Assembly: GCF_025602895.1 (NCBI RefSeq)
Contig: NW_026516217.1
Span: 558,001-622,000 of the forward strand
Reading direction: 5' to 3'
Length of the DNA: 64,000 bases
DNA from: Polychytrium aggregatum
Taxonomy: Eukaryota; Chytridiomycota; Chytridiomycetes; Polychytriales
Below are positions 1-64,000 of this stretch, piece after piece. The notes below the pieces were generated by a model. It had not been told where the DNA came from. It worked only from the letters and a program-made list of their open reading frames with translations, and did not search any database. The stretch's first letter is position 1. The number at the start of each line of letters is the position of its first letter. Position numbers and translations under genes: made by a program.

Positions 1-1219
1 TGGCCAGCAAGGCTTGATGGGCCAGAGTCAGAGCAAGTGGGAAAGGGCGAACAAGCCGACGAGAAAGACGGGCTGGCGGAAAGGAGGGAAGGGAGAGAGA
101 TCAGAAGCAGCAACGTTGCTTCGCCAGATGCTCTGGTCGCATGACGATAACTCAAAAGCTGCAGATAAGGCGATCTGGGCCACCGTCCCCTGCCTGGGTT
201 CTGGGGAGGATGTAGTTGTGAGCAGTGCAGGATTCCCCCACAACAAGCGCGACCGTGGAGACGAAGGACGAGGAGCTGCTCACAGCCATGGCTCTTGCCT
301 GTCTTGCTGGAACTGCTGGCCCGTGCGTGATATGGTTCTTTGGACCGGCTATCGCTGTCTCGTGAGGCGAACGGATGCAAGGATCAAGGCAAAAGGAAAG
401 GAAAAGCCTGAAACTCGGGCGATGGCGTATGATTCGCCGACAGACAGGACAGGAACCGCAGCTCTTGGTCGGAGCCGAGGCAAGCAGTCTCGATTCATGC
501 ACACTTGTCTGCCGACTGCATTGTCGACTGCATTGCCGACCGACGCAATCAACGCAACGATAGAGCAATGCCGATGCGGGCAACACAGCTGTCGACCATA
601 ATCTCGGGCCGCCTTCGATTGTGCCCTTGCTTGATGATGGTGGGATTGTTCCCCAGCGGTGTCTGGGTCGTGTCTGCGCCGTGTCTGCTGCATGTCAGCG
701 GCGCCATGGAATAGGACATGACACGGATGACGGCGACTGGACGGCGGCAACATGTCGGATGCTCCATGGCGACGGCATCCATGGGCCCAAGCCATGCGCG
801 TCCGCATGGATCCTCATGAGCCCGGACACAGACACACACAGGCGCACACCTCCTTCCCAAAGGATCCCAAAGGATCCCAAGCGACATCGGTGCTCATAAC
901 AGTTCTATTCGTATTATGTGAAGCCAAGTATTTACATGCATTGGAGGGGCAAAGCAACGACGGGCGGCTTGCGCAGAGAACAGAGGGAGCCAGCGGGCCA
1001 CAGGCACCGGCGGCGGGAAAGGAGAAGGGAGACCCCCGTCTGGGAGAGATCCCCGAGCAAATATAGATACAAAAGAATCAAAAGGCGCGTCGCGGCGCAA
1101 GAAAGGGCGAGAAAGGGTGGGAGAAGGGGTGGTGCGGGGCGGAACAGAGGCCGGCCGCGGAGCAGACAGGAGAACCAGTTGTCGAGGAGACGAGGACGAG
1201 GAATGGCTTTTCTCATCCT
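1..1219. other. Intergenic, no gene recognised
   Basis: Several overlapping open frames exist on both strands, but none shows a recognisable domain or consistent exon structure. The right part is purine-rich and is probably the 3' untranslated region and terminator of the PAS-domain gene that ends at 1220. A short direct repeat of the type ggatcccaaa occurs near 860-880. Confidence 0.5.
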
Positions 1220-2542
1220 TCAAGGCTTGCACATCATCGGGAGGAAGTTGCCGACCATCAGCGCCGGACGATCAAAGAGATCGCGCTTGATGGTGACGCA
1301 GTACGCGCATGGCAGGGGCTGGCCGTCGGGACGGAGCAGGATGCAGCGACCCGAGACGGGCGAGTCGGCCGAGGCGCCGAGCTGGGCGTTCTTGGAGAAC
1401 ATTTCCCAGTAGTCGATGCACGACTTGCCGTCCATGATCTCGGTGATCAGCATGTTGTTGTGCTGCGAGGGCGGCACCGATGCGACGGGGGCCTTGTTCG
1501 GGGTCATTCCCAGGATGAGGGCAGAGGCCGACCAGCCCGTCAGCTCGGTGAACTCCTCGCCGACCATGACGATCTCACCGGCGGTTCGCCAGATGACGGT
1601 CGGAGTGCCGGTCAGGAAGAGTAGGTTCTCGTAGTCCTTGAGGGTGCGCTGGATGCATTGCTCGGCAAGAATCAGATCCTGCACCGACAGCGGAGCCTGG
1701 CGGGCCATGGACGAGGGCCGGAACTGGGCCAGAGCGTAGAACAGGCGCGCCTGCTCCCACTTGCCGAGGCGACGACGGGCGAACGAGACCAGGCGGTGGA
1801 AACCGATCTGCTCGTCGTAGGGCGCGAGGACGCCTGAGGCAGCGGTGGCATCGACAATAGGCTTGTCGGCAGCGGCCAGGGTCGAGAGCATGGCAGAAGA
1901 AGGAGTTGTCGGCGGGGAATAGGGGAGAGCAGGCGCCGACAGGATTGGGGATGCAGGGCGGAAGGCCAGATCGATAGGCAGGGTCGTGGGGAGCGTCGCG
2001 GCCAGCGACGTGGGCAGGGTCGTCGAGAGCGAGGCTGGCAGGGTGGTAGGAAGCGCGGAAGGCAGGGTGACGGCGATGGTGGCTGGAAGCGCCGAGACCA
2101 GCGAGGCAGGTAGCGACGTTGGCAGCGAAGGCGCCAGGGAGGCCGGGAGCGCCGAGGCCAGCGAGGTGGGTGCCCGGAGGCTCGCGCTTGGAGCCGAGGT
2201 GACGGCGACGGGGAAGGAAGCGTCCATCGGAGGCGACGAAAAGATCAGCGACCGGAGCTCATGGAAGCCGCCGGCGAGAGTGGGATCGTGTGCCGAGGGC
2301 GACTGGGCGGGGGAGGTGGTGTCGGCGACCAGCTCGAGGTCGCCGAGGCCGAACTGGGCCAGCGAATAGTCAATCAGATCATGGCCAGGGTTGGCGTAGA
2401 TGCTTGGATCTTCTGGCATCGACGAGAACATGGAGGCAGGCTTGGCAGGGGTTCCCGAGAAGGCAGAGTAGCCCCAGAGGGAGCGATGGAGATCGTCGAC
2501 ATTGGAGGTATCGAGGGTGCGGACCATGGCGCAGGAGAACAA
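1220..2542 (-). CDS. PAS-domain protein resembling the ERT1/GSM1 C-terminus
   Basis: This is a single open frame of 440 residues. Residues about 308-435 form a PAS-like domain: TPTVIWRTAGEIVMVGEEF is followed by LTGW and a closing MVGNFLPM strand. The pattern matches the PAS domain at the C-terminus of fungal gluconeogenesis regulators of the ERT1/RDS2 (AcuK) family. The Zn2Cys6 DNA-binding domain of that family is absent from this frame; it may lie in an unseen upstream exon or be truly missing. Residues 127-190 are a degenerate LPxSLP repeat and the rest of the N-terminal half is Ser/Pro/Ala-rich, probably disordered. The frame starts at Met1; Met7 is an alternative. The upstream region (2580-2850) is strongly pyrimidine-rich on the coding strand. 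A role in sensing or transcription is inferred from the domain only. Confidence 0.7.
   Translation of the reverse strand: MFSCAMVRTLDTSNVDDLHRSLWGYSAFSGTPAKPASMFSSMPEDPSIYANPGHDLIDYSLAQFGLGDLELVADTTSPAQSPSAHDPTLAGGFHELRSLIFSSPPMDASFPVAVTSAPSASLRAPTSLASALPASLAPSLPTSLPASLVSALPATIAVTLPSALPTTLPASLSTTLPTSLAATLPTTLPIDLAFRPASPILSAPALPYSPPTTPSSAMLSTLAAADKPIVDATAASGVLAPYDEQIGFHRLVSFARRRLGKWEQARLFYALAQFRPSSMARQAPLSVQDLILAEQCIQRTLKDYENLLFLTGTPTVIWRTAGEIVMVGEEFTELTGWSASALILGMTPNKAPVASVPPSQHNNMLITEIMDGKSCIDYWEMFSKNAQLGASADSPVSGRCILLRPDGQPLPCAYCVTIKRDLFDRPALMVGNFLPMMCKP
1972..2164 (-). repeat. Coding tandem repeat (LPxSLP type)
   Basis: The repeat encodes residues about 127-190 of the PAS-domain protein. 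Degenerate 12- to 24-nt units encode runs such as LPTSLPASL and LPTTLPASL. The periodicity is visible in both DNA and protein, which suggests growth by slippage. Confidence 0.7.
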
Positions 2543-4537
2543 GTGTGGGGAAGGCGGAGAATGAAATTCAGAGGGCTTGAACAGCGGAGGGGCTTGGGGG
2601 GGGTCGACAGTCGGAGCGAGACCAAAGGCAAAGGCGGGAAGGAGCCGGCAGGGACGGACGGACGGAAGATCCGAAAAAAAGATGAGAAGCGGCTCAGAGA
2701 GACAGAGAGACGGTATAGAGCATCAAGCGGCCTGGGTGTGTTCGAGCGAGGCAGAGATGGGCTGCTCCTGGGAGAGAGAGAAGGCGAGAGCGAAAGCGAG
2801 AGTGAACGAACGAGCGAACAAACGAAAGACACCGAAGCGAAATGAAATGGGTTGATGCAGTCACCTATGGCAGCGAGGCGGGAGAGCGCAGACTATTTAA
2901 AAGGCGGCGTCTTTCCCATTTCGCTCCCCGGCCAGAGCAAGGCGCTGGGGGAGGGCTCGTTCATGGGGCTCGTTGTGCCCTTGTTGGACAGCGATTTGTT
3001 TTCCGCCTTGCCCAGGCCGGTGGAGCGGCGCGTTGCTCCGAGTCTGCTGCTGTTTGCAGCGGGAGTGGCTGGCGCTGTTGCTGTGGATCTGTCCAGGCAG
3101 GCACAGTTGCGCTTGATGCTGCAGACACAGTTGCTGGGCTGGAGCCCGCAAACCCAAGGCGGCCGGACGCGCATGTCTGCTGCCGGCACAATGGGCGGCC
3201 GCACAATGCCACACTTTCACCCCGCGTCTCCACCAATCAGGGCCGCCCCAACAGACACAGCTCGCGCACATCCGCGCAGCGTCTCGCACAGCGCCCTCGC
3301 CGTGCTCTCTGGCACAGAGCTCGCACGCGATTGGACCTCGCCTGCGCCTCACCTGTGACGCGTACCGAACGCAAAAGCAAGGCAGGGACAAATGAAGCAG
3401 CACATACATGGATACAGAGCAAGATCCCCCTTGTGGGGGGTGCCTCCCGGCCGCAGCGAGCGCCGCCCCTTGGCTCGCTGTGCGCCGGCCCTTCGCGGTG
3501 CTCTGCAAGGGCAGGACAGCCCCCCCCAGCAGTCTCTGTCGCGGATGAGCTGCAGAGTTCTGTTACTCAAGGCCCGCCGCCACCCACAGAAGCAGCAGCA
3601 GCGCAGCAAGGCAGACACAGTCGCTGTCGCTGCCACAACAGACACACACTGCGGCCGTCCCGCGTCGTCGCACAGAGTTTGCATCCGCTGGTCACCTGGC
3701 GCGGGCTGGTGTCGGTGGCGGCGGTGACGTCACCGCCCCGTGCTGCCAGGCCTCCCCCAGAGCGCCGCTTATGGGAATGCGGGTGCGCCCCGTGCGACGC
3801 CTGCGCTGCCAGCCCAGAGCCTGCGTCCTTGCCGCGCGCCCCACATCGCCGCCCAGCTGCGCATTGCTCCGATCCCGCACGCTGACGCGCCGGAACGACA
3901 CGCCGCCTGACCAGACGGCGCTCGGCGGCACACAGCCATTGGCCAGAAATGAGCTGGCGGGTCCCGAATCTGGCGCCACCGGCCGCACCAATCGCTGGGC
4001 GCCAGATGCGCACGTTCGAGCCAGCCAGCCAGCCAGCCAGCCGACGCACTCGATCCAGGGTCGAGCCAGCGCAAGCAACAGCGAGCGCCGACACGGCCTG
4101 GCAAGACGAGAAGCGGGTGGAGCTGACGACAGCAGCGGCTTTCCGGCGACGACATCGCAGACGGACGGACGGGGGACGGCAGTTGACTCGGCGGCAGAGT
4201 TGCATATCAGAGCGGCAGGCTTCGGCGCCAGGCGGCCCGATCGCCCAAACCGCGACAGAGACGGCCGGCCGCCGTCCCATATTTATAACCGCCTCGCCCG
4301 ACCGTCTATCTCTGTGCGACGCCCGGGGCGAGATAGGCAACGGCAGATACGGCAGGCGCGGCTGCGCAGCAGCTTATCTCCGCCCGGCTGGCCGCGGGAT
4401 CGCACCCGCCGCCCGTGCGTCCCCGGCGCGCACCCACACTGCCCTGAGTGAGTGTGCGCCTGGTGTGCCTGTTCCTCGTCGCACCAGGCCTGGCCGGCTG
4501 GTTGGCTGGGGCGCGGGTGGGAACGCGGTCTGATTCC

Positions 4538-4598
4538 CGTCGCTGCTCCCGTCGCTGCTCCCGTCGATGCTCCCGTCGATGCTCCCGTTGCTGATTCC
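4538..4598. repeat. 12-bp tandem repeat
   Basis: There are about five units of the form gtcgctgctccc, drifting to gtcgatgctccc and gttgctgattcc at the right end. Confidence 0.7.
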
Positions 4599-4965
4599 GT
4601 CGGCGCCTTTCAGATGCCGACGGCCGCCTGTCGAGCACCGGGAGGCCGACCCTCTACGGAACCGCAGCCCGGATCGCGGATCGATGTGACGGGACCGCTG
4701 CTGGTCGTTGAGGAGAGGGAGGCCGCATGCATTTTTCTCGGACCTTCTCCGCGAGCGCCCCCATCGGCCGTGAGAACGCACAGGCACCCGGCCATAGCAG
4801 GCCGGGGCGATTCAGCCCGACATGGGACAGAGAGCGCTCATGTCCAGGGTCGTTGGCGGCGTGACATTGTCGCAGAGCATTGTTCCTGGCTTTGTCATTC
4901 AGCAGCAGCTATCGTGGCCCATATGCAGCAAAGAGCCCCAGGCAGTGGCCATGAGCAATTTTCAG

Positions 4966-5055
4966 CAGTACTAGATGCAGCATCAGTTGCAGCGTCAGAT
5001 GCAATACTAATTGCAGCATTAGTTGAAACATCAAATGCAGCGTCATATGCAGCCG
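4966..5055. repeat. Degenerate 15-bp tandem repeat, AT-richer than its surroundings
   Basis: Units alternate between gatgcagcatcagttgcagc and variants such as gatgcaatactaattgcag and catcaaatgcagcgtcat. The block is less GC-rich than its neighbours and lies about 215 bp before the putative start of the TLDc gene. Confidence 0.6.
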
Positions 5056-5269
5056 TGCTCCTCTGTACTCCTCCTGGCCTGCATGAGAAAACAGCCATGT
5101 CCAGGCGAACGCCCCATGGCCATGACCAGCGCCGGCCCAGCGCCGTCCCCACGCACCAGTTGCCTGGCCATCGGTCGCTGCTCCCCGCTCTCCATGTCCA
5201 TTCGCATGATCTGCCATCGGCACAAGAGGCCATTGTCTTCCGTCAACCCTGGCTCTCCCGCAACTCCCT

Positions 5270-7160
5270 ATGGACGACCCCAATCTCTCCGAACCCCGGC
5301 CGGATTTGAAGGCCAGGATCTCCAAGATGCTGCACACCTGGAGGGCCACCTTGTCCAGCAGCACAGAGTCCCGCTGGAGCCATACCCTGGCCCTCTCGCA
5401 AGACCAGCGGTCCCCCGACGCCTGTTCCTCATCCGAGCCCGGCCCTGGGTCCCGGCCATCCAATCCTCCGACATCTGTGTCGGTCGCCCGCTCCTCGATC
5501 CCATGCCAGCTTGGACCTCAAAACCACCCACGCGGTCAGGACCCGTCGCCCACACAGGATCGATCGTCAAGCTCGCCATGCTCGCGGAGGCACATTCGTC
5601 CGGCCTCGGCTCTGGCCTATGGCTCGCGGCCGCCGCCAAAGCCCTATCGGAGACCCATCCTCGCAGGCTCTCCCGGCTCGCACCCAGCAGGACAGGCCCT
5701 GCAGTCGAAATCGTCCCTGGACTTTCAGCGGCATTCGCCCAAACGCGATCTGCATCCATGGCTCGCGATGGCCGGCTCTGTCGCTTGCGCCGATCCGTCA
5801 TCCTCGATCGAGATGCCTTCCTGCTCGACTCCACAGTCGGCCACATCCTCTGCTTCTCCGACCCGACGGCGCCCGTCCAAATCAATGCATCGCAACCCGC
5901 CATCCGCCCAGGGCGCCGGGAGTGCCTCGCTGACTTTGGCTCCTTCGCCTCGACCATCAATCCCAGTCCGCCGCTTCACGCTCCCGACAGCCGCCACCAC
6001 CAGCATCGAACTGGTCTCGTCGAGATCGTCCAAGCCCGGTGACTTTGAGCAGATCCTGACCGCACGTTTGGCTGAAATGGTACTTTGCCGCTGCGAGTTT
6101 GCAGCTCGAATCAGCCATCGCACATTCCCCAATGCCCGAATTTGCTGTCTAAATGCCGCTGCCCACCCACGCTCATGATCATGTCGATGTTGCTTGATGC
6201 TGGTGTTGATGTAGGCACTTGTGATTTCTCTCGTAGATCCAGCCATTCCTGCCGCCGCTTCCACAACAAGCCCGCCAATGGAAACTGCTCTACAATCTCC
6301 AGGACGACGGTGCCTCGCTGACGACCCTGTTTTCCAGGTGTGTCCCCGGCGATTCGAGCTTCGTATCAACCGACTCCAGCGGCGAGAACCCAGACGAGGG
6401 ACCGCCCTATCCGATCCTCCTGGTGATCCAAGACGACGACGGCGGGGTGTTCGGTGCCTTCTCGAATGTTCCCCTGAAGAGGGTCAAGCGCGGGTATTAT
6501 GGAAATGGTGCATGGTAAGGCGGCCATGTAAAGGGGGAGAGTGCATCGCGGCAAAGACAAGCAACTGGTTGCTGCACCTGTTGTCTGTTCTTCCTTTTCA
6601 TTGGACCTGGCTCTCTTCTGCCGTCCGTCAATGGCCACATCTCCGCTGACAAGTTCTCTCTCTGTCGCTCTGTCTGGGCCGCCGATGCAGTTTCCTGTGG
6701 AGATACAACCACGCCGTCGATACGATGTCGCTATACCTGTCCACCGGCCTCAACGAATACTACATCCTCAGCGAGAGCGGGGCCAACATAGCCTTTGGCG
6801 GCGGGTCAGTGGTTTGCCGCTTGTCCTCGTTGTCCCTGTCCCTGATTCCCACGGATACGGCTGTGTCCTTCATTCCGCAGCGTGGCGATCAAACGTCACT
6901 GGTCAGCCGAGTCTCTTCCGCATGCCATCGCCTTGTTATCTCATCCATTTACTTGTTTCCTTCTCAATCAATACTCGCTGGATATCCGGATTACCAAAAA
7001 CAACAAAACCCACATCAGAAACGGCAAGTTTGGGCTGTGGCTGGACGAAGACTTGTATCGGGGCCACTCGAGTTCGTGCCCGACTTACAACAACGAGCCT
7101 CTGGCGCAGCACCCAGATTTCTACTGCCATAATGTCGAGGTCTGGACCTTTGAGCTCTGA
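5270..7160 (+). CDS. OXR1: TLDc-domain protein, OXR1-like
   Basis: Four exons fit with consistent phases: 5270-6079, 6237-6514, 6691-6804 and 7019-7160, giving about 447 residues. The first 270 residues are Ser/Pro-rich without a recognised fold, ending DFEQILTARLAEM. The TLDc domain follows: IQPFLPPLPQQARQWKLLYN, then DGASLTTLFSRC, PILLVIQDDDGGVFGAF, NGACFLWRYN and FGGGNGKFGLWLDEDL, closing with VEVWTFEL. Joining exon 3 to 7019 restores the glycine-rich FGGGNGKFG turn, which supports that splice. TLDc proteins of the OXR1 class act in oxidative-stress resistance and bind the V-ATPase; this role is inferred from the family. A poly(A) signal aataaa lies at about 7203. The start is the first in-frame ATG, but a further 5' exon is possible because the nearest TATA-like site is about 1 kb upstream. 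Confidence 0.78.
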
Positions 7161-8121
7161 GTCTCGGCGCTCAAGCCCTCAATTCTAAGATGCCTGATCG
7201 CCAATAAATGTCCCTTTCCGCGTCGTCGCCACATTCGCCTTTCTCCCATGCCTCCCACAATTGCACTCAACTGGCCCGGACAGCATATCGTGCAGTTGAT
7301 CTTTGAGTTCTAATCTAATCCCAGAGCGGGGGTGGATCAACAATAACAGCGAGAATGAGAGGAAAAAAGGTAGCTAAATCAACAACACAGTCGAGGATAA
7401 GGGATGGTGGCGTCAAGGCAAAGTGGGATCAAAGCAGAAGAAGAATCTAACAAAATAGGCAGAGGCTTGAGTTTGGAAAAGGGATCCGCGAGACGGGAAA
7501 GCAGCATGCAAATCACCAAGTTGGAGGGTTGCACAGTCATGGGGATAAGAGAAAGTGGAGGAAGTGTGAGGAACGAGGGCGGAGGAATCACATCGCGGTG
7601 TATCGTGATGGAAGGAGGGGTAGGTGTGACTGCGTGCGCTTGTTTCAACCGTTATTTCATTAGGAATCTGTCATTATGTGAATGGGAGAGAGAGAGAGAG
7701 ATAGGGAGAGAGTAGAGGGCTGAAAACAGAACAAGCAAGCGAGTAGAAAGGCGTGCGAGAGAACGAGAGAAAGAGAGCGAGGGGAGGGGCAAGAGCGGGA
7801 AGGAGCGGGAGAGACAAGCCAGAGTGGGAGTTATTTTGGAGTTTAGTCATTTTTTTTATCTGTTCTTTCACAAATTGGAAAAAAAAGGGGGGGGTAGAGC
7901 ACAGTGGTGAGAAGAGGCGGAGAGAAGCGAGTAGACGACGACCTCGTTCTGATTCGAGCCAAAAGGGAGGAGGGGGCAGGTGAACCACTGCGCGAGACGA
8001 AGGTGAGGCCCGGGAGCGGACGGACAGAGGAAGAGAGCGTGCTGCTGAAGGAGCCGGAGCTTTGTGAGCCGGATGGGATGATTTGGATCGGTGGTGGCGG
8101 GGGTTTGGGCTGCCGCGTAGT
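7161..8121. other. Convergent 3' intergenic region
   Basis: This region separates the TLDc gene (+) from the Rap1-type gene (-). It is purine-rich on the + strand, with (ga)n runs near 7685-7715 and an A-then-G homopolymer tract near 7879-7896. No gene is recognised. Confidence 0.6.
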
Positions 8122-11196
<3,075 letters not shown>

Positions 11197-12647
11197 GACG
11201 AGCGAGCGAGCGGCGACGGAGACAGGCGAACGCGTTAAAGTCGAGCAGTGGGAAGAGCGGTCGGCTGGGATATGTGCCGGTGTGAGCGGGAGTGCAAGGG
11301 TGCAGAGGCAAGAGAGAGAGGAGAGAGGGAGGAGAGAAAGAGAGAGGGGAGGGAGATGCGGGGAGCACCGGCGAGAACAAGGAGATGAGGCAGGGCGAGG
11401 GCGCAGCGAGGGGCGAGAAGCGAGGGGCGAGGGGCGAGGGGCGAGAGCGAGACACACGCACGCCGACAGCAGCAGCACACGGGGCGCTGTGGCCGCGGTG
11501 TGGCTGCCGTGCAGGCCGGCGCACAGAGCGTGTGGGGCTGGATTGGCTGCGTCGGCGCGCATTGTCCGTGTGCCGGTGCGCGAGAGTGCTGAGCGCGTTT
11601 CTTCTGTCGATCCATTGATACAGCTGCTCGCCGCCACACAGACAGCGAGCAGCAACAGCAGCACACTGCCCCCAGTGCCCACACTGACAGCGCCATCCAC
11701 ACTGACAACGCCATCTGCATTGTCCGACAGCGCACCGCGCACCGGCTGCAAACCCTGTCGAGCAAAGACCCCTGCCGGGCGCCTCTCTGTGCGATGCTGA
11801 TTGTGCTCGACAATGTCCCCTTGCTGTCCGATTGTCGTCACACAATGGTCGCCAGGCCCCCCTTGCTCGCCCTCGCCCTCGCCGAGTCCGAGCAACCTCC
11901 GGACAAGACGCGTTCTGGCAATGCTCATCGTGTTGTCTGCGGAGGGTGGTGGGCATGTGCATGTGCATGTGGGTGTGGATGCCCATGTGGATGTCCATGT
12001 GGATGTCCATGTGGATGCGGGGGCTTCTGCTGCTGGGAATGCGTGTCTGGAATACCCATCATCGACACCGGCGCCGTCTTGGGTGCCGCGGGCTCTCCTG
12101 GTGACGAAGGCGATCCACCCAGCGCCGTTGCTGTTGCGCCCGACCCAGGCGCGGGCCCGACATGTGTTGGAGCCAGCAGCCGCCGCGGACGCAGAAAGAA
12201 CCGGTGTTTCGGGGGCGAGCTTGGGGGTCTGCATTGACGCACGGGGGTCATTCCGGATCAGCAAGTACTCGGGTGGCGGCGGGAACCAAGCAGACTCGCT
12301 CGAGATCGCTCCAGGGGGGGGAAGAATGGCCCTCGTTCGACATGGTGCGGGAAGCGCACGACATCCACTCTCGTGCCAGCGCCTCATTTGCAGAACCAGG
12401 ACCCGCATCCGTTGCATGTCGTTCATGCATCGTTCCTGTATCGCTCCGGTGTCGCTCCTGTGTCGTCGTGGGCCCTATGCAACCAAACCACCCTTGCTTC
12501 GGCTGTACGCGCTCGCTCGTTCGTTCGTTGGGCTGGTCCGGATCGGTTTGTTCGCCTCTCCTGCTCGCCTCTCCTGCTCGCCTCCAGCTCGTCAACGCCC
12601 TTCATGGCCCCGCCAGCTACCGCATCTTCCTGTCGCCCATATCGCCA
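11197..12647. other. 5' region of the Rap1-type gene and 3' flank of the kinase gene
   Basis: No gene is recognised. 11290-11460 is strongly purine-rich on the + strand, that is, pyrimidine-rich on the strand of the downstream GTPase, typical of a fungal promoter or leader. A tandem repeat of the form tgtccatgtggatg covers about 11950-12018. The long open frames here overlap one another and show only low-complexity peptides. Confidence 0.5.
11950..12018. repeat. 12-bp tandem repeat (atgtggatgtcc)
   Basis: About five units built on atgtggatgtcc, preceded by short tgcatg repeats. Confidence 0.65.
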
Positions 12648-15519
12648 TCACCTCCGACGCCGCTGGATGTCCACATACCTTGGTATAAGCTCGGACGAGC
12701 ACATCGCCATCGACTCGGACCGAGGACACGACGTCGACAGCTGGACCGCTGGTGCTGTTCCCTTCTCTGGCAGGCTCCGGGACTGCTCGATCAAGGGGCA
12801 GCTGCCATGCAGCTTGCTGTTTGACCCGATCCGGTCCAGCTCATCCAGCGTCTTCTCCTTCCAAATGCGTGTGCTCATCAGATCCTCGCGCGATTCGCGC
12901 TCGACGGAGGACCGGTTCTCCCGTTGGCTTGGGACATCGCTTCGGCCATTGCCCTCCATCGTGGCATTCTCTACCGCATTCGTCTCCCGCACCGACAGTG
13001 GTATCGTCGTCATCGATGAGGCCACTTGCGTCTTCTTCAACTGAGGATCCGACCGGGCGAGCTGCTCCAGCTTTGACGGCATCCCTTCTGGCGGTGTCTC
13101 CCAGTCATAGCCAACGTCGGGCGGGCACCCCGAGAGCTGCAGCAGCCGGTCGTAAAGGCTCTCGAGATAGTCGTAGCTGGGCTCGTCAAAGAACTGCAGC
13201 GACGCTAGATAGCGATAGAGCTCTACCACGGGCTCTGGCAATCCCTGGCACAGGTCGTGCATCGACATGGTTTCTTTGAGATGTTTGATTTCAGCCTGGT
13301 GTGGGATCATGCAAATGAGACCACGACCGCAGAAGGGTGCCGGCTCCTCCATCACTGCCTACCAGCGACGGTGCCATCCCATTGGGCAAAAGTGCTATTT
13401 GTGCATACCTTCTCCTTGCCCTTCCACGGGAGCTGGCCGTTGAGGAACTCTATCGTGATGTATAGCAGCGGCCACAAGTCGTCCACCCGAGACAGATCCT
13501 GCCACCACCAAGGGCAAGTTAGAACCGCGGAGCGCTTCCATGATGCCGTACCGGGCGCCGTGGGCTCTTACCTTTTCCTGGTGTGCGTGCAAGGAAGCAT
13601 ACGTCGCTGTGCCTTTGAATCCCGCCTTTTCTCGCGGCTGTCATCCGTTGGGATAGTGTCAAACAAATCAGGAATGTGTGGTGTTCGCTGTGAGACAAAC
13701 TGAACGCTGGCCGTCCTTCGCAAGCAATGGTGCCTCCGACCCAAGTCTCACATCAGCGGCTCCCACCGAGACCCGGCTCCGGGGCTATCACAGCAGATAA
13801 CCATTCTCCTTACGTATCGATGCTGTCCAGAGCCGTTCGTGAACTTTCGAGCGAGTCCAAAATCAACAAGATAGCATCCCGGCTGCCCTTCTGTGCTCGG
13901 CAGTCCAATGCAAAAATTGCCTGATTGCCAATCCATACGAGCCGGATAAAATCAGAGCCAGTAAGCAGCTGTCTTGCGGAGCCAGGACGACCATGAGCCA
14001 GGACGGCCATGAGCCAAACACCGCGGTCTCACCTGGCTTGATGTCGCGATGGATGATTCCGATTTCATGAATCTCCCGGATGGCCTTGATCATCTGCTTT
14101 CCCAGCAACGCCGTCGTTGATAAACTGAACCTGCCCGTCTTTGTTTTCTTTCGGACCTCGGAGAGACTACAGGATTCAGATGTCATTAGCGGCGTTGCAG
14201 GACCATTTTCACGGTATCGTTTCCTGCCACCCACCAGTCTCGAACCGCGAAATCTGATCCTCCATCGGCACCTGATTTGCCATCCGCGCGCTTCCACGCA
14301 ACTTACTTGGGCCCCAGTAGTTGCATGACCACATAGGTCGACGCTACATCGTCGACGTTAACCCCCGGTCCGTATGATGATATCGGATACGTCAAATATC
14401 GACCGCATGCATGAAGCTGCGGGATGTGTTTGCGTCCTGAGTGCCATGGGAAAGAGAGCAGATGAGCCCATTGATGCCATGGTCAGCCAGCGACATGCTG
14501 GTGAGTTTGCTGATCAGGAGCTCCTCGGGAAGATTCCTGCGCGCTCCGGCCCCAATCGATCTTTCCCGTCGTCCATGATTCCGTTGCGATACCATTCGCA
14601 GCTTCATCTCTGGACTTCCGTTGCCCGGCCAGCACTTGCTTGCCTCGGCCCGCTACATCCGGTCATCAAATTGAGATGTTTTGGGCCGTGACCTACATCC
14701 TACTACTGCTGGTTGCGTTGGACTATATCTGAGCCATGCACAGCGCGGCTTGATTGGATTTTTCGATGCAAAGCCACGAACTCCACCGGACGCTTCGTAC
14801 TAACCCTACCTTGGAGCCGCCGCAGCACGCCAGCCTCGAGCCGAAGCACCTTCTTCTTTGCCGTCGGATGCTCAATCTTGACTGCAATTCGCTCGCCTGT
14901 TGTTAGATCCAGGGCCTTGTAGACTTCACCAAAGCCGCCCTTGCCGATCATGTTGCCCTGTTTGAGGATGGCGATGTGGGAAGGGGAGGGGTGGTCGTCC
15001 GAGGAGTCAAACGCGGGTCATTGCGTCGAGCCAGCAGCAAGATACCGATCTTGTCGAGATCTTCGACATCAGCAACAGCAACATCAACAGCAGTCGCCGT
15101 CAGCCCTGTCCTCGTGCCGTGAGTTACTCTACTACAGATCGATGAAAGGCTCTCCGCGACTCCCCAAGACCGAGCTGGCAACCGAGCCTGGGCGCGATCT
15201 TCTCGACCACTTCGCCCGGGCCCCGTCAAGCTGGTGCTCATGCGCGTTGCCCGCTGCCCATAACGATACATACAAGCTTCCATCGCCCCTTGATGATCGC
15301 ATTGTACAACGAGGGGGGATTACCGGGAACGGCTGTCGGGGCTGGGGTCGAGACTGGGAGCACGTTTGAGACGGAACCGACCGGCATCGCGGTGGCATTG
15401 CGTGCCAATGCCGCTGTTGAGGCTGCGTCGACGAAGGGATCATGCGATTTGTGGGGCGCGACTGGGTTGACGGCTGGCTCGGGCTTGAACGGCAGCATCG
15501 GGTTTATCACCGTGAGCAT
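12648..15519 (-). CDS. CK1-superfamily protein kinase, tau-tubulin-kinase-like
   Basis: This multi-exon gene reads right to left. Exon 1 (about 15519-15264) ends with NAIIKGRWKL. Exon 2 (14957-14810) gives the glycine loop IGKGGFGEVYKA and the AVKIEH lysine strand. Later exons give YVVMQLLGPN then LSEVRKKTKTGRFS, the catalytic loop IIHRDIKPGN, LVDFGLARKF, and AGFKGTATYASLHAH, followed by DLSRVDDLWPLLY (13498-13409). The VMQLLGPNLS, GT.TYAS..AH and R.DDLW motifs are hallmarks of the CK1/TTBK class rather than ordinary Ser/Thr kinases. The final exon (13295-12648) closes the kinase fold and adds a roughly 150-residue hydrophilic tail. The stretch linking exon 2 to YVVMQ (14809-14340) contains an exon I could not define. 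The substrate is unknown. Transcription probably starts near the TATA-like ctatatag at 15833. Confidence 0.82.
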
Positions 15520-16511
15520 TCTGGCTCCAATTTGACAGAGAGGCGGCCAAGCACGTCGATGCGATCAGAGAGAGGGTGGAGGAAATGTGGAGAAACCGAA
15601 GAGGAAGACTGTGGTTCTGGTCGTGATTGTAACTGCGGTTGTCGTCGTGGTCGATGGTCGATAGGATCCTGGTAGAGTCGATGCTCAAGTAACGTGTTTC
15701 GTGAGACCGGAAACAGTCCTGATTGCTCTGGTGCCAACGAATGGTGGAAGGCAGTGGCGGATCGTGGGCGAGAGACGGTCGGACGATGATTCAGTTCCGC
15801 TTGATTATCTGGAATGCGACTCCTCCTCGTGTCTATATAGAGCCAAGCGACCTCCCGCCGACGATTCCTGAGGCACAGAGGCGGAGGAGGGAAGAGAAGC
15901 TCGAAGCGCCTTTGAGACAACCGCCACATCTGCCGAGAAAGCTGGTAGCTCTCTCGGCCCGGACCCAGCCAGCATCCAACCGCGGACACCCACCCAGAGC
16001 AGCGCTACATCGCCCACAGGCTCTGTGTGCAGGACAAGAGCGGGAACAGCGAGGATCCAGTCATGTCCCGCAGAGAAGCGAGAACCCGTCTGGGAAAGTA
16101 GTGGTCATGGCTTCCAGCGCCTTTTCGACGAGCGCGCGCCAAAATCGAGATCTGGGAGGGAAGCAGCCCCTCGAGCCACCACCGCTGGCTCCACTTCTCC
16201 CGCCCAGCGATCCCGCCCATCGTTTGTCTGGTCGAGCGCTGTCGGCAGTGCGTCGGGCGCGAGATGCGGGAGTGAGGCCCCTGGCAGCGTCGCGACGAGC
16301 AGCGCAGATGGCACTACCGATTGTTGGGCCAGGGTCAACAAACAAACAAGCCCGCTTCCGCTTGCTGGAAGGAGGGAGCTGGAAGGAGCCGTACCTGGGG
16401 CACTGGGAGCCCTGCCGAGCCACCAGAACACTGGAAACCACGGCCCTCGGTGTACACGACCCCTTGGCATACAACCTTCGAATAATGAAACAGGGCACAG
16501 CTTTGATATCA
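15520..16511. other. Promoter region of the kinase gene; no further gene recognised
   Basis: The kinase start is at 15519 and a palindromic TATA-like site lies at 15833-15840. Two long overlapping + strand frames (from 15723 and 16025) show no known domain. A peptide from about 16109 begins with an Arg/Ser/Ala-rich stretch that could be a mitochondrial presequence, but nothing else supports a gene. Confidence 0.4.
15833..15840 (-). promoter_or_regulatory. TATA-like box (ctatatag)
   Basis: It lies about 315 bp upstream of the kinase start codon. The sequence is palindromic, so its direction is assigned from the gene position only. Confidence 0.4.
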
Positions 16512-16929
16512 TACAGTCAATCCAGAAGGAAATGGGACAGTCCTTCTCTGGCGTCAGATGTCTGAAGCCTGCCGAATATCCGTTGGTCCCGGCGAGCAAG
16601 CCGTGCGATTGTTTCCCGTCCTGGTTGGCAATCTCTTTGTTTTGGTTGGTTTGGGAAGCGTACTCTTGAATACACTCGGTCGATCCTCTGTGGCGACGAT
16701 CGACTGGCATTGATGTCTCGATCCAGGAGGGTGGTGCATCCACTGGATCCAGGAGGGTAGTGCATTCACTCGACACTCTAGACTGCTCTGCTTTTTCGAG
16801 TCGCTTGACTTCCCGGCGCTGCGAGCACACTGTTTGGCCATGGGAACGACGGCTGTGTGTGTATTCAGGTTCCAGAGCAAAACAACTGTCCTGGTTCAAA
16901 CGGGGTGTCCTGTTTCCGAATTGGCTGTA
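16512..16929 (-). mobile_element. Internally deleted Fanzor-family element (about 418 bp)
   Basis: The left end begins TACAGTCAATCCAGAAGG and continues to GGGACAGTCC. This matches the terminal repeat of the Fanzor element ending at 60353, read in reverse. The next 200 bp match the 3' end of that Fanzor gene and its flank, including the tgaatacac..gtcgatc..gatcgactggcat order. The right end (about 16905-16929), read in reverse, is TACAGCCAATTCGGAAACAGG followed by ACACC, which resembles the right terminal repeats of the intact element. The middle of the Fanzor gene and the whole transposase are missing. The right-hand TA is shared with the intact transposon that follows, so the latter inserted exactly at this element's end. 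Confidence 0.7.
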
Positions 16930-16954
16930 CACTTTATTCAGAAAAAACGGGACA
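16928..16954 (+). repeat. Left terminal inverted repeat, copy 1
   Basis: It starts TACACTTTATTCAG and ends AAACGGGACA. It matches the reverse complement of the right end at the outer TACA and the inner AAAAAACGGGACA. Confidence 0.85.
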
Positions 16955-17090
16955 ATATAGCCGTTTCCATGAACATGCAGTATGTGCTGTGCTTGCGTCA
17001 AGCAAAGCCACAAGAAATAAAACAGATCACTTTGGCAGCCTCCGAGTGAAGACCACCGGTCGCTCTCCGGTCTCCACAATCGACCTGCAT
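16930..17090 (-). ncRNA. Putative omega (guide) RNA scaffold region of the Fanzor gene
   Basis: This is an inferred feature. In TnpB and Fanzor loci the guide-RNA scaffold overlaps the 3' end of the nuclease gene and runs to the transposon end; the guide itself is read from the flanking host DNA. Here about 100 bp between the Fanzor stop and the transposon end is almost identical in copies 1 and 2, although the reading frames of copy 2 have decayed. The minus strand holds a 6-bp stem with a 3-nt loop (tgcttg-acg-caagca, about 16990-17004); copy 2 has one substitution in it. The exact RNA ends cannot be seen. Confidence 0.35.
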
Positions 17091-19399
17091 ACTGTGATCA
17101 TGTTGCGCGCCGCATTGACGTCGCGATTCCACACTGTCCGGCAGCTGGGATTCTTGCAGCTCCTGACAAAGTGGGAATTCGCAACACTGGGCGCATCGAG
17201 TCCTTCCAACCGAACTGGCTCCAGGCACTTGGAGCACACTTGCGAGGTGTTGAACTCGTTCGTCGAGACTACCTTGACGCTTCCATGATGGTGATTGGGC
17301 CGGCGTCGGTGGTGCTCGAATTGCTCAAAGTACCGAGCGAACCGCTGCCTCCGAGGGCTGGATGCATAGCCCTTGCCTTGCCGCCATGATGCATTGCCAA
17401 AGGCGATCACCACATCGGTCCGTATCGGGGCGTGCCTCAGGACGGCCTTGCACATCCTGTCGACGGCCACTTGGCGTCTCTTGTGGCCCGTGAAGCGATG
17501 GTGACGGGCCTTCTTGCCAAGGTGGAAGTCGAGCTGCCCTCGCAGCTCCGGTCGCAGGACATGGGTGAGATGGACCTTGAAAGCCTCCGAGGACGACACC
17601 TTGGGCGAGGGAGTGGTCGACATCCAGGTCTCGATGCTGAGTCGATACTTCATGGTGTTGTGCCACCTGGTGTCGGACGTATGGCCACACATGTGCTGGT
17701 AGTGGCCATTGGAGAATGAGACCACCTCGTCTTGGTGGCCCGGTGCTTGGATGACCGCCGTGAAGATGGAGCCGACTCCAGGATCGATGCCAATCCAAGT
17801 GGACTTGTCGGGGTCTGGGTCGCCGATGTGGGCCTGGATACGCTGCTCGGCGGTCGGAGGAGGCTCGGAGGTCTCGGTGCGATCGGTTCGACGCACAAAC
17901 TTGACGAGGCCGATGGTGCATCCAATGCCATCGGTGCTGATCTCGTAGTTGAACAGTTTGTGATTGATATCCCGGTCACGGAAGAGGGAACTACGCAGCT
18001 TGAAGCAACTGCGCCAGAGACGATCCTGGTTGTTGACACCGTCATCGCCTTCTTCCTTGAGCTTGTCCCTGGTGAGTCCAAGGCGCTTCTTTGGACCCAG
18101 GAGCTCCCAGAGAGTGACCGTGTCAATCTTGACATACTTGGCCCTTGCAGTGCATAGAGGAACCATCGTGCACACGGCCGGAGGAGTGTCAAGAGCGAGC
18201 TGCTTGAGAGCCCAGTTGAGTCTGGCGGCCAGCTTGTTGATCTTGGCCTTGGTGGTGCCGAGCTCAGACTTGGCCGTGGTGAACCTCTTGTCGTCGGAGG
18301 GAATGCCTTGGGTAGTGAGCTCGTCCAGCTTGGCCTGGCGCTGCAGCTCGGAGACTCGGAGGGCGGGCATGTCACAGTCGATCCACTTGTGGACATTGTC
18401 GACCATCTTGTCCCGGGCAAGGATCCCCACATGGTGTGAGAGGCGATGGAGGGCCCGGAAGCGGTCCTGGTCGCTGCTGTACCGAAACTCGTCCAGGACG
18501 TGGCCAAAGTCGGGATAGAGGAACTCGATATCGGCCTTGGGTGGAGTCTGCCCTGGTTTCTCGAAGAGCTCGAGACAGGCCTCGATGGCTTCGTGCTTGT
18601 GCTTGTTGGCTGGGAAGACGGCAGCGCAGAAGCGGCGAAGGAGTCGCCAGTAGGCCAGGTCGAGGTGGGTGGTGCAGTTGGTAGCATGGGCATTGACAGC
18701 CAGTGTGAGAAGCTGACTGCGAGCACCATCAGGCAGACGAGGGGCCGGAGGTAGGTCTGCGTGCCGAGTGGTCTGGTAGTCGCGAAAGGAAGCGACCAGA
18801 TGCTCGTTGTATTTCTCAATGTCCCTGGCTGTCAAGAGAGCACCAGCCTGGACGATCCTGAAGCATTGGCGAACGAAAGCAGGTGTGGACTTGGAGATGA
18901 CGGGGACGGGAAGATCCTGCTCGATGCACCGGAGGATGTGCAGGTTGAGCAGCCTGGATGCCTCGAACTGGATCTGGGTCATGGCCTCGACGGTGGCCTG
19001 GATCTTGTCGCGGAGAGCGGGATTGAGACAACAGCCATCCATCGTCTGCTTGAAGCAGCTGAACTGAGGGGCGGATGACCTTCCATCCACGAGTGGGACG
19101 ACAGAACTCTTGAGGGGGTGATATTTTGGACACTTGTTGGTGTTGCAACGTTCGTGATCGGTGCCATCGCACTGGCGACATCGCTTGCCGGTACTCGAGG
19201 AAGTAGATGGACCAGGCTCGGTGGGATCGACATCCATTGGATCTGCAGAAGCAGTGGTGGTGAGCGACGGAGCAACAGACGACCAAGCATGCGTGGGATC
19301 AGAATACGAACCAGAGACAGGCTCCGACTGTGACTTGGCTTTCTTGGGCCTGGGTGGCCGAGGCTGGCCATCACCGGTACCCTTACGCTTCGGAGGCAT
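17027..19399 (-). CDS. Fanzor RNA-guided DNA endonuclease (eukaryotic TnpB homologue), intact
   Basis: A single open frame of 790 residues without introns. The N-terminus is basic (MPPKRKGTG.., KKAK near 19-22: a likely nuclear-localisation signal). A Cys cluster CRQC..CNTNKC (residues 74-90) may bind zinc. The C-terminal half carries the split RuvC nuclease: RuvC-I WIGIDPGVGS with Asp539; the strand VVIAFGNASW (663-672), where bacterial TnpB has its RuvC-II Glu but no acid is present; Glu715 in STNEFNTSQ just before the zinc ribbon CSKC..CKNPSC (722, 725, 748, 753); and RuvC-III NRDVNAARN with Asp760. Relocation of the catalytic Glu next to the zinc ribbon is a described Fanzor trait. The protein should cut DNA matching a guide RNA encoded at the transposon end. 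It is transcribed in the same direction as, and downstream of, the transposase. It is the only intact Fanzor gene here. Confidence 0.93.
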   Translation of the reverse strand: MPPKRKGTGDGQPRPPRPKKAKSQSEPVSGSYSDPTHAWSSVAPSLTTTASADPMDVDPTEPGPSTSSSTGKRCRQCDGTDHERCNTNKCPKYHPLKSSVVPLVDGRSSAPQFSCFKQTMDGCCLNPALRDKIQATVEAMTQIQFEASRLLNLHILRCIEQDLPVPVISKSTPAFVRQCFRIVQAGALLTARDIEKYNEHLVASFRDYQTTRHADLPPAPRLPDGARSQLLTLAVNAHATNCTTHLDLAYWRLLRRFCAAVFPANKHKHEAIEACLELFEKPGQTPPKADIEFLYPDFGHVLDEFRYSSDQDRFRALHRLSHHVGILARDKMVDNVHKWIDCDMPALRVSELQRQAKLDELTTQGIPSDDKRFTTAKSELGTTKAKINKLAARLNWALKQLALDTPPAVCTMVPLCTARAKYVKIDTVTLWELLGPKKRLGLTRDKLKEEGDDGVNNQDRLWRSCFKLRSSLFRDRDINHKLFNYEISTDGIGCTIGLVKFVRRTDRTETSEPPPTAEQRIQAHIGDPDPDKSTWIGIDPGVGSIFTAVIQAPGHQDEVVSFSNGHYQHMCGHTSDTRWHNTMKYRLSIETWMSTTPSPKVSSSEAFKVHLTHVLRPELRGQLDFHLGKKARHHRFTGHKRRQVAVDRMCKAVLRHAPIRTDVVIAFGNASWRQGKGYASSPRRQRFARYFEQFEHHRRRPNHHHGSVKVVSTNEFNTSQVCSKCLEPVRLEGLDAPSVANSHFVRSCKNPSCRTVWNRDVNAARNMITVCRSIVETGERPVVFTRRLPK

Positions 19400-19645
19400 G
19401 GGGGCAGAGGATGCTGGATGCCTGCCAGTGGTACTGGTCAGAGCAGAGACTTTTTTTTATCGTGCAATAGCGCGATGATCAGATCAAGGCGAGATGAGGG
19501 AAGAAAGCAGCAGGACGAAGGTGTGGCATTTATACCCGAGAGCAGGAACCCGTCTTTGCGGGCTGGTTGGGGAAGTGACCCTGTTCAAAAATCGTCGAGA
19601 GGTTCAAGCCAGGGATTTGAGCGTGAAAATGGCGGCGTGATTGGG

Positions 19646-19705
19646 GAACTCAACCCCAAATCGGTGGGGACTCAACCCCAAATCGGTGGGGACTCAATCC
19701 CAAAG
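19646..19705. repeat. 22-bp tandem repeat at the end of the transposase gene
   Basis: About two and a half units of ctcaaccccaaatcggtggg with two further bases. The repeat starts inside the end of the transposase frame. Copy 2 has a similar but diverged array at about 46590-46650, so the array belongs to the element. Confidence 0.8.
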
Positions 19706-20477
19706 AAGTTCTCGATGGGATTGAAGTCGGGCGAGGCAGGTGGGGTGAAGATCACTGACCATCCTCGGCGATCGATGCAGTCCAGGACAGCCATTGTCTT
19801 GTGCATCTGACATTGTCCATCACAATCACAGAGCCATCTGGGAAGGTCGCTCGCTCAAAGAACTCGACTATCGAGTGTGTCTTGAATGATGTGGGGATGT
19901 ACATGCGATGCAGCACACCAGAGTGGTTGATGGCAAATGCAGCCGAGACAGACTTGTGTTTCATGTGATTGCGCTGACGGAGTGGGACGCCCTTCGGCGA
20001 GTATCCGTAGAGCGGAAAGGTGGTTCGTCTGATCCCCGTCTCATCGACAAAAACGAATCGCCGCGGGTCGATGGAGCGGGCCTGGTCCCTGAACTGTGCC
20101 ACTCGCTCATCCAGTCGCTTGGACTTGTAGAGGTGTGTTGCCCTCTTGTGTGAGAGACCTGCTCGGTGGATGGCAGTGTGGCAGAGTGAGAGTGATACTT
20201 TCCTCTGGAGGATGGACTCGAGCTTGCATCGCAACACAGGACCAGCCTGGAACGGATCCTGTTCAATCAGGGTGCGGATGACTGGACATGCCTGCTCGAA
20301 GAAAGTGGATCTGCGAGCTGTGACTCGGGATGGGTCATCCAGCTTGCATCCTCGGTGCCATCGATGGATGGTGCTCTTGGATACACTGAATATGGAGGCG
20401 ACCTTACGCAGGCTATGGATGAGATCGTAGCATCGCAATGCGGCGGTGCGAAAGTCGGATGTGTGGCGAATGGTCAT
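19672..20477 (-). pseudogene. Tc1/mariner-IS630 transposase, frameshifted before the last catalytic residue
   Basis: The protein starts MTIRHTSDF with a helix-turn-helix (SLRKVASIFSVSKSTIHRWH). It continues with the first catalytic Asp in FVFVDETG and the second in VIVMDN. A single base missing at about 19806-19808, relative to copy 2, shifts the frame after VMDNV, and translation ends at 19752. In the shifted frame the rest is still there: GWSVIFTPPASPDFNPIENF with the final Glu, followed by a stop inside the 22-bp repeat. In copy 2 the spacing from the second Asp to the Glu is 34 residues (DD34E), the Tc1/IS630 pattern. The protein ends just after NPIENFFG, shorter than typical family members, which continue with a C-terminal helix region. 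Lies upstream of the Fanzor gene on the same strand. Confidence 0.88.
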
Positions 20478-20535
20478 GGCCAGCGCGCGATAACATTGGG
20501 TAACAAAATATTCGATGAACGGTCAAAAACCCGGG

Positions 20536-20563
20536 TGTCCCGTTTTTTATTGGATTGCCTGTA
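20536..20563 (-). repeat. Right terminal inverted repeat, copy 1
   Basis: On the + strand it reads TGTCCCGTTTTTTATTGG and then ATTGCCTGTA. It is the inverted partner of the left end and is conserved in copy 2 at 47239-47266. Confidence 0.85.
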
Positions 20564-20570
20564 ATGCAGA

Positions 20571-21149
20571 ATGAGTTTTGCATCGCGGCACACGCTTCCA
20601 GGACACATTCCATCCCGACTTCCAGCACTGCCGCCGAGATTTCCCTCCCTCGGCGCCTGCTATGAAAGGATGCTGACGGGACGCTGCCAGTGGGCACTGC
20701 CGGCCATCTGCTCATCACTCTGCATGTCTGCACACGCATCCAGCACTCCAAAGGCCGATAAGTGGATCGCCCCGCCACCAGCCCCACGCACTGAGGCTGT
20801 CGCTGGCACCGGCTCGGGCGTCGTTGACTGCCTGGCTCTGCTCAGCAACGAGTCCACCGTCAACCTCAACATCAAGCACGATAAGATCCTGCTGCTCGCC
20901 GGAAACTCGCAGATCGAGTTCGGCCCCACCAGCACTTTCCAGCTGGTCTCCGAGAAGGCCGACAAGCGAGGTCGCAGCCTCTCGGTCCCCAAGCCTGCAG
21001 GGTCGGCCGCCTCCTCTTCCCACGGCACACCCCGCACCAGCACCCTCCACTCCGAGGCCAGCAGTCCGACGCCGTCATCTGAAAAATCGCCTCACGGACC
21101 TGGGCGCACTCGAGCCGCAACGGTCTCGACCAGTGGACCGCACAAGTAG
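20571..21149 (+). CDS. Hypothetical protein, possibly the 3' exon of a gene interrupted upstream
   Basis: I do not recognise this frame. The last about 130 residues have the codon character of host genes: a compact segment around VNLNIKHDKILLLAGNSQIE, then a Ser/Thr/Pro-rich tail ending TSGPHK. It begins immediately to the right of the transposon, and the first 60 residues look non-coding; an acceptor-like ..gcatccag lies near 20743. The 5' part may lie left of the transposon, but no match is visible there. It ends about 195 bp before the convergent PLP2 stop. Confidence 0.35.
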   Translation: MSFASRHTLPGHIPSRLPALPPRFPSLGACYERMLTGRCQWALPAICSSLCMSAHASSTPKADKWIAPPPAPRTEAVAGTGSGVVDCLALLSNESTVNLNIKHDKILLLAGNSQIEFGPTSTFQLVSEKADKRGRSLSVPKPAGSAASSSHGTPRTSTLHSEASSPTPSSEKSPHGPGRTRAATVSTSGPHK

Positions 21150-21344
21150 AAACCACATCGCTCGGCGGATCGATAGTTGCTTGCGGACATCCGTCATTTG
21201 GATCTGCAATCACTCGAGCAGCGGTGCACTGGGGAGCCACTTTTCACTTGTCGACGCTGACATTCATCGGCAGGGTCAAAATACAAACCACAGCCTGTAT
21301 TTCCACACGATTCATGTCGAGCAGCTGAATCGCGCCGGCGGTGG

Positions 21345-22418
21345 CTAATCCCAGTCATCGTCGTCGTCGCCAGACCGGTTGTTGGACTTGGAGGCTCGGG
21401 TAAAGCCCGAGCGGATCTTGCGGTCGGGGTCAATGTCGTCATCATCGTCGTCGCCGTTGCCACCCTTCTTCTTTGCCGACAGAACCTTGGACAAATCGAG
21501 TGCACCCACGGCAACCAGGACCCGCTCGACGTCCTCGACCCTGGCATTCAGTCCTCCGAGCTTGTCGATACCAACGATTTGCGCTTGGAGATCGCCGCGG
21601 CCGTAGATCAGGAAGGTCGGGCAGTTACGGTCAGGGTAGTTGGGGATGCACTGGTCGGCAACGATCTTGCAGAACTTGATGGCTCGATGCTTCGCGGCGA
21701 GCGTCGCCAGATGGGCGTTGAGCAGCCGGCAGTGCGGCAGATAGTCCTGGAACAGATGCAACACCACCCATGCGTCTTTGCTGGCTTCGGTGATCTCGAC
21801 GGTGTAGTCAGGCTTGGTGATCTGCAGCACCTGGCCAAACTTTTCCTTGGCAGCAACGGCTTGCATCTCGGCTAGACGCTGGCGGCGGTAGGATCTAGCC
21901 GCAGCGGTTGCGGCGGTTGCAGCGAGGAAGCGAGCCGGCGTTAGCTACGGCGTTGGAATCCAGACAGATCAGTCGCTTTTGCCTGCCGAGTCCATGCTGG
22001 CGATTCATCGGAATGCCCACTCAGTCCATGACACCCGGCGGAGGTGGGTGGATACGTACTCAAGCACTCGATCGTCTTCAATGTCCTCGAGCTCGGCCAG
22101 TTCGTCAAGATCACGGTCCTCGATGGACTTGCCGTGGTACTTTTCATGCACTGCCTTCTCAACTAGCTCTACGATGTCGTCTTCGGTGAACTCGGGCTCC
22201 TTGGGTGGCAGGATGCCCTTTTCCCGGAGGATGTCATTCCATTCTGCCAGTGAACAAGTCCAAGCGGGAAAGGAGGGGGGCTGTCAGCTCGATCCAGGCA
22301 AAGCCTCTCGACATCGATGCGCCTCGGTAGCAGCACCCGACTGCCTTCCCCAGATGCGATACCTCTGCCCCGACAGACCGCCCCTGGGCTTACCGGTGTC
22401 TTCGCTGGGGTTTGCCAT
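21345..22418 (-). CDS. PLP2: Phosducin-like protein 2
   Basis: Three exons with matching phases: 22418-22394, 22243-22060 and 21894-21345, giving about 252 residues. The protein begins MANPSEDTEWNDILREKGIL. It continues with PKEPEFTEDDIVELVEKAV and DLDELAELEDIEDDRVLESY, then a thioredoxin-like domain: AWVVLHLFQDYLPHCRLLN, FCKIVADQCIPNYPDRNCPT and LIYGRGDL. This order is typical of PLP2/PDCL3. The family assists the CCT chaperonin in folding actin and tubulin and is essential in yeast. The C-terminus is unusually acidic (GNGDDDDDDIDPD and a final DDDDDWD). The first exon encodes only eight complete codons, ending in phase 1. Confidence 0.9.
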
Positions 22419-22675
22419 TCCGGAATGCAATCGGCTGTGCAGGATGCAGGTGTGCGATGCGAGAGCAAGTTCGCTGGGCTTCGTGGCGAGGGGCGCGTTC
22501 GAAACCCACCCCGCTTGGTTGGTGGCCTCGCCTCTCGCCTTGGCTCTCATCTTGGTTCTTGGCATCGACGTTGACCTGCCACCGGCCTCCTGTTGCCTCA
22601 GCTGCCTGCAATCCCTTGCCCGATTACCGATAGTGTGCTCAGTGCAGTGCCCAGCTATCCTAAGCCGCTCAAGAC

Positions 22676-24754
22676 ATGACCGACAACCAGGATGTTCTTC
22701 AGTACGTGTGTTGCTTGTCGGCCCATATGCATTCGCCGCCAGCGATGGAGCTTTGCCGCTACTTTCCCCCAAACGAACCGGTCCATGATGGGGGGGGGTG
22801 AGCTTGGCCCATGAAACCATGATCGGTGCCAAGGATCTGTCTCCATACCGTCGGATCCCACGAGCCGGCCGATGCACCAGCTAATCCTGCCGCCGATACG
22901 GTCGCCATTTTCTCAAACAAACACACGAACGATAGGTTCCTAGAGGATCTCGATGCCAGCGGACACCCGTCTCCCTCTGTCCAGCTGCCCTCCAGCGCTG
23001 CCTCTGGATCGAAAGACGATGTCCTCAGCTTCCTGGACGAGATTGCCAATAGCTCTTTGCCATCGGTGTCGCCCGTCCCCGCCGCGGCTTCGTCCACGGA
23101 GCCGTCCCCAAGCACCAAAGCTGCTCCGACCCCAGTCTCGGCCACAGCCGCCTCCAGGCCCGCAGCTGCAAACACCGGGGCCAAACAACAATCCTCGTCC
23201 GCGAACACCAGCGCCAGCACCAACGCCAACGCCAACGTCAGTACTGGCAATGCCTGGAACTGGTCCTCGATTTGGTCGAACGCCCAGCAACAGGCGTCGC
23301 TGGTTGGGTCGGCGACTGTGTCGTCGCTGAGCAAAGGCTTGGAAACAGCCAGGATCATTGCCGACGAGACCACCAAGGCTGTCGTTACGAATGAGGCCGT
23401 CAAGGACCTCTTCAGCGAAGGAAACAAAATCAGTGAGTGCCTCCGAGAGCCAGGGCCAGTCGGATGGAGAGCACGACTTGGGCTGGATGGCGAGCAGACA
23501 GATTCGGTCGAAAGGAGCAAGCATCGAGAAGCATGGCCGTGCTGCGTCCAGACACTGTCGGTGCTTTGAATGGTGTGGTCGCAGCACTCAGGAGCGGCAG
23601 GGCAATGATGCATGATATCTGTTGATCACACGAGAGGCAATCGCCGGGTGTTGCCGATCACCGCTTCCTGGAGCACCCAACTCACCCTGGCTTGCCTCCG
23701 TCTGCCCCCGATAGGCGACGATCTCTCTAAATTTACGCTGAGCTCTGTCAATAACCTTGTCGACACGCTGGCCCCTCCTATTCAACGAGCGAGCAAAGTG
23801 CCCACTGCCCTGCCTCTGTACGCCTCGACGATCACGATCTGGTTTTGCTTCGAGAGCTTTGACGACGACCGGGACCTGGACATGCTCCACGACTTTTTGC
23901 AATCGACCGTCAACGAGATGTGGCTGGGTGGCAGCGGCGTGGATCATGTCGACACCACCTCGCCCCTGTGCGAGAAGGTGGTTGTGAACTCGGTCAAGGA
24001 TCCCGAGCCCAAAATTGCCGAAGGCATCGAGGCAGCCATGTCGAATGGCGAGGTGAGTCGCTCGGCGGGAGTGTCGGATTCCCACAGTCGATGGCTCTTT
24101 CTTGGCGGTACTGGATCCAAGTGGCATGCCCAAGCTCCGTCAATGTGTTTCCAGCTTCCTGACTCGGCTTTCGGGCTGCCCATTGATCGGTCTGTGTTTT
24201 GTCGGCCCGCCCCATGGCTTTGGCGTTGTATCTTTGCCGTGTCCATCCTCGGTTGGAATCGCTCCGCGGCTGTGCTTGGGAAATAGCATATCCTTGGGCG
24301 TCTCCTCAAGCTGGCCGGAACCTCCAAGCCCGAAGCAGGCAACCAGCCTGTCGTCAGCCCTGAGCAACAAGTCTCGGATGCCCCCGCCCCGTCGACAGCA
24401 GCGCCCCAGACCCTCTACGTCATTCTCCAGCCCTTCACAACCCAGATTGTCTCGCCGCTCCTGCCCGACTCCCCGCGGATCCAGCTGCAGTATCTGGTGA
24501 TAGCCTTGACGACGTCGCCCGACGGCAACAACAGCAACGGCGAGGTCTATACCCTCACCAGCCAAAGCGTCTGCAAGTCTGGCGTCGAGGTGGATGACGA
24601 CGGGAAAGTTGTCAACGGCGGCGGCAAGTTGGACAAGTGGTCGCTGCACCAGCGGACCCGCGTGCTCGAGAATCTTTTGACGGACTTGTGCGAAGAGTTC
24701 CGCTACCGAAACCAGGTCCTGCCCTCGACCGTCCACAAGACCGAGGCGGCATGA
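22676..24754 (+). CDS. MTC1: MTC1-like protein (maintenance of telomere capping 1 family)
   Basis: Four exons fit: 22676-22701, 22834-23432, 23715-24052 and 24287-24754, about 476 residues. The protein begins MTDNQDVLQ. An acidic-serine segment DDVLSFLDEIANSS leads to a low-complexity linker rich in Ala/Ser/Pro/Asn. The conserved part follows: WNWSSIWSNAQQQ, GLETARIIADETTK, a domain with WFCFESFDDDRDLDMLHDFL, and a C-terminal domain with TLYVILQPFTTQIVSPLLPD ending VLENLLTDLCEEFRYRNQ. This order matches the fungal MTC1/DUF5427 family, whose molecular role is poorly known. The family call is from memory of its pattern. Exon 1 is tiny (26 nt) and its donor is inferred from phase. Confidence 0.65.
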
Positions 24755-25679
24755 GGCGGCGGATCGGCGGCGGGATGCCCGATGTGGATGCCCGATGTGG
24801 ATGCCCGATGTGGATGCCCGATGTGGAGCCACCACCGGCATTCGTTCACACGACAGAGGGAGCCACCATGTGAGGATCGCTGAAGTGGCTTTTGGGTGTT
24901 CTTGGCTGAGCAGCGCCGGGAAACATCCACAGATGCCCGCTGTTGTTATCGGCTCGGGCCCTGGCACGATGCGCATCCCCTGGACGACGATATGATATGA
25001 ACAAAGCAACGAGGCCAGTCCCGACACATCCGCCTGCCGAATACAGTTTGAGCAAATGCATTAGCCAAAGAGCCCGGGATCTGTCCGCATGCACGCCTGC
25101 AGCTTGTCCTGCTGCTGCTGCTGCTGCTGCCCTGGTGGTGGTCCTGGTGGTGGTCCTGCGCGCCACGATCGTGCCCCTGGCCACATCCAGATCGCGACCT
25201 GACCTGACCCGAGCCCGGGCTTGTTGGATGCCGGCATCCTTGCGCCATCAATCACTTCGAGATGCATCCCACATTGCTGCCTGGCCAAGCGATATCGCCC
25301 GTCGACTCTCGGTGGCCGCTGTTGCTCGTCCACATTGCTCTCTGCTCGCAAGCACCCGTTACGCCCCTCCCTCCGCCGCCGTTGCTCGAATGTCCTTCGG
25401 CCTTGCTGTCGTGACGCCGCCCCAGCCCGGTCGCCAATCCCCAAATCTGCCCAGCAGACCAATCGCTGCAACGACCGCCCTCCCGGCCCAACGGAGTCGG
25501 CGCCAGCCAACAAACGCCATCGCCCGACAAATTTGAAATCCCCGGCCCAGCAATCCCAGCGGCATCGGCCTATTTAGCCAGCCGCGCTTGCGCCCTGGTC
25601 TTGATCCCGATCCTTGCGTTTGATCCCCCCCATCGCTCTCAACCCGCTTGCCCGATCGTCATCTGTCCTTCTCGCCGCC
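24755..25679. other. Intergenic region and transaldolase promoter
   Basis: No gene is recognised. It begins with a short minisatellite (listed separately). A CTG/GGT-rich low-complexity block lies at 25104-25162. A TATA-like ctatttag at about 25569 lies about 110 bp before the transaldolase start. The open frames here encode only Arg/Ser/Pro-rich peptides. Confidence 0.5.
24777..24828. repeat. 15-bp tandem repeat directly after the MTC1-like stop codon
   Basis: More than three units of cccgatgtggatg(cc), starting 23 bp after the stop codon at 24752-24754. Confidence 0.75.
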
Positions 25680-27722
25680 ATGTCTACCGCCCTCGACCAT
25701 CTCAAGAAGTACGTCCGTCTTGCTCGGCTTGCATTTGGCTCGTGATCCTCCTTCCCTCCGACTTGGCCGTTGCTGATTATTGCTGATTGCTGCTGGTTGC
25801 TGTTGATTATTGCTGACCGACACTTTGGGGATTGCCTTTCGCTCTCGCAGGCACACTACCGTCGTCGCCGACACTGGTGACTTTGAAGGTAATTTGCGGA
25901 TCTGCTGTCGGATTGGTTCAGATCCGCATCTTGGACTCGCGGCCCGGCGACTCATGACTCATTAACCCCTCATTTACCTTCATCATCCGCACTCTTCAGC
26001 CATCGCTGCCTACAAGCCCCAGGATGCCACCACCAACCCCTCGCTCATCCTGGCCGCCACCCAGAAGCCCCAGTACGCTCGGCTCGTTGACGAGGCTGTC
26101 GCGTACGGCAAGGCCAAGAGCAGGTATGCTTCTTGCAGCCCCGCTTTCGGATGGCTTGGATGCTCGGCGTTCTCATTCGGATTCTGCTGCGACGATTTGA
26201 ATGCATGCGGTTGACCCAGTCGGCGGTTTTGGTCTAACCCTTTCCCATTTGCATCGTAATCTCTCCAAGCAACCACCATGACCAGCTCGAGTGGGCCCTG
26301 GACAAGCTGGTGAGTCGGCGTGCAACGGCCTGTTGTAGGAGATCGTCTTGATCTTGATCTTGATCTGGCTGGCTCGGCGGTGCATCTGTTGAATCTCGGC
26401 TCGACTCAGTTCGACCCAGTTCGACCCAGCTCGGGCCCCCTGCACTGCGAGCCTCCATTACTCATGAATGCGTGTCCTATCAACAGCTCGTCAACTTTGG
26501 TGTCGAGATTCTCAAGGTCGTCCCCGGCCGCGTTTCCACCGAGGTTGACGCTCGGTATGATCTTCTCCTCGGCATGCGATCGTCTGGATCATTGAAATGT
26601 GCATGGCGAGGTACTCTTTGCACCAGTATGGGTTTCGTGGCTCTGACCGGATGAGGCCGTTGCCACCCCGGCTTTCCAGTCTCTCGTTCGATAAGGACGC
26701 CACCATTGCCAAGGCCCGCCGCATCATCGATCTGTACAAGGAAGTCGGCGTCGACAAGACCCGTGTCCTGATCAAGATCGCCTCTACCTGGGAGGGTATC
26801 CAGGCTGCCCGCGAGCTTGAGGCTCAGTACGGCATCCACTGCAACCTGACTCTTCTGTTCAGCTTCCCCCAGGTCAGTTGCGTGGTCGTGTGGGGGGGGG
26901 CATCCTCTTGGGAGCCTGGAATGAAATGAGCGCAGGACCTGGACGAGTGGACTGCTTCGGCTATGATGCCCTCGGTACCATTACGGAGTGATTGCTTGAC
27001 GCTCCCGTCTGCTTATGCCTATTCACCTTGCCCTCCTGACACTTTGGCAATCCTGTTCGAACTGTACTGTCTCAGGCCGTTGCCTGTGCCGAGGCTGGCG
27101 TCACCCTGATCTCGCCCTTCGTCGGCCGCATCCTTGACTGGTACAAGAAGAGCACTGGCGAGAACTACACCTCGGCCCAGGACCCTGGCGTCCTCTCTGT
27201 CCAGCGCATCTACAACTACTACCGCAAGTACGACTACAAGACCATCGTCATGGGTGCCTCCTTCCGCAACGTTGGCGAGATTGAGGAGCTCACCGGCATC
27301 GACTTCTTGACCATCTCGCCCGGCCTGCTCCAAGAGCTCCAGTCGAGCAACAAGGCTCTTGAGCCCAGACTCTCGGCCGCTACTGCCAAGAGCCAGGATA
27401 TCCCCAAGGTCACCTACGACGAGAAGCGCTTCCGCTGGGAGCTCAATGAGGTAGGCTGCGCGAGTTCACATCCATTGTCGGGGTGCTGGGCCGAGGCGGA
27501 AAGGATACTGTCAGCACTTGGCGATCGACGGATCAGTGGGGTCAATGGTCGATCCAGGTAGGGGGGATTATTGCGCCATGTCGAGCGCGATCGCACACTT
27601 ACTGACTGTGATTGCAACGACAGGACGCCATGGCCACTGAGAAGCTCGCCGAGGGCATCCGCAACTTTGCCAAGGACGGCAAGAAGCTCGAGGACCTGCT
27701 CCGCCAGAAGATCTCTGCTTGA
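25680..27722 (+). CDS. TAL1: Transaldolase
   Basis: Eight exons: 25680-25708, 25851-25888, 26000-26123, 26270-26309, 26487-26554, 26680-26872, 27076-27450 and 27624-27722. All phases agree. The product has the full family layout: [20 protein letters not shown] then TTNPSLI near the N-terminus, [16 protein letters not shown], the Schiff-base lysine strand [47 protein letters not shown], and a C-terminal [20 protein letters not shown]. It transfers a dihydroxyacetone unit from sedoheptulose-7-phosphate to glyceraldehyde-3-phosphate in the non-oxidative pentose-phosphate pathway, in the cytosol. The exon starting at 26270 uses the acceptor ccaag rather than the nearby ccag; only that choice keeps the frame. 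Confidence 0.96.
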
Positions 27723-28514
27723 GCGACGACAGAAACGGCTGCTGTCTCAGTTGTGGATGGACGTTGCTGAACAGCAAACTCGCCGACAGCCCCAGAGTCG
27801 AGCTATGGAGTGAAACGGCACAGCTGACTTGTAGTTAGACCGGGACAGTTGGAGACGCGGAGCAACCCCAACGCATGCAACCGAACAACAGCCCTGTTTT
27901 GCAACTGCAGCGCACTTTTCCGGATTTTGAATACACCCATGTCCATCAATCGGCGTGCTCTGTCTGTGCTGTGATGCTGCACCTTCGTACTTGCATGCCT
28001 CCGCGGCTCGTTTCGGCGTGCGCTGTGTCGATCTGGAGCAACATCTCCGCCAGGAGCCCCGCCGCGATCACAACGCATGGACCACGCCCGTCCTGCTCCT
28101 GTTCCTGCCGGCTCCCACCCTGCTCCTGCCCCGGCTCTGCTCCCCCCCCCCTGCGTCCATCCGTTCTGCCGCCGCCCCTGCAAGTCGCTCCCGCAAGCCA
28201 TCCAAGCCTGCCCGTGCGCCAGCCGGTCCGTCGCCATCGCGGGCGATTCGCACAAGTCTCGCAGATCGCACACGTGACTGCGATCTTTTTGCGGCTCCAG
28301 TCCCGTCAACAGATGCAGATTTGTAAAACAAAACGTCTCTGCAGCGCTGGTGGAGGCCGTCGGAAGATGTGGAGGGGCAGAGCACCCCGGCGACGACTGC
28401 GACGCCCATAAATACCTCGTCTGGCGGTTGCCCCCCCGCCGGCCAACTGCCGCCACTGCTCTCGCTGCTCCCACCGATCTCTTCCCTTCGCGATCCATCA
28501 CATTCCATCCCACC
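27723..28514. other. Intergenic region: 3' flank of TAL1 and SOD1 promoter
   Basis: No gene is recognised. A TATA-like cataaata at 28408-28415 lies about 105 bp before the SOD1 start. Around 27868-27937 the reverse strand reads GTGTATTCAAAATCCGGAAA.., which weakly resembles the short Fanzor-transposon end pieces seen elsewhere in the window; I rate that match as doubtful. Confidence 0.5.
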
Positions 28515-29798
28515 ATGGTTAAGGCTGTCTGCGTTGTCCGCGGCGACTCCACCGTCACCGGCACCATCACCTTTGTTCAGGAGGCCGAGAACACCCCCAC
28601 CTCCGTCGAGGTTGCCCTCTCGGGTCTGACTCCCGGCAAGCACGGCTTCCACGTCCAGTGAGTCCCTGTCCTAGCCCTGTCTGCTCGCTTGCTTGCTCTG
28701 TCGCGGTGCCGCCCGTCATGATCCGGTCCCCTGCTCCATGTTGCGGCTGCACCCAATGCCTTCGGCCGCCGATCGGGCGTCCCTGCGATCCGTGAATTGC
28801 TCCGTAGCATATGCAGGCCCAAATTGACCCTCGCTCTGTCTTTCTGCCGCCCACAGTCAGTTCGGCGATAACACCAACGGCTGCATCTCCGCTGGAGGTA
28901 AGGATCGATGTCCTCCACTGCTTGGGGCCATTCACGGCATAGCCAGAGCCCACTCTGCGCTACAGCCTCAAGACTAGCCAACCCCAAGCCGAGTCGACCC
29001 GACAAGTAACCCAGCTCGCCGCTTTGTCTGTTCGTCTAGGTCACTTCAACCCCCACGGTCACACCCACGGTGCTCCCGAGGACGCTGTTCGCCACGCCGG
29101 CGATCTCGGCAACGTCATTGCCGGCCCCGATGGCACCGTCAAGACCGTCCTGACCGATTCGCAGGTCCAGCTCCTCGGCCCTCTCTCCGTCATTGGGTAA
29201 GAGCCCCTGCTGCTCGAGTGCGCGACGAGATCCAGATTCCGCGGATGATCGGATGGGAAGCGCAAGACTGGCCGCCATCTCGTCGAGATCGCCCTTTCTG
29301 TCGAGGCCAGGCGCCACCAGTTGCATCGAACCAGACCATCGGTGGCTGAATACCATGGCGGAGAAGATGCTCCGTTGACTTTTGCGAGTGTCGCGGCATT
29401 CTACTTTTGGAGTGATCAAAGCCATTCCTTTTGTGCAGCTTGCTGACCCACATCCATCGCTCCTTTCGTTTGGACACCCATAGCCGCACCGTCGTCGTCC
29501 ACGCTGATGAGGACGATCTCGGCAAGACCCTGCACGAGCTCTCCAAGACCACCGGCAACGCTGGAGGTGAGAATTTCCCACAATTCTTCTGCGGAGAGCG
29601 TAGCAAGCGCGATCGTCGGACTCGGGTCGCAAGGAGTGCCGCACGGAGGCTGTTGCGAATACACCCGCCGTCGATAATCGGTGGTGTGGCCGAGCCGAGT
29701 CGTCCCGTTGGCGGGAGAGCCGGAACAAACGAGATATTAACCAACTCTCGCTCCCGCCAGGTCGCCTTGCCTGCGGTGTCATTGGCATCTCGCAATAA
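28515..29798 (+). CDS. SOD1: Cu/Zn superoxide dismutase
   Basis: Five exons: 28515-28657, 28857-28897, 29040-29196, 29484-29566 and 29761-29798, giving about 153 residues, the usual length. The copper ligands lie in GKHGFHVHQFGD, in [12 protein letters not shown] (with the zinc-site histidines) and in [12 protein letters not shown]. The zinc-site Asp follows in HAGDLGN. The disulphide partners are in NGCISAG and [10 protein letters not shown], the latter with the active-site arginine. There is no signal peptide, so the enzyme is cytosolic. It converts superoxide to hydrogen peroxide and oxygen. The second exon is only 41 nt and completes the copper-binding HVH motif across the splice. Confidence 0.97.
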
Positions 29799-30360
29799 GC
29801 AATACCACATTCACTGTCTCTCCTGAACTTCAACAACGGGCTGCCCTCCCGAATACACAATTCCCATCGCCACATGTCCGCAGAGATTGTGCCCTGCTCT
29901 CAGCGCCGCAGATGCCGGCGGTACTCGGGAGAAGTGAGAGAGCGTGGCCCGATCAGCAGCAGAGGCAGGCAGAGCAAGGCAGGCAAGCAGGCAGCCGAGG
30001 CAAGGAACACCCACCCCGCTTGGTCCCCTTGTGCCGGTGTGCTATCGACATCCGGGCGGTGCACCGATTTCACATGTGGGCCAGCAATCCCCGCATATGT
30101 CTGCTCTGCAGGCAGACCCGCGTGCGTGGTGCAACTCGCCGAAAAAGTTGGCCCATATATCGCCCCCCCCCGGTGATGCTCCCATCGTCTGCCGGCCGCC
30201 ATTCATCCGTCCTCTCTGTGATCCACTGCCTCTGCTCTCGCCCGCTCGGTGGCCAAACTGTTCCGCTGCCGATCCGCACCCTCTCTCGCGCGAGGGCCTG
30301 TATATATCTATCGTTGTCGTCGATCTTCTTCCCTGACTGCTGCTTCCCCAGCCTTGCCCA
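29799..30360. other. Intergenic region with TATA box for CAX4
   Basis: No gene is recognised. A clear TATA-like tatatatcta at 30301-30310 lies about 60 bp before the CAX4 start codon, and a second tata..tcgcccccccc site lies at about 30154. Confidence 0.55.
30300..30308 (+). promoter_or_regulatory. TATA box of the dolichyldiphosphatase gene
   Basis: The sequence gtatatatc lies about 55-60 bp upstream of the start codon at 30361. Confidence 0.5.
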
Positions 30361-31427
30361 ATGTCGCCCCCTGTCGATCTGTCCCATCTGCGTGCTATCG
30401 ACCTCACTCTGGTCCTCTATGATCCGGCGGATCCGTTCGGGAAGCTCCTGGCCGCGGCCTCGCTCGTTCCCATTGCCCTGCTGGTCTCCTATGCGACCCT
30501 GCTCCTCTTTCGCCGGGACATTGCCACGGGCGTGATGCTCCTGGGGCAGCTCCTCAACGAGGCCTTCAATATGCTGCTCAAAAACTCGATCCGGGAACGA
30601 CGACCCACAGGTCTGCAGTCCATCACGCACCACCGCACTCGGACCGCTGGCTGGCTGGTGGCGACGGCGGCGAGTGGGAGCCTGGGTGTTTGGACTGACG
30701 CTTCTGTATCTTGCTGACCCGGACGCTGCAGCCCATCTGGGCGAAGGCTATGGAATGCCCTCCAGCCACGCCCAGTTCATCGCCTACTTCTCGGTTTATC
30801 TGATTCTGTACACCTACCGAAGGTACGACCTCCCGTTCTTGTGATGCCAGAGACAGCACTCTATCCGGCTGGGAAGGCAATCTCGCAATAGGCCGTAGAG
30901 GCGTTGGCACCATTTCGACAAGCAACAGTGTGGCAGCACCGGTGGCATCATACAGAACCGGTGGCATCATACAGAGCCGGTGGCATTCTGCAGCTCGCTA
31001 ACAGCTCTTTGCCGCCATCTCTCTCTCCAGGCTGACCTTTGAGAGCTCGTATTGGAAGAACGTTATCGCCGCCGTCCTGTGCGCCGTGATGGTTGCGGTT
31101 TCGTATTCCAGAATCCATCTCCACTACCACAGCCCCGAACAAGCCGCCGTGGGCGTCGTTATCGGCACCCTCTTTGGCATGTGCTGGTACTTTCTCTCTC
31201 AGCACCTCATCTTGCCTCTGATCTCATACACTCAGCTGTTGGAATCGGGACTGTTCAAGTTCTTCTTGGTGCGCGATACCCGGGGCATCCCCAACCTCCT
31301 CAAGCACGAATGGACCAGCACCCGCGAGGAACTGCAGCGTCTGGCCGACGAAAAGAGCAAGCCCAGAAGCGCCAGACGACTCAGCTCCCACAACTCCAAG
31401 GCCACCGCCGCCTCCAAGAAAGACTAG
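30361..31427 (+). CDS. CAX4: Dolichyldiphosphatase (PAP2 family)
   Basis: Three exons: 30361-30610, 30732-30822 and 31031-31427, about 245 residues. The PAP2 phosphatase signature is complete across the splices: KNSIRERRPT (motif 1), GYGMPSSHAQF (motif 2, with SSH) and SYSRIHLHYHSPEQ (motif 3, with catalytic His). Several hydrophobic helices surround it, including LVPIALLVSYATLLLF and VVIGTLFGMCWYFLSQHLI. The N-terminus DLTLVLYDPADPFGK is typical of CAX4/DOLPP1. The enzyme removes phosphate from dolichyl diphosphate on the lumenal face of the ER, recycling the lipid carrier for N-glycosylation. The C-terminal 60 residues are hydrophilic and lysine-rich, ending SKKD. Confidence 0.92.
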
Positions 31428-31991
31428 ACGCCGTTGTTTGTGAATATGGAACCTAGATGGCTGCAGACAGCATCTGCCCCTTTTGTTCAGTGCATTGTGA
31501 GCCCGACGACGGCCAAGGTCGACTATTGTCCCGCATTTCTCAAGGCCGCCTTGAGCTGCAACCGCACTTGTGTTGAATACTACTATGACTCAGTCACCGA
31601 AGCCCAGACCAGTTACGCTCAGCGATCCTGGTGATGTCACAGTACGGCAGAGCATGGCAGAGCATGACAGAGAGCAGAGCAAAGCTGATCCGTTGCGATG
31701 CCGTCCTGCCCCTTATCCCCACACATCTCTGGGGGCACCAAGCTCCTTGACTGCTGTGGCAACTCTATCACACATGGCCAGCACTCATGAGAATGAAGAC
31801 ATGCATTTTATTGACTCAATATGAAGCAAACAGCGGATATCCATGTGCCAGCTGGACTCTCGACAACAAGCTTCAAGTATCCCCACGCTCATGCAGCTGG
31901 CCTGCTGTCTGCCCTAGCAAAGGATTGTGTCTGCAATGGATGTTGGATGAATCCCGATGCGCCCGTCCGTCGGTGCTGTGGCGGCTGTCGT
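31428..31991. other. Convergent 3' intergenic region
   Basis: This region separates CAX4 (+) from the Alr4036-type oxidase gene (-). It contains a short repeat of the form gcagagcatg(a/g)cagag near 31652-31680. No gene is recognised. Confidence 0.6.
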
Positions 31992-33254
31992 TCAGGGATT
32001 GACCTCCTGGACCGTCCATTGCGTCATGGCCTCGGCACATGCATGGACGTCGGCACGGACTTTGCCCACGGCCTCGGAAGGCGACAGCGTCCGCCTGAAC
32101 TTGGTTCGCACATGCGGAACGGCGCCAAGGTTCAAAAAGTCCATACCGTCGACATCCAGAAGCAGGAGGCAGAAGTTCTGCAAGGCTTGCTCATGCCACT
32201 GCTTTGTCTTGGCATCGTGGTGCTCACACAGAGCCGGGTTGATCTCGAGCGGATGCAGCTCCTTGAGATATTCTTCCTGATCATTGGACTTTTCCTTGCC
32301 GGGGCTCGGCCAGGCGAACGAAGCGCGGCGCAGGGGCGAGATCTGATGCCAGACCTCCAGACGCTTCTTCTCCCAGTCCATGTTGGGGAAATCCAGAGCC
32401 GAGGTCGAGAGATCGCTGATCATGTGGTTGGTTACCAGCGAGTGGTGTGGCGAGACGATAAGATGGAGGCGTCCCGAAAGACGGTACTGGTGCTTGGTCT
32501 CGGGCATGAACCTGTGGGGGGAGGGGTTGGGATCAGAGCTCAGCCGGGCCTCTGGAGTTGAGCAAGCAACCAGACGCCGCTCTCTCATGATCGAACGCTT
32601 TGAGACGGCAAGTCATGATGCGTGGCCCACAGCAGATCCAGGAGCCAACGAGCACGGCACGGCCATGACTTACCAGCACACTTCACCGAAATTGGAGCCG
32701 TGCAGCAGATCGTTGACGCTGCCACTTCGGGCGTCGAGCACAAAGACAATCATGTTGCCGAGGCGCTCTTCGTCGCTCAGGCTGGAGTAGTTGATGGTCT
32801 GGCTGTCGCGGTGCAATGGGTCGAGCTCCTTCGAGACTCTCTCGTCTTGGAAGTTCTGTGGCTCGTCGGTGAGGTCTTCGTCTCCAAAGAGCGTCAACGA
32901 GGAAGGCTGTTTGGCGCTGAGGGGCACCGGTTTATCGGTGTTGGTCTCGTCGACCGGGTTGGGCTGGTGCGTCTCGGAGCATGAAGGGTCTGTCAGAAAG
33001 CCCCTGAAGAAGATGGTGCGATTGGCGGGACGGCCAAACGGCTTGATCGTCGCCAGAGAGACATACACTGATGGGAGGGATGGCATGGAGGAGAGTGGAT
33101 GGACAAACGAGCACACATCAGCGCCGATCTATGTCTCCAGAGCCCCTTTGCTTGCCACTCAGCATCACATCGATAGATTACTATTGGTTGTATTCGCTCC
33201 ATAGTTGTTCTGGATGCTCTCTTCGAGCATGTGTCTCCAGGGTGGAAGCGTCAT
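31992..33254 (-). CDS. Pyridoxamine 5'-phosphate oxidase-like FMN-binding protein (Alr4036 family)
   Basis: Three exons with matching phases: 33254-33182, 33067-32674 and 32511-31992. The protein begins MTLPPWRHMLEESIQNNYGA, the usual start of this family. It continues YVSLATIKPFGRPANRTIFF then RGF, the FMN-binding strand, and later LGNMIVFVLDARSG, EVCWFMPETKHQYRLSGRLH and KKRLEVWHQISPLRRASFAW. The C-terminal FCLLLLDVDGMDFLNLG is also typical. The family belongs to the split-barrel flavoproteins. Its exact substrate is uncertain, so no gene symbol is given. About 50 residues between RGF and NYSSLSDEERLG are a hydrophilic insertion. Confidence 0.82.
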
Positions 33255-34054
33255 GGCGTGCAGAACGCGAGACTGGAAGCGAGAAGGCTGGGTAAGGGTG
33301 TGCAGTGGGAGAAGATGTGGCGATTTGATGCTATCGTTATCGACCTATGCGGTATGGCCGTGCCCATCCAGGCCTGTTGGGAGGGGAGGCTTAAATATTC
33401 TGGCATGTTGGCGCTGATGTTCCTGCATTCACGCAGGGTCACTGTGATTCACTGGGAGACGGATCAATATGGGTGTGCATCCTATCGTGCGGACTGTTTG
33501 GAGACATGCGGCGAGAGTGTGGACAAATAGGCGAGCGGACAACTGGTCGACATGGGCTTGTGGATGTGAGTGACCGTGACAAACGAATACTCACTGGCGA
33601 TAGCTGATGACGAGTCGCTGAGGGAGACGGCAGGTGAGCGGCAGTAGGACCGATGCGGGAGCAGGATGAGTGGTGGAAGCCGGCTGGCCAATATGTCGAC
33701 GCACTGGTGGACTGCACCCGGGTGCTCTTCGGAGTTCGAGGCCCTTCGATCATGCGCGTCGCAGGATTAACGGACAACAGCACGAGAGTGCAGGCTGGGA
33801 GTTGCATTTTCCCGCAACGTGTCCAAGAGCAACAGCCATCCGTCGCACCCTCCCTCGCTGCTCGTAGCGACTGACATTGTGTATTCAAGACAGAGTTTCT
33901 CGAGACAAGTTAGCTGTCGACGACCGATGGCGGAGGTGGCGCCGGTGACAGTGGTGGTGATGAATCGATAGAAAATAATCGACGAGCGCTACACCCATAT
34001 GCGCGACATGCTCTGAAGCGACCGACGTCCCGTTTCTCTGGAGCGGGCTTCACT
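33255..34054. other. Intergenic region, possible trace of a Fanzor element
   Basis: No gene is recognised. At about 33889-33916 the sequence gtgtattcaagacagagttt followed by ctcgagac resembles gtgtattcaagactgtgctc followed by ccgagac at the 3' end of the Fanzor relic near 60193. The match is short and isolated. Confidence 0.4.
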
Positions 34055-36106
34055 TCAGACCTCTCTCCATTCGGTGCATTCTTGGCAGTCTTCCTGTGGC
34101 TTGCACTCCGGAACGCGATCCCAGGCCTTCAAGAAGTGATCGAGGACGAATCCCATGCCATGGTACTTCATGTCGAACCCCTGAGCCTCCGGAGGCGCAT
34201 CCAAAGACGAGGATGCCACCTTCGAGGCGTCGTTGTAGATGCATTCCTTTCCGACATGGCACTTGGACTCCATTGAAATGCCGCCACGCCAACAGACGCT
34301 AGTCCAGGCTGTGCACTCGCCATAAAAGATGGGATCTTGGGTATTCCCGATATGGTATATCGGCAGCGTCTTGAAGAACTGGGTATAGTCCGGCCGGGTC
34401 GTTCCGCTACGAGGTGGAAGAGCCGGCAGGAGACCGATCCGCCCGGCATAGAGCATGTCTCCGGGTGCCTCGAAGGCCACTGCCGGGACGTCGTTTGTGA
34501 GAGCGAGGAGAGAGGCAAGCGAGCCGCCGAGAGAATGACCGGTGACCTAGATGGCATTTGCATTTGTGCGTTAGCGCCGCCCTGGCTTCGAAGAGCGCAT
34601 CAGCACCGTCGCTGCCATCATGCGTCCACCACTGCCTTCACGCATCGCGCTACTGCCATCGATAATCTCGTCTTACCCAGATACTCGCTTTTCTTGGGTA
34701 CCACGTCTCGACTGATTTATAGATGGACTGAAGAAAGGTCGAGGGAATCAGCACTCGCATGAATACGCCTTGTTGTGCCCAGTTCACTACTCGAAGCACC
34801 CTACCTGTGCAATGTTGTAGTAGGAGCTGTTGAAGTTGGACTGGCCGAGGATGCATGCCCGATTGCAGGTTTTGTCTTTTGTGTTGTGGCACTGGCAGAT
34901 GGGATACCAGAACGAAGCCGCACAGCAGCACGAGAACATGATGTTGTCGTTGAACTTGTCCTGCTCGCTGGTCGGTCCGCTTGGCACGGGGGTGTCGGGA
35001 GAACCAGAGCCCTTGATCGCAAGCACAACTACTTCTCGTTTCGCGTCGCTGAAGACATAGCCACGGATACCGTTGTCCAGCCAGCCGAAGCGCTCGGTCT
35101 GGGTGCGAGATGACATCGACATCGACGAATCGACAGCCGAAGAGTCAGTAGCTGCAAGACGGGGGAGACTGGGCACTTGGGCAATCCTGGATCCGTCTGG
35201 ATGTCATTCCGGCTTGCTGCTCCACGGAACAGGCGGCCGATGCCAGATGTTACCTGATTAAACCCAGGGACATTTTCCCACTTGTTTTGCATTGCGCTGG
35301 CACTCGGCTCGAAGTACGAGTTCAGGCTCATTTGACCCAGGTTTCGGATGGTGGTTGGGTCTCCCATGTTGGGCCCGCGAATCGGTTTGGATTGCACCCG
35401 GATCGGGGCTGATGCGATGTGTAGTGAGGCTCCGTCCTGGTTGCCGGCAAGCCAGCGGGCGATGCCACGTCACAAAAACTGGTCAGCACGACTGCCGAAC
35501 GATAGCGATTCGTCGCACTGAGACATTTGAACGATCTCACACCTGATCGTTGGCATTGCGCAGGGGCACCGAGTCAATGCCGTTCGCTCGTCGGGCTGCG
35601 GCAGGAAGTTTCCTTAGAGCCGTGCTCCACATGGGCACAGATTCAGGCTGGTGTGCGACTTGGAACTCCCATGGATTGGTCTGCTCTTCCGAGTCGTGCT
35701 GGCAGCAAACCGGCCCGAACCTGGACAGCTGGCGGCACTCGCTGAGCAGCCAGGGCTCAAGAGCCGCAGCCGCCTTGCATCGCAGGCTCGACGGGTTTGC
35801 ATGCGAGCTGTGGCGCACAAATCGGGCATATTCCTGGGGATCCTGCAAATCCAAGACCTTGAACACTGGCTGGCTTGAGGCGATGGAGGCGCCTGGTCCA
35901 ACATCGACGTCGGCGGCAATGCTGAAGTGGAATATCTGGTGCAGCCGCAGCTGGCTCTGGGATGGCTGGGGATCATGGAGCTGCGGCTCGTCGGGCTGAT
36001 AGACGTACGGGCCGATGCGCAGGGCGTCTGTGCCGAGATGGCTTGCAGATGCCCAGAGCCCGCAGAGGGTCGGCAGCAATCCGAGGTGGACTAGAGGCCG
36101 GCGCAT
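34055..36106 (-). CDS. ATG15: ATG15-type autophagic-body lipase
   Basis: This is a multi-exon gene. Exon 1 (36106-35543) begins MRRPLVHLGLLPTLCGLWAS, a short hydrophobic signal-anchor. Later exons give TTIRNLGQMSLNSYFEP, ERFGWLDNGIRGYVFSD, VVVLAIKGSGSPD, DKFNDNIMFSCCCAASFWYP and CQCHNTKDKTCNRACILGQS. The last exon has VTGHSLGGSLASLLALTNDV with the nucleophilic serine, AVAFEAPGDMLYAGRI, then DPIFYGECTAWTSVC, GISMESKCHVGKECIYND and MGFVLDHFLKAWDRVPECK. The Cys-rich block after DKFND and the CHVGK region are specific for ATG15 among class-3 lipases. ATG15 reaches the vacuole through the ER and multivesicular bodies and breaks down autophagic-body membranes. Exon edges inside 34550-35540 were read from frame changes and are approximate. 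Confidence 0.86.
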
Positions 36107-36411
36107 TGTTCGAGGTTCGATGACGGCCAAAGGGCAGACGCAGGCTCGCCGTTGTTGTTGGCGGCGGTTGTCGGTGGAGGCAGTCGGGGCTGGTGCATGG
36201 CACGTGACCCATGTTTGGTGGCGATCCGCGCAGCCCTCCCGGGTTGGCTGGCGGCTCGCTTGGCTCGGTTCGGCTCGGTGGATCATGATTCGCAAGGGCC
36301 GCTTTGCCGGCAGCCGCTGGGACAGGGCAGGGAGGAGCCGGGCGCCGATGTGTCTGCTGCATCGCCTGCTCCTCGCCGGCTTCTATCGCTCCCACGCAAT
36401 CAACGCATCGC

Positions 36412-38431
36412 CATGACCTTCAGCGACTCTGTGAACGCGTCGAGCTCCATCCTGGAGAGCTCCAAGTCTTTCGCCAGCTTCTTCCGCATGGGCAAATATA
36501 CCGACTTTGTGGGTACGTCACGCACTGGAGACCATCAAGCCCCAGCATCATGTCGAGCAGTGCATCACGCAGCTGGTGTCGCTACCCCGGCCAGCCGCCG
36601 TATGCTGACCCTCACTACGTCCTCGACAGTCGCGACCACAAGCTCGGATGGAAAGGTCTCGGAGCACCCTGTCCATCGGGTGATTTTAGGTAAGCCTGCG
36701 AATGCCTGCGAATCAGATCCCAGGCTGACGATGTCCCTGGTGATAACGCATCGAGTATCCTCGCGTGCATTGGACGGACTCTGCCGTGGACCCGGCTGAG
36801 CACGAGCTGAATGGCACCAACATCCCTTCGACTTTTCATGCGGCGATATCCCAGCGAACCACAGCGAGTTTTTCCAGGTTCGTCGCCACGCTCCACAATG
36901 ATGATGCTGTTCGGTTACTCCTCCTTTTATCCTCTCTCCTTCACCGCCGCGCTATCCGCGCATGCAACTCTAGCCGGTACTAAACGGCATCCTTGCCCCC
37001 CAGGCCCTGTTCGACTCGCCATTCCGCGAAAGCCATGAGGGCAGGATACAGCTGCATTTTGAAGACACCAGCCAGATCCTGCCGCGGATATTCGAGTTCA
37101 TGTACACGGGCAAGATTAGCGCCAGCATCAAGGACATCATCCCGATCATCCACGCCGCCGAGCAGCTGCAGATCACGGAACTTATTCGACTCGGCAAGGC
37201 ACAGCTGTCCAAGTTTCTGTCGAACCCAGACATCGTGTCGCAGTACATCATCGAGATTATGCAGGAGGCTGTCCGCCTGCAATCGCACGAGTCGGTCAAG
37301 GAGTGCCTCGACGTTCTGGCCGCCAACTTTGACTCCATTCCCATCGACACCGATCTGTCGTTCATGGAGTTTCCGACCCTCATCCAGTTGCTGAGCCATG
37401 CGTCCTTGGTGTTGGACTGCGAGTACCGCCTCTTCAAAGCCGTGCTGCTCTATGTCGAGAAAAATGGCCTCGCCAGCAGCCTCGAGGAAGACGAGTACTC
37501 GTCGACATGGTCGCTGGGCAGCAATGCCCTCCACCGCGACCAAGTCTTTGAGCTCTTTGAGAAGATTTCGTTCGAGAAAATGACTGTGGAGCAGCTCGAG
37601 GAGGCCTCAGCCAGTCCCTTGGTTCCAAAGCAGCTGCTCGTGAAGGGGCTGCTCATCAGCCTGAAGCTGGCCAAAGGCCTGCCAGTCACCACAGTCGGGA
37701 GGTGAGAGCACACGCCTCGATGCAAACGGCTCGAGCGGACGGATAAAACCCATGTTGCCAGTGCCAAGGACAGGCGACGGGATACCGCACAAATTGCAAC
37801 GTCATGGGCTTCGTGATGCTTAGATTGCGTTCATAGGGGGGCACATGGCATCGCATGGCTCACGCAACCGCTCGTCCGCACACTACCTCACAGGGCCACC
37901 CGCCAGCGCAAAACTCGGGCCGGCCGAGATTTCACATACCGCAGTGATTTTGACGAGGAGGGAGTGCTCTACTTCCTTGGGTCGCAGGGCCGCACCACCA
38001 GGTTCTCTAACCCCCATCTCAGCAAGCTGGTTCAGTGCCGCATGTCCTCGGTCCTGACAGGGGCTCCTGAGAACCTCTCGTCGCGGCAGCAGATCGCCAC
38101 ATGCACCCGCTGCGAGCCAAACGCCTGGATCTCGATTGACTTTGGTCCGTCCATGGCGCTCAAGCCCACGCACTATACGCTTCAGCACGGCCATCACAAG
38201 GACAACGTCAACATGCGGATCTGGGGCTTCGAGGGCTCAACGAACAACACTGACTGGGATCTGATCTCGACTCACCGCGACAGCGTGCTCGGCGGCAGTT
38301 TTGGAAGCAAGACATGGGAGGTCGAGTGCGGCAAGCACTACCGCTATCTGAGAATCATCGTGCCCACCAAGTATTTTGTACAGATCAGCGGGTTCGAGTT
38401 CTACGGGAACCTCAAATCGGACTTCTTCTAG
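36412..38431 (+). CDS. BTB-BACK protein with C-terminal F5/8C (discoidin)-like domain
   Basis: Five exons fit: 36412-36512, 36630-36690, a 23-nt micro-exon 36855-36877, 37004-37701 and 37894-38431. The BTB/POZ fold spans MGKYTDFVVATTSSDGK, HPVHRVILANHSEFFQALF and QILPRIFEFMYTGKI; the micro-exon codes for ANHSEFFQ and is needed to complete it. A BACK-type helical region follows (KAQLSKFLSNPDIVSQYIIE, then YRLFKAVLLYVEKNG). The last exon forms a discoidin-like beta sandwich: DEEGVLYFLGSQGRTT, ISIDFGPSMALKPTHYTLQH, MRIWGFEGSTNNTDWDLIS and HYRYLRIIVPTKYFVQISGF. BTBD9-like proteins share this order and usually serve as Cullin-3 substrate adaptors; that role is inference. Confidence 0.85.
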
Positions 38432-38682
38432 CTGCCGAGCTGCCGAGCTGCCGAACTGACATTATCCACGGCACTGGCAGTACCCATGCGTTCGGAGCAC
38501 GCAAACTCTCCTGTGCATCCCTTGGTTGCTCAGAAGGCGAGCCCTGACGGTCGCTGACGGGCGTGGGGACATGTGCGATAAAATGATATCTATTACAGAA
38601 ATGTGCCTGTTTGCCAGGTATCTGCACATGCGCCCATGCAACATACTTTGCATGGCTCGCCACTCGACCCTGTACAAGTGAT

Positions 38683-41171
38683 TCAGGACAGAGCCGGGTC
38701 CCAGAAAGGATTGCATCCACAGAGCACGGACCTGAGACCAAACCCAGCCAGGGTTCCCGCAAAGCAGCCGGCCGAGTACATGACGGCCATTAGCCCGCCG
38801 GCGATTCGCTTTTCCTCGTCCTCCCGGACCTTCTCCGGCGCACCCATGAGAGCCAGCGATATAAGATAGCCGTGCGACACAGCAAATCCAAACACCAGGA
38901 GAGCATAGATCCAATCGTGGCCGATCAACTTGGGGAACATGGACGGAATGGGGTTGCCCTGCAGAGCCGCTTGGGTCAGCGACTGCATGGGACGACGACT
39001 CCCACGCACTCCTACGACGGAAACTTCAAGACAAGCAATTGCTGGTGCTCGACGTACCTCTGCATCATGCAAAACCACATTGCACACCAGAAACAGCGGC
39101 AGGAAGAGCCACCGAGCTGCCGTCCAGATGGATAGATAGCCATCGTATCTCTGTGGCGGCGGCATCAGGAGTGGCTGTGACGGTAGAGTTGTGCCAATCC
39201 ACGCCCCGATGTTGAAGAGCAGGAAGGTCACCGGTATAAAGTAGATTGCGCTGAGGTGACCGTCTCCAGCGGAAGATTCGATCGACGACATGATGCCTGG
39301 ATTCCAGACGTGAGTTAGAAACCAGAGCCCGAGACAGGCACCTGTAAAGTAAGGGCTGACCGGAATCACAGCAGCACGACACTCAATCCACCTGGAAAGA
39401 TCGACAGCGTTTGGATCGAGAGACACAAAATCGTCGAGACTGGCACGAGGAGTTTCGGTAGCACTGCAGATACAGTCGCTGCAGCCTTGTCCGGCGATGC
39501 TGCCGCTAGATCGGCACTGGGGTGTGTGCTGTTTTGATGGTTTCCATCCATGCAATGTGAGACGGGTGAGATCTGGTAGAGCAACGGCTGCTGTTCCTCG
39601 ATAGTGTCGAGTTCCGGTCGTCGGAATACGCCGGGTGATGCCGAATTCTGCCGACGATCAGATAGGGCGTCGCCATCCGAGTCGGAATGCCGGCTCATCG
39701 ACGTGTCTGGTCTCGACGGAGATTGTATCGAGCCAACATCGCATTCGGGCGAGGCAGCAGCAAATTGACTACTTGACGATCGCTTCGGCGAGGTAGCCAG
39801 AATCATCGACACCGCCGCAGTCCCGAGGGACCCTGCCGGGGAAGCGCTCAATAGACTGTTTCTCCGCTGGCGAGCCTGTTGCTCGTTTCCGAATGGACCG
39901 CTTTCGAATGAGTCCTGTTCCTCGATAATTGGAAGATTGGTGGAAGGGCCGGTCGGCTGAGACGGTGAACCAGAGTTGGTGAGGGAGCCATATCCTGTGG
40001 TGCGCTGCAAGGACACGACGCCCGCCGATCCGTCGGTGGGTAACCCGGCAACGGGCAGAGTCGAGGAGGCCGGGGCGGCAGGCGATGGAAGCCGATAGTA
40101 TCGCTTGAAGAGCTGCTGCTGCGACAGATGCAGCGTGGCAGCTATGCACAAGAGCGACAGCCCCGTTGTGATTGAAAAGTACAGAATGGCCGAGGAGGCG
40201 GCAGCATCGTTGCCGGGATACAGAAGTGAAGCAAGTTCGGCGATGCTGACAAGAACACCGGCCAGGTTTTCGCCGTTGACGACGGCTTGGATATAGACGG
40301 CCGGGAAGCACGAAACGAGCTGGAGCACACCGTTTTCAAGAATTCCACAGGACAGACCGGTGGCGACGACGAGGGTTATGAGGACGGCAAAGTAGGGAGC
40401 AGGCGGGACGAGAGACGGCGGTGTGCTTGAGAGCAGGGCGCACAGGGCAAAGATGGTAGCATTGAGGGCCAGCGCTGCGACGATCCGGCGGACGAGGGAA
40501 AACTGGTGGATTGGTGCGATGCGGGATGCGGGGTGCGGGATGCGGGATGTGGATGTGGGATGCGGGATGCGGGATGCGGGATGCGATGTGTCAACCGACA
40601 TTCAACTGCCCAATAACAACCAGGACCATGAGTGCATCGAAGCAAGGCGATGTGGGCGCTCTCCAATACGCAGCCCGGGCCTGGAGGATTACCTTTCTGT
40701 TGACAAGAAGCAAGCACAGAAGCAGCCCAGTGCTCTCGGCAATCATGTAGACAAAGGCTACGTACAGGTGGACGACATCCGCAAACGCAGAGTGCTTGAG
40801 CCGCTGTCGATGCCATCCAAAGGCCATGATGTGGGTGTTCTGGAGGATTCGGCCAACGGGCGGGAGCAAGCCCAGCGCAGGTGCATGCCATGCGAGCCAG
40901 AGGGAGATGGAGCCGATCGGAAAGGATCAGCAGAGTCAGCGGTTGGCTGCAGCCGGGAGGATGCGGCTGCCCATGTGGAAAGTCAGGCTGTTCAGACAGA
41001 GAACAGACTTGATGGGCATCGGGGGATCGGCATGGGGATGCTCACATATGGCGCCAGCATGCCGATGCCCAGCAGGGCAAAGACGATACAGCACACCCAG
41101 GCGTTGAATAGCATTGCAGCGACGAGAGCTGCTCTTGCGATGGATGCCCAGAGGAGGAGAGGGGAAATCAT
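38683..41171 (-). CDS. Equilibrative nucleoside transporter (SLC29/FUN26 family)
   Basis: The likely start is the ATG at 41171 (MISPLLLWASIARA), followed by the first membrane helix with FALLGIGMLAPY. Later exons give VHLYVAFVYMIAESTGLLLC, the block IVAALALNATIFALC to LSCGILENGVLQLVSCFPAV and GNDAAASSAILYFSITTG, a roughly 190-residue Ser-rich cytoplasmic loop, then LCLSIQTLSIFPG. A 50-nt intron (about 39401-39352) joins this to ACLGLWFLTHVWNPGIM. LFNIGAWIGTTL and DWIYALLVFGFAVSHGYLIS complete the bundle. The arrangement (six helices, large loop, five helices) is that of equilibrative nucleoside transporters. Fungal members sit on the vacuole or plasma membrane. The exon covering the second helix (about 40750-40990) is unclear. 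An intron carries the hexamer/heptamer repeat at 40526-40590. Confidence 0.82.
40526..40590. repeat. Tandem repeat gggatgc in an intron
   Basis: About eight copies of gggatgc(g) with two gatgtg variants, inside an intron of the nucleoside transporter gene. On the minus strand the same DNA gives an open HPASRIPHPAS-type frame, which explains a spurious long open frame here. Confidence 0.8.
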
Positions 41172-41430
41172 CAGTGGGTTTGGGTTTGGGAGATTGTGGG
41201 TGGGGGTGTCGGCGGGAATGCTCTCGCCTGCTCTCTCTGTCGCTCTCGGCGAGGATGCGAGGGCAGCTTGACAAGTGTCGGCTTCCGCACCACTGCCGAT
41301 TGCTCCAGACAAGCCAACCACCCTGTCTGGCTGCTCAAAGTCATTCACCGGAGAGGGTGAATGATGCTACTGCGAGTGAATGACGTCCCGGCAACCGGGA
41401 CTGCTCGCACGCCCTCCCAGCAGTTGTATT

Positions 41431-42255
41431 CTAGGGAGTGCAGTACTCGGTCAAAACATTCGTCCGCCTCTGCGCTCCGGCTCTGGGGTCGAAGAGCACC
41501 TCGCCTCGGATTCGGAGGGCATGAATGATGCCGAACCGGTTTGATGATGCTGGAGGATTGGTGTCTTCTCCGCTCGGCTCCTCGGCGGTGGCGCTGCCGT
41601 CGGTTGAAGCACGGACCTCTTCGAGTTGAGTAAGCACTTGGTAGTCGACCCAGGCGCCGCCACTGGCCAGCTCGGCGAGATAGCGGCCCGAGTTCGGAAT
41701 CATCTCTCCGACCTTGGTTGAGGCAACTCTATGCGCTCCGGCGTGGTCGAGAAGTCTGTGGATCGTGCTGTCAAGCATTTCAACAGACATGGGACTGGCT
41801 GAAGTCACCGAGACATGCAGAAGCGGCACGCTGCGGGCAGAAAACCAGAACTGGGTCGTCTGGTCGATTTCGGTTGTCGGAAGGAAGCCCATGTACGGCA
41901 CCCATATCCCAAAGACGGCTCTTGGAGCGGGAGCGTATTCAAAGGCCCATGTCTTGGCACACCATCCCTGGAACTGCAGCGACAGTGCCGTTACGATCTT
42001 GGAGTTGTTGAGCAGCATAGGAAGCTTGGAGATGGCGAAAACCACAGCCTTGCCTTTGCCCGATAGTTGACTGTTCGAGGCGCCTGGGGTGTCGTCGGCT
42101 TGACGGAGAAGGTGGGTCAGTCGCCCAATGGCCAGAGAGTGCAGGAGGCGATTCACACGGTGCAGCTTCCAAATGCACTGGTAGTTCAAGAGCTCAATCA
42201 CACGCATCCATATCTCCAAAGGCAGAGGTGATATAGGCTCGGCCGTCATATTCAA
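41431..42255 (-). CDS. F-box-like protein
   Basis: A single open frame of 274 residues. The N-terminus (residues 9-50: SPLPLEIWMRVIELLNYQCI followed by WKLHRVNRLLHSLAIGRL) has the L-P-x-E-(I/L)-W...I...L..L....VNR pattern of an F-box, which would bind Skp1 in an SCF ubiquitin ligase. The remainder has no repeat or domain that I recognise; it contains hydrophobic strands around AVFGIWVPYMGFLPTTE and an acidic, serine-rich segment near residues 220-240. It is probably divergent from MET22 on the right, sharing the 42256-43090 region. An additional 3' or 5' exon cannot be excluded. Confidence 0.65.
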   Translation of the reverse strand: MNMTAEPISPLPLEIWMRVIELLNYQCIWKLHRVNRLLHSLAIGRLTHLLRQADDTPGASNSQLSGKGKAVVFAISKLPMLLNNSKIVTALSLQFQGWCAKTWAFEYAPAPRAVFGIWVPYMGFLPTTEIDQTTQFWFSARSVPLLHVSVTSASPMSVEMLDSTIHRLLDHAGAHRVASTKVGEMIPNSGRYLAELASGGAWVDYQVLTQLEEVRASTDGSATAEEPSGEDTNPPASSNRFGIIHALRIRGEVLFDPRAGAQRRTNVLTEYCTP

Positions 42256-43090
42256 GTGCTGGCCCAGATTGGTCCGGACAGCGATTCAGGAGCTGACTGT
42301 TGCAATAGGGGAGTATGGTTCTGCAGGCCCGAGAGGACGATGGGCTCAATGGGACTGGGCTGGATTTCAGGCGGCGACTTGCGATGGCTGGGGCGGACCG
42401 GAAGGGCTGCCAATGTGCGGAGATGCCTCTGCGTTCAAAATGAGTAAGGGCCAGGATAGATGCAACTGGACCAGAGGAAAGCAGGCAGTCCATCCTGCCC
42501 CGCGAGCGATGCACCCACAGCACCAGCAGGCTCATGAGCCGGCCTCGCAGCCGCGTCGCTTGGCCTGCGAGAGCGCTTGTCCGAAACACCAGCTGCCCAG
42601 GATCAGGCGATGGACAGCTGAGCAGAAGAGCCGGGACAGGTCAAGCAGCGGCGGCGCAGAGCTGTCGCATGAAGCAACGAGCAGCCCGTACCGATCGCCT
42701 GCCGATGGCTGCTGCAGCGCCGCCATGTCCAACTGCGGCCTCGATTGCATGTTCATGGCAGCCCTGGCTCGCTATCAATGATTGCCTGATCCGCTCGCTG
42801 TGCGACCTGTGGCAGCGGCGCCAGCCAGGATTCCCCAGCGACGATGTCGGGCGTGGCGGGTGGACGACCATCGTCTCGATCGGCTATGAGCCTCAAACGC
42901 AGCCTGGTTCACATCGGCAGGACAATGGCAACAGCTTCTCCATGTATGGCATTGCAGGTTGCCTGTCTGCCCGCCGGCTCGGCCGCTGTCTATGCCGTGC
43001 ATCTCTCCGCCCTTCGCTGACCCCCATGATTCCAAACTCGCTTGTCCCCATATCCCTTCGCTACCGACCCTGCTTCGACCACGATAGCAG
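42256..43090. other. Divergent promoter region of the F-box gene and MET22
   Basis: Open frames on both strands overlap and show no known domain. The first coding exon of MET22 must lie here or just before 43091; candidate ATGs are at 42888 and 42940, but neither gives a convincing splice. Confidence 0.45.
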
Positions 43091-43976
43091 GATATGTCAA
43101 GGAGCGAGTGGCTGCCATCGAGGCAGTCACCAAAGCCTGCCGCCTGTGTGAAAGAGTCTTTCGTCAACTGGTGACGTCTGAGACCATCATCAAGAAGGAC
43201 AAGTCCCCCGTCACCGGTAAGGAGCCACATGGGCTGTGGATCTGCGGACGGTGAATGTCGCCGATGCTGCTGCTTGCATCGGCAGTCGAGGCTCGACAGG
43301 GCTCGTTTTTTGTTTCTTCCTGTTTGTGCTGCCGACGCAGGAGCGCTCACAACGGCCGTTGCATTTGCCAGTCGCCGATTTCGGTGCCCAGAGCGTCGTC
43401 AACGCTATTCTGCTGCGACACTTTCCCGGCGATCGCATCGTTGGAGAAGAAGACTCGAAAGATCTCCGAGACAGCCCAGCCACTCTCCAGAGGGTCCTGG
43501 AGCTTGCCAACTCGGTGCTGGAGCCTGGATTCCCATCTGGCGACGAGGTATGTGGTCCAAGCGATCTCTTGGTTGGGGGCATGTCTTTCGGATACCTGAT
43601 TCTGGCTGCCTGTCACTCTCAGCTTTGCGATGTGATCGACCAAGGAAACTTTGAGGGCGGTGGATCTGGGCGGTTCTGGACACTCGACCCGATCGGTAGG
43701 CCAGCTCTCCCCTGCACCGGCTCGCTTCCAGATTGTCCAGCAGGCCCGCGATCGTGTGGCGGCCCGGCGGCAGCATTTTGACCACCGAGGTGGCATGGTC
43801 CCTCAGATGGTACCAAGGGCTTCCTGCGAGGAGAGCAGTTCGCCGTCTGCCTTGCGCTCGTTGAAGACGGTCGCGTTACACTTTATTCAGAAAAAAACGG
43901 GACAATATAGCCGTTTCCATGAACATGTAGTATGTGCTGTGCTTGCGTCTAGCAAAGCCACAAGAAATAAAACAGA

Positions 43977-46342
43977 TCACTTTGGCAGCCTCCGAGTGAA
44001 GACCGCCGGTCGCTCTCCGATCTCCACAATCGACCTGCATACTGTGATCATGTTGCGCGCCGCATTGACGTCGCGATTCCACACTGTCCGGCAGCTGGGA
44101 TTCTTGCAGCTCCTGACAAAGTGGGAATTCGCAACACTGGGCGCATCGAGTCCTTCCAACCGAACTGGCTCCAGGCACTTGGAGCACACCAGCGAGGTGT
44201 TGAACTCGTTCGTCGAGGCCACCTTGACGCTTCCATGATGGTGATTGGGACGGCGTCGGTGGTGCTCGAATTGCTCAAAGTACTGAGCAAATCGCTGCCT
44301 CCGAGGGCTGGATGCATAGCCCTTGCCTTGACGCCATGATGCATTGCAAAGGCGATCACCACATCCTTCTCCCTCGGGGCGTGCTTCAGGACGGCCTTGC
44401 ACATCCTGTCGACGGCCACTTGGCGCCTCTTGTGGCCCGTGAAGCGATGGTGACGGGCCTTCTTGCCAAGGTGGAAGTCGAGCTGCACTCGCAGCTCCGG
44501 TCGCAGGACATGGGTGAGATGGATCTTGAAGGCCTCCGAGGACGACACCTTGGGCGAGGGGGTGGTCGACATCCAGGTCTCGATGCTGAGCTGCTTCTTC
44601 TTGGTATTGTGCCACTTAGTATCGGACCTGTGGCCACACATGTGCTGATAGTGGCCATTGGAGAATGAGACCACCTCGTCTTGGTGGCCCGGTGCTTGGA
44701 TGACCGCCGTGAAGATGGAGCCGACTCCAGGATCGATGCCAATCCAAGTGGTGCGATCGGGGTTTGGGTCGCCGATGTGTGCCTGGATACGCTGTTCGGC
44801 AGTCGGAGGAGGCTCGATGGTCTCGGTGTGATCGGTTCGAGGCAGAAACTTGACGAGACCGATGGTGCATCCAATTCCATCGGTACTGATCTCGTAGTTG
44901 AACAGTTTGTGATTGATATCCCGGTCACGGAAGAGGGAACTACGCAGCTTGAAGCAACTGCGCCAGAGACGATCCTGGTTGTTGATACCGTCCTCACCTT
45001 GTTCCTTGAGCATGTCCCTGGTGAGTCCAAGGCGTTTCTTTGGACCCAGGAGTTCCCAGAGAGTGACCGTGTCGATCTTGACATACTTGGCCTTGGTGGT
45101 GCATAGAGGAACCATCGTGCACACGGCCGGAGGAGTGTCGAGAGCGAGCTACTTGAGAGCCCACTTGAGCCTGGATGCCAGCTTGTTGATCTTGGACTTG
45201 GTGGTGCCGAGCTCAGACTTGGCCGTGGTGAACCTCTTGTCGTCGGAGGGAATGCCTTGGGTAGTGAGCTTGTCCAGCTTGGCCTGGCGCTGCAGCTCGG
45301 TGACTCGGAGGGCGGGCATGTCACAGTCGATCCACTTGTGGACATTGTCGACCATCTTGTCTCGGGCGAGGATCCCCACATGGTGTGAGAGGCGATGGAG
45401 GGCCCGGAAGCGGTCCTGGTCGTTGCTGTACCGAAACTCGTCCAGGACGTGGCCAAAGTCGGGATAGAGGAACTCGATATCGGCCTTGGGTGGAGTCTGC
45501 CCTGGTTTCTCGAAGAGCTCGAGACAGGCCTCGATGGCTTCGTGCTTGTGCTTGTTGGCTGGGAAGACGGCAGCGCAGAAGCGGCGAAGGAGTCTCCAGT
45601 AGGCCAGGTTGAGGTGGGTGGTGCAGTTGGTGGCATAGGCATTGACAGCCAGTGTGAGAAGCTGACTGTGAGCACCATCAGGCAGACAAGGGGCCGGAGG
45701 CAGGTCTGCGTGCCGAGTGGTCTGGTAGTCGCGAAAGGAAGCGACCAGATGCTCGTTGTATTTCTCATTGTCCCCGGTCGGGGAGAGGGCACCGTCCTGG
45801 ACGATCTTGAAGCATTGGCGGATGAATGCAGGGGTGGACTTGGAGATGACGGGGACGGGAAGATCCTGCTCGATGCACCGGAGGATGTGCAGGTTGAGCA
45901 GCCTGGATGCCTCGAACTGGATCTGGGTCATGGCCTCGACGGTGGCCTGGATCTTGTCGCGGAGAGCGGGATTGAGACAACAGCCATCCATCGTCTGCTT
46001 GAAGCAGCTGAACTGAGGGGCCGATGACCTTCCATCCACGAGTGGGACGACAGAACTCTTGAGGGGCCGGTATTTGGGACATTTGCTGGTGTTGCAACGT
46101 TCGTGATCGGTGCCATCGCACTGGCGACATCGCTTGATGGGGCCGGACGAGGGACCAGGCTCGGTGGGATCGACATCCATTGGATCTGTAGAAGCAGTGG
46201 TGGTGAGCGACGGAGCAACAGACGACCAAGCATGCGTGGGATCAGAATACGAACCAGAGACAGGCTCCGACTGTGACTTGGCTTTCTTGGGCCTGGGTGG
46301 CCGAGGCTGGCCATCACCGGCACCCTTGCGCTTCGGAGGCAT
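43977..46342 (-). pseudogene. Fanzor nuclease pseudogene, copy 2
   Basis: It is collinear with the intact 790-residue protein of copy 1. Relative to it, the glutamine codon after RLKWALK is a stop (CAG to TAG, + strand position about 45148-45150), and a base is missing after VVIAFG.. (about 44349), shifting the frame before the alternative catalytic Glu. The N-terminal part (46342-45149), the middle (45124 leftward, with WIGIDPGVGS) and the C-terminus (NEFNTS, zinc ribbon, NRDVNAARN, ending at 43977) are each readable. The N-terminal cysteine cluster is retained; the serine-rich spacer before it is six residues shorter. It cannot give a full nuclease as written. Confidence 0.92.
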
Positions 46343-46587
46343 GGGGGCAGAGGATGCTGGATGCCTGCCAGTGGTACTGGTCAGAGCAGAGACTTTTTTT
46401 TATCGTACAATAGCGCGATGATCAGATCAAGGCGAGATGAGGGAAGAAAGCAGCAGGAGGAAGGTGTGGCATTTATACCCGAGAGCAGGAACCCGTCTTT
46501 GCGGGTTGGTTGGGAAGCGGCCCTGTTCAAAAATCGCCGAGAGGTTCAAGCCAGGGATTTGAGCGTGAAAATGGCGGCTTGATTGGA

Positions 46588-46650
46588 GGGAACTCAACCC
46601 CAAAATTGATGGGGACTCAACCCCAAAATGATGGGGACTCAACCCCAAAG
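46588..46650. repeat. Tandem repeat in copy 2, counterpart of 19646-19705
   Basis: Units of ctcaaccccaaaa(t)tgatgggga, diverged from the copy-1 units (atcggt replaced by att/tgat). Confidence 0.7.
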
Positions 46651-47180
46651 AAGTTCTCGATGGGATTGAAGTCGGGTGAGGCAGGTGGGGTGAAGATCAC
46701 TGACCATCCTCGGCGCTCGATGCAGTCCAGGACAGCCATTGTCTTGTGCATGCTGACATTGTCCATCACAATCACAGAGTCGTCTGGGAAGCTCGCTCGC
46801 TCAAAGAACTCGACCATCGAGTGTGTCTTGAATGATGTGGGGATGTACATGCGATGCAGCACACCAGAGTGGTTGATGGCAAATGCAGCCGAGACAGACT
46901 TGTGCTTCATGTGATTGCGCTGGCGAAGAGGAGCACCCTTCGGCGAGTATCCGTAGAGCGGAAAGGTGGTTCGTCTGATCCCCGTCTCATCGACAAAAAC
47001 GAATCGCCGCGGGTCGATGGAGCGGGCCTGGTCCCTGAACTGTGCCACTCGCTCATCCAGTCGCTTGGACTTGTAGAGGTGTGTTGCCCTCTTGTGTGAG
47101 AGACCTGCTCGGTGGATGGCAGTGTGGCAGAGTGAGAGTGATACTTTCCTCTGGAGAGTGTTTGTGTGGCGAATGGTCAT
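46617..47180 (-). CDS. Transposase lacking its DNA-binding domain, copy 2
   Basis: An open frame of 187 residues. After MTIRHT the next residues are NTLQRKVS: about 70 residues holding the helix-turn-helix of copy 1 are deleted in frame. The catalytic part is complete: FVFVDETG, VIVMDN and PDFNPIENF, with 34 residues between the second Asp and the Glu. It ends at the 22-bp repeat, as in copy 1. Without the N-terminal domain it is unlikely to bind the terminal repeats. Confidence 0.85.
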   Translation of the reverse strand: MTIRHTNTLQRKVSLSLCHTAIHRAGLSHKRATHLYKSKRLDERVAQFRDQARSIDPRRFVFVDETGIRRTTFPLYGYSPKGAPLRQRNHMKHKSVSAAFAINHSGVLHRMYIPTSFKTHSMVEFFERASFPDDSVIVMDNVSMHKTMAVLDCIERRGWSVIFTPPASPDFNPIENFFGVESPSFWG

Positions 47181-48166
47181 GGCCAGCGTGCGATGGTTTT
47201 GGGTAACAAAATATTCGATGAATGGTCAAAAACCCGGGTGTCCCGTTTTTTATTGGATCGCCCGTAAGGTCGGCGTATTGGGCTGTCCCAATCTCCCGCA
47301 TCGCCTGAACGAACCCGAGAGCGGCCGCGGCAACTTGATGGTGGCCGTCGATGGGCAGGGCGCTTTCCAGGTAAGTTCTCGTTGTTTCTGCGGTTCCCGC
47401 TGAAAATTTCATTCAGGATGCGATCCAATGGAAACTACGGAGGGTGTCGCTGGATCGTATCGATGGTCTGGATGGTCGACTCGCCTCGAGCGATCCTGCT
47501 CACCAAAGCTGCCTCGGCCCGATTATTCCAGAGAGCTTTTGACTCGGACGCCGAAACCCAGATCCAGGTGGCTCGGCTTGCGAGTCCGTCTGATGCCATC
47601 TTCTGCGAGTCGGTCGAGGCCGGTCACTCCTCGCACGGCGACAATGCCAAGATCGCCTCACTTCTGGGCATCCACCGGCCCTCGGTTCGCATGGACAGCC
47701 AGTGCAAGTACGGGGTCGTTGCTCGCGGCGAAGCTGGACTGTATCTGCGGCTTCCTGTCGACGATACTTATGTCGAGAAGATATGGGTACGCTGGATCTC
47801 TGACTGCCTGTTGTTGCCGCTCCCACCGATGCCGCCCCATCCTGTCTCGATCTAGTAGGCTGGTGGTACGTTATTAACTGTAGGTGGACACACGAACGAG
47901 CTAACTGAATGTATTGCTGCTTGGGGGGGGGTAACGACCAGGATCATGCTGCTGGCTCCCTGGTAGTGACCGAGGCTGGCGGCTTTGTATCGGATGCGAA
48001 TGGCCGGCCGCTGGACTTTACGCAGGGCCGATATCTCACCGCAAACAGAGGCATCGTCGCAACTTGTGCCTTTGACGGCCAGCAGAAAAGTCGTATCCAC
48101 TCAACGGTGCTCTCGGCTGTAGCCCAGGCGCTGGACACGTCTGCTCAAGTGCAGGGGGCCGAGTAG

Positions 48167-48806
48167 TTGCTCTCAATAAAACCATTGTCGTTGCCTGGGA
48201 CAGCCTCGGTGCGAATGTGCTCCAACGCCGATCGACCGGACGGCAGCTGCGGCTGGAGACGGACCTCACGACTACTTCAACCACGACGGCAGCGGCGAAG
48301 GGACTCCCTGCTGGTTGGGGGGAGGGTGCATTCCGCGCCAAAGCACCTTCCGCCTGCAATGACTCCCGCTCTCGTTTCCGCTGGGGCGGTCGAGGTTGAC
48401 CAGACCAAACCGCTTGCCGATTCAGACTCGCAGCAGGTAGCAGAACATCAGTTGTCGTCTCGAGCGAGACAGGCACCCACCGGTACGCATTGGCACACGG
48501 ATGCCGCTCCATACGACACAAATAGGGCCGCTGCTGCTGCTGCATCAGAGCAAGCGAGGGAGCCAGGCCAGGGCGGCAGTTCCCACCCCCAGCATGGCCC
48601 TCTAATCGCTCCCAGCCAGCTCCGCCGACAGCCGACCCACCCAGCCACTCGTCGCCGCTCTCCCGGCAAGCTGTCCTCATAAAATCGTCCTCCCGCCTCG
48701 ATCGTTCGGCGATCAATCTCGTGTGAGATCGCTGTTGATCAGATCGCGTGTTTTCTCACCCTCGCCCACCTGCGCTCTCCTCAACGACTTCTGCAACACC
48801 CTCGCC
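48167..48806. other. Intergenic region, MET22 3' end and deaminase promoter
   Basis: A poly(A) signal aataaa lies at 48175, directly after the MET22 stop. No gene is recognised in the rest. Confidence 0.55.
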
Positions 48807-50924
48807 ATGAGACTCGTCATCCGAGAAGACTACGACGGCGTTTCCGAGTACATCGGTAGGTACATCTGCTGTCGTCCCGGCACCACCATGCGTTTCGGCG
48901 ATGCACGCGTATAGATCGGTTCTGGGTGACTCTTGGGCGGTTGCGACGAGCCACCTCTCGGCCCCATGCCGACCAGCGATCCCGTTATTGACCATGTGGA
49001 CGGGAACGGGTGTGTGGGAGGACAGCCCAATACATCAAGCATCGTATCATCGAGTTCAACCCAACTCCCGAGCACCCGTTTGTCATTGGCCTCCCAACCG
49101 GATCTTCGCCGATTGGTGTCTACAAGCGCCTGGTTCAGTACTACAAGAACGGCGAGCTCTCGTTCAAGAATGTAATCTCCTTCAACATGGACGAGGTATC
49201 GGTTGTTCCAGCCTGGCTGATGGGGGTTTCACTGCGGATTTATCCCTCTGGATTAGCTCTCGTCCACTGCCACTTGGATCTGAGTGATGATCGCCACACT
49301 CGATCTGAGTGATGATCGCCATGCCCGGTCAAAGCATCTGAGCCGCATCACCCGTCTCCCCCTACTTTGGACTAAAACGAATCCATTCCTGCCCACCAGT
49401 ACGTCAGCATCCCGAGGTAAACCATTGATCTGGCGGCAGATCGGCTCGACCATGCATGCAGTCGGTATCGGTCGAGTGCCTGCATTCTGCAAGTGGACTG
49501 ATCAAATCGCCTGACACACAGGGACCACCCCGAGAGCTACCATTCATTCATGTGGAACAATCTGTTCAAGCACATCGATATCTTGCCCGAGGTACGATGA
49601 TGGACGCGCTGCTTTTCATGCACCACAAGCCGATCTGGCTTGGATAAACCCTGATGATGAAAACGGAGCAGGAGCAGCAAAGCCTGTGATCTTGAAGGAT
49701 CGTGTGCGGTAGATTGTAGGGCTGAGCGAATGGGGAGCATGAGGAGGCGGTTGGATATGAAAGTAGATGGATGAAATTGGTTGGATATGAGAGCATGACC
49801 ACCAAGTTCCAGAAACAGTGGCGTAGAGTAAAAACTCACCCAGAGCCCTCCATTGGACCGACTCTAGAACGCCCACGTCCTGGACGGCAACGCACCCGAT
49901 CTGGAGCACGAGTGCCAAAAGTACGAAGAAAAGATTGCTGCCGTTGGTGGCATCGAGCTATTCCTCGGCGGCATCGGTCCGGATGGACACATTGCCTTCA
50001 ACGAGCCGGGATCGTCGCTCTCGTCGCGAACCCGCATCAAGACCCTGGCCTACGAGACCATTATCGCCAACTCTCGCTTCTTTGGCGGTGACGTGAACAA
50101 GGTTCCCAAGCTGGCCTTGACGGTCGGCGTTGCGTACGTACATCGCAGTGATCGTGCATTTGGACTGTCGGCACTGAGCACTTACGTTGGTCGATCGAGC
50201 TCGCTTGTGAGTGATTCTGTGGCGGCCAGAGAGGACTTGCGGGTGCTTGGATTCCAAGCGGTGGTATAGCTCTGACAGTGAAAGCGCATCTTGTGTGCAC
50301 TTGAGTATTCTTCGACTCTTCTTTCAAAACGATTGATTGCCACTGGCTCTTTGGGGGGGGGGATCCCACTAACTACTTCTGGCTGTCTCGCTTTGTAGCA
50401 CGGTCATGGACGCCAGAGAAGTCATCGTTCTCATCACGGGTGCCCACAAGGCCCTCGCCCTGGCAAAGTGCATTGAGGAGGGACTCAACCACATGGTGAG
50501 TGCGACTGCTGCCTGAGCCTTGCCACAGAGCGACAAGCTATTGTCTGCAGCTGATGCGAGTCTGCTACGCCTGCGAACCCTGCGAGTTTAGTGGACTGTC
50601 TCGGCGATCCAGCTGCATCCCCGTGGCATGATTGTCTGCGACGAAGACGCCACGCTCGAGCTCCACGTCAAAACGGTGCGATACTTCAAATCGATCGAGA
50701 AGGTCCACGAGCTCTTGATCAAATCCGATCCGGCCACTGGCAAGATCACAGGTGAGCGCCAACCTGAGGAGCCCATTTGCAACGACGGGCTGCCTCGGCA
50801 CGCGATCTGTAATTTAGCGGGCGCTCTTCTCCAATGCTGGGACAATGAGCGGTCTGCATTCTGTAGGGACCTGCTCCGATCCTTACTGGCGATCTTCCAA
50901 TCCTGTAGGCATCCACCCCAGTAG
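48807..50924 (+). CDS. NAG1: Glucosamine-6-phosphate deaminase
   Basis: Seven exons: 48807-48855, 49026-49195, a 17-nt micro-exon 49400-49416, 49522-49591, 49868-50133, 50399-50495 and 50592 onward. The protein begins [17 protein letters not shown]. The fold is complete: [20 protein letters not shown] (phosphate loop), [20 protein letters not shown] with catalytic Asp, then [30 protein letters not shown] with catalytic His and Glu, [20 protein letters not shown] then HKA, and HLHVKTV-type C-terminus ([16 protein letters not shown]). The micro-exon supplies YVSIPR and keeps the frame. The enzyme converts glucosamine-6-phosphate to fructose-6-phosphate and ammonia in amino-sugar (chitin) catabolism. 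The frame stays open to 50924; the true end may be earlier, at a donor-like acag|gtgagc (about 50753), with an unseen last exon. Confidence 0.93.
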
Positions 50925-51681
50925 TATGGATACCAACTGAGCCAACGAGGTGATATCGTGCTGCGGCACTCGACAGCCGGTCGTTGGCAACGCTCACATT
51001 TCGCCATGGATCCCAACAGTAAAGACCAAGCGATACAGGTGACCCTGTTTTGAGCGGGGGTGGTCGTTGATTTCCAGGCCTGAATACACACACACCGTGA
51101 CCAAACAGCGTGCCCACAGTACTCGGAGGCGCTGAGCGACTCGAAAAGGTCGAGTATTTTGATCTCGAGAGACCATTGAGCTGCCCAGAGGGTCGAATGA
51201 ATGCGCCACACTCCCACACCGAGATATCATGCCAATCGATTGTCGACACAGGGATCGACTGGGTGTATTCAAGAGGGTGGATATGTGTCGCGCTTGCTGA
51301 CACAGGCGACGAGTTGCGGGCAGGACGGGTACTTGTATGAATTAATCGGGCGAAACATGTTGGCGGCTATTGTAAAGTGCGGTAAGCCCAAGGGATTCGA
51401 TGAAGGGCACAGGGACAGGCGAGGCCAAATTGCAGAAGCATGCGGGAGGATTGCCTGCAGGATTCTCGGTAGCGTTGTGCAGCTGATACGGGTCCTGGAG
51501 AGTGGTACGATGTTTGAGGCTCCGGCTGTGCAAAGGAGCACCTTTACGAACGAGGACATGGGTGCGCTACAACTGGCAATTGGCCACAGGTAACGATAAC
51601 CGCCATTGAACAGGCGGCCGGTCCAAAAGCTGCGATTGTGTGAAGCGGCTGTGGGGTTGACTTGGGTGCTGGGATTGGCGC
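50925..51681. other. Intergenic region holding an old Fanzor relic
   Basis: Apart from the relic at 51070-51285, no gene is seen. The right part lies downstream of the PEX22-like stop. Confidence 0.5.
51070..51285 (+). pseudogene. Eroded Fanzor C-terminal fragment
   Basis: The order of short matches to the relic at 59446-60353 is clear at DNA level: gtgaccaaacagcgtgccca (for the NEFNTS..C region), gcgactcgaaaaggtcgagt then attttgatctcgaga (for RLESPEYLDIEK), gatatcatgccaatcgattg, and gactgggtgtattcaagagg (for HGDRPGVFK). No open frame survives. It is the most decayed Fanzor copy in the window and lies between the deaminase and the PEX22-like gene. Confidence 0.7.
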
Positions 51682-52902
51682 TCACTCAATGTCGATGAGG
51701 GAGATTGAGCTGAATGTCTTGACACCGAGGCGGCTCAGAGCACTGGCAGAAAGTCCGCTGCTGCTTCTTCTGGCCAAGCCGGGGGGTGCCGATACATCGG
51801 GCAGGGCTTCGGGCGACGGCATGGTGTCCAAGGGCGAGAGAATCGTAGGCGACGGCGGCGAGGCCCGTGGCGGGTTTTTGAGGGCCATTAGGCTGGTAGA
51901 CTTGCGTAGCGACGACATGCGCGAGAGTGGCTTCTCCAGAGCCGCAGAGGAAGGACGGCCAGCACCAGGATGGGCGAGAGCAGAGTCGGGGGTGATCAGA
52001 TCGGCATCCTTGGAGGCAGCCGGGGCCACTGCTGCCAGTGCCGCAGCCTCGAGTCTGCTCTGGGGGTCGATTCGGATGACCTGTGGAAGGACGGTAGCCA
52101 GGTACTCGATGACTTGATCCGAGCCGTCGACATGGCATGCCGGGTTGATGTGGCGCACAATGTGGGACTTGCCCATTTCAGACTCGCAAAACAGCACTCG
52201 CTTTGGGTCCAGCCCCGCTTCGTAGAGCCCCGATGCCTCGAACAAGGCCTTGATCTGCTCTTCCTCCTTGTCTGACGAGACAACGACGATGATGTGGATC
52301 AGCCAGCGGCCGTGCTGCAGCATGTTCTGCAGAAAGGGTATGCAGCTCTCTCGGAAGGCGAAGTTGGGTTGCGACGGATCGGGCGAGGGGTTCCAGAGAA
52401 GGACCTGTTGGCACAGCATAGATTCGATGCAGTGGATAGGAAGCCAAGAGATGGACAAAAGTCAATGGAGCGAATATGGGGATGAATGCGCCTGTGGGTG
52501 CACCCGGTAGATATGGAAGCGACGATGCAAATGATCGCAAGACGAGGATGCAAACAGCGACAAGGCGGCCACTTTGCGACAGGAATATGACGGAGAGCGA
52601 TGATCAGAGGCAGAGACAAGGGTGCTCTGACATACGTTTTTTGCAGAAATGGTGAGGACTTTTTTTGACTTGCTCCAGGGCCAGGAGCGAGAAGTGTCTT
52701 GGCGGAGCGCTTGCAGGGAACTGGCGGAGAGCTCGGGAGCACCATCGGCGAGCGGGTCCGGCTGAGGTGATGGACCAGAGGGCTTGCAGAGGTAGCTGAA
52801 CAGGAGATAGAGAGCGCCGACGCCGACCGCAGCGGCGCCAGCCATCATAAAGATGTCGCTCCGGGTCAGGGCGGAGCGACGAGAGAGGGCTCTGCGGCTC
52901 AT
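51682..52902 (-). CDS. PEX22: PEX22-like single-pass membrane protein
   Basis: Two exons: 52902-52636 and 52404-51682. The N-terminus is basic (MSRRALSRRSALTRSD) and followed by one membrane helix, IFMMAGAAAVGVGALYLLFS. A soluble domain then reads KKVLTISAKNVLLWNPSPDP, CIPFLQNMLQHGRWLIHIIV, LFEASGLYEAGLDPKRVLFC and ESEMGKSHIVRHINPACHVD, ending DQVIEYLATVLPQVIRID. This topology and the Rossmann-like soluble part fit PEX22, the peroxisomal membrane anchor for the ubiquitin-conjugating enzyme PEX4. The last 110 residues are Ser/Ala/Pro-rich. The family call is by pattern and topology. Confidence 0.6.
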
Positions 52903-53204
52903 GTTTGCAGCGACAGTGGCAAGGAGATTGGTGGGCGGGCGAGTGGCTCTTGGGAGCTGTTGCCAACAGGGGAGGAGATGCTGGGAAAGGGCCTGGGAGT
53001 GATGGGAGGCGGCTCAGAGTGATGTCGAGGAAGGCGGCTCGGCAGAAATCCAACGAAGAAGGCGGGGAGGGACGCTGATGCCCTCCAGGGCGGAAGTGTT
53101 CGACGAAGCGCTGGATCGGCAGAGTATCACAAAGCATGTGCAAGTTCGGAGCCAGCGAGGACGGGACTCGGCATGCGCTGGCACGTGCGGGCCTGGGCGG
53201 GAGC

Positions 53205-53268
53205 GATGTGGTAGATGTGGTAGATGTGATGGATGTGGTAGATGTGATAGAGGATGTGATGGAAGGGC
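53205..53268. repeat. 9-bp tandem repeat (gtagatgtg)
   Basis: About seven units of gtagatgtg / gtgatggat in the region upstream of the PEX22-like gene. Confidence 0.75.
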
Positions 53269-53351
53269 ATAGATGGGAGGCAGAAGCAATGGCGCTGCTG
53301 GACCCGAGCCATTGGAAACCAGCGATTCGCTGACGGCAAGCTGGTCGCAGA

Positions 53352-53430
53352 AAGCGCATTCATGAATCCAAGTGGCCAAGTCCCCGGGAAAGAGAAGACG
53401 GTGTCCCATTATCTTTCCAACACGCCTGTA
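53352..53430 (+). mobile_element. Short Fanzor-transposon end piece (about 79 bp)
   Basis: Its right end reads GGTGTCCCATTATCTTTCC and then AACACGCCTGTA, the pattern of the right terminal repeat of the intact transposon (GTGTCCCGTTTTTTATTGG ... GCCTGTA). The left end, cattcatgaatcc, resembles the tattcag starts of similar pieces. It has no coding content. Confidence 0.5.
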
Positions 53431-53468
53431 TCGATATCGCTGACACACACAAGAACGGCCAATCGCTG

Positions 53469-53895
53469 TACAGAAGAAACGGGACAGTCACTTTCTGGCA
53501 TCAGCGACACAAGTCTGCTGATCCATGGGGCTTGGAGACGGATCTGTTTGGTGGCCGTCTCTGGTGGTGTGTGAATTGCTCAAAGTACTTGGCGAACCGG
53601 AGTCTCCGTGGGCTGGATGCATATCCCCTCCCTTGCTTCCAGGAGGCATTCCCAAAGGCAATCACAATATCGGTCTCCCTTGGTGCCTGATCCACGACTC
53701 GCTTGCACATCTTGCTTTCACATCTCGTGACAGTGCCCTTCGCTTGCAGGGAGCCATCTGTGCGAGAAAGCGTCCTTGATTCGGATCCAGAAACACATCA
53801 CTGAACGGTCATGGCCAGCGCACGATGTTTTGAGGCAACAGCATATTTCAGCGACCAAAATCCGTGGTGTCCCGATTTTTGTCGATTGGCTGGCT
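53469..53895 (-). mobile_element. Internally deleted Fanzor element (about 427 bp)
   Basis: The left end is TACAGAAGAAACGGGACAGT. On the minus strand an open fragment (53710-53510) reads MCKRVVDQAPRETDIVIAFG, then NASWKQGRGYASSPRRLRFA, then KYFEQFTHHQRRPPNRSVS, clearly Fanzor and closest to the relic at 59446. The right part keeps the start of the transposase gene and its leader (ggtcatggccagcgcacgat), as in copies 1 and 2, and ends near gtgtcccgatttttgtcg. The 3' end of the Fanzor gene (RuvC-III), its 5' half and nearly all of the transposase are gone. Confidence 0.75.
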
Positions 53896-54416
53896 GGAAA
53901 GGCACCCGAGCGTGGTCGTGACTCACCATGCGACAGTTCAACCCAGAGTCGTTTCGTTTTGCCGCCGACCCAGACGGCCCAGACGGCCCAGACGGCCCAT
54001 ACATGCAGCTCCGTATCGCATATGCATCCCAAATATTCACCACAAATACACATTCCAAATACACACCCCGAATACACATTCCAAATATGCATCGCATATT
54101 CATCTCGCACATGCACATACCCATCCACGCCCGCCCCGCGAACTGGCACGCTGCGCTGCGACGACCTCCCCAGCCAGTACCTCACCCGCCCGCGCAAGTA
54201 CCTCCCCAGTGCCCCCAGTACCTCCCCGGCCGCCTGGGCAAGTACCTTCCTGCTGCCCACAACCCAGCCATAAAGCGCCCGTCCTCCCGCCGCTGATCCC
54301 GCCCTCCCATCCTCCAAGGCCACCCCACACCTTCTCTCCAGGGCACCGCCTTCCCTGAGTCGTCGTCGGCTGCACCCCACCACACCGCCGTCCCTCTTCC
54401 ATCGTCTTCCATCGCG
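53896..54416. other. Promoter region of the zinc transporter gene with simple repeats
   Basis: It contains a 9-bp repeat cccagacgg (53966-53998), a degenerate array built on acacattccaaata (about 54036-54110), and repeats of agtacctcccc (about 54178-54250). No gene is recognised. Confidence 0.6.
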
Positions 54417-56606
54417 ATGCCACTCAGCCGAGAAACCAAGATCCTGATCACCGGCGGGCTTTCGGCCGTCTTCTTCCTCCTCGAGATCATTGTGGGCTAC
54501 ACGACGCAGTCCGTGGCTCTCGTTGCCGACAGCTTCCATATGGTTCGTGTCGATTCCCTCACCCGCCTCAAAGTCCTTGCTGCGTTATTCTTTCCTTTAG
54601 GCTCCTACTTCCTCGTCGGCCATAAGCCTCATCACGGCCGCCACAAGAAATAGTCACAGTCGCCCAGCTCGGCCCTAATGTTCCCGCACGCTCTCATTCT
54701 TCCGACCACCCATCGCTTAGATTTCAGACGTGGCTGCCCTCTATGTTGCCTGGTATGCCATCAGGCTCGCCACCAAGGCTTACGGCTCCAACTACACTTA
54801 TGGATGGCAGCGTGCCGAGGTGCTCGGCGCCCTCATCAACGGTGTACTTCTGCTGGCCCTCTGCTTCACCATCATCATCGAAGCCATCCAGCGATTCGTC
54901 TCTCTGGAACGTCGTAAGTGCCCAACCTATCCTCCTTGGCTCTTTGCCCGCTGGCTTAGCACCAGGTCCTGTCAGCCGATGCAGCTTTAACGCCTCTTGC
55001 TTCGCTGCTCCCTATCCTGCAGACATGGACAACCCGTGGCTGGTGCTCATCGTTGGCGCCGTTGGACTGCTCTTCAACATCGTCAGTCTCTTTCTGTTTC
55101 ACGGTACGTCTCGCTAGCTGCTGCACCATGGTCGTCGCTGCTCTAAACAACACCGGCCTGTGCCTGTGCTCATTTGCGCATCCCCTCGCATCTCGACTCA
55201 GAACATGGCCACGGCCACTCTCACGGACATTCCCATGGCCACTCGCACGATCATGGTCACGACCACTCGCACGATCATGGTCACGACCACTCGCACGATC
55301 ACGATGATCATGACCATGACCACGACCACGGGCATAAGCACGAGGACGACAACTCCAAGACCCAGGACAGCATCTCGCGCTCCAACCACGGCTCCAAGAG
55401 CGCCCTGAACATAAATCCCACCCCCTCTGACGGCGAGCCCTCCAGCTCCCGCCTGGCTGTTGAAACAACCCAGTCGTTCGAAAGCATCATCGACATCGAT
55501 CCCTCCCCGGCACCCAAGATCCAAAAGGGGCAGTCGCGGCTCAACATCATCAACAAAGCCAAGGCCCTCCGAGCATCCCGAGCGCATTCGCTCAACAGCG
55601 CCGAGATCGACTCGCCCAAGAAAGAGTCTGGACACAGCCATCTGAACATGCGGGGCGTGTTCCTGCACGTCCTTGGCGATGCACTGGGCAGTGTCGCTGT
55701 CGTCATTAGCGCCCTGGTCGTCATTTTCTGCGAGGGAGACTGGAAGTACTATATGGATCCCGCCTGTTCGCTGTTGATTTCGGGCATCATCATCCACTCG
55801 ACTGTCCCGCTGGTTCAAAGCGCATGCTACATCCTGCTGCACGGTGTTCCGCAGTCGATCAACATTGACGATGTCAAGACCAAGATATCTGAGATCCCGG
55901 GGGTAAGTGGCTTTTGATGCACCACGCTCCGGCTCCTTCCGTGTCGCCACGAGTCGCGGCCCAACCGCCGGCGATGGGCTTCCAGGCGGTGGCTCTGTCG
56001 TTAGAGGAGAATCGGGTTGGTCCTGCGGCCAGTCTTGAACCCGAGGACGAACGAATCTCTCAACCATGGCAGGCTGTCTAATCTCATCGCGTCTTCCAGA
56101 TCGTCGGCATCCACGATCTGCACATCTGGCAGCTGTCCGACACCAAGGTCATTGCGTCGGTCCACATTCGTGTCAAGGACCAAATCGAACGGGTCGAGAC
56201 CAAGCATCTGCAAGTCGTTGCCAGCAGCTCCGAGATCAGGCAGCAAACCGAGAGCGAGAGCAGCTTTATGAACATTGCCGGCCAAATCAAGGTTCTGCTG
56301 CATTCCGTTGGCGTCCACTCGACCACGATCCAACCCGAGTTTGTCCGGCCCAGCTCACCCAGTGGAAGTGCGAGCCAACCCAATCCAGACGTATCGGTAG
56401 ACGCCTGTCTGCTGCAGTGCGTGAGCGCCGAGTGCAACGCGCAAGTTTGCTGCCCTTCGCCGCGGCCGCTGATTCGAGACTCGCAGAACGGCGAGTCCGA
56501 CCACCCCGGCGAAAGCCATGACCACCACAACCATGATCATGATCATGATCACGACCACGACCACGATAGCAACCACAGCCACGATAGCAACCACAACCAC
56601 GCGTAG
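54417..56606 (+). CDS. ZRC1: ZRC1/COT1-type zinc transporter (cation diffusion facilitator)
   Basis: Five exons: 54417-54542, 54721-54913, 55023-55103, 55202-55902 and 56100-56606. Membrane helices include ILITGGLSAVFFLLEIIVGY, GALINGVLLLALCFTIIIEA, WLVLIVGAVGLLFNIVSLFL and VFLHVLGDALGSVAVVISAL. The two metal-site HxxxD motifs of the family are seen as SFHMISD and HVLGD. Between helices IV and V lies a long histidine loop (HGHGHSHGHSHGHSHDHG and on), followed by a Ser-rich spacer. After helix VI the cytoplasmic domain has GIHDLHIWQLSDTKVIASVH. Most members stop soon after this domain; this one has a second His/Asp cluster at the C-terminus. The protein should move zinc into the vacuole in exchange for protons. 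Confidence 0.95.
55203..55345 (+). repeat. Coding tandem repeat of the histidine loop
   Basis: Near-perfect 18- to 24-bp units (ggccactcgcacgatcatgg, then tcacgaccactcgcacgatc) encode alternating His/Gly/Ser/Asp residues. Confidence 0.8.
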
Positions 56607-56707
56607 CCCTCATCGTATCCTCCGATTTTCTTCTCCACTGATTCACGACCTTCCTCTGTGGACACGACGTGCACACCACCAAAAATCACATATGCCCAGA
56701 CGGAATC

Positions 56708-56790
56708 TACAGCGCACCCAAAACGAAACAAGACAGGACATCCTGTTCTGAGCCAGGCGGGTTATCTTGTTTTCCGAATCCTGAATACAC
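56708..56790 (-). mobile_element. Short palindromic Fanzor-transposon end piece (about 83 bp)
   Basis: Read on the minus strand it starts GTGTATTCAGGATTCGGAAA and ends GATGTCCTG...GCGCTGTA. The two halves are imperfect inverted repeats (aaacaaga..ccctg type). The outer end resembles the right terminal repeat of the transposon family. It lies between the convergent zinc transporter and ABC1-kinase genes. Confidence 0.5.
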
Positions 56791-56822
56791 CCATCCATCG
56801 TCCACCATCCATGAGCAGCCCT

Positions 56823-58865
56823 TCATTCGTGCTCAAGTAGATGGCCGTACTGTCGGAGTGCATGCTCCGCAAACGGCCGCCATTCCTGAGCCAGCGAGAC
56901 GCTTCTATAGCCCATCAGGTATCCTACCGCCCTCAGCAGAATGGCGGTGCGTACGGCCATGACGAACTGCTCGGGGATGCTTCTAGTCTTGTCGAGCTTC
57001 GAGAGGCGCTCCATGTACTGTTGCGGATTCATCCCTGGACTCGGCCGAGTTGTGGTTGAGACAGACGGGCAAATGAGAACAGTGGCCAGCAAGAATACAT
57101 AGTGCAGAGCAGATTGCCACACGACCTAGACCCCACTCACAATGGGAGTCTATGACTGATTGCGCCGCCACTTACCTTCGCAAGTAGCAGTGTCGTCGCG
57201 GTCCAGAGCCACCACCATGGTTTGGTAGAGCACATACGGGTCGTTCTTCTCGGTTTCAAATCCAACCTGCTTGGCGAGCTGCACGGCCTCGTCCTTTTTG
57301 TGGTCGGCGATGAAGACAAACAGCTGGGCAAGGACGGCAATGTCGTGCTCACTCAGACTCTTGACCTGGCCATAGTCGATAAGCCCCAGCTTGCCCTCGG
57401 GCGTGAGAAGAATGTTGCCGAGGTGCGGGTCGCCCTGAAAAAAGCGGTCGACGAAGATCTCATGCCCATGGACACGGAGGAGGGTTTTGTAAAGCCTCTC
57501 TTGATCGACGCTGGGCTGCGGATAGGGCAGTGTGTGGCCCGTCACCGGCGACAAGACAGTGTTGTGGACCAGCGCACCAGCCATCTGAACAGTATCGCTG
57601 ATGTGTCCCAGGCCCCAGGCGGCCCACAGCTGGAGCATCTCCAGACGGGTCAGCGAACCGGCGTGCTCCTGCAAGTACTGGAGCGAGAATCCGGCCCGCC
57701 GGGCCTGGCGTTCGTAGTCGTGCATGATGCCATCGAGCAACTTGACGCCCGGGATGTACTCCATAACGATGACGTCCTGGTTGCAATATTCTAAGACGGG
57801 CTCCGGGACAACGATGTTCCGGAAGAAAGGCATGAGGTTCTTGCGGACCCGCTGGAGGGCCTGGGCTTCTCGTTCAAAGTGGAATTCGCTGAGGAACTGT
57901 CTCCCAAGTTCGTCCATAACAGGCTCCTGGTCGGGCTGGGCCAATACCACAAACTACCGCAATCGCCGATTCGGCAGGGAGACGGGGCGGCAGTCGTGAG
58001 GTGCATGCAAGAGATGGCCGACAGCAGCGGTGTCGTCATGGGTGCCAGGTTGGCAGAGCAATCGAAGCCATAGAGTCAGCAGCATCGACATCAAGGTGGA
58101 ATGGAATAGATGCAGTCGGCACCAATCCCAAATGTCCCAGGCCAGACTAGCACGGCCATTTGTCATTGATCGCCATACCTGCTTGACAGTCGCAACGTCA
58201 TCGGCAAAGTGTTCGAATGAGCTTGGATACTTGATCTTGACAACGACCTCCCGTCCGTCATGCAGCTTGGCTCGGTGCACCTGGCCGATGGACGCTGCTC
58301 CCAAGGCTGTGTCTTCAAACTCCTGGAAGACGCTGGCGATCTTGCGGCCGAGGGCCTGCTCCACAATCTGACGGGCTTTCGGTCCTGGCAGCGGAGGCAC
58401 CTGGTCCAGCAGCGATTGAAGCTCCCGTCGGTACGTCTCGGGGACAAAGTCAGCCCGCATCGCTCCCACCTGGCCGACCTTGATGTACAGCCCGCCCAGC
58501 TCAACCATGAGGTCCTTGACTTGGCGGGCATACCGGGAGTGCAGCGCCTCAAAGGCCTGCTCCTGCTCCTCTGGTTCCTGGGAGCGCACCTGGAACTGCG
58601 TCAGCTTGTAGTCGAGGAAGATTGGGAGCATCTGTCCCCAGAACCGGAGAATGCGGCTTGCTCGCGGAAAGCGTTCCGGCTGGGCACCGACGTATCCGAT
58701 GCAGCCGAGGACCAGGCCAGCCGAGACGATGCCTATGCTCGAGTACAGTAGCAGCTTCGATGAGGGGCGATGTGAGGTAGGCCAAGGGGACATTGCTGTG
58801 ACATACTGGCGGGAGACGGCCGCTCGAAGCCTCCGGACAGCAATTCGAGGCGCCATCATGCCCAT
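56823..58865 (-). CDS. ABC1/ADCK (UbiB-type) atypical kinase
   Basis: The first exon runs from 58865 (MGMMAPRIAVRRLRAAVSRQ, Arg-rich with no acids: a likely mitochondrial presequence) to a donor at about 58180. It carries a membrane helix LLLYSSIGIVSAGLVLGCIG and the family signature LGGLYIKVGQVGAMRADFVP (KxGQ motif), LGAASIGQVHRAKLHDGREV (the Ala-rich loop in place of a glycine loop) and VVKIKYPS. The next clear exon (about 57950-57176) has FLSEFHFEREAQ, VIVMEYIPGVKLLDG, FQGDPHLGNILLTPEGKLGL and IDYGQVKSL. The last exon (57034-56823) is helical and ends YGHLLEHE. One short exon between 58180 and 57950 is not resolved. ABC1 proteins act in mitochondrial coenzyme Q and lipid metabolism as atypical kinase/ATPases. 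Assignment to COQ8 or another subgroup is left open. Confidence 0.88.
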
Positions 58866-59445
58866 CTGTTCACGCACAGAGACAGCTCTGGTGTCCTCTG
58901 GCCAGGTGCTGGACGCCGAGGGACCTCTGAATCGCAGTTGTCGACCGACGGATGTGCAGAGCGCAGAAGGCAAAAGGCAAAAGGCAGAAGGCAGAAGGCA
59001 GAACACAACACCAGGACAGCACAAGTCGCAGCAAGGCCGTGCTGCGCATGCAAAACTCAACCATCACTATCAATTATTTCCGTCCCCCTCACGGCTGCTC
59101 ATCTCGAATATGAATACACGCTGTAGACCAAGATGCAGCAAAAGTTGGAATCCGGCCATGGTCGGTTGACGGCATTTGGTATCACCTTGAGCCGATTGAC
59201 GGTGATGGTGGGCGATTGGTGTGGAGGAATGACCAATTGTATCATTGTTGGAAGCTCCACTCCGATTGCGGACAAGAACCACCACCATCTGAATCTCTCT
59301 GGTTGGAAACCTAGTCAAGCGTGGTTGTGTGTCAGCGAGATGACATGATCGTTTGGCTATCAGGCAAGACTCACCTTGACAAGATGTCTTCCCACGACTG
59401 ATTGAGCGAGCGATGCGTTTCTGGATCTGAATCAAGGACGCCACT
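58866..59445. other. 5' flank of the ABC1-kinase gene
   Basis: It contains a short tandem repeat gcagaaggcaaaaggc at 58963-59002. The rest, up to the Fanzor relic, shows no gene. The missing 5' part of that relic element is not recognisable here. Confidence 0.5.
58963..59002. repeat. 7-bp tandem repeat (gcagaag/gcaaaag)
   Basis: About five to six units of aaggcag/aaggcaa, upstream of the ABC1-kinase gene. Confidence 0.75.
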
Positions 59446-60353
59446 GTGAACAACAACTCTGCCAGCCCAAAATGCGCTGGTTTTGAGGAGATTCTCTCTT
59501 CCCCAAGAACAGGACTAGCCATCGTCGCTATTTTCTCGCCAGATGGTTCACCGCAAGTGAAAGGCACCACCCAGGCGACCAAGTGGATCCAGAGCACCCA
59601 CAAGATCCTTGGTCTGCAGGAATGGATGAGCACCACACCAAGTCCCAAGATCCCCGGGTTGGCTTCCTTCCTGCGATACATTCGCCATGTGTTCGATGGA
59701 GACATGCTGGACAAACAGCTGTACTTCAGCCTGACCCGGCGACGGCGATTCAAGCGACTCGATCTCCACAGCAAACGACAGCGCACCGTCCACGAGATGT
59801 GCAAGCAAGTCATCGACCAGGCACCAAAGGAGACCGAAGTGGTGATTGCCTTTGGGAATGCATCCTGGAAACAGGGGAAGGGATATGCATCCAGTCCCAG
59901 GAGACTCAGGTTTGCCAAGTACTTTGAGCAATTCCACCATCACCAGAGACGCCCACCAGACCGATCCGTCTCCAAGATCCATGTGTACTCGGTGAACGAG
60001 TTCAACACATCCCAGGTGTGCTCACATTGTCGGGAATTCAAGCGACTTGAGTCACCCGAGTATCTTGATATCGAGAAACCACACTTTGTCCGGAGCTGTG
60101 CAAGCTGCCATACGCTGTGGGGTCGAGACATCAATGCAGCCAGGAACATGATCTCGGTATGCCAGTCGATCATCGCCCATGGAGATCGACCGGGTGTATT
60201 CAAGACTGTGCTCCCGAGACCAACCAAAACAAAGAGATTACCAACGAAGACAGGAGTGCAATGCCATGGCCTACCCGCTGGGCCTACAAGTCAGTCAGCG
60301 GGGTTCAGAAGCCAGAAAGGGGAAGTGTCCCGTTTCTTTCTGGATAGACTGTA
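59446..60353 (+). pseudogene. Fanzor 3' half with its terminal repeat (second subfamily)
   Basis: The open frame runs 302 codons. It aligns with copy 1 from about EWMSTTPSPK onward: RRRFKRLDLHSKRQRTVHEM, VVIAFGNASWKQGKGYASSP, VYSVNEFNTSQVCSHC with the alternative catalytic Glu, the second zinc-ribbon pair CASC, and GRDINAARNM with RuvC-III Asp. Upstream, SSPRTGLAIVAIF stands where the RuvC-I strand (IDPG..) should be, so the first catalytic Asp is missing. The N-terminal half and transposase are absent. The transposon end follows 3' of the gene: tgtcccgtttctttctggat then agactgta (TA at 60352-60353). Protein differences from copy 1 are spread throughout, so this is a distinct lineage; the deleted elements at 16512 and 53469 and the relic at 51070 are closer to this one. 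Confidence 0.85.
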
Positions 60354-60659
60354 AGTATATTGCACTGTTTCTTGTGCATTTCGACAGTGGATGCCGGGTC
60401 GCCCATATTCTGGGCAGTCCACTTCGGGGTTGCCATCACTCTTGGGATGGTCGATGGGAGGTGTTTGACTCCCTTGTGCAAAGTGTGTGTGTGTGACGGC
60501 GAGAGGCTTCTCGCCTTCCCTCGGGGGTCTCTCGCCAGAGACTGCTCTTCTCGCCGACCGAGGTGGCTCCGAGAGCGCGTTTTGTCGTTCTCGCTCATTT
60601 TTTTAACAAGTAATTTTTTCATAGCGCAAGACCTGTCGCTGGATGAAATGGGCGAGCAT

Positions 60660-60732
60660 GTATTCAGAAACCAGATGCGAAATATGGTAGCCATCCTCAA
60701 AAGTCCAGGGTGTCCTGTGTCGTTGCGTGCAG
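60660..60732 (+). mobile_element. Short Fanzor-transposon end piece (about 73 bp)
   Basis: It begins gtattcagaaaccag and ends agggtgtcctgtgtcg..gtgcag, the same start-end pattern as the pieces at 16858, 53352 and 56708. It lies about 300 bp right of the Fanzor relic and 85 bp before the muskelin stop codon. Confidence 0.45.
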
Positions 60733-60815
60733 ACCGCAGTGGAGAAACGGGCATGGTTCGTGCGGAATCGCCAGAGTCATGGGCGCCAGCAGCTAATGCT
60801 CCGCAGCTCAGACGA

Positions 60816-64000
<3,185 letters not shown>

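Follow-up and report, generated by a model that had tools for sequence, protein, structure and literature searches.

An intact Fanzor1 gene in a Tc1/mariner-type transposon of the chytrid Polychytrium aggregatum

Introduction

Fanzors, of which Jiang et al. (2023) have reportedly made a survey, are eukaryotic RNA-guided nucleases, and their role for the transposons that host them is unsettled. One published description gives their motif as D-X(125,275)-[TS][TS]-X-X-C4 zinc finger-X(5,50)-RD (PMC3627910). Another names as their signature a DPG together with an alternative Glu that precedes the zinc finger by six residues (PMC10711439), and in the solved Fanzors this Glu is described in the loop that links the fifth strand to the TNB domain (PMC11423790).

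The closest described systems resemble the locus reported here in different respects. Spu-1 of Spizellomyces punctatus also contains a chytrid Fanzor1 (SpuFz1) whose ORF lies between TA-flanked inverted repeats; it has the same DPx, alternative Glu, C4 and RD, and the element has conserved bases upstream of the left repeat and short ghost derivatives, as ours does (PMC10432273). In Spu-1 the conserved CA and the TA together form the measured TAM, CATA (PMC10432273). The Mariner elements PGv-1 and PUl-1 likewise unite a transposase and a Fanzor1 in one TA-flanked Tc1/mariner element (PMC3627910), and the Ealt TnpBs (pro-Fanzors) share with our protein the DPG and the Glu six residues before the zinc finger (PMC10711439). 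Here we describe a Fanzor1 gene from a window of P. aggregatum DNA (the whole stretch analysed, 64,000 nucleotides) and its copies in the genome (64.7 Mb, 418 contigs searched).

The Fanzor1 frame and its active site

17027..19399, minus strand: 790-aa Fanzor1 ORF that needs no introns; D539, E715, D760; C722/C725/C748/C753

The preliminary description of this DNA reported a 790-residue frame free of introns and lesions, with D539, D760 and a four-Cys zinc ribbon. Re-reading the frame gives the same residues and coordinates: 17027-19399 on the minus strand is a single uninterrupted ATG frame, whose C4 zinc ribbon (C722, C725, C748, C753) has the spacing CxxC-x22-Cx4C. The strand VVIAFGNAS (residues 663-671) is devoid of acids, as had been remarked. 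D539 begins D-P-G, and E715 stands seven positions ahead of C722, that is, six residues before the zinc ribbon (E715-x6-C722). The motif of PMC3627910 is present in full, as D539, T718 S719 Q V C722, the four Cys, five residues, and R759 D760. The Pfam model Cas12f1-like_TNB matches the protein above its cut-off (E=1.7e-9). At residues 74-90 there is also a zinc-knuckle-like N-terminal C-x2-C-x4-H-x7-C motif, which is common to a second Fanzor family in this genome (family B, below) and nearly so to the relative P0003, and which occurs as two repeats in the family-B element L037.

Glu715 had been said to be kept in a second copy and in another subfamily, and it is indeed encoded in the 43980-46342 and 59446-60354 frames, the latter of family B. 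Among 13 aligned relatives E715 is invariant (13/13) and is the sole invariant acid after D539; the DPG at RuvC-I and the E715-x6-C722 arrangement are equally constant (13/13), and D760 counts as nearly invariant because P0003 ends upstream of it.

A single-sequence search of the PDB at E<=10 reached no Fanzor, SpuFz1 included. The profile search that had been proposed as a check, made with four sequences, matches SpuFz1 (8gkh) at E=1.9e-10 and pairs D539, E715 and D760 with its D383, E541 and D606. With the whole protein as query, and search words that fell solely in its variable first 500 residues, nothing among 5.8 billion proteins reached E<=0.001; the RuvC region as single query found 4 proteins and the four-sequence profile 5, and 36 pattern matches in viral contigs included 0 relatives.

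The predicted structure of the 790-aa protein is poor overall (mean pLDDT 58, pTM 0.38), and in a structure comparison of this low-confidence model the SpuFz1 entries took ranks 1-4, at 17-18 A rmsd over several domains. The model places E715 in the loop that leads from the fifth strand (708-712) to the zinc ribbon, as in the solved Fanzors, and has D760 at the beginning of helix 759-777. It appears to have the Fanzor fold, a RuvC with insertion and TNB and with REC helices, and the structure prediction suggested earlier, at the low confidence of the model, thus came out in favour of a Fanzor.

As an alternative, the protein could be canonical TnpB/Cas12-like, with its RuvC-II acid elsewhere and E715 incidental; E692 and E695 do sit between the VVIAFGNAS strand and the zinc ribbon, and the NCBIfam guided_TnpB model gives a match. 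We find this scarcely credible: that match is weak (26.7 bits for a cut-off of 100), E692 and E695 are not conserved in P0003 or P0004, E715 alone among the acids after D539 is invariant and pairs with SpuFz1 E541, and the RuvC-II strand, where a canonical TnpB has its Glu some 50 residues ahead of the zinc finger, has none. The DPG, ExxxxxxC, C4 and RD, the profile match and the model topology support identification of the product as a Fanzor1 with E715 as the alternative RuvC-II Glu, which upholds the earlier proposals of a substitute Glu and of a rearranged Fanzor active site. The relocated Glu has been published as a Fanzor hallmark (PMC10711439) and is therefore not new here; it is a general Fanzor rule and no peculiarity or anomaly of this protein.

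Copies of the gene and their conservation

At least 57 genomic copies, scored out of 1315 candidates, share 94-95% identity with the window copy; nine have one stop each and the other 48 are stop-free. Twenty copies were compared, chosen as the best-scoring stop-free among the 57 and so not a random sample, and from these the 18 that are full-length and of equal length were used for residue counts. None of the 18 departs from D539, E715, D760 or the four Cys, pN/pS among them is 0.29, and pairwise identity is 95-98%. By this similarity the copies (family A) look like a recent burst.

That impression, with the single stop already present in nine of the 57 copies, would also suit a protein that binds DNA under RNA guidance, is catalytically dead in nature, and has copies that are intact only through the recent burst. 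We hold this to be improbable, given the pN/pS value, the retention of every catalytic and zinc-binding residue in all 18 copies, and the invariance of E715 in all 13 relatives. Judged from its sequence, the Fanzor1 is likely to be an active nuclease.

The Tc1/mariner-type element

16928..20563, minus strand: complete Tc1/mariner-type element, counted with both flanking TAs, 3.6 kb, from comparison of 20 copies (L017-L036)
20562..20563, minus strand: left TA (target-site duplication), from copy comparison
20536..20561, minus strand: left terminal inverted repeat CAGGCAATCCAATAAAAAACGGGACA, which matches the right one imperfectly, from copy comparison
16930..16954, minus strand: right terminal inverted repeat TGTCCCGTTTTTTCTGAATAAAGTG, from copy comparison
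16928..16929, minus strand: right TA (target-site duplication), from copy comparison
19752..20477, minus strand: DDE_3 (Tc1/mariner) transposase frame, 241 aa, broken in the window copy
43876..47267, minus strand: second element copy, 3.39 kb, whose interrupted Fanzor frame (43980-46342) contains a stop and a frame change

The transposase frame lies upstream of the Fanzor gene on the same strand and in the same element, and the TA duplication, terminal inverted repeats and DDE transposase are those of Tc1/mariner (IS630) elements. The host of the Fanzor is thus a eukaryotic DNA transposon distinct from IS607, TA-flanked and with a DDE_3 transposase. In the window copy the transposase departs from the other copies after residue 225, and since it is broken, transposase would be needed in trans; frames with the full C-terminus (310-331 aa) occur in 7 of the 20 copies compared. 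The spacing from the second D to the E, counted by eye, is 34 residues in full-length transposase copies, which presumably warrants the label DD34E.

In the forms searched, the genome has 207 exact copies of the left end and 210 of the right, counts that are inflated by duplication-related copies or haplotigs. Of 100 listed left ends, 67 were assigned a partner among the listed right ends, giving 55 elements of 3.2-3.8 kb, four of about 1.1 kb and eight of 283-385 bp. The three short derivatives that were read all retain the terminal 168-448 nt on the right (3/3). The nonautonomous L121, L122 and L123 (1113, 312 and 385 bp) still have their two ends, and with them the candidate RNA region on the right considered below. 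The right neighbour of the element in the window (16528-16927) is an old family-B Fanzor relic; its start resembles a Tc1-type terminal repeat, so the element copy seems nested beside it.

A one-sided flank and the predicted TAM

20564..20564, minus strand: T just 5' of the left TA, predicted part of the TAM 5'-(W)TTA

A T precedes the left TA at 197 of the 207 exact left ends, against a background in which T precedes 12.4% of the TA dinucleotides in the window; the left end of the second copy (43876..47267) also begins TTA. On the other side, A follows the right TA at 40 of 210 right ends (19%), slightly above the 12% background (p=0.006). Of 54 distinct left flanks, 30 have A and 15 have T at position -2, and 38 of the 54 come from a list pre-selected for TTA; in the distinct left flanks free of that pre-selection the T is found in 16/17. 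One copy, L023, has inserted into a family-B element near the tail end; once joined, its two flanks align gaplessly to nine unoccupied copies, all of which read TTA, so the T is target sequence. Since the conserved flank of SpuFz1 plus TA is its TAM, we predict 5'-(W)TTA as the TAM of the window Fanzor1.

The one-sided TTA could also be the target preference of the transposase itself, with the Fanzor irrelevant to where copies persist. Very short derivatives without the nuclease gene carry TTA as well, and the two terminal repeats differ, so that the transposase could in principle read orientation. The preferences of Tc1/mariner integration are, however, usually symmetric about the TA, and the asymmetry here is strong (T at nearly all left ends, A at about a fifth of right ends) and repeats the SpuFz1 case, in which the conserved flank is the measured TAM. 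We therefore rate a transposase preference as rather unlikely and retain the prediction of a TAM.

Candidate guide RNA and guide

16928..17029, minus strand: candidate omega (guide) RNA scaffold, from the stop codon to the right TA, 102 nt, by analogy with SpuFz1
16913..16927, minus strand: predicted 15-nt guide of the window copy, the flank right after the right TA, inferred

The 102-nt right-end region is conserved among copies and has two predicted stem-loops. Its fold z-score is weak (-1.47, 11/200 shuffles being as good), with values of -2.43 for a 133-nt stretch and -0.84 when the guide is included. Within the window, Rfam at gathering scores gave 0 matches, and 0 tRNAs were found. By analogy with SpuFz1 we take the 102 nt as a candidate omega RNA scaffold.

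The right flank of the window copy is repeat-like in appearance. The idea that its guide targets a related repeat was rejected: TTA followed by the 15-nt guide has 0 exact matches in the genome, and a 30-mer finds only its own site within 3 mismatches. Nor do we claim a guide RNA that overlaps the end of the ORF. Among the A copies, synonymous differences reach their minimum at codons 721-790, but codons 1-60 come close to that minimum, and comparison of A with B reveals no synonymous constraint at codons 721-790.

A second Fanzor family in CACTA-type elements

59065..60626, plus strand: family-B Fanzor element, shortened internally; between its CACTA...TAG-type ends lie the 59446-60354 frame and a Tc1-like right repeat
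53519..53713, minus strand: further family-B Fanzor fragment

Family B was scored at no fewer than 130 genomic places. Its elements start with CACTATC and finish with CATAGTG (ends in L009-L016 and L037, and further ends), and 9 of 11 end pairs (8 of 10 distinct sites) have matching 3-bp flanks, which makes the elements CACTA-type. Inside them a Tc1-like right repeat adjoins the Fanzor gene, and in L037 (566-3990, approximate) the Fanzor is the only long frame between the CACTA-type ends. Four bases ahead of the left end, 20/21 distinct flanks have A or C, and the matching position on the right is unrestricted, which is a weaker one-sided signal. The Polychytrium proteins P0001 and P0002 are male-sterility/AMP-binding and F-box host genes annotated as fused to family-B Fanzor fragments. 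A literature search, with EnSpm-named matches left aside, found no text that joins Fanzor and CACTA.

Same-site pairs and a proposed mechanism

Five pairs of copies share their flanks, and in the three that are comparable the elements diverge more than the flanks (3/3). For L020/L025 and L033/L036, each site being present on two contigs, the flanks differ by 0.1-0.2% and the elements by 1.1% and 3.1%; for L124/L125 there are 2/441 flank differences, the right flank not being counted separately, against about 4-5% inside the element. L126/L127 comprises an element fragment only and has no excess (0/423 in the flank, 1/1512 after it), and L018/L080 is structurally different inside the element. 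The excess may reflect ectopic gap repair, gene conversion, RNA-guided replacement or an assembly error in which near-identical copies were mixed up.

We consider it probable that the gene encodes the RNA-guided Fanzor1 endonuclease of a high-copy Tc1/mariner-type transposon, with a guide from the right end and TTA-dependent retention. The part of this that can be read from the DNA comprises the intact frame, the E715-type RuvC, the zinc ribbon, the TA-flanked element with its DDE_3 transposase, and the one-sided flank. In the proposed mechanism the transposase would move the element, and the omega RNA would be transcribed from the right end (about 16928-17029), ending at the right TA, with the next 15 nt or so of host flank as guide. 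The protein would cut DNA bearing the TAM 5'-(W)TTA and then the guide, which is the copy's own unoccupied or vacated site. Empty sites, once cut, would be repaired from an occupied copy, and the Fanzor would in this way favour retention of the element.

More tentatively, the genome may record the activity of the Fanzor in its native host: copies would persist almost exclusively at sites that could be cut once vacated (TTA plus own guide), breaks at occupied sites, by Fanzor or excision, would be mended from other copies and leave alleles of one site that hold different copies, and, independently, a CACTA element would have captured a mariner-borne Fanzor, which went on spreading there. We regard this wider account as possible but doubtful.

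Comparison with known systems

The Fanzor1 is real and intact and belongs to a known kind; the element that carries it is unusually informative. Hundreds of intact-looking copies that unite nuclease and transposase in one element, a sharp one-sided signature and unoccupied sites make TAM-dependent retention directly testable, and the analysis supplies specific predictions of the TAM and the guide of a new nuclease, along with a second Fanzor family in a CACTA-type element.

Spu-1 is described without a transposase between its repeats, whereas the element here carries one; its upstream bases are CA (TAM CATA) as against T here (predicted TAM (W)TTA), and 42 Fz loci, 19 of them full-length, are given for it (PMC10432273), compared with our 207 exact left ends. 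SpuFz1 and the window protein are only remotely similar in the aligned region. PGv-1 is reported as single-copy and viral (PMC3627910), in contrast to the hundreds of copies indicated by end counts in this fungal genome. The Ealt TnpBs (pro-Fanzors) are prokaryotic and are described with a zinc finger of the form CxxCx(12,18)CxxC (PMC10711439), differing from the longer-spaced ribbon of the Polychytrium protein.
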